A stretch of 64,000 nucleotides of DNA, taken from Sphingobacteriales bacterium. Lineage in GTDB: Bacteria; Bacteroidota; Bacteroidia; Chitinophagales; CAIOSU01. The notes below the pieces were generated by a model, which was given only the letters and a program-made list of their open reading frames with translations, did no database searches and had not been told where the DNA came from. Below, in pieces: positions 1 to 64,000 of the stretch (positions within the stretch are counted from its first letter, which is position 1; the number at the start of each line of letters is the position of its first letter). Position numbers and translations under genes: made by a program. The DNA is taken from NCBI GenBank assembly GCA_027483645.1, contig JAIXUD010000017.1, forward strand, positions 124,001 to 188,000, in the 5' to 3' direction.

Positions 1-19
1 TTTTGGGGCATAACATGAC

Positions 20-53
20 GTAAGCAAATGCTTACTTTCCGCCTTAGCGGAAA
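20..53. other. two adjacent short palindromes upstream of lysS
   Basis: Two perfect hairpins lie side by side: GTAAGCA/TGCTTAC at 20-26 and 29-35, and TTTCCGC/GCGGAAA at 36-42 and 47-53 with a CTTA loop. No run of T follows, so a classical intrinsic terminator is not shown. They may end the transcript of a gene beyond the left edge or be part of a dispersed repeat. They lie upstream of the lysS promoter box. Confidence 0.4.
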
Positions 54-160
54 ACCGCGTTATGTGGTGTTGTTATAACGAGAGCTCTACCTCAATCAAG
101 GACAGGCAATACACCGTTTATACCAAAACCAGCGCTCCAAAAACTCCCCCAAAAAATCCC

Positions 161-168
161 TAATTTTG
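161..168 (+). promoter_or_regulatory. Bacteroidota -7 promoter box for lysS
   Basis: TAATTTTG matches the Bacteroidota -7 consensus TAnnTTTG exactly and lies 23 bases before the lysS ATG. Transcription would start about 7 bases downstream and leave a leader of roughly 15 nt. No clear -33 TTG element is visible. Confidence 0.55.
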
Positions 169-191
169 CACCCTAATTCAAGCAATTACAT

Positions 192-1748
192 ATGAGCCAG
201 CAAATACTGAACGAGCAGGAGGTTTTCCGCCGCGAATCGTTGACCAAGCTGCGCGAGATGGGCATTGAGCCTTATCCTGCGGCATTGTTTCCCGTTAATA
301 TATCTTCAAAGGAGATAAAGGAAACCTACGCCGAAGGACTAGAAAAGCGAGACTTATTGATCAATGAGTTGCTCGAAGGTAAGCGTGTAAATGTGGTGTT
401 GGCTGGCAGGCTCATGAGCCGCCGCATTATGGGCAAGGCATCGTTTGCCGAGCTGCAAGATAGCAGTGGCCGCATACAGATATACCTGAACCGCGACGAG
501 ATTTGCCCAGGTGAGGACAAGGAGCTGTACAACACCGTGTTCAAGAAACTATTGGATATCGGCGACTTTATCGGCATCAAGGGTTACGTATTTGTAACCC
601 AAGTGGGCGAGATAAGCGTGCACGTGGAAGAGATAACCGTATTGGCCAAAAGCTTACGCCCACTGCCGATTGTGAAGAAAGACGAGCAAGGCAACGTGTA
701 TGATGCGTTTGTTGACCCTGAGCTGCGCTACCGTATGCGCTACGTGGATTTGGTGGTAAACCAGCAAGTGCGCGAAACGTTCTTAAAGCGTACCAAGCTG
801 ATGAACAGCATGCGCCAGTTCTTTAACGACCATGGATACCTGGAGGTAGAAACGCCGGTGCTGCAAAGCATACCTGGCGGCGCGGCAGCACGCCCGTTTA
901 CCACGCACCACAATGCGCTGGATATACCATTGTTCCTGCGGATTGCCAATGAGCTGTACCTAAAGCGCCTGATTGTAGGCGGGTTTGATGGCGTGTATGA
1001 GTTCAGCAAGAACTTCCGCAACGAAGGCATGGACCGCACCCACAACCCAGAGTTTACGGTAATGGAGATATACGTGGCCTATAAGGACTACAACTGGATG
1101 ATGGAGTTTACCGAGCAATTGCTGGAGAAAATAGCTGTCGACCTATACAGCACTACCGAAGTGCCTTTTGGCGAAACGGTTTTGAATTACAAAGCACCTT
1201 TCCCGCGTGTAAGCATGTATGAAGCCATTGAACGCTTTACGGGCGTGGACATTAGCAATATGGATGAGGCACAACTGCGTGTAACCTGCCGCCAGCAAGG
1301 CGTGGAGGTGGACGAGACCATGGGCCGAGGCAAGTTGATTGACGAGCTATTTGGTGCTAAATGCGAAGGCAACTTTATACAACCCACGTTTATTACCGAT
1401 TTCCCGGTGGAGATGTCGCCACTTTGCAAGCGCCACCGCACCAACCCACAGTTGGCCGAGCGCTTTGAGCTAATGGTAAACGGTAAGGAAGTAGCCAACG
1501 CCTACAGCGAGCTGAACGACCCGATTGACCAACGCGAGCGCTTTATGGAGCAAATGCGCCTAGCCGACCGCGGCGACGATGAAGCCATGACCATCGACCA
1601 TGACTTCCTTCGTGCATTGGAGTATGGCATGCCGCCTACTTCGGGCTTGGGTATTGGCGTGGACAGGTTGACTATGTTTATGACCAACCAAAGCACGATA
1701 CAAGAGGTGTTGTTCTTCCCGCAAATGAGGCCAGAAAAGGTGCATTGA
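192..1748 (+). CDS. lysS: lysine--tRNA ligase, class II
   Basis: Charges tRNA-Lys with lysine in the cytoplasm. The protein has 518 residues, slightly longer than the usual class II LysRS. An N-terminal OB-fold anticodon-binding region occupies about residues 60-170 ([20 protein letters not shown]). The class II catalytic core follows, with motif 2 near residues 272-289 ([14 protein letters not shown]) and motif 3 near 487-495 ([10 protein letters not shown]). The ATG start is supported by the TAnnTTTG box 23 bases upstream. It is transcribed alone; an inverted-repeat element and a terminator hairpin follow, and the next gene converges from the other strand. Confidence 0.98.
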
Positions 1749-1763
1749 TGAGTAATACAAAAC

Positions 1764-1919
1764 CCCTCACCTAACCTCTCCCTCAGGGAGAGGGACTTAT
1801 TCCTCCTTGCCTCCGGCAAGAAGTTTATGAGGTGTAGTTTAAATCAAAATTAGCAGTATTACGAGCCGAAAGGCGAGGTGTCCAAAGTCCCTCTCCCTGA
1901 GGGAGAGGTTAGGTGAGGG
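1764..1919. repeat. MITE/REP-like element with 35-bp perfect inverted repeats
   Basis: Bases 1764-1798 and 1885-1919 are perfect reverse complements. Each arm itself contains the palindrome CTCTCCCTCAGGGAGAG. The spacer holds a further hairpin, CTTGCC/GGCAAG at 1806-1820. The element starts 15 bases after lysS and has no coding capacity. CTCTCCCTCAGGGAGAG-type palindromes recur between genes in many bacterial genomes, so this is probably a dispersed non-autonomous element. It could also fold into a large stem in the lysS 3' UTR. Confidence 0.75.
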
Positions 1920-1934
1920 AAGTAACACAAATAG

Positions 1935-1960
1935 AAAATGCGCCTCTCGGGGCGCATTTT
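1935..1960. terminator. bidirectional intrinsic terminator
   Basis: AAAATGCGCC (1935-1944) pairs with GGCGCATTTT (1951-1960) around a 6-base loop. A T run follows on the plus strand and the A run serves the minus strand. It lies between the convergent lysS and acyl-CoA dehydrogenase genes and can stop both. Confidence 0.8.
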
Positions 1961-1976
1961 TCAATATCAGGCTGTC

Positions 1977-3779
1977 TTAAAAAGGATACCTTCCTTCCTT
2001 AATCATATACTCCGCTATCTCCCTGCGAAGGTGCTGCGGGTTGATGCGGTTGCTTATACTAAAACGGTACGCTACGCGCATCATCAGCTTTTGCTCAAAG
2101 CCATCGGTATAGCTCAGTATGGCATCTTTGGCCGCCTTAAATATCTTTTGGTTGGCCTCGTATACATATAGTTGCGCCATGTTTACCTGTTGCTGCAGTT
2201 TCTGTGCATCGGTAGCGGTGCCGCTCATTATTAGGGCTTTTTCCGTACGCAATATGATGGATTCCGCCACGTATATTTCTATCATCATGTCGGCAATGTT
2301 CATCAATATCTCCTGCTCATCGCTAAGTTTCAGTCCAAACTTCTGGGCGGCGCGGCCTGCTACCAGCAAGCAAAGCTTCTTATGGTTATCCAGTGTGCTT
2401 AGCTCCTTGCCAAAGCGCCCACCATTCGATTTTTTGAACAACTGCGTAAACAGCGCCAGCGGTACTTGCTTAATGGGAGCGGTAATGTCGTAATCCTTGT
2501 CTTTAAATGCTTTTTTGAACAACGTGCCCACCGCCAGCATCCGGTTTATTTCGTTGGTACCCTCGTAGATGCGGGTAATGCGCGCATCGCGGTAGCCTTT
2601 TTCTACAGGAAGCTCGGCCGAAAAGCCCATGCCACCATGTATCTGCAATGATTCGTCTACCACAAAATCCAACACTTCCGAGCCATGTACCTTGCACAGG
2701 GCGCACTCAATGGCGAATTGCTCCACTGCCTTTAGCTTGGCCTCAGCCTTGGGCATGCCGGTTGCCAATAAGCGGTCGTTCTCATCATCAATGTTTTGGC
2801 CTACCCGGTAACTTGCCGACTCAATGGCATAAGTTTTCATAGCCATCTCGGCCAGCTTGTGCTTTATGGCACCAAAACTGGCAATAGGCGTTTCGAACTG
2901 TTTGCGGGTATTGGCATATTCAATAGTGCCATCAATGCCCATTTTGCAGCCACCCAAAGCAGCAGCAGCCAGCTTAATACGGCCAATATTGAGAATGTTC
3001 ATGGCGATTTTAAATCCATTGCCACGCTTGCTCAATAGGTTCTCCACCGGTACGGGGCAATCATTAAAAAACACCTGCACCGTTGATGAGCCTTTAATAC
3101 CCAGCTTCTTCTCCTCAGCACCAATGCTAAGGCCACCGAAACCCTTCTCCACTATAAATGCCGAAAGGTTTTTATCATCGTCAATCTTCGCAAATACAAT
3201 AAACAAGTCGGCAAAACCGCCATTGGTAATCCACATTTTTTGCCCGTTCAGCAAATAATGGGTGCCTTCGGCATTTAGGGCAGCCTTCGTTTTGCCGCTG
3301 TTGGCATCGCTACCAGCGCTAGGCTCGGTTAGGCAATAGCTTACTTTAGTTTGTCCGCTAGCTAAGCCGGGCAAGTATTTGGCCATTTGCTGCTCATTGC
3401 CATAATACACAATAGGTAGGGTGCCAATGCCCGTATGCGCGCCATAGGTGGTGCCAAACGAAAAACCGTATGCCGACTTCTCTGCCACCAACATGCTGGT
3501 ATTGAACGACATATCGAAACCACCATACTCTTCTTGTACCGATGTGCCCAGCAGGCCTAGCTCGCCAGCCTGTTCCACCAGGCGGGGCATTAAGCCTTTA
3601 TCCTGCATGCTATCAATCTCATCCAAGCGGGGGTGTATCTCCTGCTTAATGAAATCAATCATCGTTTGCCCGATAAGGTGCTGCTCTTCATTCCACTCCT
3701 CGGGTATAAAAATATCTTCGGGGCGCGTTTGCTTCAGCAAAAATTCTCCGCCTTTGGGTAGGTTTTTTACAGTGCTCAT
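1977..3779 (-). CDS. acyl-CoA dehydrogenase, long form
   Basis: FAD enzyme that introduces the trans-2 double bond in acyl-CoA, the first step of beta-oxidation. The 600-residue form has the usual dehydrogenase fold over about residues 30-430 plus a C-terminal helical extension, as in very-long-chain type enzymes. Visible motifs are CLTEPSAGSDA in the substrate/FAD region, WITNGGFADLF, and YEGTNEINRM, whose Glu (about residue 405) is the expected catalytic base. I place the start at 3779 (MSTVKNLPKGGEF) rather than at the ATG at 3821, because a TAnnTTTG box at 3809-3816 lies between them. A thiolase gene sits 97 bases upstream on the same strand, so the pair probably works in fatty-acid breakdown. 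Confidence 0.93.
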   Translation of the reverse strand: MSTVKNLPKGGEFLLKQTRPEDIFIPEEWNEEQHLIGQTMIDFIKQEIHPRLDEIDSMQDKGLMPRLVEQAGELGLLGTSVQEEYGGFDMSFNTSMLVAEKSAYGFSFGTTYGAHTGIGTLPIVYYGNEQQMAKYLPGLASGQTKVSYCLTEPSAGSDANSGKTKAALNAEGTHYLLNGQKMWITNGGFADLFIVFAKIDDDKNLSAFIVEKGFGGLSIGAEEKKLGIKGSSTVQVFFNDCPVPVENLLSKRGNGFKIAMNILNIGRIKLAAAALGGCKMGIDGTIEYANTRKQFETPIASFGAIKHKLAEMAMKTYAIESASYRVGQNIDDENDRLLATGMPKAEAKLKAVEQFAIECALCKVHGSEVLDFVVDESLQIHGGMGFSAELPVEKGYRDARITRIYEGTNEINRMLAVGTLFKKAFKDKDYDITAPIKQVPLALFTQLFKKSNGGRFGKELSTLDNHKKLCLLVAGRAAQKFGLKLSDEQEILMNIADMMIEIYVAESIILRTEKALIMSGTATDAQKLQQQVNMAQLYVYEANQKIFKAAKDAILSYTDGFEQKLMMRVAYRFSISNRINPQHLRREIAEYMIKEGRYPF

Positions 3780-3808
3780 AGGTAAACTCAAGGTAGTTAA
3801 GTAGTTTT

Positions 3809-3816
3809 CAAAGATA
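3809..3816 (-). promoter_or_regulatory. -7 promoter box for the acyl-CoA dehydrogenase
   Basis: Read on the minus strand this is TATCTTTG, an exact TAnnTTTG match 29 bases before the ATG at 3779. It argues that the dehydrogenase has its own promoter even though the thiolase lies just upstream. It also excludes the ATG at 3821 as the main start. Confidence 0.5.
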
Positions 3817-3876
3817 AACAAATCTCAACCCGTAATGGATGTGGATTTGATTGTTTTATGAATTGGTAACCTTTAA

Positions 3877-5076
3877 CTACATGCGTTCATACACCAGTGC
3901 GGCACCCTGCCCTACCCCTATGCACATGGTGGCCAGCCCGTATCGCGTTTGGCGCTTTTGCATTTCGTGTATCAAGGTGGCAGATATGCGTGCACCCGAG
4001 CAGCCAAGTGGGTGCCCTAAGGCGATGGCTCCGCCGTTTACGTTTACTATCTCAGGGTTGAGGCCCAAATCTTGTATGCAAGCCAAAGATTGGGAAGCGA
4101 AGGCCTCGTTCAATTCTACCAAGCCCAAGTCTGCCACTGCAATTCCGGCGCGCTTTAGAGCCTTTTGGCTAGCCGGTATCGGCCCCACGCCCATTACGGA
4201 TGGGTGCACACCTGCCACCGCCATGCCTGCCACTCGGGCTAGTGGGGTAAGGTTGAACCGTTTCAGGGTTTCTTCATTTACCAGCAACAAGGCAGCTGCC
4301 CCATCATTAATACCGCTGGAATTGCCAGCGGTTACGCTACCACCGTTTTTGAAAGCAGGCTTTAGCGATGCCAATTGCTCGATGGTGCTCAAGCGTGGGT
4401 GCTCATCTTTATCTACAATGATGGGGTCGCCTTTGCGCTGCGGGATGTCTACTTGTGCCATTTCGGCCGCAAACCTACCGGCCTCGTGCGCGGCTTGGTA
4501 CTTTAGTTGGCTTTGGCGGGCAAACTCATCTTGCGCCTCACGGCTTATCTTCCACTGGTCGGCCACATTTTCCGCCGTTTCGCCCATGCTGTAAGGGTGG
4601 TACAGGGCGCTTAGGGCGCTGTTCACAAACCGCCAGCCAAGGGTAGTATCCACAAACTCTGGCAACCTGCTATAAGGCGTATCGCTTTTAGCCATCACAA
4701 AGGGTGCGCGGCTCATGCTCTCCACGCCGCCGGCTATGTAGGCATCGCCATCTCCGTTCATAATGGCGCGGCTGGCATCCATAATTGCTTGCAAACCCGA
4801 TGCGCAAAGCCTGTTCACGGTTACCCCGCCCACTTCAATAGGCAAGCCAGCCAGCAATAGCGCCATACGGGCCACGTTTCGGTTGTCTTCGCCAGCTTGG
4901 TTGGCTGCGCCTAGTATTACATCCTCCAATACTTTCGGGTCGAAGGCAGGGTTGCGGGCCATCAAAAATCGGATGGCATGTGCCGCCAAATCATCGGGGC
5001 GAATGCTGCTGAGGGCACCGGCATATTTGCCAATGGGGGTTCGAACGGCATCAACTATATAGGCGGATTGGGACAT
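3877..5076 (-). CDS. acetyl-CoA C-acyltransferase (thiolase)
   Basis: Cleaves 3-ketoacyl-CoA to acetyl-CoA and a shortened acyl-CoA, the last step of beta-oxidation. With 399 residues it has the normal length. The N-terminal active-site Cys lies in RLCASGLQAI (about residue 92). The C-terminal half has GHPLGCSGAR with the catalytic His (about 353) and CIGVGQGAALVYE with the second Cys. It is followed on the same strand by the acyl-CoA dehydrogenase. Sequence alone does not separate the degradative (FadA/PaaJ) from the biosynthetic subtype; the neighbour favours degradation. Confidence 0.93.
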   Translation of the reverse strand: MSQSAYIVDAVRTPIGKYAGALSSIRPDDLAAHAIRFLMARNPAFDPKVLEDVILGAANQAGEDNRNVARMALLLAGLPIEVGGVTVNRLCASGLQAIMDASRAIMNGDGDAYIAGGVESMSRAPFVMAKSDTPYSRLPEFVDTTLGWRFVNSALSALYHPYSMGETAENVADQWKISREAQDEFARQSQLKYQAAHEAGRFAAEMAQVDIPQRKGDPIIVDKDEHPRLSTIEQLASLKPAFKNGGSVTAGNSSGINDGAAALLLVNEETLKRFNLTPLARVAGMAVAGVHPSVMGVGPIPASQKALKRAGIAVADLGLVELNEAFASQSLACIQDLGLNPEIVNVNGGAIALGHPLGCSGARISATLIHEMQKRQTRYGLATMCIGVGQGAALVYERM

Positions 5077-5178
5077 GGTTATTTGTTATTGGGTGATTGG
5101 TTATTAGTTAATGGATGTGGCAGAATTAAAGTTCTTTCGAATGTCTGGAATAAGCATCAATATTTTATCAAAAGCAAC

Positions 5179-5664
5179 CTATTTACCTAAAAGTATCCTA
5201 ATCTCTTCTGTGGTTAAATGTGTTCCATCATCTTCATACAGGTATTTTTTCTTGCCTATGAATCTTTTTTTTGCTTTTTCTTTCAGCTCGGTGAGATTGT
5301 TTATCTCAACGTTATAGAAATCCCTCAAAATAATAGCTAATCCCTCAAAGAAATACTCTAAAAAATCTTCAATAGGGTAAGGAGCCGTATCGCCAAGACC
5401 ATTAATCCTCGGGAAATAAACATAGTGATCTATGTACTTGTATTTTCTCGATCTTTTTACTTCTTCTCGAACCTTGAGTGTTTCAAACGTTTTGTCCGAA
5501 CTTATATAATACATCAATGTCCATTCTGGCAAGGTAGCACTTAGCGTTTCATTTTTTAGAAAAATCGTTTTTTGAATAAAGTCACCTAATGCACCAGGTA
5601 ATTGCCATGATAGATTCACCCTATTGTTCGGGTCGAATGTGAAACTTGTTATTCCGAAAGTCAT
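5179..5664 (-). CDS. hypothetical protein, AT-rich orphan
   Basis: 161 residues, no signal peptide and no membrane segment. I recognise no family with confidence. The stretch from YISSDKTFETLKVREEV to the aromatic FLEYFFEGLAIIL recalls some small immunity proteins of contact-dependent toxin systems (Imm44-like), but this is a weak impression and no toxin gene is nearby. The C-terminus is Lys-rich and ends TTEEIRILLGK. The gene is clearly more AT-rich than the thiolase beside it, which suggests separate acquisition. Confidence 0.6.
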   Translation of the reverse strand: MTFGITSFTFDPNNRVNLSWQLPGALGDFIQKTIFLKNETLSATLPEWTLMYYISSDKTFETLKVREEVKRSRKYKYIDHYVYFPRINGLGDTAPYPIEDFLEYFFEGLAIILRDFYNVEINNLTELKEKAKKRFIGKKKYLYEDDGTHLTTEEIRILLGK

Positions 5665-5832
5665 TTTGGTAATTTTCTTAGTGACTTAGCCATTGCAAAT
5701 ACTTACCCCAAAATAAGCATAAACAATAAAATTGCGCTAGGTAAGGCACGGGCGTTGGGCTTGCTTTCAAAACCCTATACCATTATTTGCCCAAACCTTG
5801 TTTAATTTGCATTCAGAAAAACCCTTTGAGCT

Positions 5833-6258
5833 ATGATACAACGCATCCAATCTGTTTACCTCTTTTTAGCGCTGCTGGCTTTGGGCGCCTTGTTTTCGCG
5901 GTTGCCACTCATTAAGCCTATAGATATAGCCACTGCCGATAGTTTAAATGAGGGCTTTTTCATCGCTCAGGAAATACTCTTCGGCCTATCGGCGCTGCTT
6001 ACTTTTGCTGGTATCTTTCTATATGCCAACCGTAAGCGCCAAATGGTGGTGGTGAAACTAGCCATCGTTTTAACGGTATTCGGGTTGATTGCTTTTGGGG
6101 TGGAATATTTTGTGTTGAACGGCAAGTTGGGCGCAGCCAACTTAAAGCTAGATCCCTTTGCCCTGATAGGAACCGTGGCACTAATATTGCAAGTAATGGG
6201 TAATAGAGGCATAGCTGCCGACGAAAAGCTGGTGCGCAGTGCCGATAGGTTGCGATAG
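5833..6258 (+). CDS. DUF4293 family membrane protein
   Basis: 141 residues. The N-terminus MIQRIQSVYLFLALLALGAL is characteristic of DUF4293, a family I know from Bacteroidota genomes and of unknown function. Four hydrophobic segments are visible at about residues 6-24, 43-62, 70-92 and 102-121, with charged ends, so it is an inner-membrane protein. A lipoprotein gene starts 24 bases downstream on the same strand, so cotranscription is possible. Confidence 0.85.
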   Translation: MIQRIQSVYLFLALLALGALFSRLPLIKPIDIATADSLNEGFFIAQEILFGLSALLTFAGIFLYANRKRQMVVVKLAIVLTVFGLIAFGVEYFVLNGKLGAANLKLDPFALIGTVALILQVMGNRGIAADEKLVRSADRLR

Positions 6259-6282
6259 TTTAAAAGCAAGTAAATAGTGTGT

Positions 6283-6651
6283 ATGAGGGTGATAGCGGGT
6301 ATGATGTTGGCCATAGTATTGTTGTTGGCTTCGTGCTCTAAAAGCTTGGATGAAGCCACTGCCACCTGCTTTGATGGCATACAAAACCAAGGGGAAACCG
6401 CCATTGATTGTGGCGGCCCTTGCACAGGTGCTTGCCCCACTTGTACCGACGGCATTAAAAACCAAGGTGAAGCCAGCGTGGACTGCGGCGGCCCTTGCCC
6501 CAACACCTGCGCCACCATTGATTGTACCACTTGCAACAATGTAGTGCAAGGCGGGCAAAGCCAAACCTTTTGCGAAGACCAATACGTGAGCGAAGCTGCC
6601 TACCATGATGCGATTAATAATGCCATTGCTAATGGCTCTACCTGCGACTGA
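6283..6651 (+). CDS. Cys-rich lipoprotein with DGIxNQGE repeats
   Basis: 122 residues from the ATG at 6283; a GTG at 6277 in frame would add two residues. A SPII signal ends LLLASC, with the lipidated Cys at residue 18. Two tandem repeats of about 25 residues follow (CFDGIQNQGETAIDCGGPC and CTDGIKNQGEASVDCGGPC). The last part is a separate Cys-bearing region (TCNNVVQGGQSQTFCEDQY to TCD). The DGIxNQxExxxDCGG unit is a known extracellular Cys-rich repeat of unknown role. A paralogue with the same layout lies at 7091-7447, across an inverted-repeat element. Probably a surface or periplasmic protein stabilised by disulfides. Confidence 0.8.
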   Translation: MRVIAGMMLAIVLLLASCSKSLDEATATCFDGIQNQGETAIDCGGPCTGACPTCTDGIKNQGEASVDCGGPCPNTCATIDCTTCNNVVQGGQSQTFCEDQYVSEAAYHDAINNAIANGSTCD

Positions 6652-6715
6652 ACAGCCCCAATTACCTAGGGCTAGCGGGTCTAACATAATTTAAGTTTAC
6701 AGTGTGGATAGGCCT

Positions 6716-6959
6716 GCGGTCAGACGGCTACGGTGGTTCGGGTATAGATTAAAGAATCAAGAGGCTTTTGCTCGGAAAGGGCGTCCGACCGCTATGCACC
6801 GAGCGGATTTTGCTAAAGGGATACACCAATTGTAAATATAGCACTAATAGGATAGCGGTATCTGGGAGCTCCCCTCATTAGCGGTCGGACGCCCTTTCCG
6901 AATAGAATGCTCTGCCTGCCGCTATATTACTACGCGCACCACCGTAGTCGTCTGACCGC
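6716..6959. repeat. nested inverted-repeat (MITE-like) element, copy 1
   Basis: The outer 22-bp arms at 6716-6737 and 6938-6959 are reverse complements with one mismatch. The inner 22-bp arms at 6773-6794 and 6879-6900 are perfect reverse complements. It occupies most of the 439-base gap between the two Cys-rich lipoprotein genes and has no ORF. The outer terminus GCGGTCAGACGGCT and the inner unit CGTCCGACCGCTAT recur, the latter with one change, in the element at 44021-44171. The two are therefore members of one family. Confidence 0.75.
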
Positions 6960-7053
6960 CTGCAAATCTAGGACTGGTAAAACAATTTGTCTTTAGGCCC
7001 GATAGCCCTACGGCCTCAATTTCCTCCAACAGCGGACTATATAGAATTTTACC

Positions 7054-7061
7054 TAAATTTG
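7054..7061 (+). promoter_or_regulatory. -7 promoter box for the second Cys-rich lipoprotein
   Basis: TAAATTTG fits TAnnTTTG exactly, 37 bases before the ATG at 7091. It gives this paralogue its own promoter downstream of the inverted-repeat element. Confidence 0.5.
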
Positions 7062-7090
7062 CACCCTGCAACCGCTAAACTACGGGGATT

Positions 7091-7447
7091 ATGAAAAACG
7101 TTTTATTGATGCTATTGGCCATGAGCCTATTGGTAATGTCGTGTACTAAGGAAGAAGATGATGTTGCTAACTGCAATGATGGCATACGCAACCAAGATGA
7201 AACCGCTATTGACTGCGGTGGTGTGGTTTGCACTGCTTGTGCTTCGTGCTCGGATGGTATATTGAACCAAGGCGAAACCAGAACCGATTGCGGTGGTCCT
7301 TGTGCCGCTTGCTCCAATTGCGTAACCTGCACATCTAGTGTTGTTGGCAGCAACCCGATTACTTATTGCGAAAACGACTTCCTTACCCAGCAAGATTACA
7401 ACGATGCCGTGGCCAATGCACAATCCACCGGGCGTACTTGTAACTAA
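7091..7447 (+). CDS. Cys-rich lipoprotein, paralogue of the 6283 gene
   Basis: 118 residues. SPII signal MKNVLLMLLAMSLLVMSC with the lipidated Cys at residue 18. Two DGIxNQxE units follow (CNDGIRNQDETAIDCGG and CSDGILNQGETRTDCGGPC). The C-terminal region (CVTCTSSVVGSNPITYCEN to TGRTCN) matches that of the upstream paralogue in Cys spacing and in the YxxAxxxA helix. The pair arose by duplication. The serpin lipoprotein 123 bases downstream could share the transcript. Function unknown; outer-membrane anchoring is inferred from the lipobox. Confidence 0.8.
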   Translation: MKNVLLMLLAMSLLVMSCTKEEDDVANCNDGIRNQDETAIDCGGVVCTACASCSDGILNQGETRTDCGGPCAACSNCVTCTSSVVGSNPITYCENDFLTQQDYNDAVANAQSTGRTCN

Positions 7448-7570
7448 TTGAGGCATACAACCTTTTACACAGTACCTGCATCTTATATCCGTGTGGCAAA
7501 CACTGCCAATGGATAGTGACCGTGTAATGGGAAACTGCTGATTTTGACTAGCTACAACCTGAATAAATAA

Positions 7571-8752
7571 ATGAAGACCCTGTTATGGGGGCTGTGTGCA
7601 AGTGCCTTACTTTGGGCTTCGTGTACCAAAACCCCTGCCATACCAGACGAGAGTGAAGTATTTCGCCAAAAGCTACTGACAGCCAACAATGCTTTCAGTA
7701 TACGGCTTTTGCAGGAAACCCATGATGCTGCTGATTCGGCAAATGCAATGCTTTCGCCGTTTAGCTTGAGCGTGGCACTGAGCATTATTGCCAACGGCGC
7801 AGAGGGCAACACCCGTGATGCGATGGTGAATGCCCAAGAAATGCAGGGCTTGAGCCTGACCGACATTAACCAAACCTATAGTGCTTTGCTGGATGAGCTA
7901 GCTGTTAGCGACCCAGCAGTGGAACTATCCATAGCATCTTCTGTATGGGTAAGGCAAGGATTGGATGTAAAAACAGCTTTCCAGCAAATAAACCAATTGT
8001 ATTACCAGATTCCTGTACAGCAGCTGGACCTAGCCAGCACTGGTGCCGTGGAAGAAATCAATAACTGGATGTACCTTGCTACCAATGGCAACATACAGCA
8101 AGTGATAAATGAATTGCTGGAGGGGGATGGCATGTATGTGGCAAACAGCCTGTGGTTCAATGCCAGGCTTAAGCAGGCTTTTGATAGCACGCTCAATACC
8201 CAACAACCTTTTTACCTTGGTGCGCAAACCATACCTGTAAACATGATGAACGGCCGTGGTATGCAGTACGGCTACTATACCGATAATGAGGTACAAATTG
8301 CCGATTTGCCTTACGAAAATGGCACCTTCTCGCTTACCATCATCGTGCCGTCCAATAGTAGCAACCTCAACAATTTGGTAAGCAACCTTACCACCTCGCG
8401 CTGGAATACTTGGATGAACGGATTAAGCTATGATGTATCGCCCACGCTATTCTTGCCAAAATTCCAACTGGAGCACCAAGCAGTACTGAAACCAGTACTT
8501 ACCAATATGGGTATGGAGCTAGCTTTTGCTGACAATGCCGACTTTAGTAACCTTACTGATGGTGCCATCAACATTGCCGACATAAAGCATAAGACTTCTT
8601 TCAAGGTATCTGAGGCAGGAGTATTGCCCGTTTCCGGTAGTTCATCTGCCAATACTTCCTTCTCGGTAAACAAGCCATTTGTAATTGCGGTAAGGGAGAA
8701 GGCCTCCGGCCGGATTATGATGATTGGTAAAATAGTGAACCCAGCTCTCTAG
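7571..8752 (+). CDS. serpin-family lipoprotein with atypical reactive loop
   Basis: 393 residues. SPII signal ends LLWASC (lipidated Cys at residue 18). The rest is a serpin fold: NAMLSPFSLSVALSIIANGA, GDGMYVANSLWFNARL, and the C-terminal NKPFVIAVREKASGRIMMIG. Inhibitory serpins trap serine or cysteine proteases through a long mobile loop whose hinge reads EEGTEAAAAT. Here the equivalent is SEAGVLPVSGSSSANTS (residues about 347-363), with Val at P14, Pro at P12 and about six residues fewer than antitrypsin. I infer a non-inhibitory or altered mechanism. It follows the Cys-rich lipoproteins on the same strand. Confidence 0.88.
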   Translation: MKTLLWGLCASALLWASCTKTPAIPDESEVFRQKLLTANNAFSIRLLQETHDAADSANAMLSPFSLSVALSIIANGAEGNTRDAMVNAQEMQGLSLTDINQTYSALLDELAVSDPAVELSIASSVWVRQGLDVKTAFQQINQLYYQIPVQQLDLASTGAVEEINNWMYLATNGNIQQVINELLEGDGMYVANSLWFNARLKQAFDSTLNTQQPFYLGAQTIPVNMMNGRGMQYGYYTDNEVQIADLPYENGTFSLTIIVPSNSSNLNNLVSNLTTSRWNTWMNGLSYDVSPTLFLPKFQLEHQAVLKPVLTNMGMELAFADNADFSNLTDGAINIADIKHKTSFKVSEAGVLPVSGSSSANTSFSVNKPFVIAVREKASGRIMMIGKIVNPAL

Positions 8753-8811
8753 ACCTTGACGCCAATGGTACTTTAAAGAAATGCCAATTTTGATTTTCGC
8801 AACTCCACCAC

Positions 8812-10071
8812 TTACCGTAGTACCGCAAGCCTATCGCTATCCAACTTCAGCAGGATAAAGAGTAATATTGTAAATGACAGTATAGAGGAACCACCGTAGC
8901 TTAAAAACGGCAATGGGATACCAATTACGGGCACGAGACCTATCGTCATACCCACATTAATAGAAACGTGGAAAAACAGGATGCTGGCCACGCCGTATCC
9001 ATACAACCTGGTAAACTTGGATCGCTGCCTTTCGGAGATATAAACTACCCTTGCCAATAAGGCCATAAACAGCCCAAGCACTATAGCGGTACCAATAAAG
9101 CCGTGCTCTTCGCCCACGGTGCAGAAGATAAAGTCGGTGGTTTGCTCCGGCACAAAGTTGCCCTTTGTTTGGGTGCCGTTAAGGAAGCCCTTGCCAGTAA
9201 AACCGCCCGACCCGATGGCTATCATCGATTGGTTGAGGTTGTATCCTGCAGCCTTTTTATCCTCTAGCTTGCCTAGCACCACATCAATACGTTCTTTTTG
9301 GTGAGGCTTTAGCTGATCGAAAGCGTAACTGACCGTATATACATAGCCAATGCTGAGCAAGGCCAAAACACCCGTAGTAATGGCGATACGCATGTGGCGC
9401 CTTAAAAAGTAAATGAAGGCAGCAGCCAAAATCGCGATAGCAACTACTAAGTATATCTTTTCTTCAACCACTAATGCCAGTACAGAAATTAACCCAAAAT
9501 AGCCGCCACCTATCAATACCCAAGAGGTGAGCCCCTCGCGGTACAGTACAAACACAAAGGATAAAAACACCAATGCAGAGCCATCATCACCTTGCCGCTG
9601 GATGAGTATCATAGGGAATAAGATGAGAACCGCTGCGATGATTCGGGTGGTCCAATACTTCATGTTTGCACCTTGGGTACTGAGGTACTTGGCCACTGCC
9701 AGTGCGGTGGCAAACTTAGCAAACTCAGAGGGTTGTATGGAAAAACCGCCCATCACAAACCATGACTTGTTGCCTTTTACCTCCGTGCCTATAAAAAATA
9801 TCATGATAAGCATAATCATCACAAGCCCGTAGATGAAGTATGCAAAAGTGGTGTAGAACTTGTTATCGATAATAACGATGAGGATGGCCAGCACCAGCGC
9901 TACCGCTATCCAGACAATCTGCCTGCCGTGCGAGGTGCTCAAATCAAATGGGCTGGTACGTATACCATCATAATCGGCGGCATAAACGGATACCCAGCCG
10001 ATAAGCACCAGCAGGCCGTAGAGCAGCACGCTCAACCAGTCCATATCGGCCCATAGGCTACGGCGTCTCAT
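8812..10071 (-). CDS. rodA: rod-shape glycosyltransferase RodA
   Basis: SEDS-family peptidoglycan polymerase of the elongasome in the inner membrane; it partners with PBP2. The protein has 419 residues and about ten membrane segments. The family signature PVIGIPLPFLSYGGSS lies near the C-terminus, and GNKSWFVMGGFSIQPSEFAK with the conserved QPSE motif near residues 100-120. The start overlaps the end of mrdA by 14 nt, so the two are translationally coupled as the last genes of the mreBCD operon. Confidence 0.96.
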   Translation of the reverse strand: MRRRSLWADMDWLSVLLYGLLVLIGWVSVYAADYDGIRTSPFDLSTSHGRQIVWIAVALVLAILIVIIDNKFYTTFAYFIYGLVMIMLIMIFFIGTEVKGNKSWFVMGGFSIQPSEFAKFATALAVAKYLSTQGANMKYWTTRIIAAVLILFPMILIQRQGDDGSALVFLSFVFVLYREGLTSWVLIGGGYFGLISVLALVVEEKIYLVVAIAILAAAFIYFLRRHMRIAITTGVLALLSIGYVYTVSYAFDQLKPHQKERIDVVLGKLEDKKAAGYNLNQSMIAIGSGGFTGKGFLNGTQTKGNFVPEQTTDFIFCTVGEEHGFIGTAIVLGLFMALLARVVYISERQRSKFTRLYGYGVASILFFHVSINVGMTIGLVPVIGIPLPFLSYGGSSILSFTILLFILLKLDSDRLAVLR

Positions 10072-11908
10072 TGCTCACTATTACTTTCGGGTGAATCAAA
10101 TCCTTTTCAATCATACGCTTTTCCAGTGGCAAGCGCTTGGTGGCGATGGTATCGTTCAGGTATTTCTCCATCATCAAGCTAGCGATAGGTGCCGCATAGG
10201 TAGCCCCAAACCCAGAATTTTCTACAAACACGGTAATTACAATCTGCGGATTGGTTTTCGGGGCAAAAGCTATAAATGCCGAGTGGTCTTCACCGTGCGG
10301 GTTCTCTACCGTTCCGGTTTTTCCACATACCTCATACCCCTCAATTTGGGCAATACGGCCTGTACCCTGCTGTACGGTTTGGTATAGGCCCTCCACCACA
10401 TAATCAAAGTGCTTCTGGTCTACCTTGGTTAGGTTGCGTTTCAAGTAGCGGTCAAGGAAATTGGTGGTATCGTTCTCAATCGATTTCACAAAGTGTGGAG
10501 TGTAGTAATATCCCCTGTTGGCAATGGCGGCCGTCATGTTGGCCATTTGCAACGGCGTAAGGCCCAGCTCACCCTGCCCGATAGCTAGAGAAATGATGGT
10601 AGAGGATTTCCAGCGGCCCACATCATAAATATCGTTATAGTACTTAGGAGTTGGTACTAGCCCCTTGTGCTCGCCGGGTATATCAACCCCCAGTTTTTGG
10701 CCCAAACCAAAGCTGTACAGGTAGCTGTTCCACATAGCCAGGGCCTCGTCACTGTTCTTAAACTTATCTTGGTCTATCACGTTTTTGAAAACGTAGCAAA
10801 AGTATGAATTGCAAGAATATTGAATAGCCGCTGATAGGTCTCGCAGCGGTGGGTGGGCGTGGCAACCTACGGTATGTGCCCCAAGACGATAGCCCCCAAA
10901 ACACGGATAAACATCCTCTGGCAACAACGATCCTTCTTGCAGCGCCATCAAGGCCATTAGCGATTTGAAAGTAGAGCCAGGCGGGTAAGAACCACCCGAA
11001 ATGGCGCGGTTGAATAGGGGTTTTAAGGTGTCGGCCAGCAAAGCAACATAGTTGTTGCCCCTTTGGCGGCCTGTAAGTAGGTTGGGGTTGTAGCTTGGGC
11101 CGCTTATCATGGCCAGTATCTCGCCCGTGTTGGGCTCAATGGCTACAATACAACCTTTCTTGTTTTGCATCAGCAATTCACCATACGCCTGCAACTCCAT
11201 ATCAAGACTGATGGTAATGTTGCTGCCCGACACCGCAGCGGTATCATACAATCCATCTTGAAAAGAACCCTGCTCCCGATTGAATTTGTCCACCAGTATC
11301 AGCTTGCTGCCCTTCCGGCCCCTTAAAAACGGCTCATACGTAGCTTCTAGGCCGCTGGTGCCAATATAATCCCCCGGGGAGTAGTAAGGCTGTAGTTTGA
11401 GCAGTTCTTCCCCTATTTCGCCGGTATAGCCCAACACGTGGGCCGCCGCGTTGTGCGGGTATTTGCGCACAAGCCTAATGTCGCCATAAAAACCGGGGAA
11501 CATATACAAGTGCTCTTGAAAAGAAGCGTACTGCTCTACAGAAATATTCTTTAAGAACGATGACGGTACGTAACGCGAGTATGCTTTGGCCTTGGCCAAT
11601 TGGTCTTTAAAGTATTGCGGGTTAAGGTCAAGTAGTTGGCAGAACAGGGCCGTGTCCAACTCTTTAACCTGACGTGGGATTACAAAGATTTCGTAGGTAG
11701 CATCGTTCTCTACTATCAGTACCCCGTTGCGATCGAAAACTAAGCCACGGTTTGGGTAAACGGTTACATTACGGATAACGTTCTGGTTGGCAAGGGCCTC
11801 ATATTTATCATCTACCAACTGGATATAAAACAGCTTGATGCCAAAAATGGCAAACATTGACCCGAAGATGGCCAAAATTACAAACCGCCTGTTTTTAAAA
11901 ATATCCAT
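10058..11908 (-). CDS. mrdA: penicillin-binding protein 2 (transpeptidase)
   Basis: Class B PBP that crosslinks peptidoglycan during elongation with RodA. 616 residues. One N-terminal membrane anchor (residues 8-30), a pedestal domain with YPNRGLVFDRNG and LGYTGEIGEEL, and then the transpeptidase domain. Catalytic motifs are all present: STFK (312-315), SCN (365-367) and KTG (530-532). It lies 37 bases after mreD and overlaps rodA by 14 nt. Confidence 0.97.
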   Translation of the reverse strand: MDIFKNRRFVILAIFGSMFAIFGIKLFYIQLVDDKYEALANQNVIRNVTVYPNRGLVFDRNGVLIVENDATYEIFVIPRQVKELDTALFCQLLDLNPQYFKDQLAKAKAYSRYVPSSFLKNISVEQYASFQEHLYMFPGFYGDIRLVRKYPHNAAAHVLGYTGEIGEELLKLQPYYSPGDYIGTSGLEATYEPFLRGRKGSKLILVDKFNREQGSFQDGLYDTAAVSGSNITISLDMELQAYGELLMQNKKGCIVAIEPNTGEILAMISGPSYNPNLLTGRQRGNNYVALLADTLKPLFNRAISGGSYPPGSTFKSLMALMALQEGSLLPEDVYPCFGGYRLGAHTVGCHAHPPLRDLSAAIQYSCNSYFCYVFKNVIDQDKFKNSDEALAMWNSYLYSFGLGQKLGVDIPGEHKGLVPTPKYYNDIYDVGRWKSSTIISLAIGQGELGLTPLQMANMTAAIANRGYYYTPHFVKSIENDTTNFLDRYLKRNLTKVDQKHFDYVVEGLYQTVQQGTGRIAQIEGYEVCGKTGTVENPHGEDHSAFIAFAPKTNPQIVITVFVENSGFGATYAAPIASLMMEKYLNDTIATKRLPLEKRMIEKDLIHPKVIVSNETP

Positions 11909-11945
11909 ACCCTAACTCCCTAGCAATGCCCCAATATCAATAATC

Positions 11946-12470
11946 TTATGCCCGTTTCTTTTCTCTTGAGAAAAGGTAAGCCAATAGCACAATAAGAATG
12001 GTAGAAATAATAGTGCTCAACAATGTTTTACCCAATGTTGAGAACAAAGAAGTGACCGAAAAAATCTCTAAAAAGAAATAAAAAAAGTGGTGGAGGAAAA
12101 CCAATGCAAATGTGTACAAAGCAAACCAGCTAAAACCAAGCCCACGTATGTTTGGGCGCTCCTCCGTTTCATAGCCACCCTTGGGGGTAATCAGGTTTAT
12201 CCAATAGGGCCGCACAAAAGCCAAAAACACCAAGGCAGCTGCATGTATGCTTGCGGTGTTAGCAAATACATCGAGCACCAACCCGGCAAAGAACGCGATA
12301 ACCATTAGAAGCCACGCCGGCATACGAAACGGCAGCATAAGCACAAAGAAGGGATAAATATACGGGTTGATGTAAAAGCTTAAATTGAGCCTATTGAGCA
12401 CCAATACCTGAAACATTACCAGTCCCAGGTATCCTAACGCATAAAAAATGATGTTGATGCCTATTCTCAT
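11946..12470 (-). CDS. mreD: rod-shape-determining protein MreD
   Basis: 174 residues, strongly hydrophobic with about five membrane segments; inner-membrane scaffold protein of the elongasome. The sequence is poorly conserved, as is usual for MreD. The assignment rests on length, topology and position between mreC and mrdA. Its start overlaps the mreC stop by 4 nt. Confidence 0.9.
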   Translation of the reverse strand: MRIGINIIFYALGYLGLVMFQVLVLNRLNLSFYINPYIYPFFVLMLPFRMPAWLLMVIAFFAGLVLDVFANTASIHAAALVFLAFVRPYWINLITPKGGYETEERPNIRGLGFSWFALYTFALVFLHHFFYFFLEIFSVTSLFSTLGKTLLSTIISTILIVLLAYLFSREKKRA

Positions 12471-13291
12471 TTCCGTTGACCTTCCAGCTCTTGTTGCTCT
12501 TTGCTAAAAAGATAATTTACCACATCCACATACTCCAGTGTCTCGAAATCGGTAGCCAGTTTAATGCTAATTTCATAAAAGTTGCTTCCCGATGGCGACT
12601 CAAAACTTTCAATGGTGCCCACCATAATATTCTCTGGGAAAATGGAGGAGTAGCCACTAGTTACTATCGTATCGCCCGGCTGTATGTTTACGTGCACCGG
12701 TACGTTTTTTACCACCGCATAGCGGCTGTCGCCACCCGGCCAAGTAAGGCTGCCCGAATTACCTGGTCCTTTCAGTTTCACACTCACTTTGCTATCCTTG
12801 TGCAGTACACTCATTATGGTGGCAAAGTTCTCTGATACATCCATTACAATGCCCACCACCCCTTTAGGTACCACTACCCCCATGTTGGGCTTTACGCCGT
12901 GCTTGCTGCCCTTGTTTATTACCAAGTAGTTGCTTGCGGAAGTAGTAGAGTTGCTGATAACCTTGGCATCGAAAAATTGGTAAGCCTGTACCATGTTCAC
13001 GTCGCAAGCCACGTCTTTCTTCACCTCGGTATCCCAGTAGTTACTTTGCAGCTGGCTACGCAGCAGGGCGTTTTCACGGGCTAGGCTATCGTTTACATCG
13101 GCCAAGCGAAGGTAATCGGTAAAGCCACTATAAGAGCTATAAATGCCGCCAGTAAAATCGTTGGAAGCACTTACAAAGGAAACCTTATGATAATAGTTGA
13201 GCCTAAATACCGATGCAAGGCAAACCACCTCTAGCGCGAAAAAGATGAAAAACGAATTGTACCGTATGAAAAATGATAATAGGTTACGCAT
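12467..13291 (-). CDS. mreC: rod-shape-determining protein MreC
   Basis: 274 residues. One N-terminal membrane segment (about 10-30), a coiled-coil stretch with ADVNDSLARENALLRSQLQ, and the periplasmic beta-rich MreC domain (NSTTSASNYLVINKGSKHGV, GPGNSGSLTWPGGDSRY). It links MreB inside the cell to PBP2 outside. It lies 22 bases after mreB and overlaps mreD by 4 nt. Confidence 0.95.
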   Translation of the reverse strand: MRNLLSFFIRYNSFFIFFALEVVCLASVFRLNYYHKVSFVSASNDFTGGIYSSYSGFTDYLRLADVNDSLARENALLRSQLQSNYWDTEVKKDVACDVNMVQAYQFFDAKVISNSTTSASNYLVINKGSKHGVKPNMGVVVPKGVVGIVMDVSENFATIMSVLHKDSKVSVKLKGPGNSGSLTWPGGDSRYAVVKNVPVHVNIQPGDTIVTSGYSSIFPENIMVGTIESFESPSGSNFYEISIKLATDFETLEYVDVVNYLFSKEQQELEGQRK

Positions 13292-13313
13292 CCGTCTGGC
13301 CTCCGGTATTTTA

Positions 13314-14336
13314 TTAGCCCATCAAGAATGAGAACTTGCCTATGTTTTTCAAAGCTTTGCCAGTGCCGCGCACTACTGCACGCAATGGGTCTTCGGCTAC
13401 ATGCACGGGTAGTTTTGTTTTCTGGCTTAGGCGTTTGTCCAATCCACGTATCAAGGCACCGCCACCGGTAAGGTAGAGGCCGGTTTTGTATATATCGGCA
13501 GCCAACTCTGGCGGGGTGGTCTCCAAGCCTTTCAATACTGCTTCCTCAATCTTAGAGATTGATTTGTCGATAGCGTGGGCAATCTCAGAATAAGATACCA
13601 TGATTTGTTTCGGGATGCCCGTCATCAAGTCACGTCCGTTCACCGCAAAATCATCTGGTGGATTGTCCAGTTCGGTCAAGGCAGAGCCTACGTGGATTTT
13701 GATATTTTCGGCAGTGCGCTCCCCAATCATCATATTGTGCTGGCGGCGCATAAAGTCGATAATATCCAAAGTAAACTCATCGCCCGCTACACGGATGGAC
13801 TGGTCGCAAACGATACCCGAAAGGGCTATAACCGCAATCTCGGTAGTACCACCGCCTATGTCGATAATCATGTTGCCTACTGGCTCCTCCACATCGATAC
13901 CGATACCGATAGCAGCAGCCATTGGCTCATATATCAACCACACTTCGCGGGCACCAGCTTGCTCGGCAGAATCTTTTACCGCGCGCTTCTCCACCTCGGT
14001 AATACCCGAAGGGATGCAGATAACCATGGTATAAGATGGGCTAAAGAGCGGCTTGCTCTTGTAAATCATCTTTATCATCTCACGGATCATGTTCTCCGCT
14101 GCGTTGAAGTCGGCAATTACACCGTCCTTCAAGGGGCGAACGGTTTTGATGTTTTCGTGGGTTTTTTCGTGCATTTGCATCGCACGCTTGCCTACCGCAA
14201 TTACCTTGTTAGTAGTGCGGTCTATAGCCACAATAGAGGGCTCATCCACTACCACTTTGTTGTCGTGGATGATGAGCGTATTGGCCGTACCGAGGTCAAT
14301 AGCTATCTCTTGATTAAAAAAATTGAATAGCGCCAT
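13314..14336 (-). CDS. mreB: rod-shape-determining protein MreB, actin homologue
   Basis: 340 residues, the full family length. Phosphate-binding motifs of the actin fold are visible: EIAIDLGTANTLI near the N-terminus, MIIDIGGGTTEIAVI in the middle and LYLTGGGALIRGLD near the end. It polymerises under the inner membrane and positions wall synthesis. First gene of the mre block, 59 bases after purH with no promoter box recognised between, so it may be read from the purH promoter. Confidence 0.98.
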   Translation of the reverse strand: MALFNFFNQEIAIDLGTANTLIIHDNKVVVDEPSIVAIDRTTNKVIAVGKRAMQMHEKTHENIKTVRPLKDGVIADFNAAENMIREMIKMIYKSKPLFSPSYTMVICIPSGITEVEKRAVKDSAEQAGAREVWLIYEPMAAAIGIGIDVEEPVGNMIIDIGGGTTEIAVIALSGIVCDQSIRVAGDEFTLDIIDFMRRQHNMMIGERTAENIKIHVGSALTELDNPPDDFAVNGRDLMTGIPKQIMVSYSEIAHAIDKSISKIEEAVLKGLETTPPELAADIYKTGLYLTGGGALIRGLDKRLSQKTKLPVHVAEDPLRAVVRGTGKALKNIGKFSFLMG

Positions 14337-14395
14337 ATCTAGTTTCGTAAGCTGGTGAAGGGTTGAGCTTCAGCAGTAGGTTTTTGGTCTTTTGG

Positions 14396-15913
14396 TCAAT
14401 GTTTGAAATGCCTGGTTCCGGTAGTTACCATCACCATGCCATGTTGGTTGCAATAATCAATCGAGTCCTGGTCTTTTATAGAGCCACCGGGCTGTATCAC
14501 CGCCTTAATGCCTTTCTTGTCCGCAATCTCCACACAATCGGGGAAGGGGAAGAAAGCATCGCTGGCCATCGCGGCACCGGCAACGTCAAAGCCGAATTTC
14601 TCGGCCTTGGCTATTGCCTGCTCTAGGGCATCTACGCGGCTGGTCTGGCCGCAACCCATACCGATGAGTTGGCCGTTGCTGGCCAGCACTATGGTGTTGG
14701 ATTTAAGGTGCTTTACGAGCTTGTTGGCAAACAACAGGTCTTGTATTTGGGTTTCGGTTGGTTGCGTGGTGGTTACCGTTTTCAGGTCGGCAGCCGTTTC
14801 CGTTTTCCAATCCGGGTCTTGTTCTATCACGCCGTTCAGCAGGTTCTTAAATTGCTTGCCGGGCTTCAACGCCTGTTTCTGGCGAATGAGTATGCGGTTC
14901 TTTTTGCTGGCGAATACCTGGATGGCATCCTCATCAAAATCTGGGGCAATCAACACCTCAAAGAAAATCTCATTGATGGCTTCCGCAGTGGTTTTGTCAA
15001 TTTTGGTGTTGGTGGCCAGTATGCCGCCAAATGCCGAAACCGAATCACCGGCCAAAGCGGCCTTCCAAGCCTCCAACACGGTAGGGCGAGACGCCACACC
15101 GCAGGCATTGGTATGCTTGATAACCACAAAGCTAGGCTCCGTAAACTCTGCAATCAGGTTTACCGCTGCATCTACGTCCACCAGGTTGTTGTAGCTTAGT
15201 TCTTTGCCGCCCAATACATCAAATACCTCTTCCAAGTTGCCATAAAACTTGGCTTGCTGGTGTGGGTTTTCGCCGTAGCGCAGGGTGCGGCCACCGCTGT
15301 GGCTCTGGCGGAAACCAGATATACCTTGACCTTCGGCCAAATATTTGAAAATCTGGGTATCGTAGTGGCTGCAAGTATCAAAAGCACGCGCTGCAAACAG
15401 GCGGCGGTCTTCTGGAGTAGTGAAGCCTTGTTTGTCTTGAAGCAGTGCAAGCAGCTCGCTGTAGTAGCTGCGGGCAGCCACAATCAATACATCGTTGTAG
15501 TTCTTGGCTGCGGCACGAATCAATGATACCCCACCAATGTCAATCTTCTCTATGATTTCCTCTTCGTCGGTAGTTTGGGTAAGGGTCTCCTCAAACGGGT
15601 AGAGGTCCACTATCACTAAATCGATTTCGGGTATTTCGTAGGTTTCTAGCTGTGCGGCGTCGCTTTGGTTTTCGCGGCGGGCAAGGATACCACCAAAAAC
15701 CTTGGGGTGAAGGGTTTTAACACGGCCACCCAAAATGCTGGGGTAAGAAGTGAGGCTCTCCACCGAAGTTACCGGCAAGCCTTCATTTTCAATAAACGCC
15801 TGCGTACCGCCTGTTGAATAGATTTTGATACCCAAACGGTGCATTTCGTGCACAATCGGAGCCAACTCATCTTTATAAAATACCGATATCAGGGCGGATT
15901 TAATCTTCTTCAC
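14396..15913 (-). CDS. purH: bifunctional AICAR transformylase/IMP cyclohydrolase
   Basis: Catalyses the last two steps of IMP synthesis. 505 residues. The N-terminal cyclohydrolase (about 1-190) has RVKTLHPKVFGG and the C-terminal transformylase has VVIKHTNACGVASR with the catalytic Lys-His, plus RYGENPHQQAKFYG. It stands directly upstream of mreB on the same strand, an order I know from other Bacteroidota. A TAnnTTTG box lies 44 bases upstream of the start. Confidence 0.98.
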   Translation of the reverse strand: MKKIKSALISVFYKDELAPIVHEMHRLGIKIYSTGGTQAFIENEGLPVTSVESLTSYPSILGGRVKTLHPKVFGGILARRENQSDAAQLETYEIPEIDLVIVDLYPFEETLTQTTDEEEIIEKIDIGGVSLIRAAAKNYNDVLIVAARSYYSELLALLQDKQGFTTPEDRRLFAARAFDTCSHYDTQIFKYLAEGQGISGFRQSHSGGRTLRYGENPHQQAKFYGNLEEVFDVLGGKELSYNNLVDVDAAVNLIAEFTEPSFVVIKHTNACGVASRPTVLEAWKAALAGDSVSAFGGILATNTKIDKTTAEAINEIFFEVLIAPDFDEDAIQVFASKKNRILIRQKQALKPGKQFKNLLNGVIEQDPDWKTETAADLKTVTTTQPTETQIQDLLFANKLVKHLKSNTIVLASNGQLIGMGCGQTSRVDALEQAIAKAEKFGFDVAGAAMASDAFFPFPDCVEIADKKGIKAVIQPGGSIKDQDSIDYCNQHGMVMVTTGTRHFKH

Positions 15914-15956
15914 AATAGGAAAATAAGGGATTTAGCGGGTAGAAATTTGCGTACTG

Positions 15957-15964
15957 CAAAAGTA
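15957..15964 (-). promoter_or_regulatory. -7 promoter box for purH (and perhaps mreBCD)
   Basis: Minus-strand TACTTTTG, an exact TAnnTTTG match, 44 bases before the purH ATG. TTTG occurs 16 bases further upstream (15981-15984), a little close for a -33 element. The rest of the 265-base gap to purN holds one perfect DnaA-box sequence (16048-16056), taken here as chance. Confidence 0.5.
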
Positions 15965-16178
15965 TCAAAAGCAACCCACACAAACTACGAAGTAAAATGC
16001 TTTTTATTGCGCTGTACTAGAATTGTTTCAACAGGTTTTCAATAAGTTGTGGATAATGAGCAAATCGGTTAAAGCTCACTTAGAATTTTGAAAGCGAGAG
16101 ACGTATATGGAGATGCATAATTTGTCTTTTCCTGTCGACAATTTCGGGTTGTTTTTGCGATAAGAAAAGTCAAAAGCA

Positions 16179-16751
16179 CTATTTTGCTTTAGCTAGCAGA
16201 TTTGCAATCACTTGCGGATAATGCTCTTGTTCTAACGCTTGCACCTTTTTGCGGATGTCATCAGGTGTATCGGTAACGGCAATGGTGCAGCGTGCTTGAA
16301 AGATTATCTCTCCCTCGTCGAAATTCTCGTTTACATGGTGAATGGTAATACCACTTTCGGCATCGCCAGCATTTTTCACGGCTTCGTGTACTTTATTGCC
16401 ATACATGCCTTTACCGCCATAGGCCGGCAAAAGGGCGGGGTGAATGTTAATAATGCGGTTGGGGTAGGCTGCTACTAGGTAACTCGGTATCAGCCATAAA
16501 AAGCCAGCTAATACAACCATGTCAACTTTATGATACTCCAGCAAGGCCATCATCACCTCCTCGTCTTTAAACTCATCCTTATCGATGATGGCGTATGGGA
16601 TTTCTTCGGCTTCGGCAATTTCCAATACTCCCGAATCGGCACGATTGCTTACTATGAGCGATACCGTAACAGTTTTGCTGCCCTTAAAATGGTTGATGAT
16701 GGTTTGGGCATTGCTGCCGGTACCGGATGCGAAGATGGCGAGTTGGGGCAT
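16179..16751 (-). CDS. purN: phosphoribosylglycinamide formyltransferase
   Basis: Formyl-THF dependent third step of purine synthesis. 190 residues, normal length. The N-terminal FASGTGSNAQTI binds the phosphoribosyl group. NIHPALLPAYGGKGMYG (about 106-122) carries the catalytic Asn-His, and ESGITIHHVNENFDEGEII the catalytic Asp loop. It is near purH but has its own promoter box at 16783-16790. Confidence 0.97.
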   Translation of the reverse strand: MPQLAIFASGTGSNAQTIINHFKGSKTVTVSLIVSNRADSGVLEIAEAEEIPYAIIDKDEFKDEEVMMALLEYHKVDMVVLAGFLWLIPSYLVAAYPNRIINIHPALLPAYGGKGMYGNKVHEAVKNAGDAESGITIHHVNENFDEGEIIFQARCTIAVTDTPDDIRKKVQALEQEHYPQVIANLLAKAK

Positions 16752-16782
16752 GTAACCTTGGATGTACTAATTTGCGAATGTG

Positions 16783-16790
16783 CAAATGTA
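16783..16790 (-). promoter_or_regulatory. -7 promoter box for purN
   Basis: Minus-strand TACATTTG, an exact TAnnTTTG match, 31 bases before the purN ATG at 16751. Confidence 0.5.
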
Positions 16791-16823
16791 CCAATTGTTT
16801 CAACTAGAGCACACCGGTAGCCA

Positions 16824-16973
16824 CTATCCTAGCGGTTTTAGTTTGGTTTTTTCTAAGTAGGCGGTCAATTCTTCAAAAGACATGCCTTTTATCTCTGAGG
16901 AGATTTTATCCTTTATCTCCCGAAAGGTTTTTACACTATCAAATTCTTTTTGGGCTTTATCCTTTGTTTTCAT
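16824..16973 (-). CDS. small antitoxin-like protein coupled to a PIN gene
   Basis: 49 residues, MKTKDKAQKEFDSVKTFREI at the start and GMSFEELTAYLEK near the end; mostly charged and helical. Its ATG overlaps the stop of the PIN-domain gene in an ATGA junction (16970-16973), so the two are translationally coupled. Small proteins with KTFxxxKxxxxI and GMxFEE next to this PIN subfamily recur in Bacteroidota as I know it, but a tested antitoxin role is not known to me. The gene is intact although the partner is damaged. Confidence 0.7.
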   Translation of the reverse strand: MKTKDKAQKEFDSVKTFREIKDKISSEIKGMSFEELTAYLEKTKLKPLG

Positions 16974-17425
16974 AAGCCAACTATTTCTTTTGGAGAGTGG
17001 ATATTTAGAGGAGTATAACCTAAACGTAAGTTAATAGAGTTATAGCCTCTTATGCGATAAATGTTAACAATGTGTTTAAAGTTCCAACTTACTAGTACAT
17101 CGACTTTGTTTATCGTTGCCGCCGCTATATGAATGCAATCGTCCAAGCTTGTTTCGCCAACTACTTTCTCTGTGATATAGGATTCGGCAAGTCGAAGAAC
17201 TTCTTGATCAATCACGACTTTCTCTTTCAATTCGCTATCCAACTGAAGAAAAAAATCTCTTACTCTAGCGGGAGATTTACTAAGTTCACTTTCAATTAAA
17301 GCCGAATATACGCAAGTTATGTTTCCTAATTTTATCTTCTCAAACAAAAGCAGACTCTCTTCTTCAAATTCTAAGTCGAAAATGCCACCAAAAACTGATG
17401 TATCAATGTAAAAGCGCTACTTCAT
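16970..17425 (-). pseudogene. PIN-domain (VapC-like) toxin with stop at codon 3
   Basis: From an ATG at 17425 the frame reads M-K-stop-RFYIDTSVFGGIF and then stays open to 16970. Without the TAG (17417-17419) it would be a normal 151-residue PIN ribonuclease: YIDTS carries the first catalytic Asp, SALIESELSKSP the Glu, and LDDCIHIAAA and VSWNFKHIVN follow as in the family. CAG to TAG is a single change and would restore a Gln. Starting at TTG 17347 would lose the first Asp. Expression of an active toxin would need readthrough or a rare start such as ATT. It lies 20 bases after the T9SS gene. Confidence 0.8.
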
Positions 17426-17445
17426 AGAATTTTGACTTCACATTT

Positions 17446-20400
17446 TTAATCCACTACAAACCTCATCACCTGCTCATTTTCAACATACTTAATACGCAGC
17501 AGGTAAACACCTTTGGCATATCCGCTCATGTCCATTTGGTAGGTAAGTGTTCCTTTTTCGGCCATGCCGGTATGTAGGTCCATCAGTTTATGGCCTAGCA
17601 CATCATACACGCTTATCTCCAGCACTTCCTCGCGAGGTATCAGCACTTCAAAGCTCATTACATCGGTTGTAGGGTTAGGGTATGGCGGTACAATGCGTAT
17701 GTCGTTTTCCAGCGGCTTGCATAGGCGGTCGTTAAGGCCATTGTCGTCAACCTCTTCATTAGGCAGCGATGCCTGTATGCAAAGGAAGGAGTTGGCTTGG
17801 AACTCAGTAGCCTCATAACCTGCCCTAAAATAGTATATCATGCCCGTTCCTGAAGCCAAGAAGGTATCCACCCGCTCGGTAATTCGAGAGCCATCGCCTA
17901 AGCTAGAAGTGAGATAATAATGGTCCACATCGCGCGTACCTTGGTTGATTATGGTGGCATACGGACGCACGCGGTTGTTCACGTTCTCCACATCAATTTC
18001 TACAACGGCAATGTCCAGCGTGGCAATGTTCACCGTAAGCTCGCTGATAGCGGTATCCTTACATCCACCGGGGCCAGTGGCAATCATAGTGGTGGTAAAC
18101 ACTTCATTGTATTGGAAAGTATGCTGGGGGTTTTCGTCTTGCGAATAGCCGCCACCGCCAAAGAACCATTGGTACGATGTTGCCCCCACACTGGTGTTGG
18201 TATAGGTAACCAATAGCGGTGCCGCGCCATAATCGGGTGTAAAGGTAAACGACGCTACGGGAGCAGGTGCAATGGTCACTTGTTTGGTAATGCTAGCTGG
18301 GCAGCCATTGGCCGACTCAATAGCCAGCGTAACGGGGAAGGTGCCCGTGGTATCGTATGTGCGCACTGGGTTAGGGGCGTTGCTTGGCAGGCCGCCATCG
18401 TTAAACTCCCAGCGCCATTTCACAATCGGGTCGTTGCCGGCTTGGGTGCTAGCATCGTTCAACCTAAAGTTGAAATCCTCGCAAGCCACGTTGTAGGTGA
18501 AGTCTGCCGTAGGTGGCTGTACAATGCTAATGGTATCAAACACGGTTGATTGGCAGCCAAGTGCGTTGTTTACGGTTAGCCTTACCAGGAAAGTACCTAT
18601 CTGTGTATAGTTGATGGTAGGGTTCTCTTGAGTAGTGAAGTTGCCATTGCCTAAGTCCCAATCCCACTTAATATTAGAGAAGCCTGGGCTAGCATCGGTA
18701 AACTGGGTGGTTTCGCCAAAGCAGAGGTTCTGCACCCCGATGGCGGCAATTAGCTCCGGGTATACTTCCAAAGTATCGGTAAAGGTAGAAGTACAGCCTG
18801 TGGTTGAAGTCACGGTTAGCCTTACCTCATACACGCCTGCTTGGCTATATACGTGGCTTGGGTTGCGAAGCGTTGAAGTGCTATCGTCGCCAAACTCCCA
18901 TAGCCACCCAGCTAGGGCATCATTGGCTACGCCTATGCTCTGGTCTAAGAAGTTGAGCGGTGCACCGGCACAACCAATTTGGTAGGTATACCTGGCAGTA
19001 GGCTTATTGAAAACACGAATGGTTTTGGTTAAACTATTTACGCAGCCAGAGTCGGAAGTTACTAATAGGCTTACCGAGTAAGTACCTGCGGCATTGTAAT
19101 AGTAGCTTGGGTTTTGAAGCAAAGAGGTATCATTATTCACCCCAAAGTCCCACTTGTAATCTAAAATATTGAATGGCGATTGTATGGTGGTTTGATTTAA
19201 AAAATTACTGGTGTCGCCCAAGCAGAAGGCAGGCGGCACGGCAAAGTTTACATTAGCCAATTGGCCCGATATGGCTACCTCAATAGTATCGGTAGCTTGG
19301 CAGCCCGATACGTTCAGCACGTTCACATAATATGTGCCCGGATTGTTTATTTGTATGGTTGGCGTGGTAGCCGCGGTAGACCAGTTGTAGGCAATAATGC
19401 CACTAGAAGAGCCTTGAATACCCAATTGCGCACCCGCGCATAAAGTGGTATCGGCGCCCAAGGTGGTTGTGATGGCAAAAGAGTCGAGCACCACTGTATG
19501 CAAATCTGAGATATAGATGCATTGCGGGCTGTTGGTATCAGCAATGGTAACAAAATAAGTTCCAGGACTGGTAATGACTAAAATTGGGGTTGTATCGCCC
19601 ACATTCCATTGATAGCTGTAATCAGGGCCCAAGTTGGCATCCCAAACAATGGAGTCCCCCAAACAGATAGTAGAAACCGTTGGCGGCGCAACAGAAGGCA
19701 ACGTGATGTTGATGGTATCCCTATACATTTGGTTAAATACATCGGTAACCTCTACCCAGTAAGTACCCGATTGGCGTATCCTTAATGTCTTGGTGGTATC
19801 GCCAGTGCTCCAAAGGTATTTTTCGTAGCGTTCACTGGCATCCAATATAATCGTATCGCAAAAGCCATAAGTAATCTTAATATCGGGGCCTAACCATACG
19901 GGTCGGCTGTATTTATGGTATAGGTACCGCTCTACCAAGTCTGTTTGATACTGGGTAAGGGTAGTATCAATAGCTATAAGCTCCGATATGCTGCCATCCA
20001 AGTATAGCAACTGGTTGTTGTCGAAAGCATTACTATAAGCCCCAACCAAAAATCTAGTCGTACTTACTATGTTAGCACCTATTTGTAAACCACCAGTTTG
20101 CGCAAGCAAGGTACTGTTACGGTGCAGTTCCAATACGCCATTCGGGCGGAGGATGCTGGTGCGCACCAGCTCATACCTGCCAAATGGGGTAGGCGATTTC
20201 GCTTCGAATGCGCCAATATTATCATTAACCAAGAAGTTGAGCTGATTCGATACCTTAATCAGTCCATACCTACTGAAAGCATTCGCCGCCACCGCTTTGG
20301 CAAAATAGCTATTATCGTTGGCGTTCATGCGGCCTACCAAAAAGAAGCGCCATGCTTTATCACCCAGGTTCAATATATCGCCACCACTCAAAAAGTCATT

Positions 20401-23085
20401 ACCATCAAACCTCAAGGCCGGCTTATAATTTATCAACGCCAGCGAGTCTACCCAGATAGGCTGCACACCGCTTCCTGCTTGGGTAAGGTGCCGGTTATTA
20501 CCACTTTGATCAAGCCAGCTACTTACGTTATTGGCACTGTTCTTAATTAGTTGGCCATCAGCCATTACCCACAATTGCAAGGAGCCTGGTATCAAATCGG
20601 GCGTGAAACGATAAAATACCAACACGCTCGAAGTTATGGCATCGCTGCATACGTTGAAGGCGGTAACCCTGTAGTAATGCATTGATTGGGAGAACGGTAT
20701 GGCAGTAGTGGCGATACTGGTTTGGGTAGTTTGCTGGTACAAAATAGGATTGGCAAAATTGCTGCTGGTAGATACTTCCAACAGATAGCGCACGGCATTG
20801 GGCGATGGTTCCCATTGGAACAAAATGCTCGGGCTGATAATGTTGAGGCCACCCGGCTGTGGAGACAAGAAATCGAAAGGGCCAGGCTGCGGTGCGGTAT
20901 TTCCTACTGTAAGGTTTCTCTGCACCGTATCTCTACAGCCAAATTGTGTATTCACTATAAGGCTTACGGGGAAACCGCCTAATGACGCATATACCGTCTG
21001 TGGGTTTTGGGCAGTATCGCTGGTGCTGTTACCAAAATCCCAATTCCATCCCACTATTTGGTCTCCTGCTGGCGCAATACTAGCGTCAAAAAACAGGGCA
21101 GGGGCATTTAAACAAGCCAACGTGTCATAAAACTGTGCTACCACGGTAGGGCGCACCAGCACTTGCTTGGTAATAGGCGAGCTGATACAGCCGCTATCAG
21201 AGGTGGTAATAAGTACTGCATTGTAAGTACCCGCCGCACTATAAGTATAGCTTGGGTTCTGACTAGTGGAGCTGCTGCCATCACCAAAATTCCAGTTCCA
21301 AGACCCTACATTATAAGGCGGGCTGATGGTACTGAGGTCGGTAAATTGGGTGGGCGCGCCCAAGCATATGGTATCAACCACAAAATTAGTTATCGGGCCG
21401 CTACCGGTTATATTTACCTGTGCCGTTAAAATCGCCTCACAGGTGTTGCTATTAGTTACCGTAAGGCTATACAAACCTGAGGTATCCACGGTAATGGTGG
21501 GAGTAGTGTCACTTGTAGACCATTGGTAACTACTTACCAAGTTGGCCCCTCTTGCTAGGCCGATGTTATTGCCTGAACATAAAGAAGTGTCAGCGCCAGT
21601 TAGTATGGCAACCCTGCTTTTAAATGAATCGACGGTAAAGGTTACTGCTGGCGATACGTAGCTACAGTTATTAATGTCAGTAACCGTTACGCGGTAGGTG
21701 CCCGGGGTGGTAATGTTGATGGAATTTACATTGCCACTAGCAGGCGACCAATTGAAGGTATAGCCAGTGGTAGGCAGGCCTGTGTTCCAAGTTACACTAC
21801 CATCCAAACAAATAATAGGGTTGCCCACAAAATTAGGGTTGGGCATGGTTACCACCAACGTATCGGCCGATGCGCGGCCAAAAACATCGGTAACAGTTAC
21901 TGAGTAGGTTCCTGGCGCAGTAATTACTTTATTGGCAGTATTACCCCCGCCAGACCATGAATAGGTAGTAAAGCCAGTACCGGCGGTTAGGGTAGTGCCA
22001 CAAAAGCCATAGGCGAAAACCGTATCGGCACCAATGTTTACTGGTGGATAGTACTTATCCATTACGTACTTCTCCTGTAGTTGCCTTACCGAATCAACAA
22101 AGGTGCGGTCGTAAAAGAACATTTCCGCAATGTCGCCGTTCAGCATTAGCAGCTCATTTACATCACTGGCATCATTATATGCGCCCACCAAAAACCTATA
22201 GGTGGAATTGAAGTTGAAGCCAGAACCTTGCAAACCAGATACAGGAGTACCAGCATTAAAGCCATTAATACGTAAGTTAAGCACCAAAGCCGATCTATCT
22301 GCCACAGTCATCAACAACTCGGTAGCGCCACCGCTGCGCGGTAAGGTAATCTGCCTTACGGAATTGTCGTGGTGTATAACCAACAGGTTGGGAGTGGAAT
22401 AGGTTAATGCGAACCTATTTTGTTGCGAACCAGCAATAGCTTTAGCAAAGTAAGCACCAGTATTTGTGTTCGATTTGCCTAGCACTATACTGGTGCGGCT
22501 ATTGGCATTTAAATCAAGCACGTCGCCACCTGAAAGTACATCGCCACCATCAAACCTTACCACCGGCCTGCCGTTGAAACCGCTCGCTACCAGCAAAGGC
22601 TGTTTCGCCGGGTTCGATTGGTTTACGTGGTTGGCTTGTGTGCTTCTATCGGTCCACTGAGTCAGGCGCCCGGCAATGTCTACCGTCATGGGCCCGTCGC
22701 CACTTATCCAAAAAACCAAATCTGGCCAATCGGTAGGCAAGAAAACGCCGAAGCGCCAAGTTTGGCTCCAAGCGCTAGGCCCGCCAGCGGTTTGTGCCCT
22801 TACCCGCCAAAAATAGTACTTACCGGTAGTAAGGATAGGCAAGGTATGTGAGGTGCCCACCGCTACAGGCACCAAGGTACTGCCAGTAAGGGCGGCGTTA
22901 TCAGCATATTCTATTTCGTAAGAAAGGGCGGTGGTGGTAGCGTTCCAGCGTAGCGTTATAGGGTTCTGGGCTATTACGTTATTTTTTGGGAAAAACGGGG
23001 TGGGCACCTGAGCCAACAAGCCCAGCGAAAACAACATGAACACCCCAATAAGCAACAAATGCTGTTTATGTAACGCTTTAATCAT
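17446..23085 (-). CDS. giant secreted PKD/LamG-like protein, T9SS substrate
   Basis: 1879 residues from the ATG at 23085, where a good signal peptide begins (MIKALHKQHLLLIGVFMLFS, ending LLAQ). Upstream in-frame ATGs give no signal peptide at the N-terminus. Domains in order: Fn3-like (about 30-115), LamG-like (120-345), Ig/SprB-like repeats, PKD repeats (570-735; WNWNFGDGS), a second Fn3-like and LamG-like pair (740-1055), Ig-like, further PKD repeats (1280-1690; WLWEFGDDS, WDWDLGNG), a CARDB-like domain, and the type A sorting domain from YPNPTTDVMSFEV to the end. The last domain directs export by PorSS. The role is probably adhesion or glycan binding at the surface. Confidence 0.9.
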   Translation of the reverse strand: MIKALHKQHLLLIGVFMLFSLGLLAQVPTPFFPKNNVIAQNPITLRWNATTTALSYEIEYADNAALTGSTLVPVAVGTSHTLPILTTGKYYFWRVRAQTAGGPSAWSQTWRFGVFLPTDWPDLVFWISGDGPMTVDIAGRLTQWTDRSTQANHVNQSNPAKQPLLVASGFNGRPVVRFDGGDVLSGGDVLDLNANSRTSIVLGKSNTNTGAYFAKAIAGSQQNRFALTYSTPNLLVIHHDNSVRQITLPRSGGATELLMTVADRSALVLNLRINGFNAGTPVSGLQGSGFNFNSTYRFLVGAYNDASDVNELLMLNGDIAEMFFYDRTFVDSVRQLQEKYVMDKYYPPVNIGADTVFAYGFCGTTLTAGTGFTTYSWSGGGNTANKVITAPGTYSVTVTDVFGRASADTLVVTMPNPNFVGNPIICLDGSVTWNTGLPTTGYTFNWSPASGNVNSINITTPGTYRVTVTDINNCSYVSPAVTFTVDSFKSRVAILTGADTSLCSGNNIGLARGANLVSSYQWSTSDTTPTITVDTSGLYSLTVTNSNTCEAILTAQVNITGSGPITNFVVDTICLGAPTQFTDLSTISPPYNVGSWNWNFGDGSSSTSQNPSYTYSAAGTYNAVLITTSDSGCISSPITKQVLVRPTVVAQFYDTLACLNAPALFFDASIAPAGDQIVGWNWDFGNSTSDTAQNPQTVYASLGGFPVSLIVNTQFGCRDTVQRNLTVGNTAPQPGPFDFLSPQPGGLNIISPSILFQWEPSPNAVRYLLEVSTSSNFANPILYQQTTQTSIATTAIPFSQSMHYYRVTAFNVCSDAITSSVLVFYRFTPDLIPGSLQLWVMADGQLIKNSANNVSSWLDQSGNNRHLTQAGSGVQPIWVDSLALINYKPALRFDGNDFLSGGDILNLGDKAWRFFLVGRMNANDNSYFAKAVAANAFSRYGLIKVSNQLNFLVNDNIGAFEAKSPTPFGRYELVRTSILRPNGVLELHRNSTLLAQTGGLQIGANIVSTTRFLVGAYSNAFDNNQLLYLDGSISELIAIDTTLTQYQTDLVERYLYHKYSRPVWLGPDIKITYGFCDTIILDASERYEKYLWSTGDTTKTLRIRQSGTYWVEVTDVFNQMYRDTINITLPSVAPPTVSTICLGDSIVWDANLGPDYSYQWNVGDTTPILVITSPGTYFVTIADTNSPQCIYISDLHTVVLDSFAITTTLGADTTLCAGAQLGIQGSSSGIIAYNWSTAATTPTIQINNPGTYYVNVLNVSGCQATDTIEVAISGQLANVNFAVPPAFCLGDTSNFLNQTTIQSPFNILDYKWDFGVNNDTSLLQNPSYYYNAAGTYSVSLLVTSDSGCVNSLTKTIRVFNKPTARYTYQIGCAGAPLNFLDQSIGVANDALAGWLWEFGDDSTSTLRNPSHVYSQAGVYEVRLTVTSTTGCTSTFTDTLEVYPELIAAIGVQNLCFGETTQFTDASPGFSNIKWDWDLGNGNFTTQENPTINYTQIGTFLVRLTVNNALGCQSTVFDTISIVQPPTADFTYNVACEDFNFRLNDASTQAGNDPIVKWRWEFNDGGLPSNAPNPVRTYDTTGTFPVTLAIESANGCPASITKQVTIAPAPVASFTFTPDYGAAPLLVTYTNTSVGATSYQWFFGGGGYSQDENPQHTFQYNEVFTTTMIATGPGGCKDTAISELTVNIATLDIAVVEIDVENVNNRVRPYATIINQGTRDVDHYYLTSSLGDGSRITERVDTFLASGTGMIYYFRAGYEATEFQANSFLCIQASLPNEEVDDNGLNDRLCKPLENDIRIVPPYPNPTTDVMSFEVLIPREEVLEISVYDVLGHKLMDLHTGMAEKGTLTYQMDMSGYAKGVYLLRIKYVENEQVMRFVVD

Positions 23086-23265
23086 AATATGGCTCAGTAA
23101 ATGAATTCCCATTATAAAATTAACCATAAAAAGGGAAATAGACTTTAAGCAGCCCACAGGTGCGAGGTTGGTTGTCGCTATATGTAGTCACTCTCTTCCT
23201 TTAACGTAGTATTATGGTTATAGTTTCAACTAGGGTAAACTCCTCTGTTATTGCGTAAAAATGCC

Positions 23266-23273
23266 TATCTTTG
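23266..23273 (+). promoter_or_regulatory. -7 promoter box for the glycan locus (gmd)
   Basis: TATCTTTG fits TAnnTTTG exactly, 25 bases before the GTG of gmd. It lies in the gap between the divergent T9SS gene and gmd, so it is the likely promoter of the long plus-strand glycan operon. Confidence 0.55.
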
Positions 23274-23297
23274 CCCCGAAATTTAAACTGAAAGCAG

Positions 23298-24413
23298 GTG
23301 TCAAAAGTTGCATTAATTACGGGTATTACCGGGCAAGATGGTTCTTACCTTGCGGAGTTTCTCCTGAAGAAAGGCTACACGGTACATGGTATAAAACGCA
23401 GAAGTTCGCTTTTCAATACCGATAGGATCGACCATTTGTACTTAGAGGAGCAGTCTACTGACCTCACCTTCCGCATGCACTATGGTGATATGACGGACTC
23501 TACCAACCTCATACGTATTATACAAGAAGTACAACCTGACGAGATTTACAACCTCGCGGCCATGTCGCACGTTAAGGTGAGTTTCGAGACCCCTGAATAT
23601 ACCGCCAATGCCGACGGCATTGGTGCCCTGCGCATGTTGGAGGCTATCCGTTTGTTAAACCTTACCAAAAAGGTAAAGTTTTACCAAGCTTCTACCAGTG
23701 AGCTGTACGGCTTAGTACAAGAGGTTCCACAATCGGAAACCACCCCATTCTACCCACGCTCGCCTTATGCAGTGGCTAAAATGTACGCTTACTGGATAAC
23801 CGTAAACTACCGTGAGGCCTACAACATGTATGCTTGCAACGGCATCCTGTTCAACCACGAGAGCCCGGTTCGCGGCGAAACCTTCGTAACCCGCAAGATT
23901 ACCCGCGCGGTTGCCAAAATAGCCCTTGGCCTACAAGACCAGATTTTTATAGGAAACATTGACGCTAGGCGCGACTGGGGCCATGCAAAGGATTACGTAG
24001 AGGCGATGTGGCTGATGCTGCAACAAGAAGAGGCCCGCGACTATGTTATAGCTACTGGCGAAACTACCTCGGTGCGCGACTTTATCATCATGGCTTTTGA
24101 TGAAATTGGCGTAGAGCTGGCGTTTAGCGGCGAAGGTGTGGACGAGACCGCAGTAGTAGTAAAATGTACCAATCCTGAGTACCAGATACCGATTGGCAAA
24201 ACGATGGTATCCATCGATAAGCGTTACTTCCGCCCTACGGAGGTTGACCTATTGATTGGCGACCCTACCAAAGCCAACACCGAACTGGGCTGGAAACCAC
24301 GCTATACCTTAGGCATGCTAGTGAAGGAAATGGTGGAAGCCGACCTGAAACTCTTTAAGCGCGACCAGTACCTAAAAGAGGGCGGCCACAAGATTTTGAA
24401 CTACTTCGAGTAA
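23298..24413 (+). CDS. gmd: GDP-mannose 4,6-dehydratase
   Basis: First step of GDP-L-fucose synthesis, GDP-mannose to GDP-4-keto-6-deoxymannose. 371 residues, extended SDR fold. [18 protein letters not shown] binds NADP, STSELYG and the [10 protein letters not shown] active site (YxxxK) are present, and [16 protein letters not shown] and [15 protein letters not shown] are typical. The start is a GTG; no ATG is available in the right place. It opens the glycan locus and is followed 38 bases later by the next enzyme of the same pathway. Confidence 0.97.
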
Positions 24414-24451
24414 TACTTCTTGCTACCTTCAAAAGTAAAACCACGGGGAAA

Positions 24452-25399
24452 TTGGAAAAGAACGCTAAAATATATGTAGCTGGACACAAAGGCATGGTGG
24501 GCTCGGCAATAGTGCGCCTGCTACAAGCTAGTGGCTACCATAACATTATTACCCGCTCAAGCAAAGAGCTCGACCTGGGCAACCAACAAGCCGTGAACGA
24601 TTTCTTTGAGCAAGAGAAACCTGAATATGTGTTTCTGGCAGCTGCCAAAGTAGGCGGCATAGTAGCCAACAACGTGTACCGTGCCGACTTTATCTACGAG
24701 AACCTCATGATAGAGTGCAACGTGATACATGCCTCGCACGTGAATGATGTGAAGAAGCTATTGTTTCTCGGTTCTAGCTGCATCTACCCTAAGTTTGCCA
24801 AGCAGCCCATGAGCGAAGACCAGTTGCTGGCCGGTTTCCTAGAGCCTACCAATGAGCCTTATGCCATCGCCAAGATAGCGGGCATCAAGCTTTGCGAAAA
24901 CTATAAGCGCCAATACAACCGCAATTTTATAGCGGCCATGCCTACCAACCTATACGGCCCGAACGATAACTACGACTTACAGAATAGCCACGTAATACCC
25001 GCCTTGTTGCGCAAGTTTCACGATGCGGTAGAGCAAGGCACACCCGAAGTGGTGATTTGGGGTACGGGCAGCCCTTTCCGCGAGTTTCTGCACGTGGATG
25101 ACCTAGCTGCGGCTTGCCTACACCTGATGGAAACCTATGACGACCTGGATATAGTGAACATAGGCAGTGGCGACGAAGTGAGCATAAAAGAACTGGCCGA
25201 AATAGTGGCCGAAGTAACCGGTTTTACCGGACAGTTGACCTTTGATAGCACCAAGCCCGATGGCACCCCTCGCAAATTGATGGATGTGGCCAAACTGCAC
25301 GGCCTGGGCTGGAAACACAAAATTGGCCTGAAAGCAGGTTTGCAACGTACTTACAACGAAGCCTTTTCGCAAGGAGTGGTACTAAAAGGAAGCAACTAA
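24452..25399 (+). CDS. fcl: GDP-L-fucose synthase
   Basis: Epimerises and reduces the Gmd product to GDP-L-fucose. 315 residues. NADP site [27 protein letters not shown] and the active site [15 protein letters not shown] are clear. The start is TTG at 24452 ([14 protein letters not shown]); the homologous N-terminus begins here and no ATG precedes it. With gmd it supplies fucose for the glycosyltransferases downstream. Confidence 0.97.
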
Positions 25400-25402
25400 G
25401 GC

Positions 25403-26236
25403 ATGAAGACGCAAATATCAGCCACAGGCAACCTTAACCCTTTTTCGGCAGCATACTTTCGAGAGATTGTTGCCTATAAGGATTTGCTCATTACGTTGGT
25501 GAAGCGCGATGTATCGGTAGTATACAAGCAAACCGTATTGGGCATTGCCTGGGCCGTATTTAGGCCGTTGGTACAAATGTTGGTATTCACGGTAATCTTT
25601 GGGTACTTTATCGATTTCCAATCAAAAATTGGCGACGCTATACCTTATGCGGTGTTCTCGTTTGCAGCCCTAGTACCTTGGACGTATTTTTCCGTTTCTA
25701 TGACATCGGCTACCAACAGCTTGGTTTCCAATGCCAACTTCCTTACCAAAGTATATTTCCCTCGTATCATAATACCCTTGGTACCCATCATCTCCAAGCT
25801 GTTCGATTTCGGTATTTCGTTTGGGCTGTTGTTAGCTATGCTATTGTACTATGGCATTACCCCCAACATCAATGCGCTGTTTATACCCGTTCTGGTGATA
25901 GTGATGATTTTGACCTCCTTTGGCATAAGCCTTTGGTTGGCGGCACTGGCCATACAGTATAGGGATATCCAGCAGCTCATGCAGTTTTTGGCACAGTTGC
26001 TTATGTATGCGGCACCGGTTATTTGGCCCATCAGCATAGTACCCGCTAAGTTTTTGCCATATTATGGCTTTTACCCCATGGCTGGCGTTATTGAGGGCTT
26101 TAGGGCAGCCTTGCTTGATACGGGCCCGATGCCTTGGTTGATGATAGCCCAAGGAGCCGCTACGGCTATATTTCTTTTCATTACTGGCAGCCTGTTTTTC
26201 CGCAAGAAGGAAGATTCTTTTGCCGACGTAGTATAA
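25403..26236 (+). CDS. polysaccharide ABC exporter, permease (Wzm-type)
   Basis: 277 residues of the ABC-2 permease family. It has an amphipathic N-terminus (FREIVAYKDLLITLVKRDV) and about six membrane segments; the GIAWAVFRPLVQMLVFTVIF stretch is typical. It forms the channel that moves lipid-linked O-antigen or similar glycan across the inner membrane. It starts 3 bases after fcl and is followed by its ATPase, so the three are one transcript. Confidence 0.92.
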   Translation: MKTQISATGNLNPFSAAYFREIVAYKDLLITLVKRDVSVVYKQTVLGIAWAVFRPLVQMLVFTVIFGYFIDFQSKIGDAIPYAVFSFAALVPWTYFSVSMTSATNSLVSNANFLTKVYFPRIIIPLVPIISKLFDFGISFGLLLAMLLYYGITPNINALFIPVLVIVMILTSFGISLWLAALAIQYRDIQQLMQFLAQLLMYAAPVIWPISIVPAKFLPYYGFYPMAGVIEGFRAALLDTGPMPWLMIAQGAATAIFLFITGSLFFRKKEDSFADVV

Positions 26237-26253
26237 AAAACGCTGCATAGCTT

Positions 26254-27513
26254 ATGTCTAAGGTTCAGATAGATGTGCGAAACGTGTCCAAAAGGTACCG
26301 CTTGGGCCTTAAGGAAGAGAGCAATGATAGCTTAATGGGCTACTTGGGCTCGGTAGTACGGGCACCTTTTGAGAGCTTCAAGAAAGTAAAGAGCCTTTCC
26401 AAGTTTGAGGATGACAATAGCGAATCGGTGCTTTGGGCCTTGAAAGACCTGAGTTTTCAAGTAAACGAAGGCGATGTGATGGGCGTAATAGGCAAGAACG
26501 GTGCAGGCAAAAGCACTTTGCTGAAAATACTATCTCGCATTACCCGCCCTACTACCGGTACTATTGATATCAATGGCCGAGTGGCTAGCTTATTAGAAGT
26601 AGGTACTGGTTTCCATAGCGAGCTTTCGGGCCGCGAAAACATCTACATGAACGGTACCATACTGGGCATGACCAAAAAGGAAATAGACCGCAAGTTTGAA
26701 GAGATAGTTGATTTTTCGGGCGTTGAACGATTTATTGATACCCCGGTAAAACGCTACAGCAGCGGTATGCAGGTGCGCTTGGCGTTTTCGGTAGCCGCGC
26801 ATTTGGAACCGGAGATACTAGTGATTGACGAGGTATTGGCCGTAGGCGATGCCGAGTTCCAGAAGAAGTGTATCGGCAAAATGCAGGGCATTAGCAATAC
26901 GGGCCGTACCATCTTGTTTGTAAGCCACAACATGGGCGCTATGCAATCACTGTGCAACAAGTGCATCTATCTGGAACATGGTAAACTGGTATCAGAAGGG
27001 GAAACCTCCAAGATTATCGATCAATACCTTACCCGCAACCATAGCACCGCCAATGCCCACGATTGGGACGATATAAAAACCGCCCCTGGCAATGATCAAA
27101 TACGATTAAAGAAGGCATCAGTATATTCAGAAAACAACCCTGAGGAGAGCATCCTTTTCATTAACAACGATTTGGTATTTGAGTTTGAGTTTTGGAACCT
27201 GAAACCCATGCAAACCAACCTAAGCCTAAAGCTTAACTCCATCAAAGGCGAATTGGTGTTCAACGTAGTATCGGTAGTGAAAGATTTGAACGAAGGGGTA
27301 TACCGCTGCCGTTTTCATGTGCCTGCCAACTTGCTTAACGATAACCATTACAGCATCGACCTCCATTTTGTGAAAGATGCCTCACGCTCCATCTGCTTTA
27401 TGGAAGATGTAGTAGGCTTTGAACTGCAAGACCCGCCACGGGAAGGTAGCTGGTTCGGTAAGTGGGAGGGCATCGTAAGGCCTACATTTAGAACCGAACT
27501 TGATTTGGTATAA
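26254..27513 (+). CDS. polysaccharide ABC exporter, ATPase with C-terminal carbohydrate domain (Wzt-type)
   Basis: 419 residues. The nucleotide-binding domain has Walker A GKNGAGKST (about 83-91), signature YSSGMQVRLAF and Walker B ILVIDEVLAVGD, with the H-loop in LFVSHNMG. Residues about 275-419 form the beta-sandwich C-terminal domain (VFEFEFWNLKPMQTNLSLKL), which in Wzt binds the modified non-reducing end of the glycan as an export signal. This implies that the glycan is capped before export; the methyltransferases downstream are candidates. Confidence 0.93.
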   Translation: MSKVQIDVRNVSKRYRLGLKEESNDSLMGYLGSVVRAPFESFKKVKSLSKFEDDNSESVLWALKDLSFQVNEGDVMGVIGKNGAGKSTLLKILSRITRPTTGTIDINGRVASLLEVGTGFHSELSGRENIYMNGTILGMTKKEIDRKFEEIVDFSGVERFIDTPVKRYSSGMQVRLAFSVAAHLEPEILVIDEVLAVGDAEFQKKCIGKMQGISNTGRTILFVSHNMGAMQSLCNKCIYLEHGKLVSEGETSKIIDQYLTRNHSTANAHDWDDIKTAPGNDQIRLKKASVYSENNPEESILFINNDLVFEFEFWNLKPMQTNLSLKLNSIKGELVFNVVSVVKDLNEGVYRCRFHVPANLLNDNHYSIDLHFVKDASRSICFMEDVVGFELQDPPREGSWFGKWEGIVRPTFRTELDLV

Positions 27514-27531
27514 CCATTATAAATATAACGC

Positions 27532-28611
27532 ATGATACCAGTAACCAAGCCATACCTACCAGAACGCGAAGCCTACGAGGCATATGTAAAAGACATATGG
27601 CAGCGCGGGTGGCTTACCAATAGTGGCCCCTTGGTAAACGAGCTGGAATCGAGATTGACGGCCCATTTGAACATACCGCACTTGCTGTTGCTCAACAACG
27701 GTACCATTGCGCTACAAATAGCCCTAAAGGCATTGGATATAAAGGGAGAGGTGATTACCACGCCTTTCTCTTATGTGGCCACCACCAGCAGCATAGTATG
27801 GGAGGGCAGTAAACCCGTGTTTGTGGATATTGACGTGAACACGCTGAACATTGATGCCACCAAAATTGAGGCAGCTATTACCCCCAATACCCAAGCTATA
27901 CTGGCCACCCACGTATACGGCAACCCCTGCGATGTGGAGGCCATTGACAAAATTGCCAAAAAGCACAACCTAAAGGTAATATACGATGCCGCTCACGCCT
28001 TCGGCACCCAATACAAGGGCGAATCGCTTTATGGCTATGGTGATATATCCACGGCCAGTTTCCATGCAACTAAGCTATTCCATACTATTGAGGGCGGTGC
28101 AGTGATTACCCGCAGCAAACCTATAGCTGATAAAATGGCGCTGCTGCGCAACTTCGGCCATACCAGCCCTTATACTTTTGATGGTGCCGGCATCAATGGC
28201 AAAACTTCGGAGTTTCATGCGGCCATGGGGCTTTTGGTATTGAACGACATGCAAAAAATCATTGCCAAGCGCAAAGAACTTTCCAACCGCTACACCCAAA
28301 ACCTTGCTGGTAGCGCATTGGTAAGGCCCACCATATTTGGCGGAGACAATACGGTATATAACTATGCATACTACCCGGTGGTTTTCCCCAATGAAAAGCT
28401 GTTGCTTAACTTAATGAAAGACTTGGAGCTGCACCAAATTTACACCCGAAGGTACTTCTACCCTAGCCTCAACACCCTAAACTATGTTGACCAAGTGCCT
28501 TGCCCTGTAAGCGAAGATATATGTACCCGCGTGCTTTGCCTGCCGCTATACCATACCCTTACCGTTGAAGATGTGGACTTGATAACGCGCTTGATGAGGA
28601 AACACTTGTAG
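27532..28611 (+). CDS. DegT/DnrJ/EryC1 family sugar aminotransferase
   Basis: PLP enzyme that converts a keto sugar nucleotide to an amino sugar. 359 residues. TPFSYVATTSSIVW, DAAHAFGTQY and the PLP-lysine region ASFHATKLFHTIEGGAV (Lys about residue 181) are family hallmarks. Which keto sugar it uses cannot be read from the sequence; the 4-keto product of Gmd is one possibility. It is 18 bases after wzt. Confidence 0.92.
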   Translation: MIPVTKPYLPEREAYEAYVKDIWQRGWLTNSGPLVNELESRLTAHLNIPHLLLLNNGTIALQIALKALDIKGEVITTPFSYVATTSSIVWEGSKPVFVDIDVNTLNIDATKIEAAITPNTQAILATHVYGNPCDVEAIDKIAKKHNLKVIYDAAHAFGTQYKGESLYGYGDISTASFHATKLFHTIEGGAVITRSKPIADKMALLRNFGHTSPYTFDGAGINGKTSEFHAAMGLLVLNDMQKIIAKRKELSNRYTQNLAGSALVRPTIFGGDNTVYNYAYYPVVFPNEKLLLNLMKDLELHQIYTRRYFYPSLNTLNYVDQVPCPVSEDICTRVLCLPLYHTLTVEDVDLITRLMRKHL

Positions 28612-28649
28612 TAGCTCCTGGTATTTAACAAACCCTCCAAATTAATAGC

Positions 28650-29945
28650 ATGGCGGCAACATTGCGCGTTCTTATTTTCCCTTGCGGTTCAGAAATTGGG
28701 CTAGAGATACACCGTTCGCTCAAGCATATTAAAATGGTGGAGCTGTTCGGTATCTCCTCCATAGAATCGAACGCGGGCAAGTACTTTTTCAAAAACTACC
28801 ACGAGCCTTTTCCCTTCATTACGCACCCTGATTTTATACCCGCCCTCAATAGTTTTATTGCCGAGAACCAGATTGACGTAGTAATGCCCGCTAACGACGA
28901 TGTAGTGCTCACCATGGCCCGCCATCGTGCCGATATTAAGGCGCATTTGGTTACCTCCCCATACGATACTTGCAACCTGTGCCGCAACAAGGCCGAAACG
29001 TATAAACTATTTGCCAGCCACCCGGTAGTAAAAGTGCCACACGTATACGATAGCGAGATGCCCGAAAGCGATTTCCCCGTATTTGTTAAGCCTGCGGTAG
29101 GCCAAGGCAGCAAAGGCGCCCGAGCGATAAACGATAGTGGCTCACTGGCCGAATACATCAAAGAAAGCAAAGGCAACTACGTGGTAATGGAGCGGTTGGT
29201 AGGCGAGGAATATACCATTGACTGCTATACCGATAAACATGGCGAACTGAAGTTTGCTGGTGCTCGCGTGCGCAACCGCACTATCAACGGCATATCAGCC
29301 GATACGTACCCAGCGCACGATGTCGCTTTCCAACAATTTGCCGAAGCCATCAATGCTACGCTAGAGCTGCAAGGGCCTTGGTTTTTTCAGCTGAAGCGCG
29401 ACCGAGAAGGGGTGCTGAAACTGTTGGAAATCTCGCCGCGCATAGCCGGCTCCATGGCTTTGGCGAGAAACCTTGGCGTGAACATACCGCTACTGGCGCT
29501 ATACGAGTTATTGGGCTACCCGGTAACCGTGGCCAAGAAGGATTACGGCATTAGGTTGGATCGGTCGTTGAGCAACGTGTATAAGCTTGATATTGAGTAC
29601 AACACCATCTATCTTGATTTCGATGATTGTGTAATCATCAATAATCAGGTAAACTTGGAGGCGGTTCAGCTTATCTACCAAGCCCATAATCAAGGTAAGA
29701 AAGTAGTACTGGTAACCCGCCACAAAGGCAACTTGGAGGAAACCCTACGTAAGTACCGTTTGCAAGGCCTTTTCCACCAAATATGCCATTTAAAAGAGCA
29801 AGACGATAAGTGCCACTATATTTTGCCCGAAAAGGCTATTTTTGTCGATGATTCCTTTCGCGAGCGCAAGATTGTATTCGACACGTACGGTATTCCCGTA
29901 TTTGATGTATGCGAAATTGAGTCGCTGTTAAACACTAAGCTATAA
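28650..29945 (+). CDS. ATP-grasp ligase fused to a HAD-like domain
   Basis: 431 residues. The N-terminal part (about 1-310) is an ATP-grasp enzyme of the CarB/PylC-like type: FPVFVKPAVGQGSKGARAI binds ATP, YVVMERLVGEEYTIDCYTD and LKLLEISPRIAGSMALARN supply metal ligands. From about residue 317 a HAD-type domain follows with DFDDCVI (motif I), VVLVTRHKG (motif II) and IFVDDSFRERKIV (motif IV). ATP-grasp enzymes join a carboxylate to an amine, so it may amidate an acidic sugar of the glycan. The HAD domain might act on a phosphorylated intermediate. Both roles are inferred. Confidence 0.85.
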   Translation: MAATLRVLIFPCGSEIGLEIHRSLKHIKMVELFGISSIESNAGKYFFKNYHEPFPFITHPDFIPALNSFIAENQIDVVMPANDDVVLTMARHRADIKAHLVTSPYDTCNLCRNKAETYKLFASHPVVKVPHVYDSEMPESDFPVFVKPAVGQGSKGARAINDSGSLAEYIKESKGNYVVMERLVGEEYTIDCYTDKHGELKFAGARVRNRTINGISADTYPAHDVAFQQFAEAINATLELQGPWFFQLKRDREGVLKLLEISPRIAGSMALARNLGVNIPLLALYELLGYPVTVAKKDYGIRLDRSLSNVYKLDIEYNTIYLDFDDCVIINNQVNLEAVQLIYQAHNQGKKVVLVTRHKGNLEETLRKYRLQGLFHQICHLKEQDDKCHYILPEKAIFVDDSFRERKIVFDTYGIPVFDVCEIESLLNTKL

Positions 29946-29947
29946 AT

Positions 29948-30496
29948 ATGGAAACCAAGCAGCAGGTAAGCGAAATGGATATTGCACACCTAAAAGCCAT
30001 TAGGAACAGTGTGGATACGTTCATTCGCGAGAGTGCCGAGAAGTTTGACAGTGCTGGCAAAATGATGCTCGACATTGCCCCGCAAGATTGGTTGGGTGCG
30101 GCGCAGTTTTTCAGCCAAAGCACCATCGAAACGTTGGATATCGACCCCAAAGCCACTGCCACTTATATAGCCGACCTTACTGAGGACAATAGTGCAAAGA
30201 TACAACCCGGCAGGTTTGATATTGTGTTGTGTACCGAAGTGCTAGAGCACGTGCTGCAACCCTTTGACGCCGTAAAAGAAATACACCGCATACTAAAACC
30301 TGGTGGCGTGGCCTTGATAACCACCCCGTACAATTTTAGGATACATGGCCCACTGCCCGATTGTTGGAGGTTTACTGAGCACGGCCTTCGCGCCTTGTTC
30401 AGCAAAGGATTCGAAATAAAAGAACTAGTGGCCGTAGAAACGGAAGACCGTTTCTTGATGCCGATACATTACCGCCTTGTAGCACAAAAACTATAA
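29948..30496 (+). CDS. class I SAM-dependent methyltransferase
   Basis: 182 residues, small. The central part has IDPKATATYIADLTE (acidic SAM loop), FDIVLCTEVLEHVLQPFDAV and ILKPGGVALITTPYNFRIHG, the usual Methyltransf_11 pattern. The first glycine-rich motif is weak (MLDIAPQDWLGAAQFF). It starts 2 bases after the ATP-grasp gene. It could O-methylate a sugar, including a terminal cap recognised by the Wzt domain. Confidence 0.85.
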   Translation: METKQQVSEMDIAHLKAIRNSVDTFIRESAEKFDSAGKMMLDIAPQDWLGAAQFFSQSTIETLDIDPKATATYIADLTEDNSAKIQPGRFDIVLCTEVLEHVLQPFDAVKEIHRILKPGGVALITTPYNFRIHGPLPDCWRFTEHGLRALFSKGFEIKELVAVETEDRFLMPIHYRLVAQKL

Positions 30497-30501
30497 AATC
30501 G

Positions 30502-31164
30502 ATGAGCGTTAAAGAACCATACATAAAACACCAAACCGAAGGATATATACTTTACGCCCCGTGGTTTGAACCTGAATTTTTGCAGTGGTACCAGCAGTTT
30601 GCACACCGCACGGTGGTTAAAGAAGACCGTTGCTATATGCTGCGCCAGTTTTCGCAGTATGCCGCCCAACTAGAAGGCGACTTTGCCGAGTGCGGTTGCT
30701 ACCGCGGTGGCACGGCATTTCTGCTAGGCGAATCGAGCCAAGGAAAAGCAGGCCGCAAACTACACCTGTTCGATACCTTTGAGGGTATGCCCATACTAGC
30801 CGATAGCGACCCAGGTGGTCATAAGAAGGGCGACTTTGGCGATACCTCGTTGGATAGCGTAAAGGAGTTACTATCAGGCTACAACCATGTGGAGTATCAC
30901 CCTGGCTTCATTCCCGATACTTTTAAGGGCTTGGATGGCCAATTCTCGTTCGTGCACGTTGATGTGGACTTGTTCGAGACCTCTTCGGCTTGCTACGATT
31001 TCTTTTACCCTAAAATGGTAAAAGGCGGCATCATGATTTGCGATGACTACGGTTTCCGCAAATACGAAACTTCTGCCCGCCTTGCCGTTGATACCTTTTT
31101 TGCAGACAAGCCTGAGGTGGTAGTTACCTTGCCTACCGGCCAAGCATTGGTTATTAAACTCTAG
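30502..31164 (+). CDS. TylF/MycF family sugar O-methyltransferase
   Basis: 220 residues. FAECGCYRGGTAFLLGE (SAM site), LHLFDTFEGMP, FVHVDVDLFETSSACYDFFY and GGIMICDDYG (metal-binding Asp) match the TylF family of Mg-dependent O-methyltransferases, several of which methylate sugars. It starts 5 bases after the previous methyltransferase, so two different methylation steps are likely in this glycan. Confidence 0.9.
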   Translation: MSVKEPYIKHQTEGYILYAPWFEPEFLQWYQQFAHRTVVKEDRCYMLRQFSQYAAQLEGDFAECGCYRGGTAFLLGESSQGKAGRKLHLFDTFEGMPILADSDPGGHKKGDFGDTSLDSVKELLSGYNHVEYHPGFIPDTFKGLDGQFSFVHVDVDLFETSSACYDFFYPKMVKGGIMICDDYGFRKYETSARLAVDTFFADKPEVVVTLPTGQALVIKL

Positions 31165-31211
31165 TTGTATAGCAGGTATAGGGTTGTAAATAGGCTTTAA
31201 ACAGTTAGTTG

Positions 31212-32390
31212 ATGCTATTACATTTATTGCCCGATGATAAGTTTATCACCACCTTTTGCAGGATGGCTACCGAGGTAGCACTTGCGAATGTTCACCAGTT
31301 ATTTGTGGTAAGGGATGCAAAACCCTACAAATACCTGCCCGAAGATGCTCCCTATTTAATTAACGCACCGTTTGATAGCCCAGAGTTTACCGAGCTTACA
31401 GGTAAAATGGGCAAAGGCGACCGCATCATTATACACTTCCTACACCCGGCAGCTATTGCCTGGCTCGAAAACTTTGAGACTGAGGCCAGTATTGAATGGG
31501 TATTCTGGAGCGGCGATTTTTATACCTGGGCGTACTACAACTTCCAAGAGTACGATGCCCTAACCGATGCTTACCTAAAAGCTTGGTACAACTCGCCCCT
31601 CTCGCGCTTTAAGGCATTGCACTGGTATAGAAAGTATAAAAGAAGCCAGAAGGAAAAAGCGGATGAGCGCGAGTTTAACAAAAAGAGGGACAAAGCGATT
31701 AGCAAGATATCGGTGTTTCACCATTATGTGCGCGAAGAGTACGATTTGGTGTGCAAGATGATTCCTTTAAAAGCGCGGTTCAATCACTTTTGCTACACGC
31801 AGGATATGTCTTTTGATGATATATATACCCAATCTCAGAAACTTGAGTCAAATAATTCTCCCCTGAATGTGGATGAGACCAACCTGATGGTAGGCCACTC
31901 TGGCTATGCTTATGTCAATCACTTGGATAGCATTGACTTCCTGAAAGATAAGCTCAGCCCCAACGTAAACGTAGTAGTACCCCTATCATACGGCGATAAG
32001 GCCTACATTGATCATGTTACAGAAGTAAGCGGCGGCGCATTTGGCACACGCTTTGTGCCTATAACAAAGTATATGTCGTTTGAGGAATACTTAATCGTCC
32101 TTAAATCATGTGATGCCTTGTTTTTAAGCCTCAATACAGCGAAAGCTATGGGGAACCTCCATACCCTATTGCTTTTAGGGAAAAGGATTTTTATTAAGCG
32201 CGAAATGCTGGCGTACGCCTACTTTGAGCGGATAGGGATAAAAGTGAATACCCATGAGGAATTCTCTGAAGAGTTGCTGCGGCAACCTGAAAAAGAAGAT
32301 GTGGTACAAAACAATATTGATATAATATTAGACATCCATTCCTTGGCTAAGCATTATAAATATACAAATAATTTAGTAAATTTGAGCTAA
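31212..32390 (+). CDS. WecF-like 4-acetamido-fucose transferase family protein
   Basis: 392 residues from ATG 31212 (a TTG directly before it is in frame). The family resemblance is in LMVGHSGYAYVNHLDSIDFL, VVVPLSYGDKAYIDHV, FGTRFVPITKYMSFEEYLIV and LHTLLLLGKRIFIKR, which follow the order seen in TDP-Fuc4NAc:lipid II transferase (GT56). The precise donor is unknown; an amino-fucose donor would suit the aminotransferase in the locus. No membrane segment. Confidence 0.75.
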   Translation: MLLHLLPDDKFITTFCRMATEVALANVHQLFVVRDAKPYKYLPEDAPYLINAPFDSPEFTELTGKMGKGDRIIIHFLHPAAIAWLENFETEASIEWVFWSGDFYTWAYYNFQEYDALTDAYLKAWYNSPLSRFKALHWYRKYKRSQKEKADEREFNKKRDKAISKISVFHHYVREEYDLVCKMIPLKARFNHFCYTQDMSFDDIYTQSQKLESNNSPLNVDETNLMVGHSGYAYVNHLDSIDFLKDKLSPNVNVVVPLSYGDKAYIDHVTEVSGGAFGTRFVPITKYMSFEEYLIVLKSCDALFLSLNTAKAMGNLHTLLLLGKRIFIKREMLAYAYFERIGIKVNTHEEFSEELLRQPEKEDVVQNNIDIILDIHSLAKHYKYTNNLVNLS

Positions 32391-32399
32391 ATATAGCTC

Positions 32400-33350
32400 T
32401 TGCTGATTTCCGTTATCATACCCGTTTACAATGCTGCAAAATATCTAAATGAGGCAGTGTCGTCAGCTTTGGCGCAGCCAGAAGTCAAGGAGGTAATTTT
32501 GGTGGATGACGGCAGTAAAGACAATTCAATGGTGATAGCCGCCAACTTGGCCGCAACGGATAGTAAAATTGTAATACTCACACACCATGGCGGTGTAAAC
32601 AAGGGGAGTGCCGAAACGCGAAATGTTGGCATAAGAGCCGCTAAATTTGAATATATAGCCTTTATTGATGCCGACGATTGGTTTCTTCCCAATCGCTTTG
32701 CTTTAACCGAAACCATTTTTGCCGAACATCCTGATGCGGATGGCGTTTACGAAACAGTAATAAACGTAAAAACAGAAAAAGCAAGGTCTTTTTCGAAAAC
32801 GGTAAGCTTGGAAAGCACCCCCGACATACACATGCTTCGGAAAGTAGTAGCACCCGATAAGCTATTGCCACAATTGATTGATGACCCCATCGGAATCATA
32901 CTGTTGCAAGGGCTATGTGTTAAAAAAACATTGTTCGATAAAACCGGCTTATTTGATGCGCAGTTCCGCGTATCTGAGGACATGCTGATGGTTAAAAAAA
33001 TGGCATCACTAGGCAAGTTGTACCCTGGGCACTTAACGCAACCTGTGAGTGTAAGGCGTATACACGATACCAATATCAGCTTTTCGATTTTTAAAGACAG
33101 CGATGTGATCAAATATCTAGAAGCTGAAGTATTATTATGTTGGGCTTTGAAAAACAACATATCGCGCACCAACATGAATGCCATTACCCAGTTCAACTAC
33201 AGGCAATATTTTTATCGTCACAGAAAGCCATTTAATTACCGCCCATTAAAACTAAGATGGTTAATAAGTATCCTTATTAACCATCCTAGCATGCTCAAGT
33301 ACAAACAATTCTGGGTAGCAGCCCCGATTATAGGAAAGTATATAGCCTAG
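32400..33350 (+). CDS. family 2 glycosyltransferase, paralogue A
   Basis: 316 residues, GT-A fold. SVIIPVYNAAKYLNEAVSSA at the N-terminus, ILVDDGSKDNS and FIDADDWFLPNRF (the DxD motif), and the SEDMLMVKKMA acceptor-side motif. Starts with TTG at 32400; no ATG is available. The next gene, 301 bases on, is a clear paralogue over its full length. Donor unknown. Confidence 0.9.
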   Translation: MLISVIIPVYNAAKYLNEAVSSALAQPEVKEVILVDDGSKDNSMVIAANLAATDSKIVILTHHGGVNKGSAETRNVGIRAAKFEYIAFIDADDWFLPNRFALTETIFAEHPDADGVYETVINVKTEKARSFSKTVSLESTPDIHMLRKVVAPDKLLPQLIDDPIGIILLQGLCVKKTLFDKTGLFDAQFRVSEDMLMVKKMASLGKLYPGHLTQPVSVRRIHDTNISFSIFKDSDVIKYLEAEVLLCWALKNNISRTNMNAITQFNYRQYFYRHRKPFNYRPLKLRWLISILINHPSMLKYKQFWVAAPIIGKYIA

Positions 33351-33651
33351 TTTTCTGGCGCTTAATAATATTTTTAGTAAAACAATGTATCTGCATGTTT
33401 TCGAATTGCCGAAAATATTTAGGATATTGTACAGTATACCATGTTGCGCATATATACCATATATAAATAATTTTATAGACCTGTGTGCTAGGTACAGCCT
33501 GCAATAAGTTGAATTATATTGATAAACAACAAGAAAAAAAGGGCACTAATTTAGATGTATATCAGAATGGTGAAAAAACGGTAGACATCATTCATTGTTT
33601 AATATTCACTAGCAAGCAAGCGTGATTGTTTGCCCTTATTAATACGGTATC
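33351..33651. other. AT-rich intergenic gap between GT2 paralogues
   Basis: 301 bases, very AT-rich, the longest gap inside an otherwise tightly packed glycan operon. I see no ORF of note, no clear TAnnTTTG box and no strong hairpin. It may be degraded remains of a lost gene or of the duplication that made the two GT2 genes. Confidence 0.5.
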
Positions 33652-34605
33652 ATGCAAATTTCCGTTATCATTCCAGTGTACAATTCTGCCAAATTTTTGG
33701 AAGAATGCATAGCATCGGTTATTGCCCAGCAAGAAGTGGCTGAAGTAATTATTGTGGATGATGGATCGGAAGATGATTCCCTTCAGTTGTGCCATCAATT
33801 AGCCAAGCTGCATGCTGGTATGGTAAAGGTGCTTACACACCCAAACGGCGAGAATTTTGGGAGCGCCACTACGCGCAATGTAGGCATACAAGCAGCCACT
33901 TACCCGTACATAGCCTTCATTGACTCCGACGATTACTTTATGCCCAATCGGTTTGAGACCGCCAAAAGAGTTTTCGAGGAACACCCCGATGCCGATGGCG
34001 TATACGAAGCCACGGACAATTTTTTTGAAAATAATGCACAGTCATTCTCCAAAACCCACTTGCTGCAAGATGCGCCCAAGCGCCACATGGTTAATAAGGT
34101 GGTTGCCCCCAAAGATTTGTTGGCCTTATTGCTAAAGGGCGATAGCGGTGTGTTTTTGTTGCAAGGCCTGTGCGTAAAGAAAAGCATCTTTGAAAAGAGC
34201 GGCATTTTTAACCCCGAATACCGGGTAGCGCAGGATATGCTAATGATAAAGAAAATGGCCGCTGTGGGAAGGCTATACCCTGGCGATTTGGAAAAACCGG
34301 TATCGATGCGGCGCATTCACAATACCAACATTACCTTTTCACCTTTTAAAGATATCCATCCCCACCGTTTCACCGAAGGTAAAACCCTTTTTGAATGGGG
34401 CATGAAAATTAAACTTGGCAAGCAACAGCGCAATCTTTTCTTGGCCCATTATTATCGCCAGTATATGTACCAGCAAGAAGGCGGATTTACCAACCAAGCT
34501 GCTCGCAAGGCATTTTTGAAAGAAGCGGTCTCTCAGCACCCGGGCACCCTGCTCCTCTTGGAGTACTGGAAAATGTTGCCGTTCTTTGGGCGGCTTCTTG
34601 CATAG
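33652..34605 (+). CDS. family 2 glycosyltransferase, paralogue B
   Basis: 317 residues, with SVIIPVYNSAKFLEECIASV, IIVDDGSEDDS, FIDSDDYFMPNRF and AQDMLMIKKMAAVG. It aligns end to end with the 32400 gene, including VNKVVAP and LLQGLCVKKSIF, so they are tandem duplicates that have diverged. The C-terminal 60 residues differ most, as expected if acceptors differ. Followed 3 bases later by a GT4 gene. Confidence 0.92.
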   Translation: MQISVIIPVYNSAKFLEECIASVIAQQEVAEVIIVDDGSEDDSLQLCHQLAKLHAGMVKVLTHPNGENFGSATTRNVGIQAATYPYIAFIDSDDYFMPNRFETAKRVFEEHPDADGVYEATDNFFENNAQSFSKTHLLQDAPKRHMVNKVVAPKDLLALLLKGDSGVFLLQGLCVKKSIFEKSGIFNPEYRVAQDMLMIKKMAAVGRLYPGDLEKPVSMRRIHNTNITFSPFKDIHPHRFTEGKTLFEWGMKIKLGKQQRNLFLAHYYRQYMYQQEGGFTNQAARKAFLKEAVSQHPGTLLLLEYWKMLPFFGRLLA

Positions 34606-34608
34606 CGT

Positions 34609-35796
34609 ATGAATTTGTTGCTCCTCACTGGCCTTTACGATGTTAAACCCACTTCTGGCGGAAGCTACCTGATAAGGGTATACGTGCAAGAAATGCGTAA
34701 AATGGGCCACCAAGTGGAAGTACTGTACCTTACCAGTGCCGATGCCGACCCTAGGGCAGCGACAACTGAAGCTAATACATGGTACATGCCTGATATGCGA
34801 GACCAGCATTACCTACGGCAACCCATCGTCGCCAAAGTACTAAGGAGGCTAAAAGCCAAATTACAACAGTTCGGCTTCTTCAAAAAGGAAGGAATTGATT
34901 TCAGTTATGCCACCGAGGTACTGCAAGAGTTTGTAAAAACCCGGAAAATAGATGCAGTACAGGTAGATTTTCCATGGATGATGCCCCTTGTAAGCTCATT
35001 GCCCACCAGCATCCCGAAGGTTTTTGTCTCGCACGAGGCGCAGTTTGTTTTATACAAACGACAGGGCAACCTAGTGGCTTATGAGCAGTTTAAGGCACAA
35101 GAAGTTGCTTTGGCAAAACAATATGATGCGGTACTTACCCTAACCGAAGTGGAGGCTACCTACTGGCAGCAAGAAGCCCCAGATTTAAAGGTTTTCTGCT
35201 CACCCATGGGTATTGCAATACCCCATAACCCCTTACCTATTGCTCCAAAAGCAACAAAGCTGGTGTTTGTAGGCAGCGGCAACCATAGCCCCAACCTCGA
35301 TGGGCTTGCTTATTTTATTGCTGATATACTCCCAGGATTGCTATTGCGCCACCCCGATGCCCGCCTTTTGGTTGCCGGCATGTACCCTGAGACTTTTATA
35401 AAAAATTACGCCCATATACCTACGGTGAGCTGGCTGGGTTTTGTGCCGAGCTTAGACGAATTGTTGCAGGGCGCCATTTGCATAGTGCCTATTCGCCAAG
35501 GCAGCGGCATACGGGTGAAAATTCTAGAATCCATGGCGTTGGGCGCCCCGGTAGTTGCTACCACTATGGCCGCCGAAGGCATTGGTGCAAGCGATGGCAT
35601 TAACATCCTCTTGGCCGATGATAACTATGCCTTTGAACAGGCCATATGCCAGCTATTGGAAAACGAACAGGTATATAAACAGATTGCAACCAATGCCCGC
35701 GAGTTTGTTACGGGCAGCTATGATATAGGTGCTACTATCAAGAACCGGGTAGCATGCTTGCAAAATATCACCGCACCAGTATCCAATGCGCAGTAA
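34609..35796 (+). CDS. GT4-type glycosyltransferase
   Basis: 395 residues, GT-B fold. LLTGLYDVKPTSGGSYLIRV is the N-terminal Rossmann start. LVFVGSGNHSPNLDGLAYFI opens the C-terminal half, and IVPIRQGSGIRVKILESMAL is the usual nucleotide-sugar binding motif (E in the EX7E position). Donor not predictable. Start 3 bases after the GT2 paralogue. Confidence 0.92.
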   Translation: MNLLLLTGLYDVKPTSGGSYLIRVYVQEMRKMGHQVEVLYLTSADADPRAATTEANTWYMPDMRDQHYLRQPIVAKVLRRLKAKLQQFGFFKKEGIDFSYATEVLQEFVKTRKIDAVQVDFPWMMPLVSSLPTSIPKVFVSHEAQFVLYKRQGNLVAYEQFKAQEVALAKQYDAVLTLTEVEATYWQQEAPDLKVFCSPMGIAIPHNPLPIAPKATKLVFVGSGNHSPNLDGLAYFIADILPGLLLRHPDARLLVAGMYPETFIKNYAHIPTVSWLGFVPSLDELLQGAICIVPIRQGSGIRVKILESMALGAPVVATTMAAEGIGASDGINILLADDNYAFEQAICQLLENEQVYKQIATNAREFVTGSYDIGATIKNRVACLQNITAPVSNAQ

Positions 35797-35812
35797 GCCA
35801 TAATCACGAGCC

Positions 35813-36814
35813 ATGGGAATAGCTAAAAAGTTGCTATTTTTATGCCCCAGCAACCTTGTAAGACAGATGCCCTTTAATCTTTTTGATAACGATACCATGC
35901 ACTGGCGCGTGAGGCAATTTGACCGCAACTTGAAGCGGGCAAAATGGGCCTTTAAGCACCGGTTTGCACACCCCGCTAACGAAACGGTAAAACAATTCTC
36001 GATGGTAGTGGTGGGGCGAAATGATAACTACGGTGGCGACTTTTCCGCTCGGCTGAAAGCTACCATCGACTGGAACTACAACCAAATACCTGGCTGCGAG
36101 CTGATATATGTAGAATGGAACGCCCTGCCCGACCGCCCCAGCGATACCGAGTGGATAAGCCTGCGCTATCCCAACAGCAAGTGCTTTATTGTGCCAAACG
36201 AGATACACCAAGACTATTGCACCAACCCGAAGCTGCCCATGATGGAGTACTTCGCCAAGAACTTAGGTATAAGGGAGGCCAGCAACGAGTGGATTTTCTG
36301 CATCAATGCCGATGTGTTTTTGGGTTTCGAGGCCCTGCAAAACATCAACAAGCTCAATAAGGACTATGTGTATGCCACCCACTATAAAAACATAGCCTGG
36401 GGCAATGATGAGATAAGCGAAAAGTATATTAACAACGAAAGCTACCTGCTCAACCAATTTGCCACTAACGGCACCTTGGGTGGGGTAGTGGGCAACTTTG
36501 TATTGCTGCACCGCGACAAATGGTTGCTGGTTACAGGATATGACGAAAACCAAAAAGATACGCGCCTAGGCATGGACAATAATGGCGTGCAGAATATGCT
36601 AGCCAAAGGTATCAAATCGATGATTATAGGCGATCACTACCACCTGGATCATAATGAATCGGCAATAAAATCAGGTGCCAATGCCACGCACGGCAACCAA
36701 AGCGTAGTATTAAGTAATAGCAACATCCCTTATACCAATGCACCTAACTGGGGCTTGAAGGATTATCCGCGTAAGCAAGTATCAGCAAAAGTATGGCAGC
36801 TACAAAAAATTTAG
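35813..36814 (+). CDS. GT-A-like glycosyltransferase, uncharacterised
   Basis: 333 residues. There is no standard GT2 N-terminus, but FSMVVVGRNDNYGGDFSARL begins a nucleotide-binding fold and WIFCINADVFLGFEAL supplies a DxD-type motif (NAD). LGGVVGNFVLLHRDKWLLV and MDNNGVQNMLAKG resemble the acceptor half of GT-A enzymes. I infer a glycosyltransferase. Its 3' end overlaps the next gene by 22 nt. Confidence 0.7.
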   Translation: MGIAKKLLFLCPSNLVRQMPFNLFDNDTMHWRVRQFDRNLKRAKWAFKHRFAHPANETVKQFSMVVVGRNDNYGGDFSARLKATIDWNYNQIPGCELIYVEWNALPDRPSDTEWISLRYPNSKCFIVPNEIHQDYCTNPKLPMMEYFAKNLGIREASNEWIFCINADVFLGFEALQNINKLNKDYVYATHYKNIAWGNDEISEKYINNESYLLNQFATNGTLGGVVGNFVLLHRDKWLLVTGYDENQKDTRLGMDNNGVQNMLAKGIKSMIIGDHYHLDHNESAIKSGANATHGNQSVVLSNSNIPYTNAPNWGLKDYPRKQVSAKVWQLQKI

Positions 36815-37611
36815 TTCTTGGTGGCTCGGGCCTCATTGGTGCTGCCTTGTGCAAGCATTTGGAGCAACTGGGCGAAGAGGTTATCAATATTGATATTAAA
36901 AACGGTTCAGAGTTCGACCTGCGAATTATGGATTTGTATGCCTATAAGGATGCGGACTACGTTTGGTTCCTCGCTTGGGACGTAGGTGGCGCCAAATACC
37001 TTACCGCCAAAAAGAACCTACTGAACATATTGCACAATAACACCTTGCTGTGCGAGCGGGTATTCTCGTTTTTAGAAAACACACAGATACCCTTCTTGTT
37101 TGCCACCACCCAACTAGCCGACCCCAATAATACCTACGGCATTACCAAGATTTTGGGCGAGGAATGGACCAAGCTGCTTGGCGGCAAAGCGGCCCGCTTT
37201 TGGAACGTATATGGCTGGGAAGAACCAGGCGAGCGCTCGCACGTAATACCCGATTTTGTAGTGCAAGCGCTAGAGCATGGCCGTATATCAATGATGACGA
37301 GCGGCGTGGAGCAAAGGCAGTTTATACATGCCGATGATTGTGCCCGCAACTTGGTAAAGATACGGGAAGGCAACTCATTGGATGTGGACCTTACCAATGG
37401 CGGCTGGAACGGCATAGGCGAGTTGGCGGCCATCATTGCTGAAAAAACTGGCGCTAAGGTGCAACCCGGCCCAGCTAAAGGCTACGAAAACATACTAGAG
37501 CCTACCAAAATGCTCGATACGTTTACTTTTGAAGTAACGCTGGAGCAAGGCTTGAACCAAATAATTGAGGAAGGGAAACGATACCTGGCGCACAAAGTGC
37601 AACAAGCCTAG
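36793..37611 (+). CDS. NAD-dependent epimerase/dehydratase (SDR)
   Basis: 272 residues. LVLGGSGLIGAALCKHLE is the NAD site and NTYGITKILGEEWT holds the YxxxK active pair. FWNVYGWEEPGERSHVIPDF and QRQFIHADDCARNLV are typical of nucleotide-sugar SDRs. The ATG lies inside the end of the previous gene (22-nt overlap), so translation is coupled. Substrate unknown. Confidence 0.88.
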   Translation: MAATKNLVLGGSGLIGAALCKHLEQLGEEVINIDIKNGSEFDLRIMDLYAYKDADYVWFLAWDVGGAKYLTAKKNLLNILHNNTLLCERVFSFLENTQIPFLFATTQLADPNNTYGITKILGEEWTKLLGGKAARFWNVYGWEEPGERSHVIPDFVVQALEHGRISMMTSGVEQRQFIHADDCARNLVKIREGNSLDVDLTNGGWNGIGELAAIIAEKTGAKVQPGPAKGYENILEPTKMLDTFTFEVTLEQGLNQIIEEGKRYLAHKVQQA

Positions 37612-37643
37612 CCCACATATACCTTTAGAAAAGCCCTATAGAG

Positions 37644-38444
37644 ATGACCGGAAAAATTTTGATAGTAACCATAGCCCTGGGAGAAAAATACTTGGCCAAT
37701 TACAACGCGCTTTTCCGTAAAAGCCAAGAAGCTTACGCCCAAAAACATGGCTATGACTTTAAAGTGGTAACCGATTTTATAGAAACCAACCTTAGCAAAA
37801 AACACCCCAGTACTATCTCTTTTCAAAAGATATTAGTGTGCAACGAGCCTTGGAGCCAGCCATATGAAACCATTGTGTACCTAGATGCTGATGTTTTTGT
37901 AAACGTGGACGCCCCCCCCGTACACCTGATTGATACCCAAGGTAAGGTAGGTATAGTAAACGAATACTTACAACCCAGCTACGAAGAGCGCCTGGCAATA
38001 CAGAAACGCAATGGCTGGGAAAACAGCGCAAGCGAATACTACTTGCTGGCATCAACCGATTTTGTGCTGGCCACCGATAAGGTATTGAATACCGGCGTAA
38101 TGATATTTAAGCCAAAGCTGCACAAGGAGTTGCTATATAGCATATATGCCAAGCACGTGGCCAACGCTATCAACCATCCTCGCAAGTTTCACTTTGAGCA
38201 GTCGGCCATTGGCTACGAGCTGCAACTGGCCAACATGTTCCATTTGTTGAGCAATAAGTGGAACGCTATATGGTCTTTGAATATTCTGGCATCGGGTACG
38301 CCCCAAAGTATGTTCCAATTTTACAGTAGCAATTACTTCTTACACTTTGCCGGCAATGGCGGAATAGAGAAAATACCCGCTTTACGGCGCACACTCACGT
38401 TCAAAAAGCTGTTGGCCAATGTGCCGCTTTTAAACCGATTGTAA
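37644..38444 (+). CDS. GT8/GT34-like glycosyltransferase
   Basis: 266 residues. ILIVTIALGEKYLANYNALF, YDFKVVTDF, IVYLDADVFVN (the DxD motif), NTGVMIFKP and QSAIGYELQLANMF follow the layout of retaining galactosyl/glucosyl transferases of the GT8 and GT34 type. Linkage and donor cannot be told. 32 bases after the epimerase. Confidence 0.8.
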   Translation: MTGKILIVTIALGEKYLANYNALFRKSQEAYAQKHGYDFKVVTDFIETNLSKKHPSTISFQKILVCNEPWSQPYETIVYLDADVFVNVDAPPVHLIDTQGKVGIVNEYLQPSYEERLAIQKRNGWENSASEYYLLASTDFVLATDKVLNTGVMIFKPKLHKELLYSIYAKHVANAINHPRKFHFEQSAIGYELQLANMFHLLSNKWNAIWSLNILASGTPQSMFQFYSSNYFLHFAGNGGIEKIPALRRTLTFKKLLANVPLLNRL

Positions 38445-38464
38445 TCCAAAATAGAAGCCTCCCC

Positions 38465-39550
38465 ATGCGATTTAAGTTTTTCCTTTTGCCCACACTTTCA
38501 CCTTTCGAGGCCAAGTATCAGTTTTCGGGCGTTATATTGGCTGAAGGCCTTCAACAATTGGGGATACCGTTTTGCGGCAACATCAACTATTGGTATGCGA
38601 AAGGGGCAAAAGAAACGACCATTAAAGCCAGCAAGGAAGATGCTGCAATACATGTTTACGATTGGTTTTTTATCAAGTACACGCCCAATTCGCTCTCGCT
38701 AATTGATAAGAGCAAGATAAACGTACTGTTAGACTCTTCTGACGGATACCTCACCTATGCCTTGTCACCGGCAAGGCACCATTTTGATGTAATATTCAGG
38801 ACCCACTATACCAACCATCTACCCTACGACGCTAATGTACACCCAATGGCATTTGCCCTTTCTAACCGCATTATTGATGCGGTAAACGAAACCAGAAACC
38901 AAGAGTTAAAGGCAAGGGCTTTTACCAGTTACCGCGTAAATATGGATTTGCGAAAGCTGACTAACGACCAGTTATTGCCCCTTATAAGCAAAAAGTATGG
39001 CCTGGTAACATTTGAGAGCGCCGTGCCAGGCCCCGAAATTGCCGAAGATGACCAATCGTATTGGTGGCAAACGGGCAGAAGGCACGATGAAGAGTATTTC
39101 ATAGAGCTCAACAAATCGAGGATAAGTTTGGCATTTGGAGGCATTTTCGTACCTGGCCCCTACCCATCGAATCCCATACAGAAACTGCGTCATTTGGGTA
39201 ACCGGGCTGTTTTAAAAGCCATCCCCGGGCTTCGGCAAAAAGGCTATTTGCAGTACATAGTGCAGTATGATAGTTGGCGTATTTGGGAGAGCTTTATATC
39301 CAATGCTTGTCCCTTGTTCCTAAACTTTGAGCAATGCGGCTTCCAATGGCCGATAAACCCAATTGCGGGCGAGCACTATATTGATGTGGACATTTTTAAT
39401 TTCAAAGAAAGTGCTGAAAAAATTCTAGCTCTATCAGATGCTGAATTGGATAAAATAAGTAACCAAGGCCGCGAGTGGGCACTACAGCACTACTCGCCAC
39501 TGCCAATGGCACAGCGCTTTTTGAAGATTGTAGAAGGGATAAAAAAATAA
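38465..39550 (+). CDS. uncharacterised protein of the glycan locus, GT-B-like
   Basis: 361 residues, soluble. No textbook motif. The N-terminus (FSGVILAEGLQQLGIPFCGN) and the C-terminal part (YDSWRIWESFISNACPLFLN and GREWALQHYSPLPMAQRF) are reminiscent of GT-B enzymes in which a Glu near the donor site is followed by a terminal helix. I infer a glycosyltransferase role from this and from position only. Last intact gene of the locus. Confidence 0.6.
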   Translation: MRFKFFLLPTLSPFEAKYQFSGVILAEGLQQLGIPFCGNINYWYAKGAKETTIKASKEDAAIHVYDWFFIKYTPNSLSLIDKSKINVLLDSSDGYLTYALSPARHHFDVIFRTHYTNHLPYDANVHPMAFALSNRIIDAVNETRNQELKARAFTSYRVNMDLRKLTNDQLLPLISKKYGLVTFESAVPGPEIAEDDQSYWWQTGRRHDEEYFIELNKSRISLAFGGIFVPGPYPSNPIQKLRHLGNRAVLKAIPGLRQKGYLQYIVQYDSWRIWESFISNACPLFLNFEQCGFQWPINPIAGEHYIDVDIFNFKESAEKILALSDAELDKISNQGREWALQHYSPLPMAQRFLKIVEGIKK

Positions 39551-39565
39551 CGATACCCCTGCCCT

Positions 39566-40340
39566 ATGAAACAGTTGAAAGAAGCGATAAATGGAATACC
39601 AGTATTGGGAAATGCAGCAAGGTGATTGCACGCTAGCACATACCATTTGGTAACAATATACCCCAGATAAAAAGAGGCTCCATATGATGCTCCATCGGTT
39701 TGGATTGATAAATACCTAGGCGACACTAGGCTTGATGCAGCACAGGTAGGCTCTAATGAAGGGATAACCGGCGACCCTATCTTCGACTTAATAAAAAAGA
39801 ACCAAAACTGGAGCGTTACTTTTATGTAGCCCATACCGTACCTTTTCGACAAGCTAAAGAGTAATTACAGCTACTATTCAAGATTTAGGTTTTGAAACGT
39901 GGCCATCAACGATGGCTCGTACCAAACATTTTACTCCGTGAAGCAAGAGGCGAAACAACACATACTCGATTTACAGCCATGACACGATCAATTGGGTTCT
40001 TTTTATAGAGAAAACATCTTGAAACACCTTAACGGAGTACTGGAACCGTACATTGAGGAAACCGAGATAAGGTATGACCCTTGACCAGTTGCTGCACATT
40101 GATGCCGAAGGCTACGATTGGAAAGCACTCTCCATGTTCGATTTGAAGAAGTATAGCCCCTCGATTATCCTCTTTGAACACAAGCATTTGCAGAAGCAAG
40201 AAAGAAAAGCATCAGTAGCATTTTTGCAAGCCCAGTACTACATATTTACCCTTGGCGGAGACTCATTATGCCTGCGCAAAGATGTACCCAAGAACGAAGA
40301 TTGGCGCCAACTGCAAGGCGAATTGGCAAACCCTGCCTAA
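39566..40340 (+). pseudogene. FkbM-family methyltransferase, degenerate
   Basis: An ATG 16 bases after the previous stop opens a frame that reads like an FkbM methyltransferase (AAQVGSNEGITGDPIFDLIK, PYLFDKLKSNYSYYSRF, NVAINDGSYQTFYSVKQEA, ENILKHLNGVLEPYIEE) but is broken by five stops (TGA, TAA, TAG, TGA, TGA). One falls where the family has the Trp before YDQLGSF and one where Glu is expected in the F-E-P motif. Near 40073 a frameshift leads into the C-terminal part (LLHIDAEGYDWKAL, SPSIILFEHKHL). About a dozen residues before LLHIDAEGYD also seem missing. The gene is dead. Confidence 0.88.
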
Positions 40341-40359
40341 GCACAATAGGCAATACCAT

Positions 40360-40464
40360 TTAAACCTCGAAACGCTCTCCTAGAGTCGCGAGGTCGCTTT
40401 TCAGGGATGGATACTTCTTAGAAAGTTTTTTGAACAACTTGAAAAAACGATCAGTAACTATTAT
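40360..40464 (-). pseudogene. truncated RelE-type toxin remnant
   Basis: Directly after the antitoxin-like gene the minus strand reads IIVTDRFFKLFKKLSKKYPS and then LKSDLATLGERFEV before a stop, 34 residues in all. This is the N-terminal third of a RelE/ParE-superfamily toxin (TDRFxKxxKKLxKKYPSL). No ATG is left; the position holds ATA. The catalytic C-terminal part is gone. The break lies 20 bases from the 3' end of the FkbM pseudogene, so one rearrangement may have damaged both. Confidence 0.75.
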
Positions 40465-40465
40465 T

Positions 40466-40672
40466 TTAAAGATCATTCAACGCATCTTTTAAAGTGCGAA
40501 GCTTTTTCTTTCCAGCCTTGGCTAGCTTCACTTCTTCGACCGAAGCTTTAATGTCTTCAATAAGTTCTGCTTTGGGGTCGGCAAGTTGCTTTGCCTTAAC
40601 AAATGGGAGACTATCCAACAACTCCATTACAAAGGCAGCTTTATGGTCTTTTATGTCTAGTAATACTTTCAT
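40466..40672 (-). CDS. antitoxin-like small protein, orphaned
   Basis: 68 residues beginning MKVLLDIKDHKAAFVMELL, then SLPFVKAKQL and a charged helical tail. Proteins of this type stand before RelE-like toxins in Bacteroidota. The reading frame is intact, but the partner at 40360-40464 is truncated, so it no longer has a functional cognate toxin here. AT-rich compared with flanking genes. Confidence 0.75.
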   Translation of the reverse strand: MKVLLDIKDHKAAFVMELLDSLPFVKAKQLADPKAELIEDIKASVEEVKLAKAGKKKLRTLKDALNDL

Positions 40673-40758
40673 GGCAGCTAGTTAACCGTTATTCCTTCTA
40701 ATAACGGAAAGATAAAAAAGGTTCTACCATTACATATATGGAAATCACATCGAGGGCA

Positions 40759-43728
40759 TCACTCCCCATCTTCCATCGCCACCGAAACCAAGCCTGCATT
40801 GCGCAGGGCGTTATAGATTACATCATGGATGCTGGTGCGTACACCGCTGGTGAGGAGCTGCTTGTTATCCGCATCGGGGAATACGCGGTTGGACAGGAAT
40901 ACGTAGATGAGGCCATTCTCAGGGTCGGCCCACACGCCCGTGCCGGTAAAGCCGGTGTGCCCAAAGCTGAGCTTCGAGGCCATATTGGAAGTAGGGCCGC
41001 CTACGCCCGATGGCTCGGGCTTGTCGAAGCCCAGCCCGCGACGGCTGCGGTTGTCCCATTGCTTGGTAAATTCCGAAACGGTGGTAGGGTTTAGGTATCG
41101 CACGCCCGCATACTCACCTCGATTAAGAAGCATTTGGAACATAATGGCCAAGTCGTTGGCATTGCTAAACAAGCCCGCATGGCCCGCAACACCGCCCATC
41201 ATGGCGGCGCCTTGGTCGTGCACATAACCATGTACCAAGGTTTTGCGGTAGTATTTATCGTATTCGGTAGGGGTAATAGACGATAGCGGGAAACGCTCCT
41301 TAGGTAAATAGCCCATCGTAGCCAAGCCCAATCTTCCGTAGAAGGCAGTATCCATAAAGTGGGCGTAATCATCCTTCACTTGGCCTTCCACCATTTCCTT
41401 CAGCATCATAAAGCCGAGGTCGCTATATACGTAGCTTGGGTTTTTGGCCAGCTTCTGAGTATAGATGGCATTGAAAACAGAATCTTTTAAGTCGCTACGC
41501 ATGTACAGCCTATCCGTAAGCTTCAGGCAATAAACACTATCCTCATTCACCCGATAGCAAATGTTGAACATCGTATCCTTAATCGTTTGGGCATAGAAGG
41601 GTATGTAAGCCTTCAAACCCGCATAATGCGTCATGATGTCGCGCATGTACACATTGCCCAAGTCATAGCCTACGGTGGCGGGTATATATTCGCCTACGGT
41701 ACGGTTTATGAAGAAACTGCCCCTATCGTGCTGGTACATGAGCGATAGCGTAGTGGCCGCCACTTTGGTAATCGATGCCAAATCGTACAAGTCGCTGGTT
41801 AGTACCGGTTGCGTGGTATCGTACGTGTGGTACCCGAAAGCCTTGTTGTATATCACTTTGCCATCCTTTACTACCAGTACTTGGCAGCCGGGGGTGGCGT
41901 GGTTTTTAATGGCATTTAAGGCAATGGTATCAATGCCATCCAAATCGGCACTAGCTACGCCTACCGCTTCGGGCAGGGTGTATTGCAGGCGGCCGGTTTT
42001 GGTGGTATTCAATCCGAAGCCGTAAGTAAACTTAGGGCTAACGGTTACGGGTAGTTTGCCCAAAGCAGGGCGTGCGCCAAACAATATCTCAGCAGCCAGG
42101 TGTTGGGTGTTGGCGTTTTCCTCATAAGTTACCAATACCCAATCTTGGCCTTCAAAGTACTTCAAGCTATATGGATTGCCAAACACTACCACTATTACTT
42201 CTGTTTTAACGGAAAGCTGCTTGAGGAAGGTAAGGCTCACTTGGTTGATACCGAAGTTCTTGGCCGACTGCTGGCTCATGTCATGAAAGCCCACAATCAC
42301 TTTGCTATATTTCTCCAGCTTGGACATCAAAGTTTGGTAGCCTGCTGCATCAGCGCTCTTGCTTATCTGGTAGTGGTCAACCTTACTATAAAGCGAAAGG
42401 CTCTGCTGGAATTTGGTAATGCTGGTTGCCCCAATGGAGATGGAAGCAAACGTATCCTTATCCAAGGCTTTGAAGGGCAGCATACCGCCTTTGTTAGCAG
42501 CTAGGGTAAGGGCATTGGCATATAGATCTTGTATTAATTGGGCGGCAACAGGCGAGTTAAGGTCTTTGCGGATATTGGGCACCACTAGTGGTTGGAACTC
42601 ATACAAACCGGCATCAAACTTGGCACCCAGCAATAATTTGCAGCGTTGCTCAAACTCAGCGGCGGAAATCTCGCCATTCTTCAACGACTTCTTAATCAGC
42701 TCAATGCCTTTAGGTATATCGTCGGCCATCAACAGGATGTCGATACCCGCTTTAAACGCCCTTAGGGCAATCTCGCCCGGCTCGTTGTCGCCAGCGCCTT
42801 TCATGTTCAGTGCATCACTAAAAACTAATCCTTTATAGCCCAGCTCTACTTTAAGCAAATCGGTAACTACCTTTCTGGAGAGCGAAGTTGGCAATTTGGG
42901 TGTGCTATCCAATGCGGGTATAAACAGGTGGGCCACCATTACGCTACCCACACCATCGGCAATCAGTTTCTTAAACGGGTACATTTCCAGCGAATCCAAT
43001 CGCTGGCGGTTATGGCCGATTACTGGCAACGCATAATGTGAGTCGGTATCGGTATCGCCATGCCCGGGGAAGTGTTTGGCACAAGCCATTACGCCTTCGC
43101 TTTGCATGCCCTGCATCAATGCCGAGCCTTTGTCAGCTACGTTCTTGATGTCTTCGCCGAAAGAGCGATAGTTAATTACCGGGTTCTTTGGGTTGTTGTT
43201 TACATCTACCACTGGGGCAAAGTTGATGTGTATGCCCAAGCGCTTGCACTGCTTGGCCATTTCCGCACCCATCTTACGAATCAGGTCGTTGTTCTGTATG
43301 GCGCCCAAGGTAAGCTGGTAGGGGAAGGCAATGGTACTATCCTTCAAGCGCATGGATACGCCCCACTCGCCATCGATGGAGATAAGCAGCTTAGTTTTGG
43401 CAACGGCTTGGTAGCGGTTGGTAAGCTCAGCTTGTTTGGTAGGCCCGCCTTGGAAAAAGATTAGACCGCCTATCTTCAGATCGCGCACCAAGCGCTCGAT
43501 TTCTTTGTAATGGGCTTCGTCTCTATTACTGTACGCAGCCACCATAAAAAACTGCGCGATGCGTTCATCGGTGTTCAGTGAATTATACACCGAGTCTACC
43601 CATTGCTGCTTATTTGGTGGCGGTTGCGGCATCGGCAACGTATCCGGGGTAGGCACTACTTGCCCCACTACAGCCCCTAAAGAGCTGATTACCAAACCTA
43701 ATACCAGTACTATCCGCAGTTTCATCAT
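40759..43728 (-). CDS. GH3 beta-N-acetylglucosaminidase fused to a beta-lactamase-like domain
   Basis: 989 residues with a signal peptide (residues 1-22). The N-terminal GH3 domain has KHFPGHGDTDTDSHYALP (218-235), the NagZ-type His-Asp loop, and GLVFSDALNMKGAG with the catalytic Asp at about 305. A GH3 C-terminal alpha/beta region follows. From about 590 comes a serine beta-lactamase/esterase domain with SITK (652-655), YSDLGF and GHTGFTG. It probably acts in the periplasm on peptidoglycan or muropeptides: the first domain removes GlcNAc, the second may cut D-Ala or an ester. Confidence 0.92.
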   Translation of the reverse strand: MMKLRIVLVLGLVISSLGAVVGQVVPTPDTLPMPQPPPNKQQWVDSVYNSLNTDERIAQFFMVAAYSNRDEAHYKEIERLVRDLKIGGLIFFQGGPTKQAELTNRYQAVAKTKLLISIDGEWGVSMRLKDSTIAFPYQLTLGAIQNNDLIRKMGAEMAKQCKRLGIHINFAPVVDVNNNPKNPVINYRSFGEDIKNVADKGSALMQGMQSEGVMACAKHFPGHGDTDTDSHYALPVIGHNRQRLDSLEMYPFKKLIADGVGSVMVAHLFIPALDSTPKLPTSLSRKVVTDLLKVELGYKGLVFSDALNMKGAGDNEPGEIALRAFKAGIDILLMADDIPKGIELIKKSLKNGEISAAEFEQRCKLLLGAKFDAGLYEFQPLVVPNIRKDLNSPVAAQLIQDLYANALTLAANKGGMLPFKALDKDTFASISIGATSITKFQQSLSLYSKVDHYQISKSADAAGYQTLMSKLEKYSKVIVGFHDMSQQSAKNFGINQVSLTFLKQLSVKTEVIVVVFGNPYSLKYFEGQDWVLVTYEENANTQHLAAEILFGARPALGKLPVTVSPKFTYGFGLNTTKTGRLQYTLPEAVGVASADLDGIDTIALNAIKNHATPGCQVLVVKDGKVIYNKAFGYHTYDTTQPVLTSDLYDLASITKVAATTLSLMYQHDRGSFFINRTVGEYIPATVGYDLGNVYMRDIMTHYAGLKAYIPFYAQTIKDTMFNICYRVNEDSVYCLKLTDRLYMRSDLKDSVFNAIYTQKLAKNPSYVYSDLGFMMLKEMVEGQVKDDYAHFMDTAFYGRLGLATMGYLPKERFPLSSITPTEYDKYYRKTLVHGYVHDQGAAMMGGVAGHAGLFSNANDLAIMFQMLLNRGEYAGVRYLNPTTVSEFTKQWDNRSRRGLGFDKPEPSGVGGPTSNMASKLSFGHTGFTGTGVWADPENGLIYVFLSNRVFPDADNKQLLTSGVRTSIHDVIYNALRNAGLVSVAMEDGE

Positions 43729-44203
43729 CTCAAATCTATCCTGTTATGCCCTAATAGATGTAATAAGTGTGCCAGTAAGTGCTAACGGCAGTTTGTGGAT
43801 ATAGCTAATTATACGTTCAATTGCTGAAAAAAGCCACAAAACGGATACATCCACAGGGTACTTTATATTAATTGGCCCAGAGTAGCAATTGGTCATAGAT
43901 GACGGGTTTACCACCTTACTAACGCTTAAGTTAGCGGTAATAGTGCCATTGGCAAAATGTGGGAGCGTGTATTTAATAGGAATTTAATGGTGGTGGGTCG
44001 TGTGCTGGCGCTAACACCCTGCGGTCAGACGGCTGCAAGCCGTCCGAACGCTATACAGAGGGAAGTGTTGGCTCCTGGTACTGATAAAATTAAAATAGCT
44101 GTTAATAAATGAGCGAGTTAACTGCGACTTCAACACCATAGCGTTCGGACGGCTCGCAGCCGTCTGACCGCTTCCGTATGTGCCCCTGAACTATTAATAC
44201 TCG
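43729..44203. other. 475-base gap holding an inverted-repeat element
   Basis: Between the GH3 gene and the small membrane protein genes, both on the minus strand. The right half is the element at 44021-44171. In the rest I see no ORF worth calling and no exact TAnnTTTG box, although the GH3 promoter must lie here. Confidence 0.5.
44021..44171. repeat. inverted-repeat (MITE-like) element, copy 2
   Basis: Bases 44021-44054 and 44138-44171 are 34-bp reverse complements with one mismatch. Each arm contains the local palindrome formed by AGACGGCTGC and AGCCGTCC. The outer GCGGTCAGACGGCT is identical to the element at 6716, and CGTCCGAACGCTAT differs from its inner unit by one base. The central 83 bases do not code. 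Here the two units are adjacent, while in copy 1 they are separated by about 40 bases. Confidence 0.75.
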
Positions 44204-44560
44204 TTATCCATGCATAAGAAAGATAATGAGCAGGCCCAAATAAGGGGATAGGTTTAATAGCAAACTCATAATACCCGCAAACCGCTCGTGGCGGGTGTTG
44301 CCGCTTATGGCGTAGGTTATGGAGATGATGGTACCAACCACATTGAAGAATAGATAAAGCAAAACGCCAATTACCAAGGGTATCTGTACTAGATTGTTGT
44401 AGGGTACTTCTTGAGGTTGAAAAATTAAGTCAAACAGCAAACCTAAGATTGCACCGCCTATGCACAAGGCCACGCCAAAGCCAAAGTATGCCGCGCCCAT
44501 CCACTGCCCGCTAAAGCGTTTCTTAATGAAGTTATCGTCGAGTATTTGTTGATTTTTCAA
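44204..44560 (-). CDS. small membrane protein, tandem paralogue 1
   Basis: 118 residues with three hydrophobic segments at about 24-46, 58-85 and 92-115 and a short charged N-terminus (NQQILDDNFIKKRFSGQW). Family not recognised. Starts with TTG at 44560, in the same context (CCCCATTGAAA) as its neighbour. It aligns with the 44580 gene along its whole length, sharing ERFAG and SLLLNLxPY near the end. Confidence 0.75.
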   Translation of the reverse strand: MKNQQILDDNFIKKRFSGQWMGAAYFGFGVALCIGGAILGLLFDLIFQPQEVPYNNLVQIPLVIGVLLYLFFNVVGTIISITYAISGNTRHERFAGIMSLLLNLSPYLGLLIIFLMHG

Positions 44561-44579
44561 TGGGGTTGTCTTTTTGTCG

Positions 44580-44918
44580 CTACAGGAGGAATAGCCAGAT
44601 ATATGGAGTTAGGTTCAATAACAAGCTGATGGCACCGGCAAAGCGCTCTTCCCTATTTTTACCTGAAACCAGATAGAAGATGGACAGTATAGTACCTGCA
44701 ACATTGAAGAATAGGAAAATGAATGCTGCCAATTGTAAAGCCGCAATCCAGACTGAGGAGCTGACGTTGTAACCTCTTAATAACTCCTCCAAAGCAAAGG
44801 TGAGTGCGCCCAACACCACCGATATGGTTAGCCCCAGCACAAAATACTTTGCGCCCTTCCACTTGCCCAGTACGCGTTTGTAAATGCGCGGTTCATCGAG
44901 TATTTGGTTGTCTTTCAA
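44580..44918 (-). CDS. small membrane protein, tandem paralogue 2
   Basis: 112 residues from TTG 44918 (MKDNQILDEPRIYKRVLGKW), chosen because the paralogue starts at the matching TTG. The longer frame back to 45020 adds a non-conserved, repeat-derived segment. Three membrane segments, with FFNVAGTILSIFYLVSG and ERFAGAISLLLNLTPY in common with the neighbour. 19 bases separate the two genes. Function unknown. Confidence 0.75.
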   Translation of the reverse strand: MKDNQILDEPRIYKRVLGKWKGAKYFVLGLTISVVLGALTFALEELLRGYNVSSSVWIAALQLAAFIFLFFNVAGTILSIFYLVSGKNREERFAGAISLLLNLTPYIWLFLL

Positions 44919-44963
44919 TGGGGGGCCTTTTTGTGAAAATACGGAATATCTAGAAAGCGTAAC

Positions 44964-44984
44964 CACCATCGCCCAAGGCGAGGC
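44964..44984 (-). repeat. 21-bp dispersed repeat, copy 1
   Basis: On the minus strand GCCTCGCCTTGGGCGATGGTG, identical over 21 bases to 63907-63927 on the plus strand. Both copies are intergenic and next to stretches like CACGGAAAAA or CACTAAG that look like other dispersed repeat debris. Confidence 0.6.
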
Positions 44985-45113
44985 AGGCTGGAGAACACGG
45001 AAAAAGGCACGGAAAAACACGGAAGTTTTCCACGCGTCTATAGGGCGGAAGGGCCCTATCCTAGCATTCTTATGCCCCTTCAGGGCGGGTCATGTTAAAA
45101 TCAAATGCAGCAG

Positions 45114-45148
45114 TCTTGTGTCTTGTGTCTGATATCTTGTGTCTAATT
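45114..45148. repeat. degenerate 7-nt periodic array
   Basis: Five successive heptamers: TCTTGTG, TCTTGTG, TCTGATA, TCTTGTG, TCTAATT. It abuts the 3' end of the minus-strand GT2-fusion gene. See the related arrays at 47168-47258 and 56074-56104. Confidence 0.6.
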
Positions 45149-47119
45149 TTAACAGCTCCCCAAGCCTCTAAAATTGCGCCAAATCAACCTCGCATCCTTG
45201 TAGATGCTATAGTCTTTGGCGTAAAGCAGGTTGAGGCGGCCACGCGTGGCATCGTCAAGCGGTAAGGTGGGTTGTACATCGGCAGGGGTAAGTATGCTAG
45301 GTTTCACTTTAGGAAGGAAGTATTGCCCTTTTTGTTTGTTACCCACAGGTGCATAGCCCACCCAGCTTCGGTTGCCTAGTAGCACCCGCCACCAGTTGGC
45401 GATGAACTGACCGGGGTTGGCAATTAAAAAGGCACCAACTGGGTAAGTAACCAGCGTTGCCAAGCATACGCCCACATCCAGCAGGCGCTTGTTGCGGCGG
45501 TTCATAGGGGTGGCAATGGCCAGGTTGATGTCGATGGCATAAAGGTCACCGGCGGTGTTCTTGCTATTACTGCCAATAATGCTGGGGCTGTGCTCAGGCA
45601 ATATCTTGTAATTCAGTTCTGGCCCCATATTCACCATGGCATCAATGATGGATTTGATGGTAACATCGGCACTGCAAAAGATGAGCTCTTGTATATCGTA
45701 TAGCTTGCGGATGCCCTCTAGCTGGCTCACCGAGCCTAGGTAATGCTCTTGGTGGGCATCTGTCGCCAGCGGACTTACAAACCCGATGTAGCGGTTATCC
45801 ACCCCTGCTTGAGATAGCAACGAAAGCGCCCTATCCGCCTCGGCCTTGCTGCCTACAATGATGATGCGGGGCGTTTCTTGCTCGCGGAACATAAGCTTGC
45901 GGCCCGTAAGCCAACCCCAGCCGTAGCGCAAGGCCACCAGCATAAAGGTGGCATAGATGCCGCCGGCCAATATCATACCCCTGCTAAAGCGGTAGCTCTC
46001 ATCCAAAAAGGCATAAAAGGCCGCTATGAGTAAAGTGCCTATTACCACGCCCCGCACGGTGCGATAGGTGCGCAGCGGCATATCGTAACCCCCGCTGAAG
46101 TAGATGGCTATCAACCAAAACCCAATATAGATGGGCACTATCAGCTGCATATACTCCGGCGGGTAATACTCTAGCGAGCGTTTTACCTCGGTGCTCCACA
46201 GCTCTTTAATGACGTACATGCCGCCAAACAGCAGCCCCGCATCCATCACTGGCAGGCTGAAGTTCTTCACCACGGTGCTGAACAGCGCCAGTAGTGCCCG
46301 AATGTAGATGGCGGTATTGATTACCAGCGCATACAGCTTGGCTTGGCTGCCGCTAAAGTGCTTTTCCGCAAATATGGCCATAGCCTGATAGAAGATGCGC
46401 ACATAGTTGAGGCTGCCCTTCTTGGTGCTCTCGCCCTTGTAGTGTATGATGCGGGCATCGGGGTAATAGTAGTTCTTGTAGCCGCCGAGGATGACGCGGT
46501 AGCTGAGGTCGATGTCTTCCCCGTACATAAAGAAGGTCTCGTCGAGCCAGCCGATTTTGTCCAGCGTTTCGCGGCGCATAAACATGAAGGCGCCCGCCAG
46601 TACTTCAATCTCGTGGGTTTTATCATCATCCAAGTAGCCCAAATGGTACCGCCCAAACCGCTTGCTACGCGGGAATAGGCTGGCCAGTCCAAATATCTTA
46701 TAAAACGATACCGCCGGGGTAGGCAGCGAGCGCTTGCTCTCGGGTAGGAAATGGCCCTTGCCATCCACCATTTTTACCCCCAGCGCGCCTGCATCTGGGC
46801 GGGCATCCATAAAAGTCAGGCACTGTTTAAAGGTCTCCTCTTCCACCACCGTATCGGGGTTCAGTAGCAGCACATACTCGCCTTTGCTTATAGCTATGCC
46901 TTGGTTGTTGGCCTTGCTAAAGCCCGTATTCTCCTTATTGGCAATGAGTATAACCTCAGGGAATTTCTCGCGCACCAACTCCACCGAGCTATCGCTGCTG
47001 TTGTTGTCCACCACTATCACCTCCGCGTCAATGCCCTCCACCGCCTTGCGAACGCTATACAGCGCCTGCTCTAGGAAGTATTTTACGTTGTAGTTGACAA
47101 TGATAACGGATAGGCGCAT
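45149..47119 (-). CDS. GT2 glycosyltransferase fused to a degenerate sugar-phosphotransferase-like region
   Basis: 656 residues from ATG 47119 (MRLSVIIVNYNVKYFLEQAL); the longer frame adds 23 residues derived from the heptamer repeat. Residues 1-270 are a GT2 domain of the rhamnosyltransferase type (VVDNNSSDSSVEL, LLNPDTVVEEETF, FFMYGEDIDLSYRV). About 290-420 are four or five membrane segments. About 425-560 form a Rossmann-like CoA-binding-3 domain (RIIIVGSKAEADRALSLLSQ) as in polyprenyl glycosylphosphotransferases. The following part (NRRNKRLLDVGVCLATLV, NRSWVGYAP) keeps only the ends of the sugar transferase domain, without the catalytic middle. Confidence 0.82.
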   Translation of the reverse strand: MRLSVIIVNYNVKYFLEQALYSVRKAVEGIDAEVIVVDNNSSDSSVELVREKFPEVILIANKENTGFSKANNQGIAISKGEYVLLLNPDTVVEEETFKQCLTFMDARPDAGALGVKMVDGKGHFLPESKRSLPTPAVSFYKIFGLASLFPRSKRFGRYHLGYLDDDKTHEIEVLAGAFMFMRRETLDKIGWLDETFFMYGEDIDLSYRVILGGYKNYYYPDARIIHYKGESTKKGSLNYVRIFYQAMAIFAEKHFSGSQAKLYALVINTAIYIRALLALFSTVVKNFSLPVMDAGLLFGGMYVIKELWSTEVKRSLEYYPPEYMQLIVPIYIGFWLIAIYFSGGYDMPLRTYRTVRGVVIGTLLIAAFYAFLDESYRFSRGMILAGGIYATFMLVALRYGWGWLTGRKLMFREQETPRIIIVGSKAEADRALSLLSQAGVDNRYIGFVSPLATDAHQEHYLGSVSQLEGIRKLYDIQELIFCSADVTIKSIIDAMVNMGPELNYKILPEHSPSIIGSNSKNTAGDLYAIDINLAIATPMNRRNKRLLDVGVCLATLVTYPVGAFLIANPGQFIANWWRVLLGNRSWVGYAPVGNKQKGQYFLPKVKPSILTPADVQPTLPLDDATRGRLNLLYAKDYSIYKDARLIWRNFRGLGSC

Positions 47120-47167
47120 GTGGTGCGTGCTGCGTTGGGTTTGGGGTGGTAAAGTTAGGGATTTTTT

Positions 47168-47258
47168 GGTCGACGGTCGACGGTCCATGGCCTACGGAAA
47201 AATGGTTAGTAATTGCTTGTTGCCGTAACCGTGGACTGTCGACTGTGGACCATCGACC
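47168..47258. repeat. pair of opposed 7-nt periodic arrays
   Basis: 47168-47197 reads GGTCGAC, GGTCGAC, GGTCCAT, GGCCTAC, GG. 47231-47258 reads GTGGACT, GTCGACT, GTGGACC, ATCGACC, which on the other strand is GGTCGAT, GGTCCAC, AGTCGAC, AGTCCAC. The two therefore carry the same GGTCsAy heptamer in opposite orientation, about 33 bases apart. Not coding. Confidence 0.65.
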
Positions 47259-47511
47259 AACGAGTTATGTCGTCCACGAAATGAGTTTTGATAAGGCTTA
47301 GCGGTTGGTTGCTTTGGTGTAAACTTATTTCAGGACGGGTTAATCATTGCTACCAGCATATAGTCCTTACAGGACTTCTTAGATGTTTCGTACCGTACTG
47401 GTTCGATATCCGTTGCTGTTTGGTGTTTTTGGTAAATGCCAGCGGGCTTCAAGTAGCACCCGAAACTCACACGCATATGCATTTCTCCCCTTCCAGTTCA
47501 TAATATTTATG

Positions 47512-47519
47512 TAATTTTG
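47512..47519 (+). promoter_or_regulatory. -7 promoter box for the wza-wzc-wecA block
   Basis: TAATTTTG, an exact TAnnTTTG match, 16 bases before the ATG at 47535. With a start about 7 bases after the box, the leader would be only about 9 nt. This also argues against the in-frame TTG at 47517, which lies inside the box. Confidence 0.55.
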
Positions 47520-47534
47520 CCCAACAACCTTTGC

Positions 47535-48311
47535 ATGAGCACATTTCGTGTCTGTTTATTCTTAATTGTTATCTCCCTCATTGCCTCTTCTTGTCAGGTA
47601 CTGTTCCCTAATTATTTGTTGAGGGAGGACAGAAAGTTTACTTATACTGAGTTGGTTGACGATACTTCGGCAACGGCACAAGTCATTATGCCTGGCGACA
47701 TTATCAACTTTCAACTAGGTACTAGAGATGGCTATGGTTTTGTGGATGTAATAGAGCGGGTTGGAGTAAGTGGTGGCGGTGGCCAGCAGGGCCAAGCACC
47801 AGGTACCAACATCAACTATGTGGTACGTACCGATGGCATTGCCGATTTCCCTTTGATAGGCGAGCTAAACGTAACGGGCATGACCCGAATAGATCTGCAA
47901 GAGTTGCTGGAGGAAAAGTACTCCGTAATATACAACGACCCTTTTATAGTGCTAACCGTTACCAACAGGCGTGCATTTGTATTTATCGGGCGGGGCAATG
48001 CCAAGGTTATCAACCTACCTACCGAAAACACTACCTTAATAGAGGTTATTGCCCTAGCTGGCGGCCTCACCAACGACTCAAAAGCACGTAAGGTGCGTGT
48101 AATAAGGGGTGATTATGACCAGCCCATGATTAAAAAAGTAAACCTTTCCACTATATCGGGGCTAAGGGATGCTGATATGATCATACAACCTTACGACCTG
48201 ATTGTGGTAGAGCCTACCACCAAAATTGCACCAGAGCTACTTAGGGAGATTACCCCTGTTTTATCACTAGTAACCACCCTTATTACCATCATTTTGCTGG
48301 TAAGAAGATAA
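47535..48311 (+). CDS. polysaccharide export lipoprotein, Wza-like
   Basis: 258 residues from ATG 47535. SPII signal ending LIASSC, lipidated Cys at residue 20. Poly_export domain (MPGDIINFQLGTRDGYGF) and SLBB-type region (GELNVTGMTRIDLQELLEEK, AFVFIGRGNAKVINLP). The end carries a hydrophobic helix (LSLVTTLITIILLV), as in short Bacteroidota Wza proteins. Forms the outer-membrane export path. First gene of the block with wzc 13 bases on. Confidence 0.9.
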   Translation: MSTFRVCLFLIVISLIASSCQVLFPNYLLREDRKFTYTELVDDTSATAQVIMPGDIINFQLGTRDGYGFVDVIERVGVSGGGGQQGQAPGTNINYVVRTDGIADFPLIGELNVTGMTRIDLQELLEEKYSVIYNDPFIVLTVTNRRAFVFIGRGNAKVINLPTENTTLIEVIALAGGLTNDSKARKVRVIRGDYDQPMIKKVNLSTISGLRDADMIIQPYDLIVVEPTTKIAPELLREITPVLSLVTTLITIILLVRR

Positions 48312-48324
48312 AAGACCAAGATAG

Positions 48325-50745
48325 ATGCAGGGCCAGTCATCCATATTAAACGTACTACAAGGTGCCATTGGCAGCGATTTTAACCTTGGCCTGTTTCTAT
48401 CCATTGTTCGTAGGAGCGTCATCTGGGTTATTTTCTTATTTGCACTATCCATTGGCTTGGTGCTACTTTACCTGCGCTATACCCCACCTACCTACCAGGC
48501 CAACGCTACCCTGATGCTAAAGGCGGAAAAAACCGCCGATATATTGGGTTTCAACCAGTTGCTATCAGCCAATATTGACGACCTACTGCGCGAAATTGAA
48601 ATTGTAAAATCGAGCTTACTGCTCAACCGTGCCCTATCTCGTATGGAGTTGGATGTGAGCTACTATCTTGAAGGTCGATCAGGCTTCGTATCTACCGAAG
48701 TATACCAAGGCGCACCGTTTAGGGTGGAACTGAAGAAGGTAAACGACCCAGAAATATACAATATCGAAATACACATCAACTTTTTGGATGAGGGCAATTT
48801 CACCATCATTTATACTTACCAAAACCAGCAGCAGCAAGAAACCTTCCACTTTGGCGATTTTTTTGAAAGCCGTACGGGTGCTTTCGAAATGAAAATAAGC
48901 ATCAACCCAAACCTTAAGCAAAACTTTAAAGATTACTTAGGCAAACCATACTTCTTTACCATCAACGATAAAAAGATGCTGATGGACAAGATTGCCTCGC
49001 GTATTAATGTAGAGCCGCTTAGCACCACTACACAAACCCTGAGCATAAGCTACATAGACCAAAACAAGCCCAAGGCACAAGACATTGTTTCGGCGGTTAC
49101 CAATGAATTTATTATCTACAATGTAGAGCGCAAAATGGAAAGCGCTGTAAACATCCTAAAGTACATCGAAAACCAAATCGACACCTTCTCAATAGAGTTA
49201 GCGGATTATCAAGATTCTTTGAAGAAATTTAGGATGGAGAATGGTTTTATTGACCCCACCAGCACCATGGACCGGTTAGTGGACAAGATAGCCGTGCTGG
49301 AAGCTAGGCAGTATGAGCTAGAAGGGCTAACCAATAGCGCCGAGTGGTACTTTGAGTACTTGGAGAACCTGAAAGATTTAAATACCATTTCGCCATCGCT
49401 ATTCAACCAAGAAACCAGCGACCTGTATCAGTTTATCGAGGAGCTGAGAACACTAGAAGACGAGCGCAGCCGCTTGCTGCTAGATGTATCGGCCACGCAC
49501 CCAAAGGTGCTGATGCTTGACCGTAGGATGGACGAGATACGTAACTTTCTATACAACGAAATACAAAACCTGCTTACCAAACTGGAGTTTGATAAAGAGA
49601 ACGTTGACAAGCAGTACAACCGCTTTTTGGCCGAATTGCTGATAATGCCCGAGAAAGAAGCGGAATTTTTAAGGCTAGAGCGCCGCTACAAGCTTACCGA
49701 GGGTATATACCTTAATTTGCTGGATATGCAGGCCCAATATGCCATTGCCCGTGCAGGTATAGTAAGCGACTATATAATACTTGAAGGTGCCGCCACTACC
49801 GATGTGCCCACATCGCCAAAGAAATCAATTGTCTGGATTATTTCTTTATCCATTGCTACCATCCTCAGCATCCTTATCGTGGTGTTTAGGTACATGATGC
49901 ATACGACCATTACCTCTGTTGATGACATTAAACGCAGAACCAGCGCTATGATGTTAGGCATAGTGCCTACGGTGTATAGTGAGATACCAAGTACCTCAAT
50001 TGTGGTAAACCAGAACCCGAAATCGATAGTATCCGAAGCGTTGCGCTCGCTGAGGGCCAACATGCAGTTTATCTCTGCCGGAGACCAGCCTAAAACCATC
50101 GCCATTACCTCTACCATATCGGGTGAAGGAAAGACGTTTATCGCCATTAACCTGGGTGCTATTATTGCCTTCTTGAACAAAAAGGTGATTATAGTTGACT
50201 TGGATATGCGCCGCCCGCGGTTGAGCAAAATATTTAACGTAAGCAATGAAAAGGGGATGAGCACCATCCTCATTAACAAGCATAGCTTAGCCGATTGTGT
50301 GCACGATACCGAGATTGCCAACCTTAAGTTCATTACATCTGGCCCTATACCGCCAAACCCCGCCGAGCTGATATTGAGCGACCGGTTGAAAGAAGTAGTG
50401 GAAGAGCTGAAGAAAGAATACGACTTTGTACTGTTTGATACACCTCCGTTGGGCCTAGTAACCGATGGACTGGAAGTAATAAAAAATGCTGACTACCCTA
50501 TCTACATCTTTAGGGCCGATTACTCTGACAAGGCATTTATAACCAACCTCGATAAATTGATTGAGGAGAACAAAGTGGCGAATTTATCAGTAATTTTAAA
50601 TGACGTGGGCAGGGGAGTATCGGGCTACTACTACGGCTATGGTGGCTATGGCTACAGCTACGGTTATGGCTACGGCTTTGGCTACTATAGTGACGAAACC
50701 AAGCCACAGCGTTCATTCTTGAATAAAATATTCGGCAAAAAATGA
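48325..50745 (+). CDS. Wzc-like polysaccharide co-polymerase and tyrosine kinase
   Basis: 806 residues. Wzz-type N-terminus with a membrane segment at about 32-50 and a second at about 505-525 (IVWIISLSIATILSILIVVF), a long helical periplasmic part between, and a cytoplasmic BY-kinase domain. Walker A STISGEGKTF (about 597-606), Walker A' VIIVDLDMRRPR (about 619-630) and Walker B FVLFDTPP (about 700) are present. The C-terminal tail is a Tyr/Gly cluster (GYYYGYGGYGYSYGYGYGFG), the autophosphorylation site. Controls chain length and export with the Wza-like protein. Ends with a 4-nt overlap to the next gene. Confidence 0.95.
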   Translation: MQGQSSILNVLQGAIGSDFNLGLFLSIVRRSVIWVIFLFALSIGLVLLYLRYTPPTYQANATLMLKAEKTADILGFNQLLSANIDDLLREIEIVKSSLLLNRALSRMELDVSYYLEGRSGFVSTEVYQGAPFRVELKKVNDPEIYNIEIHINFLDEGNFTIIYTYQNQQQQETFHFGDFFESRTGAFEMKISINPNLKQNFKDYLGKPYFFTINDKKMLMDKIASRINVEPLSTTTQTLSISYIDQNKPKAQDIVSAVTNEFIIYNVERKMESAVNILKYIENQIDTFSIELADYQDSLKKFRMENGFIDPTSTMDRLVDKIAVLEARQYELEGLTNSAEWYFEYLENLKDLNTISPSLFNQETSDLYQFIEELRTLEDERSRLLLDVSATHPKVLMLDRRMDEIRNFLYNEIQNLLTKLEFDKENVDKQYNRFLAELLIMPEKEAEFLRLERRYKLTEGIYLNLLDMQAQYAIARAGIVSDYIILEGAATTDVPTSPKKSIVWIISLSIATILSILIVVFRYMMHTTITSVDDIKRRTSAMMLGIVPTVYSEIPSTSIVVNQNPKSIVSEALRSLRANMQFISAGDQPKTIAITSTISGEGKTFIAINLGAIIAFLNKKVIIVDLDMRRPRLSKIFNVSNEKGMSTILINKHSLADCVHDTEIANLKFITSGPIPPNPAELILSDRLKEVVEELKKEYDFVLFDTPPLGLVTDGLEVIKNADYPIYIFRADYSDKAFITNLDKLIEENKVANLSVILNDVGRGVSGYYYGYGGYGYSYGYGYGFGYYSDETKPQRSFLNKIFGKK

Positions 50746-51881
50746 TGGCAGACGAGCTGGGATACCAATATCTGTTCTATGGCATGTTTTTCATCATTGC
50801 CATCAGCTTCTCTATTCTTATCAACTTCCTTATACTGCGCTTTAGCAGCAACCTAGGCATGCGCGACCAAGGTGGCGGCCCTGGCCAAGTACGATGGGGC
50901 CTCGGCAGCAAGCCATCGTTGGGCGGCTTTTCGTTTTACATCATCTTTCTGGTATCGCTTTCGGTGCTCGGGGTGGTGGGTATTGGCGATGGGCCTTTCA
51001 ATAAGCAATTGATAGGGCTTATGGCCGCCAGTAGCTTAGGTTTCCTAATAGGGCTGGCCGATGATGCGTACAATACCAACCCGCTTATTAAGTTTATTGG
51101 GCAATTTACCTGCGCCAACCTATTGATACTTACCAGCTACGTGATACCGGTAACGGAGAGCATGGAGTTTAACTACATCTTCACTATCATTTGGATTATC
51201 GGTTTGATGAACTCCATCAACATGCTGGATAATATGGATGCCATTACTACCACGGTTTCCATCACTATATTGATGGGGGCTATGGTACTTACCCTGCTCA
51301 ACGGCGCCAACGACCCTGCATACATTGTTATCATCCTCGGTGTGGCCGGGGCATTGATAGGCTTCTTGTTCTTTAACTGGCATCCTTCGCGCATGTATAT
51401 GGGCGATACGGGCAGTCAGTTTCTCGGGGTGTTCTTGGCGGCCATCAGCATCTTGTTCTTCTGGAACATCCGCACGCCATACATCGGTATGTTCGATCTT
51501 AGGCAGTTCTTAATCCCCATGCTGCTATTCATTATACCGCTATGCGATACGGCCACGGTGGTAATACGCCGCCTTAGCCGTAGGCAATCGCCCTTTGTAG
51601 GCGGTAAAGACCATATAACCCACCACTTGGCTTACCTTGGCCTGCCCGATCATTGGGTAGCGGTAGTGCTGGGCAGCATCTCACTGGCCTCAGTATTTAT
51701 CGTTTGGTTTATCTTCCCTTATTACGAAAGCGACTGGAACATTGGCTACACCCTTATTGGCTTGGGCTATTTTGTAGCCGTATTCATCACCCTGCAGGTG
51801 CTTTATCAACTGGGCAAGCGCAAGCAAGCCGCCCGAGACAGGCTGCGCAGGATTAAAGCCGTGAAGACGGTGAAGGTGTGA
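50742..51881 (+). CDS. MraY/WecA-family undecaprenyl-phosphate sugar-1-phosphate transferase
   Basis: 379 residues with about ten membrane segments. NMLDNMDAITTTVSI (about 160-174) has the catalytic Asp pattern, and WHPSRMYMGDTGSQFLG (about 209-225) the second conserved loop. The family primes glycan synthesis by moving GlcNAc-1-P or similar onto undecaprenyl phosphate. Overlaps wzc by ATGA. MraY itself is unlikely since there is no dcw cluster. Confidence 0.92.
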   Translation: MMADELGYQYLFYGMFFIIAISFSILINFLILRFSSNLGMRDQGGGPGQVRWGLGSKPSLGGFSFYIIFLVSLSVLGVVGIGDGPFNKQLIGLMAASSLGFLIGLADDAYNTNPLIKFIGQFTCANLLILTSYVIPVTESMEFNYIFTIIWIIGLMNSINMLDNMDAITTTVSITILMGAMVLTLLNGANDPAYIVIILGVAGALIGFLFFNWHPSRMYMGDTGSQFLGVFLAAISILFFWNIRTPYIGMFDLRQFLIPMLLFIIPLCDTATVVIRRLSRRQSPFVGGKDHITHHLAYLGLPDHWVAVVLGSISLASVFIVWFIFPYYESDWNIGYTLIGLGYFVAVFITLQVLYQLGKRKQAARDRLRRIKAVKTVKV

Positions 51882-52348
51882 ACCCCGCTAAGCGGCGCTT
51901 AGTACTAAAGGAAACCCTTTGGGTTTTGCTGGGGTTGTTGCCTGCAATTGCATTCTTAATCTCTGAGCTTTATTCAAATTATTCCAACAACGTTAATCGT
52001 TCTATCTTTAGTAGCGACGGACTACAATTACATGATAGGTACTATGTCGTGAATATATGGTTGACGGTCCTCTTTATTAGTTCGCTTTCAATAGCTTTCA
52101 TTTACAGCATAAGGTTTTTCATAAACAAGGGACGAAATCAGCGTATTAATCTCATGACTTTAATTTTTTTGCTGGTTGCTGATTATCTCTTATATCGGTT
52201 TTATAGTTATTCCCAATTGTTGATAGAGCAAGGTTTCAATAATCAATTTGCTGTTTTTACCTATCTCTTAGGAACTGCCTTATCATTGACGTTGCTGGTA
52301 ATGATTGCTATAGGCTGGAGATGGAAAAAGAACAGTGAGAAAATTTGA
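51878..52348 (+). CDS. small membrane protein after the wecA-like gene
   Basis: 156 residues with four hydrophobic segments (about 11-31, 55-77, 91-110 and 124-147). The GTG start overlaps the previous stop (GTGA), which supports the frame and a common transcript. No family recognised. More AT-rich than the preceding gene. A role in the polysaccharide block is suggested by position only. Confidence 0.7.
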   Translation: MNPAKRRLVLKETLWVLLGLLPAIAFLISELYSNYSNNVNRSIFSSDGLQLHDRYYVVNIWLTVLFISSLSIAFIYSIRFFINKGRNQRINLMTLIFLLVADYLLYRFYSYSQLLIEQGFNNQFAVFTYLLGTALSLTLLVMIAIGWRWKKNSEKI

Positions 52349-52459
52349 CCTTTCTAACTTGAAAGTCAGCACAACTATTCCCGTTGCGCGTTAGTTATTC
52401 ATGCTTTTCAATACGGAAGGAAGTAGCTCAGCCTAATAAGACATCCGTTAAGCAGATTC

Positions 52460-52552
52460 CTACGCAGTAATCTTCCTCCACGGTTGGGCTTCCTCTAGCT
52501 GGTAGGAGATATCGAGCAATAGCTTTTCCTCACAGTGGTTTGCGCCGAGCAA
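52460..52552 (-). pseudogene. 3' remnant of an amidase gene
   Basis: The minus strand encodes the last 30 residues of an amidase, with EEKLLLDISYQLEEAQPWR identical to the end of the intact amidase at 54604 and 26 of 30 residues the same overall. The homology begins immediately behind the stop of the VWA gene (52557); upstream the frame meets a stop. Many third-position differences show that it is not a recent copy. Confidence 0.85.
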
Positions 52553-52556
52553 CTAA

Positions 52557-54467
52557 TCACTTCTTCGTTTCCGTTTCCACACGCTCTTTCCAGAGTTCAT
52601 CCGCAATTTCTACTAGCTCCACGAATTCTTCACGGTATCCGAAAGGGTCTTCGCCGAGGCTTTGCTCGGCCCAAGATGCGACCATTTCAAAATCCATGTT
52701 GCCTTTGTATGCCGAATCCCTTAGCAGCAGGCCAAAACCCACCACGGCACAAGCAAAGCGGAAGTTCTCCGATCGGGCATCCGCAACCTCGGCTGGTTGA
52801 AACGCTTGGGTAATGAGCTTGCTTTTGATACCCTTGGGCTCTTTGTATCGAAACTTGATAGTAAACCATTCGCCAGAAGCGCTGGCATCGGTAGCCACTC
52901 GTTTTTGGTATTTCAAATCATCCACGCCGTCTACACTTTCACTGGAACTGGCGGGGATAATCTCATAAAGTGCCGTTACCGAGTGGCCTGCGCCTATCTC
53001 GCCCGCATCCTTTTTGTCGTTATTGAAGTCCTCATCGTTCAACAACCGGGTTTCGTAGCCTATCAGGCGGTAACCCTTTACCAGCGCTGGGTTAAACTCC
53101 ACCTGTATCTTCACATCTTTGGCGATGGTAAACAGGGTGCTGCGCATATCCCGCACAAATATTTTGTGGGCCTCCGCTTCGCTATCCAAAAAGTAATATA
53201 CACCGTTACCCTTCTCGGCCAGCATGTTCATACGGCAATCCATTAGGTTGGCTTCTCCCACTCCAATTACCGATAGGAAAACCCCGCTTTCGCGCTCTTT
53301 TTCTATCAAACGTTGCAGGGCACCATCGCTACTCATGCCCACGTTAAAGTCGCCATCGGTAGCTAGTATTACCCGATTGTTGCCTTTGGTCATAAAGTGT
53401 TCCCGCGCCATTTTGTATGCCAGCATAATACCCGCCCCGCCCGCAGTAGAGCCGCCAGCCTGCAGGTTATCCAGCACATCGTATATCTCATCCTTTCGTG
53501 TGCCTGGCGTTGGCGGCAGGGCAAGGCCTTCGGCACCAGCGTAGGTTACTATGGTTACATAGTCTTGCGGGCGCAGGTTTTCTACCAACATCCGTAACCC
53601 TTCCACCACCAAATCCAATTTATCACTAGCGCTCATGGAGCCTGATACATCAATCAAGAAAACGAGGTTGGAAGCAGCCGCCGTATCCAGCTCTATCTGC
53701 TTACCTTGTATGCCTACCAGCACCAGTTGGTGGTCGGTGTTCCAAGGGCATTCACCTGCCTCCATACTGATGGAGAACGGCTGCCCGTCTGCCGGTTGCG
53801 GATAATTGTAGGCAAAGTAGTTAATCATTTCCTCCACGCGCACTGCGTCAGGCTCTGGCAACGTGCCTTGGTTCAGCTTCTTGCGCACATTGGTATACGA
53901 TGCCTTGTCCACATCAATAGATAGTGTTGAAAGTGGGGTTTTGGTGGGGTCTTTAAATCCGTTTTCCTCAATGTGTTGGTAGTTGGCCGTATTGGGGATG
54001 GGCTTGGGTGCTTTGTTGCGGCGCTTTCTGCGAGAAGTGCTAACATTATTTCTACTTATAATATTAACCCTCATTATCTCAACGCTCGAGTACGACTCAC
54101 TGAGTTTTTGACTGTACTTAGCACCAGCAACCGTAACTGCTTCAAGCCGAATGATCTCCGTACTGGCTGCATGGTTTAGCACCGTTTGTTTGCCTTCCGT
54201 TATGGTAACGGTAACGGTAGAATCATTGTAACCTACACAAGAAAACTTGATTTGATGCTTTCCCACGGGTAATGTAAGCAAATAGTTACCGTCAAAATCC
54301 GTAGAAGTACCTACTGTGGTTGACGGTACGGTTATAAATGCCATTACAAGAGGCTCGCCCGTTTTGGCATCCGTTACTACGCCTTTTAAGGTGCCAGTTT
54401 GCGCCCACGATGGGCAGCATAGCATCACAAGGGCGGTGATCATTATCGATTTTAGGAAAGTGTTCAT
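52557..54467 (-). CDS. VWA-domain protein with carboxypeptidase-like N-domain and DUF3520-type C-terminus
   Basis: 636 residues from ATG 54467 (MNTFLKSIMITALVMLCCPS, signal peptide ending SWAQ). About 25-105 form a CarboxypepD_reg-like beta domain (LKGVVTDAKTGEPLVMAFIT). About 160-265 match the VWA N-terminal region (TPLSTLSIDVDKASYTNVR). A VWA domain follows with MIDAS DVSGSMSA (about 270). The last 180 residues resemble DUF3520 of YfbK-like proteins (FKYQ-type end, ASWAEQSLGEDPFGYREEF). Secreted or envelope protein; partner unknown. Confidence 0.9.
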   Translation of the reverse strand: MNTFLKSIMITALVMLCCPSWAQTGTLKGVVTDAKTGEPLVMAFITVPSTTVGTSTDFDGNYLLTLPVGKHQIKFSCVGYNDSTVTVTITEGKQTVLNHAASTEIIRLEAVTVAGAKYSQKLSESYSSVEIMRVNIISRNNVSTSRRKRRNKAPKPIPNTANYQHIEENGFKDPTKTPLSTLSIDVDKASYTNVRKKLNQGTLPEPDAVRVEEMINYFAYNYPQPADGQPFSISMEAGECPWNTDHQLVLVGIQGKQIELDTAAASNLVFLIDVSGSMSASDKLDLVVEGLRMLVENLRPQDYVTIVTYAGAEGLALPPTPGTRKDEIYDVLDNLQAGGSTAGGAGIMLAYKMAREHFMTKGNNRVILATDGDFNVGMSSDGALQRLIEKERESGVFLSVIGVGEANLMDCRMNMLAEKGNGVYYFLDSEAEAHKIFVRDMRSTLFTIAKDVKIQVEFNPALVKGYRLIGYETRLLNDEDFNNDKKDAGEIGAGHSVTALYEIIPASSSESVDGVDDLKYQKRVATDASASGEWFTIKFRYKEPKGIKSKLITQAFQPAEVADARSENFRFACAVVGFGLLLRDSAYKGNMDFEMVASWAEQSLGEDPFGYREEFVELVEIADELWKERVETETKK

Positions 54468-54603
54468 AGCGACTGTGTTGGTTAGTATAACAATGAACAC
54501 TAACCTGTAACAGGGCTATGGGATTATGTGGTAGAAATGAAGCTGGATGCCGTATAAGGAGCAACCAGCTACAGCGAAGAGCAACAAAACTTTAATCCCA
54601 AGG

Positions 54604-56034
54604 CTATACCGTAATCCTCCTCCACGGCTGGGCCTCTTCCAATTGGTAGGAGATGTCCAACAGCAGCTTTTCCTCGCCGTGGTTGGCGCAGAGGAGCATA
54701 CCGATGGGGAGGTCTTTCTCGTCGTCGTGCCCAAGGGGTAGGGTGATGGACGGGCCGCCGGTAGCATTGGCGTAAGGCGAAAAGATGCACCAATCGGCCA
54801 TGCGGGGGAACATCTCTTCAAACTCTAAGTTCATGCCCAGGTAGCCAATCTCGGGTGCCGTGTGGGCCAAAGCTGGGGTAAGGATGAAGTCTATATTTTG
54901 GTCGGCAAACAATTGGCGATAACTATGGTACGATTGGCGCAGGCGATGAATGAAAAACGGCGTTTTCAGTATGTTGTTCCAGTGGTGCTTAGATAGGCCG
55001 TGGGTAAGTTTGGTGAGCTTCTTCCCATCGAAATTGCTCCCGAACATCAGCCCCCCGAAATGCTTAACATAAAATGCCGACATCGACCATAGGTTCACAA
55101 AGTCCTCGGCAAACTGCTCCGCACCAGGTATCTGTATCGGCTTCACCTCATGCCCCATAGATTGGAGCAAAGCCACTGTTTTTTGCAGCACCTCTTTGTT
55201 TGCGGCATCCGCATGTTTCTGTTGGGTGGAGTTGCCCAGATAGCCAATTTTAAAGGTTTTCTTGCTTGGCCCCTCCACCAGCCCAATGCGGGTTAGTTTA
55301 GGGTTGTGGTAATACTTTTCAGCTTCGGCATAGAAGTGCGCGGTATCTCGCACGGTGCGGGTTATCACCCCATCGATGGCAATATCTACCACTTGGGTAT
55401 TAAACAAGCTAGACCGCAGCAACCTGCCACGGCTGGGCTTGAGGCCCACCAAGCCGCAACATGCTGCGGGTATGCGGGTGCTGCCGCCGCCATCAGCACT
55501 GTGGGCTATGGGCACAACCCCGGCAGCCACCAAAGCAGCGGCCCCGCCCGATGAACCCCCGGCCGAGTGGCCAATGTTCCATGGGTTGCGGGTATCGTTC
55601 AAGTTGGGGAATTCGGTAGAGCAAGTAAAGCCAAACTCAGGCATGGAGCTGGTACCGAGGTTAATGAATCCTTGCGCCAATATCTGCTGGGCAATAGGGT
55701 CGGTTTTGGTAGCGGGCTTAGTGTTGGCAAATGCCTCAGAGCCGAAATAGCTTTTTACGCCTTTTACCAAAGTTAAATCCTTAAAGAAGGTTGGCACCCC
55801 CGCAAAAAAACCGTTGCTGGGTGGCGTGTTGGCAGCGGTAAGGCCGCTATCGTACAGGTCGGTAACCACGGCTTTTATCGTCGGGTCTACCTTTTTGGCG
55901 CGGGCAACGGATGCCGCCACCACTTCGGCAGCAGTAAGCTGTTTGCTCTTGATTAAACCTGCTATGGCCACGCCGTCTAAGTCGGATAATACATCATCAG
56001 CAAATCCATGAACCCTGTTTTTCCCGTTGGCCAT
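54604..56034 (-). CDS. amidase signature family enzyme
   Basis: 476 residues. The Ser-cisSer-Lys triad is seen as VPTFFKDLTL (Lys about 85) and GHSAGGSSGGAAALVAAG (about 158-175), with GGGSTRIPAACCGLVGLKPS carrying the nucleophile. It hydrolyses an amide; the substrate is unknown. It is not a GatA by context, since no gatC or gatB lies nearby. No signal peptide, so cytoplasmic. Lies 136 bases upstream of the VWA gene on the same strand. Confidence 0.92.
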   Translation of the reverse strand: MANGKNRVHGFADDVLSDLDGVAIAGLIKSKQLTAAEVVAASVARAKKVDPTIKAVVTDLYDSGLTAANTPPSNGFFAGVPTFFKDLTLVKGVKSYFGSEAFANTKPATKTDPIAQQILAQGFINLGTSSMPEFGFTCSTEFPNLNDTRNPWNIGHSAGGSSGGAAALVAAGVVPIAHSADGGGSTRIPAACCGLVGLKPSRGRLLRSSLFNTQVVDIAIDGVITRTVRDTAHFYAEAEKYYHNPKLTRIGLVEGPSKKTFKIGYLGNSTQQKHADAANKEVLQKTVALLQSMGHEVKPIQIPGAEQFAEDFVNLWSMSAFYVKHFGGLMFGSNFDGKKLTKLTHGLSKHHWNNILKTPFFIHRLRQSYHSYRQLFADQNIDFILTPALAHTAPEIGYLGMNLEFEEMFPRMADWCIFSPYANATGGPSITLPLGHDDEKDLPIGMLLCANHGEEKLLLDISYQLEEAQPWRRITV

Positions 56035-56073
56035 TGTGGTGTGGTTTAGGGTGGTGAAGTTATGGAAAAGAAG

Positions 56074-56104
56074 TAGACCACAGACGACGGACGACAGACC
56101 ACGG
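56074..56104. repeat. degenerate 7-nt periodic array
   Basis: TAGACCA, CAGACGA, CGGACGA, CAGACCA, CGG: four exact 7-base steps with conserved GAC. On the other strand it reads as GGTCTGT/CGTCCGT-type units, close to the heptamer at 47168. Located 39 bases upstream of the amidase start, in the gap to the divergent phosphodiesterase gene. Confidence 0.6.
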
Positions 56105-56282
56105 TAAAAAATTGGTTACGGGTTGCGAGTTGTACTTTTCACCGTAGCATTTAGGGGGAAGGCAATCTTCTGTTAACGAACAATCCCTCATCAAATAACA
56201 TAGCCAATATTAAATTTAGTGCAGGTCCTTATTACACTACCGCAGGATGTACTAAGTTTATAGCGAAACTACCACCCTATTT

Positions 56283-57950
56283 ATGATTAATCGTTTGTTC
56301 GCCTTCGCTTTAACGGCTTTGCTGCTGTTTTCCGCTTGCGGTCCGTCTAAAGAAACACCTTCAGCAGCCGTGGTGTTGCCAAAACACTTTATCGTTATCG
56401 GGGTAGATGGGATGAGCCCAGACGGCATCAACAACGCCCCTACCCCCAACATGGATTGGCTGATGCAGAACGGTTCATCAACCCTTACCGCCCGCGCCGT
56501 ATTACCCACCAGCAGCAGTACCAACTGGGCCAGTATGCTTATGGCAGCCGGGCCGGAGCAACACGGCATAACCAGCAACAACTGGGAGCGCGACGACCAT
56601 ATATTGCCGCCGGTAGTTACAGGGCCAGAAGATATTTTCCCGACTATTTTTAGTGTTATCCGCAAGCAGAAACCCCAAGCAGAAACGGGTGCCATTTATC
56701 ATTGGGACGGTTTTGGCAGGTTGTTTGAAAAAAGTACCGTGAGCTATGATAAGCACATAGATAGTGAGCAGGGAACGGCCGATGAGGCAGGCCGCTACAT
56801 TAAAGAAAAGAAGCCCGACTTCCTCTTTATTCACCTGGATCATGTTGATGGGGCAGGCCACGGGGCAGGACACGGTACGCCGGAGTATTACCAAGCGGTT
56901 GCTAGGGCCGATAGTTTGATCGGCCAAATCATACAACACACCAAGGATGCCGGCATTTTTGAGGAGACCGTGTTTTTGGTCACTTCCGACCACGGCGGTA
57001 TCGGTACGGGCCACGGCGGTGAAACGCTTGACGAGATACTTATACCGTTTATACTGTACGGTAAGGGCATCAAAAAGGGTTATGCCATTCCCCACCCCGT
57101 ATATACGTATGATAATGGCGCAACAGTAGCATTTGCCCTTGGATTGGAGCAGCCCTACGCTTGGATAGGCCGCCCCGTTAAAAGTGCCTTTGAGGGCCAT
57201 GATGCTCCCACTGGAATTGATAGCAGTGCCATAGAAGCCATCGCCAGCCCAGTGATACTGCCTAAGCGGTTGGGTAACAAGCCTGCGGGCGGGTTGTTTA
57301 TTGATTCGCTTCCAACAGTAACTATTGAAACCACTGCGAACGGCGGCATAACCTATTATACTACCGATGGCAGCGAACCCAATGAGCAATCCAATAAGTA
57401 TGCGGCTCCTTTTCAATTGACTAAAACCACGGTGGTAAAGGCCAAAACATACCTCAACGGTACTAGCAGCCCTACTTACATTGCCTACTTTAGGCTAGTA
57501 GATAGCAAAGCAGGTGTGGGGTTGAAGTATAACTACTACGAGGGTGAGGGCTGGACCTTTTTGCCTGCTTTCAGGAGCTTCAAGCCCCTAAAAAAAGGAA
57601 CGGTAGCCGAAATAAGCCATGAGCAGGCAACCGACCACCGCGACGGTTCATTTGCGTATGTATTTGAAGGGTTCATCCAAATTGATTCCACGGGCGAATA
57701 CCGCTTTTATACCAACTCCGATGATGGTAGTAAGCTCTTTATAGGCGAGGAATTGATAGTGGACAATGATGGAGACCACGGTACACAAGAGCGCGGCGGC
57801 AAAGTTGACCTTACCCCTGGCTGGCACCCCATTAGGGTTGAGTGGTTTAACGGCGGCGGCGGCTTTTGGCTGGATTGCTACTATCGCGGTCCTGGCGTGC
57901 CCAAACAAATAATACCGGGCAATGTGTTGAGACCAAATAAACCACAATAG
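56283..57950 (+). CDS. alkaline-phosphatase/phosphodiesterase-type lipoprotein with CHB_HEX and PA14-like domains
   Basis: 555 residues. SPII signal ends LLLFSAC (Cys about residue 19). About 35-300 form an alkaline-phosphatase superfamily domain of the nucleotide pyrophosphatase type: FIVIGVDGMSPDG (metal Asp), LPTSSSTNWASML (nucleophile region), HLDHVDGAGHGAGHG and LVTSDHGGIGTGHGG (metal ligands). About 325-395 form a chitobiase/hexosaminidase C-terminal-like domain (TYYTTDGSEPNEQS). About 405-550 form a PA14-like domain (GEYRFYTNSDDGSKLFIG). Outer-membrane enzyme acting on phosphodiesters, with two glycan-binding modules. Confidence 0.9.
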   Translation: MINRLFAFALTALLLFSACGPSKETPSAAVVLPKHFIVIGVDGMSPDGINNAPTPNMDWLMQNGSSTLTARAVLPTSSSTNWASMLMAAGPEQHGITSNNWERDDHILPPVVTGPEDIFPTIFSVIRKQKPQAETGAIYHWDGFGRLFEKSTVSYDKHIDSEQGTADEAGRYIKEKKPDFLFIHLDHVDGAGHGAGHGTPEYYQAVARADSLIGQIIQHTKDAGIFEETVFLVTSDHGGIGTGHGGETLDEILIPFILYGKGIKKGYAIPHPVYTYDNGATVAFALGLEQPYAWIGRPVKSAFEGHDAPTGIDSSAIEAIASPVILPKRLGNKPAGGLFIDSLPTVTIETTANGGITYYTTDGSEPNEQSNKYAAPFQLTKTTVVKAKTYLNGTSSPTYIAYFRLVDSKAGVGLKYNYYEGEGWTFLPAFRSFKPLKKGTVAEISHEQATDHRDGSFAYVFEGFIQIDSTGEYRFYTNSDDGSKLFIGEELIVDNDGDHGTQERGGKVDLTPGWHPIRVEWFNGGGGFWLDCYYRGPGVPKQIIPGNVLRPNKPQ

Positions 57951-57968
57951 ATGGCAGCGTAGTTTTGG

Positions 57969-58652
57969 TTAACTTTTGGCTCCCTCAAACTTCCGCTTAT
58001 AATGCCGCACCCAAAGCGTAATGCCCACGCCGCCTATAACGCCAGGGGCTGCCCATACAAGTAGTGGCGGCAGAAAAGTGACATTGACCACTACAAAGGC
58101 CGTGAACGCTGCAATATATGAGCCTACCATGCGCACTAGGTGCAGGTAGAACCAGTTGAATTTGCCCAGCTTGGCATCGAAAGGTTGTTGGAAACGCCGC
58201 AAATCAGCGATGGACATAATGATGGCGAAGAGCCCGAAGATGATTAGGATGGGATTAGGTATTGCTAGCCCTTTGAGGTAAAAGTTATACCCTATCAAGA
58301 ACAGCCCCGAGAGCAACAGCAATGCCGCTGCAGCCTTATCGGCAATACGGGGCGGTTTATTTTTGGGCGGCTTGTGGTACTTAAACGCCCGTAACCCACT
58401 ATACACAAAGTAATAACTAAAGAGGCCCACTATAAATAGAAACAGGTTGAGCTGCGTGCCATAAACCAACGGCAGCAACACTGCCAGCACTATAGCTGTA
58501 ACCAATACCACCAACATACTCCGGCTATACAGCTTACCAGCGCGCCTGTGTAGCTTGTTGCCCTTGGGCGAAAGCATGGGCACGATGCCGCTCAACAGCG
58601 CCAGCGAACCGGCTGCTACGTGTATGATGGTAAAAATGCCGTGAATGGTCAT
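57969..58652 (-). CDS. DUF2306-like membrane protein
   Basis: 227 residues with about seven hydrophobic segments. The N-terminal IHGIFTIIHVAAGSLALLSG and NKLHRRAGKLYSRSM are typical of DUF2306, a family of unknown function with conserved His residues in the first helices. Converges with the phosphodiesterase gene across 18 bases without a visible terminator. Confidence 0.82.
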   Translation of the reverse strand: MTIHGIFTIIHVAAGSLALLSGIVPMLSPKGNKLHRRAGKLYSRSMLVVLVTAIVLAVLLPLVYGTQLNLFLFIVGLFSYYFVYSGLRAFKYHKPPKNKPPRIADKAAAALLLLSGLFLIGYNFYLKGLAIPNPILIIFGLFAIIMSIADLRRFQQPFDAKLGKFNWFYLHLVRMVGSYIAAFTAFVVVNVTFLPPLLVWAAPGVIGGVGITLWVRHYKRKFEGAKS

Positions 58653-58813
58653 TTGCTGTTGCCCAGTTTGCCGCCAATACAGGCCATAGGTATATAAGCG
58701 CCAATAATATCAAGCGCTATGAACCAGGTAGGCGCGGGTATTAAGTGCATAGCATGGGTCTTAGCAGTTTTGAAAATACGCTAACTTACGCAACATGAAA
58801 ATAATCTTAAACT

Positions 58814-59086
58814 TTAAACTGCGGCAGCAATCTTGGGCAGCCCCATGGCGTTGGTTTCGTTTATGGCTTGGTACGTGTTTTTACAATACTGGGCCGTTTT
58901 ACCCTCTAAGTACTCCGTAAGGTGGGCAACACTATCGGCTTGCCAGATGCAAACGGCCTTATCCATAGTGTCGTTTGGCAGCACTTGGTGGATGAAGATG
59001 CCTTTTGGCAGGTTAGGAAGCGATGCTTGAGCGGCGGCCCAAAAAGAACCTGGGTCGCTAATGTCGTGGTTAACAGCAATTAACAT
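58814..59086 (-). CDS. small ferredoxin-fold-like protein
   Basis: 90 residues, soluble. The beta-alpha-beta pattern (MLIAVNHDISDPGSFW, GIFIHQVLP, DKAVCIWQADSVAHLTEYLE) suggests a dimeric alpha/beta-barrel fold as in small monooxygenase-like or DUF4242-type proteins. No catalytic signature. Flanked by gaps of 161 and 105 bases, so probably transcribed alone. Confidence 0.7.
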   Translation of the reverse strand: MLIAVNHDISDPGSFWAAAQASLPNLPKGIFIHQVLPNDTMDKAVCIWQADSVAHLTEYLEGKTAQYCKNTYQAINETNAMGLPKIAAAV

Positions 59087-59191
59087 GGTAGATGGTTTTA
59101 GAAGTAAATCAATCTTGCCAAGATAGATTTTAAAAAACCACTATTTTATACCCAGTGAAACGGATATTATTTTTTATTGAGTGTTCCCCCA

Positions 59192-60922
59192 TCAAATCAA
59201 GCGGATATCCTTTGCACTCAGCTCAATAGTGACTTGGCCTTGCCATTCGTTGGGTTCTAGGCAATAGCATAGGTCGAATTTACGCGGGGTGCTGCCTTTC
59301 CGCACAACTTGCTCCCCGAAGTGGCCCATATTAAAGCCGATACCTTTGGCGAGGTGCTTACCGTCTTGCGTTACTTGCAATTTTAGGTGCAGCTCTTTTA
59401 CCACCCGGGTGCCACCGCCATCGTACACGGCTTTGCTTAAAAACACGGGGCGCATATTCTCTGGTCCAAAGGGGGCAAACTGCTTCAATATGTTGTAGAA
59501 TTTATCATTTACATCGCGCAGGTCTAGCTCCGCATCAATGCTCACTTCGGGTATCAGCATATCGGGGTGAATGGTACTGCTCACCACCTCCTCAAACCGC
59601 TGGCGGAAGGCGGGTAGGTTCTCTGGAAGCAGGCTTAGGCCAGCCGCATATTTATGCCCGCCAAACTGCTCCAACAAATCGCTGCACTGCAGCAAAGCCT
59701 CGTGTACATCAAAGTCGCGCACGGAGCGTGCAGAGCCAGTTATTTTGCCATTGGCCAAGGTAAATACGATGGTGGGGCGGTAGTAGTGCTCCATCAACCG
59801 GGAGGCCACGATGCCTATCACGCCCTTGTGCCAGTGCTCCTGCATTACCACGGTGGTGGTGCGGTTGGGCAGCATGGGGTCTTCCAGCATTATTTGCAGG
59901 GCCTCGCTTGTCATTTCCTTATCCACCTCTTTGCGGTTAGCATTGCGGTTTTGCAGCTCCTCGGCCCCGAAGTCGGAGAGGTCGCCCGTGGTGCTTATCA
60001 GTAATTCCACGGCGGCTTTGGCGTGACCCATGCGGCCAGCGGCATTGATGCGCGGCCCGATGATAAACACCAAGTCGGTAATGGTCATCTCCTTGTCGAT
60101 GCCTGCATGTTTTAGCAGGCTGGCTATGCCCATGCGCTTGGTGCCTTTGTTTATAAGCTCCAGCCCGAAGTGTGACAGTATGCGGTTCTCGCCCGTTATC
60201 GGCACAATATCCGAGGCGATGGAAATAACCGCCAAATCCAACAGGTTGTACACCACCTCATCAGGTATGCCATTTCGTTTGGCAAAGGCTTGCGCCAGCT
60301 TAAACCCGATACCGCAGCCGCTCAATTCTTTGTATGGGTACTCGCAATCTGCCCGCTTAGGGTCGAGTACCGCAACGGCTTGTGGCAGCTCCGTGCCTGG
60401 TAAGTGGTGGTCGCAGATGATGAAATCTACGCCATGCGCATTGGCATGGGCTACTTTGTCAACTGATTTGATACCGCAATCGAGGGCAATAATGAGCTTG
60501 AAGCCGTTCGCAATGGCATAGTCCACCCCTTGTAGGCTCACGCCATAGCCTTCTGCATAGCGGTCGGGTATATAAAACTCCAGCCGCTCATAAAAATCCT
60601 TAAAAAAGGTATAGGTGAGCGCCACGGCGGTGGTACCATCTACATCATAATCGCCATAAATCAATATCTTCTCACTGTCGCGAATGGCTCGCTCGATGCG
60701 CTCTACGGCTTGCATCATATCCTTCATCAAGAAGGGGTCGTGCAAATCATCCAAACTAGGCCTGAAAAATGCCTTAGCCTGCTCTAGGGTATAAATACCC
60801 CGTTGCACCATCAACCGGCAAAGAACGGGGTGTATGCGCAACTGCTGCTGCAGGGCTATTACCGTCTCCTCATCCGTACTGCGGAAGGTCCATCGTTTAG
60901 TTTGTGCTTGTGCTGCCAGCAT
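59192..60922 (-). CDS. recJ: single-stranded-DNA exonuclease RecJ
   Basis: 5'-3' ssDNA exonuclease in recombination and mismatch repair. 576 residues. The DHH domain has IYGDYDVDGTTAVAL (about 86-100), IALDCGIKS and ICDHHLPGTEL (about 167-177). The DHHA1 domain has GRMGHAKAAVELL and GHKYAAGLSLLPENL, and a C-terminal OB fold follows. Full-length for the family. Confidence 0.96.
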   Translation of the reverse strand: MLAAQAQTKRWTFRSTDEETVIALQQQLRIHPVLCRLMVQRGIYTLEQAKAFFRPSLDDLHDPFLMKDMMQAVERIERAIRDSEKILIYGDYDVDGTTAVALTYTFFKDFYERLEFYIPDRYAEGYGVSLQGVDYAIANGFKLIIALDCGIKSVDKVAHANAHGVDFIICDHHLPGTELPQAVAVLDPKRADCEYPYKELSGCGIGFKLAQAFAKRNGIPDEVVYNLLDLAVISIASDIVPITGENRILSHFGLELINKGTKRMGIASLLKHAGIDKEMTITDLVFIIGPRINAAGRMGHAKAAVELLISTTGDLSDFGAEELQNRNANRKEVDKEMTSEALQIMLEDPMLPNRTTTVVMQEHWHKGVIGIVASRLMEHYYRPTIVFTLANGKITGSARSVRDFDVHEALLQCSDLLEQFGGHKYAAGLSLLPENLPAFRQRFEEVVSSTIHPDMLIPEVSIDAELDLRDVNDKFYNILKQFAPFGPENMRPVFLSKAVYDGGGTRVVKELHLKLQVTQDGKHLAKGIGFNMGHFGEQVVRKGSTPRKFDLCYCLEPNEWQGQVTIELSAKDIRLI

Positions 60923-61097
60923 GAGGTAAAGATACGGATTTTAGCAGGGTGCTAAAATTATAAAAACGCTGAGGGAGAGTAAGAAATTTTATTGAAATGT
61001 ATTTCTTACAGGTGTTGTATCCCTCGCCTAGCCCCTCCCATAGGGCTTACCTATGCACACATCTTTGTTATCCTGATATACCACTAAAACTCTTTCG

Positions 61098-61865
61098 CTA
61101 CTTTTTCGGCATCCAAGGGATAAAGGAATTTGTCTTTTGGGCGTAGGCTTCAAACTCCTTATTGCCGGTGTACTTCTTTTCCAACATGGCCACGCCCGAT
61201 ACCTTGGTAAGCAAAAAGGTAAGCACTATGGGGCTGATGATGGATATGTACCAATAGCCAGCCGGCACCACGAAAACAAAAATGCCCCACCATAGCAGCG
61301 CCTCGCCAAAGTAGTTAGGGTGGCGGGTATAGCGCCACAGGCCGCTTTGCATTATTTTGCCATTATTGGCAGGGTTGGCCTTAAACTTTGATTTTTGATA
61401 ATCGCCAATAGCTTCGAATAGAAAACCAATTAACCAAATGGCTATGCCCAGATAGGAGACTGAAGATAGCGTTACCGCACTAGCCATAGCCACTATAATG
61501 GGCAGGGCAATAATATACATAAATACCCCCTGCAGCATAAATATCTGTAGGAATGCCCTGGGAACCACATACTTGCCCCACTCTTTTCGCCACTGTGCAT
61601 AGCGGTAATCTTCACCGGTATTGCTGTGGCGGGTAAATATGTAGCTAGAAAGCCGCACCGCCCATATCGCTATCATGCCAAAAAGCACTAGGTGGTAGCT
61701 TGATAAAGCGCCTTGAAGCGCCAAGCCAACACCACCAACTACTACAAAGCCCATGCCCCAGCCAATATCCACTATACTATTATCCTTAATGGCGGTGGCC
61801 CAAAGAAACACCACTACCATATAGCAAAATATGGCCAAAGCGCTGTAGAGGTAAAAATCTTGCAT
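61098..61865 (-). CDS. DUF1295 family (steroid 5-alpha-reductase-like) membrane protein
   Basis: 255 residues from ATG 61865 ([20 protein letters not shown]); the upstream ATG at 61901 adds a polar tail. About seven hydrophobic segments. [35 protein letters not shown] and [17 protein letters not shown] are the family marks; the RHPNYFGE motif belongs to the reductase/methyltransferase fold. Substrate unknown. A bidirectional terminator separates it from the ArsR-type gene. Confidence 0.9.
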
Positions 61866-61914
61866 GGAGTGGTTTTTGCAGATAACAGTACTGTTAGTCA
61901 ATTGTTCATAATAA

Positions 61915-61945
61915 AAAAGCCCTTGTGGGGCACACAGGGGCTTTT
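61915..61945. terminator. bidirectional intrinsic terminator
   Basis: AAAAGCCCTTGTG (61915-61927) pairs with CACAGGGGCTTTT (61933-61945), one G-T wobble, loop of 5. A-rich and T-rich flanks. It lies between two minus-strand genes, so it should end the ArsR-type transcript. Confidence 0.75.
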
Positions 61946-61978
61946 CAATAAGATAAGGTAGAGTTTTTTCGGATCGTA

Positions 61979-62329
61979 TTACTGAGCTAGGTCTTCTACC
62001 AACTCAGAGATTTCAAGAATGCGCTTCTTGTTCAATGAATAGTAAATGAATTTGCCATCGCGAGTTGTTTTTACTACGCCAGCCCTACGCAAAATAGCCA
62101 AGTGCTGAGAAGCTACAGACTGCTCCAAGCGCAGCTTTACGTAGATTTCGGTCACGGTAAGCTTTTTGCTTTCCTCCAATAGGTTGATGATTTGCTTACG
62201 CAATTTGTGGTTTACAGCCCTAAGGGTAAGAACTGCTTTGCGCAATACTCCATAATCGAGCGTGATGTCTTCTTCAACACCATCTCCCTTTGATAGTACT
62301 ACTTTTTCTTGTGAATTTGCCGCTGCCAT
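61979..62329 (-). CDS. ArsR-type winged-helix regulator
   Basis: 116 residues. Winged-helix domain over about 30-110: [20 protein letters not shown], then the recognition helix in [20 protein letters not shown] and the wing [13 protein letters not shown]. No Cys pair of the classic metal-sensing ArsR is present, so the signal is unknown. It has its own terminator downstream. No linked target gene is evident. Confidence 0.88.
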
Positions 62330-62479
62330 TAGTTAAGGTTTTGTTGTTAATAAATCGGGTCTACGAATATAGACAATTATTACTTACTGCTGCAAATGGT
62401 AAACAATAGTTTTAGTAACCATTCGACAGCATTTATCGCAATTTTAAATCAATTATACCCTCCTATTTTACAGGTACGC

Positions 62480-63169
62480 TTACTTTGAGATATGCGCAAC
62501 CGCCATTGTTTTTAGGTAATCGGGCTCAAAGTAAGCAATATCTATAAATTGTTTTAAATCAAAATAACGAAGCCCTAGCTGTACTAAATTTAAGGCACTT
62601 ATATAGTTTTCGCCATCAAACTGAATATTATGTTGCAATAAATGTGGTATTGCCTTCATGGCACCATTGCCAAAACAGATAATTTGTTGTGCAGCATCCG
62701 TGCCCGCCAAAAAATCGTCTGCATCAATTATCCAAGGTTTAGGCGCTTTTAATTCTGCCATTTCATGGTTGTACAGCGCAGCATAAACCTCTAGCCTACG
62801 GGCATCTATCATCGGGCAGAACACGGTGCCCTGCTCAGGTTTGCCATTCTTGCTAATGTATCCGGCAACCATTGCCTTCAGGGTGCTTATAGCTATTAAT
62901 GGTTTGCTGGTGCTGTAGCATATAGCCTTGGCGGCACTGGCGCCAATTCGCAGCCCAGTATATGAGCCTGGCCCCATACTCAGGCAAAGGGCATCTAGTT
63001 GGCTGTACTTCAGCTTTGCCTCCTGCATTGCTTGCTCAATAAATGGCGTAAGCAACGATGCGTGCAGGTTTCCCTCCGTGTTTTCGCGCAGGGCCACTAC
63101 TTCGCCATCAATGGATAGGCAAACCGAGCAAACGGTATTGGAGGTTTCTAAATGGAGTAAAGTAGGCAA
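62480..63169 (-). CDS. tsaB: tRNA threonylcarbamoyladenosine biosynthesis protein TsaB
   Basis: 229 residues. Partner of TsaD and TsaE in making t6A37 on ANN-decoding tRNAs. ASKHA-type fold with LHLETSNTVCSVCLSIDGEV at the N-terminus and LSMGPGSYTGLRIGASAAKA (about 63-82), the family signature. Lone gene with a divergent cupin gene upstream. Confidence 0.95.
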   Translation of the reverse strand: MPTLLHLETSNTVCSVCLSIDGEVVALRENTEGNLHASLLTPFIEQAMQEAKLKYSQLDALCLSMGPGSYTGLRIGASAAKAICYSTSKPLIAISTLKAMVAGYISKNGKPEQGTVFCPMIDARRLEVYAALYNHEMAELKAPKPWIIDADDFLAGTDAAQQIICFGNGAMKAIPHLLQHNIQFDGENYISALNLVQLGLRYFDLKQFIDIAYFEPDYLKTMAVAHISK

Positions 63170-63276
63170 ATGGTGAATGTTAATGGCCCTAATTTAGTAA
63201 CTATGCTGGTAATATTGCCAAACTAATAGAAGAATGTGCCGGCCACTATGCTTTTACTATTAAAGAGCATAATAAA

Positions 63277-63780
63277 ATGGCAAAAAAAGTAAAAGACATG
63301 AACGCGAAACAGTGGATTGATCACCTGGGTTTAATGCCCCACCCTGAAGGCGGTTTCTATAAAGAAACATACCGTGCAGAGGGTACCCTGCAACATGCTA
63401 GCGGCGCCGTGCGGCATTATAGCACCGGTATCTACTTCCTACTGGTGGATGATAACTTCTCTGCGTTCCATCGCATAACTAGCGATGAAATGTGGCATTA
63501 CTACAGTGGCGATACTTTGGAGCTGTACGAGATAGACCCTGCGGGCAACTTGCGCCGCACTTTGATAGGCCATGATATGGCTGCAGGGGCTGTGCCGCAA
63601 TATGTAGTGCCGGCCGGCCATTGGTTTGCCAGCAGGGTACTTGGCCAAAAGGGCTATGTGCTTACGGGCTGTACGGTATCACCGGGATTTGATTTCGATG
63701 ATTTCGAAATGGCGGATAGGGCTGCGCTAATAGGCCAATACCACCACCATGCGGAGGTAATAAGGGAATTGACACGGTAA
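63277..63780 (+). CDS. DUF985 cupin-domain protein
   Basis: 167 residues from ATG 63277; a second ATG at 63298 (MNAKQWIDHLGLMPHPEGGF) matches the family N-terminus. PHPEGGFYKETYRAEG, SDEMWHYYSGDTLELY and VLTGCTVSPGFDFDDFE are the DUF985 (YML079-like) marks. Jelly-roll fold that may bind a small ligand or sugar; reaction unknown. Confidence 0.9.
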   Translation: MAKKVKDMNAKQWIDHLGLMPHPEGGFYKETYRAEGTLQHASGAVRHYSTGIYFLLVDDNFSAFHRITSDEMWHYYSGDTLELYEIDPAGNLRRTLIGHDMAAGAVPQYVVPAGHWFASRVLGQKGYVLTGCTVSPGFDFDDFEMADRAALIGQYHHHAEVIRELTR

Positions 63781-63835
63781 GATTTCGAAGCTCCACCTTG
63801 CTGCTAATGACTAAAATGGCGTTGCACGAAAATTG

Positions 63836-63951
63836 AACCACAGAGGTCACTAAGAAAAAAGCACTAAGTACACTAAGTACATAATACGGGCTTCGTGTTC
63901 TTGCACGCCTCGCCTTGGGCGATGGTGATTTCGTTCGTGTACTTCGTGGTT
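63836..63951. repeat. intergenic repeat with imperfect inverted ends
   Basis: AACCACAGAGGTCAC (63836-63850) and the reverse complement of 63937-63951 (AACCACGAAGTACAC) are related inverted ends. Inside lies the 21-bp segment 63907-63927 shared with 44964-44984, next to CACTAAGTACACTAAGTAC direct repeats. Non-coding. The window ends before it is clear what follows. Confidence 0.55.
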
Positions 63952-64000
63952 AAAACTGCACCAACTTCACTGAAATCCAAGACTCTATGCAAATGGCAAC

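What the first reader, a model, noticed from the sequence alone, without database searches (positions are those of the whole stretch)
47168..47258. Opposed 7-nt periodic arrays in a divergent promoter region
Two arrays of the GGTCsAy heptamer face each other about 33 bases apart, between genes of the same glycan system. Three heptamers equal 21 bases, close to two helical turns, so every third unit would face the same side of the DNA. With 45114 and 56074 there are four arrays in 64 kb, all intergenic. They could be a protein-binding or chromosome-structure element.
Basis: partly seen in the sequence, partly recalled or inferred. Interest (0 to 1): 0.52.

Follow-up and report, generated by a model that had tools for sequence, protein, structure and literature searches.

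The report
Inverted seven-base repeats bracketing gene spacers
The two facing repeats are one example of a genome-wide pattern in which short seven- or eight-base repeats, in many different 'words', sit at gene edges in a fixed orientation and bracket the DNA between genes; this matters because these spacers seem able to be swapped whole between close relatives while the genes beside them stay put.

Summary
Window 47168-47195 (+) and 47231-47258 (-) are two four-unit RGTCSAY arrays facing each other between a glycosyltransferase and a polysaccharide-export gene. A three-unit pattern occurs 108 times in the 4.27-Mb genome and never when read backwards. It is one of at least ten heptamer/octamer 'languages' in this genus (GACACAA, GGTTATT, GTATCAA, GTACAAT, GGTTGATT and others). 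In 464 kb, period-7 arrays are 33 intergenic to 2 coding. Arrays hug gene edges (median 9 nt) and read in one orientation from gene into spacer (81 of 86), at 3' and 5' ends alike, so neighbouring arrays often form inverted, hairpin-capable arms. Between two ~94%-identical congeners most array spacers are conserved and change by whole 7-bp units, but about 8 of 44 are replaced edge to edge (6 share no 11-mer, against 0 of 95 spacers without arrays), with flanking genes at normal identity. This is a new variant of the known intergenic heptanucleotide repeats. I favour hairpin-armed spacer elements shaped by unit slippage and hairpin-templated copying. What replaces whole spacers is unknown; simple reverse-transcriptase, Ku and RAYT explanations were tested and not supported.

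The parts
47168..47195 (+). left array (arm), four RGTCSAY units, the fourth degenerate (GGCCTAC)
47231..47258 (-). right array (arm), four exact RGTCSAY units read on the - strand
47166..47260 (.). inverted repeat / hairpin-capable element formed by the two arms and a short core
   Evidence: the repeat finder I1; DNA fold z -5.7
47150..47157 (-). possible -7 promoter element (TAACTTTA; the TAnnTTTG consensus is recalled) of the glycosyltransferase gene, 10 nt from the left arm; similar sequence upstream of the gene in three congeners
   Evidence: sequence; inference
45149..47119 (-). family 2 glycosyltransferase gene, left neighbour
   Evidence: Pfam PF00535 E 4.7e-25
47535..48311 (+). polysaccharide export (Poly_export/SLBB) gene, right neighbour
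   Evidence: Pfam PF02563 E 2.5e-10
45109..45147 (.). GTCTTGT/GACACAA-language array at the 3' edge of the glycosyltransferase gene
   Evidence: the orthologous edge in G001/G003 carries AATAACC units instead
56071..56106 (.). GACSACR-language array at the 5' edge of the amidase gene 54604-56034
5077..5105 (.). GGTTATT-language array directly upstream of a start codon
16760..16796 (.). octamer-language (ATGTGCNA-like) array at a 5' gene edge

Best explanation
The pair is one instance of a family of array-armed spacer elements: an intergenic core bracketed by two inverted arms, each a short (about 4-unit) tandem array of a degenerate heptamer or octamer 'language' that starts close to a gene edge. 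Shown: tandem units, intergenic location, gene-edge placement, uniform orientation, excess of same-language inverted neighbours, unit-wise indels, and punctuated edge-to-edge replacement of some array spacers. Inferred: arms persist as quasi-palindromes because replication slippage adds and removes units while hairpin-templated copying (template switching between arms, which makes one arm like the other and keeps orientation automatically) spreads one language over both arms; they are tolerated because they lie between genes, and any effect on transcription boundaries is secondary. How a whole spacer is exchanged from stop codon to start codon is not explained.
For: Period-7 arrays 33 intergenic / 2 coding, period 8 11/1, lags 4-6 and 9-13 together 0 intergenic at >=17/21. 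Neighbouring arrays: 19 of 42 more alike inverted than direct by >3; strong inverted match in 36% against 4.1% of random pairs (the 42 include orthologous copies from two congeners). Orientation from gene into spacer 81 inward, 5 outward, 19 unassigned. Distance to gene edge median 9 nt against 41 for random placement, n = 107. Partner arms rank higher than same-language arms elsewhere: mean rank 0.79 over 31 pairs (pairs were chosen by inverted score, which inflates this). Unit-length indels between congeners: 7 bp is the commonest gap length in or next to arrays (12 of 64 gaps; elsewhere 10 of 292). Window hairpin z -5.7.
Against: In the RGTCSAY language itself the two arms of a spacer are no more complementary than arms taken from different spacers (10 pairs, stem -22.5 against -23.7 kcal/mol permuted, p 0.88). 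Direct neighbours are also in excess (12 of 42). Whole-spacer replacement is not predicted by slippage plus template switching; one replacing core has no other copy in five genus genomes.
Confidence: 0.42

Rival explanations
1. Each arm is an oriented binding site acting on its own: a polar gene-edge marker recognised by one or several DNA-binding or recombination proteins (Chi-like or insulator-like).
For: Same orientation at 3' and 5' gene edges (45:2 and 36:3); G exceeds C on the strand read from gene to spacer in 42 of 58 and 38 of 47 arrays; no pair-specific complementarity in RGTCSAY; fixed 4-unit size.
Against: At least ten unrelated languages would need many recognisers; languages change at the same gene edge between congeners. 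No candidate protein was found; only RVT_1, Ku and Y1_Tnp were sought.
Confidence: 0.2
2. Ordinary slippage-born heptanucleotide repeats (STRR/LSSR type), with location set only by selection against coding disruption.
For: 7-, 14- and 21-bp unit indels; homogeneous long runs in the GACACAA language; heptanucleotide excess in bacteria is known (passages in PMC4679880).
Against: Fixed orientation, edge hugging, inverted same-language pairing, capped unit number and 30 of 31 distinct four-unit RGTCSAY arrays.
Confidence: 0.15
3. MITE or REP-like mobile elements whose terminal inverted repeats are the arrays.
For: Inverted arms, dispersed copies, three different elements between ATG and promoter at one gene in three species; one core is a dispersed repeat with 25 hits in 4 of 5 genomes, itself included.
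Against: Y1_Tnp (RAYT) loci carry other palindromes; only 2 of 18 loci read (one locus and its congener copy) lie between GAGTTACG arrays, apparently inserted there. No target duplication seen; another new core is single-copy.
Confidence: 0.1
4. Break healing: 3' ends resected to gene edges are extended with templated heptamers (telomere-like) and rejoined, giving same-language arms pointing into the spacer and whole-spacer replacement.
For: Explains orientation, shared but not copied language and edge-to-edge replacement at once. A bacterial reverse transcriptase that makes tandem-repeat DNA exists (DRT10, PMC12632851; title and start of abstract seen).
Against: RVT_1 found in 1 of 5 genus genomes only; Ku in 0 of 5. 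Cores with terminators between the arms are unexplained.
Confidence: 0.08
5. Transcript-level signals in 5' and 3' UTRs (translation or termination control).
For: Arrays next to stops and starts; where TANNTTTG is present the array ends 8-17 nt upstream of it in 8 of 16; terminator-like hairpins between some arms.
Against: The transcript sense is opposite at 5' and 3' ends; TANNTTTG is no commoner upstream of genes with arrays (16 of 58) than without (79 of 252).
Confidence: 0.05

Closest known systems
Intergenic TAACTGA heptamer direct repeats (MacGregor 2015, PMC4679880; abstract, passages and section 12 read)
   Same: 7-nt tandem units, intergenic, sporadic phylogeny including Bacteroidetes; in Flexibacter litoralis 12 of 14 sets forward before a start codon and one set reversed after a stop, which is the same gene-edge geometry; the paper also notes other heptamers and a possible role in rearrangement.
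   Different: One fixed word there; here many degenerate languages in one genome, paired inverted arms and measured whole-spacer replacement.
Short tandemly repeated repetitive sequences (STRR) / long simple sequence repeats (recalled; Mrazek 2007 known here only through PMC4679880)
   Same: Heptanucleotide unit, intergenic, slippage-type copy changes.
   Different: RGTCSAY arrays are capped near 4 units, heterogeneous between units and oriented.
REP/BIME elements with RAYT transposases (GTAG/CGTC REPs, PMC3733652, search listing only)
   Same: Dispersed intergenic inverted pairs near gene ends.
   Different: No GC-rich palindromic unit; RAYT loci of this genus carry other palindromes.
MITE with internal minisatellite of Porphyromonas gingivalis (PMC4596501, search listing only)
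   Same: Tandem repeat combined with inverted repeats in a Bacteroidota genome.
   Different: There the tandem repeat lies inside the element; here it is the arms.

Membership tests
Intergenic heptanucleotide repeats (STRR/LSSR) | tandem 7-nt units | tested here: met
Intergenic heptanucleotide repeats (STRR/LSSR) | mainly intergenic | tested here: met
   33 of 35 lag-7 arrays in 464 kb
Intergenic heptanucleotide repeats (STRR/LSSR) | near-identical units with open-ended copy number | tested here: inconclusive
   not met for RGTCSAY; met for some GACACAA arrays
TAACTGA repeats | unit TAACTGA | not tested
   not searched for; the window unit is RGTCSAY
TAACTGA repeats | forward before start codons, reverse after stops | tested here: met
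   orientation 81:5 against PMC4679880 section 12
REP/RAYT | copies of the element flank the RAYT gene | tested here: not met
   18 Y1_Tnp loci read: other palindromes; 2 of 18 (one locus and its congener copy) lie between GAGTTACG arrays
MITE | target-site duplication and empty site | tested here: inconclusive
   allele comparisons show replacement rather than clean insertion
MITE | terminal inverted repeats | tested here: met
Telomerase-like repeat addition | reverse transcriptase in every carrier | tested here: not met
   PF00078 in 1 of 5 genus genomes

The most novel reading that the evidence does not exclude
The genus carries a genome-wide gene-edge marking system: polar repeat arrays in many interchangeable languages point from each gene into the spacer, and the spacer between two such edges, promoter or terminator included, is exchanged as one unit from stop codon to start codon by an unknown DNA process that spares the genes.
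Probability: 0.2. Interest if true: 0.85.

Novelty: new variant of a known kind. Interest (0 to 1): 0.6.

Why it matters
Heptanucleotide intergenic repeats have been known for a long time without an accepted role. Here one genus shows many of them under a single geometric rule, together with a measurable, recurrent event (edge-to-edge spacer replacement between 94%-identical species). That makes origin and function directly testable and offers a possible route by which promoters and terminators are rewired without touching genes.

Tried and rejected
RAYT/Y1_Tnp as the mobiliser: present in 16 of 20 genomes with or without arrays; neighbourhoods of 18 loci read, with other repeats. Reverse transcriptase and Ku as the writer: absent from most or all of the genus. 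Spread from a single core element: one new core is single-copy, another is a dispersed repeat. Import of replaced spacers by recombination with a divergent donor: flanking-gene identity 95.0% at replaced and 94.9% at kept array spacers. TTGAAGCA/TGCTTCAA as a universal border: 16 against 2.8 expected in own DNA, but 3 against 2.8 in G002, so at most species-specific. Promoter association: no enrichment of TANNTTTG. Strict constancy of GTC-A-: the three-unit search pattern forces it; near units deviate at positions 2-6. A viral-contig scan with the export protein found nothing.

Limits: gene edges come from mechanical ORF calls, not annotation; language orientation was defined on the same data it was tested on (within-language consistency, e.g. 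13 of 13, 11 of 11, 10 of 10, is the real evidence; the G>C test does not depend on it). Replacement counts depend on the cut-off: <15% shared 11-mers 9 of 44 against 3 of 95 (p 0.0017), <50% 12 of 44 against 21 of 95 (p 0.53); on reading, one of the nine (C52 7238) is an ORF-calling artefact. Part of the output was cut.

Full report
Observation. They form a 32-nt inverted repeat at 75% complementarity, and the region folds as single-stranded DNA at -26.5 kcal/mol, z -5.7. They lie between a family 2 glycosyltransferase gene and a Poly_export/SLBB gene.

Genome scale. A three-unit pattern has 57 + and 51 - hits in the 4.27-Mb genome and none for the backward control. All four congeners have 49-90 hits; the two other genomes of the family, in two other genera, have 0; 17 of 99 genomes in all have a hit, including scattered carriers in other families (70, 42 and 36 hits in G037, G093 and G097). 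A second language, GACRCAAG, has 182 hits in the own genome, 0 backward, is in all four congeners and otherwise in 2 of the remaining 94 genomes.

Many languages. In a 464-kb sample not chosen for arrays apart from the window (window, 200 kb of contig C10, 100 kb each of C13 and C1), clusters with at least 17 of 21 matches at lag 7 are 33 intergenic and 2 coding, at lag 8 11 and 1, at lag 14 14 and 2, at lag 15 4 and 3, and for lags 4-6 and 9-13 0 intergenic and 4 coding in all, although intergenic DNA is about 11% of the sample. The arrays fall into at least ten languages. G005 and G006 of the same family show no lag-7 array in 89 and 100 kb, while G037 has 4 intergenic in 80 kb.

Array form. 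Of 48 RGTCSAY arrays found by three exact units, 31 have exactly four, 17 have three and none has five exact units; with near units 29 have four and 16 five. The S position alternates G/C (GCGC in 10 of 31 four-unit arrays, p 1e-4), so a 14-bp unit is hidden in the array; 30 of 31 four-unit arrays are distinct. The GACACAA language, in contrast, has long homogeneous runs in G002.

Geometry. Arrays lie a median 9 nt from the nearest ORF edge against 41 nt for random placement in the same spacers (n = 107). Read from the gene into the spacer, 81 of 86 classified arrays have the same orientation as the rest of their language, 45:2 at 3' and 36:3 at 5' edges, with 19 more unassigned. Because transcript sense is opposite at the two ends, the rule is geometric. 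It gives inverted neighbours: 19 of 42 neighbouring arrays are clearly inverted, 12 clearly direct, 11 neither, against 12% and 14% in random pairs. Arrays occur in 22 of 63 convergent, 54 of 213 tandem and 20 of 97 divergent spacers of 60-700 bp.

Arm relations. In RGTCSAY, ten arm pairs show no pair-specific complementarity. Over 31 inverted pairs of all languages the partner outranks other same-language arms (mean rank 0.79), a figure inflated by how pairs were chosen.

Turnover. At about 75% identity, the own genome and its congeners carry different languages at the same gene edges: after the stop of the window's glycosyltransferase gene the own genome has GTCTTGT, G001 and G003 have AATAACC. 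Across 398 kb syntenic between G002 and G003 (most aligned blocks 90-96% identical, some lower), 160 spacers were mapped: arrays in both 34, only G002 8, only G003 2, neither 116. Most array spacers align well and differ by 7-, 14- or 21-bp units. Of 139 spacers of at least 60 bp, those sharing under 15% of 11-mers are 9 of 44 with arrays and 3 of 95 without (p 0.0017); six of 44 share none, against 0 of 95; at a 50% cut-off the difference vanishes. One of the nine is an ORF-calling artefact. Replaced spacers change from stop codon to start or stop codon, and in the clearest case (C33 69542) both arms switch language together. Flanking genes are 95.0% identical at replaced and 94.9% at kept array spacers. 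With G001, G004 and the own genome added, one convergent spacer shows four states in five species, and alleles are shared across assemblies (G001 with G002 twice; G002 with the more distant G004, and G001 with G003, once), so they are not assembly errors.

Mechanism. I favour array-armed, hairpin-capable spacer elements maintained by slippage and hairpin-templated copying. Steps shown: tandem units, unit indels, inverted arms, orientation, replacement. Steps inferred: template switching between arms; lack of a primary function. The replacement step has no demonstrated mechanism. RVT_1 was found in 1 of 5 genus genomes, Ku in 0 of 5, and Y1_Tnp loci carry other repeats. One replacing core is single-copy, another is a dispersed repeat.

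Known background. In the papers held, searches for heptanucleotide or heptamer intergenic repeats and for Bacteroidetes inverted repeats returned one close case, the TAACTGA repeats of Beggiatoaceae, Cyanobacteria and five Bacteroidetes (PMC4679880; abstract, passages, section 12 read), whose placement before starts and reversed after a stop fits the same geometry. None of the listed titles and abstract starts described multiple languages, paired arms or spacer replacement; this covers only that library and those searches. Passages of PMC6749651 mention heptamer satellites elsewhere. I therefore file it as a new variant of a known kind.

Source. G003's contig C1 has the same length (513,968) as CAMDKI010000001.1, a MAG titled Chitinophaga pinensis isolate MsE-30jul19-192; this link is an inference, and the name on the MAG was not checked.

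Noticed in passing
L271 (G000:C10:664000-671000) and window 45040-45090: A RAYT gene flanked by several copies of a CGCCCTGAAGGGGCAT...GCTAGCATTC palindrome, also present in the window: a typical REP/RAYT unit. Several other RAYT families with their own palindromes occur in the genus.
   Followed up: partly
L062:15512-15610 (G000:C10:35512-35610): A dispersed palindromic ~100-bp repeat with more than twenty further matches in the own genome, on both strands.
   Followed up: no
G000 against G001-G003: Gene order is largely scrambled between the own species and its ~75%-identical congeners, while the congeners among themselves are colinear where compared.
   Followed up: no
own blocks C13:17668, C13:50044, C1:24930, C1:89060: An octamer family (AGAATTNN) with a constant outer border CTGAATCAGAATT / AATTCTGATTCAG: a distinct inverted-repeat element.
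   Followed up: no
G003 copy of spacer C18 66924: A TCATCCTGAGCGTAGTCGAAGGA block, recalled as a common dispersed bacterial repeat, sits inside a GACACAA array.
   Followed up: no
own genome sample: TGCTTCA/TGAAGCA borders lie next to arrays in the own species (16 against 2.8 expected) but not in G002 (3 against 2.8).
   Followed up: partly
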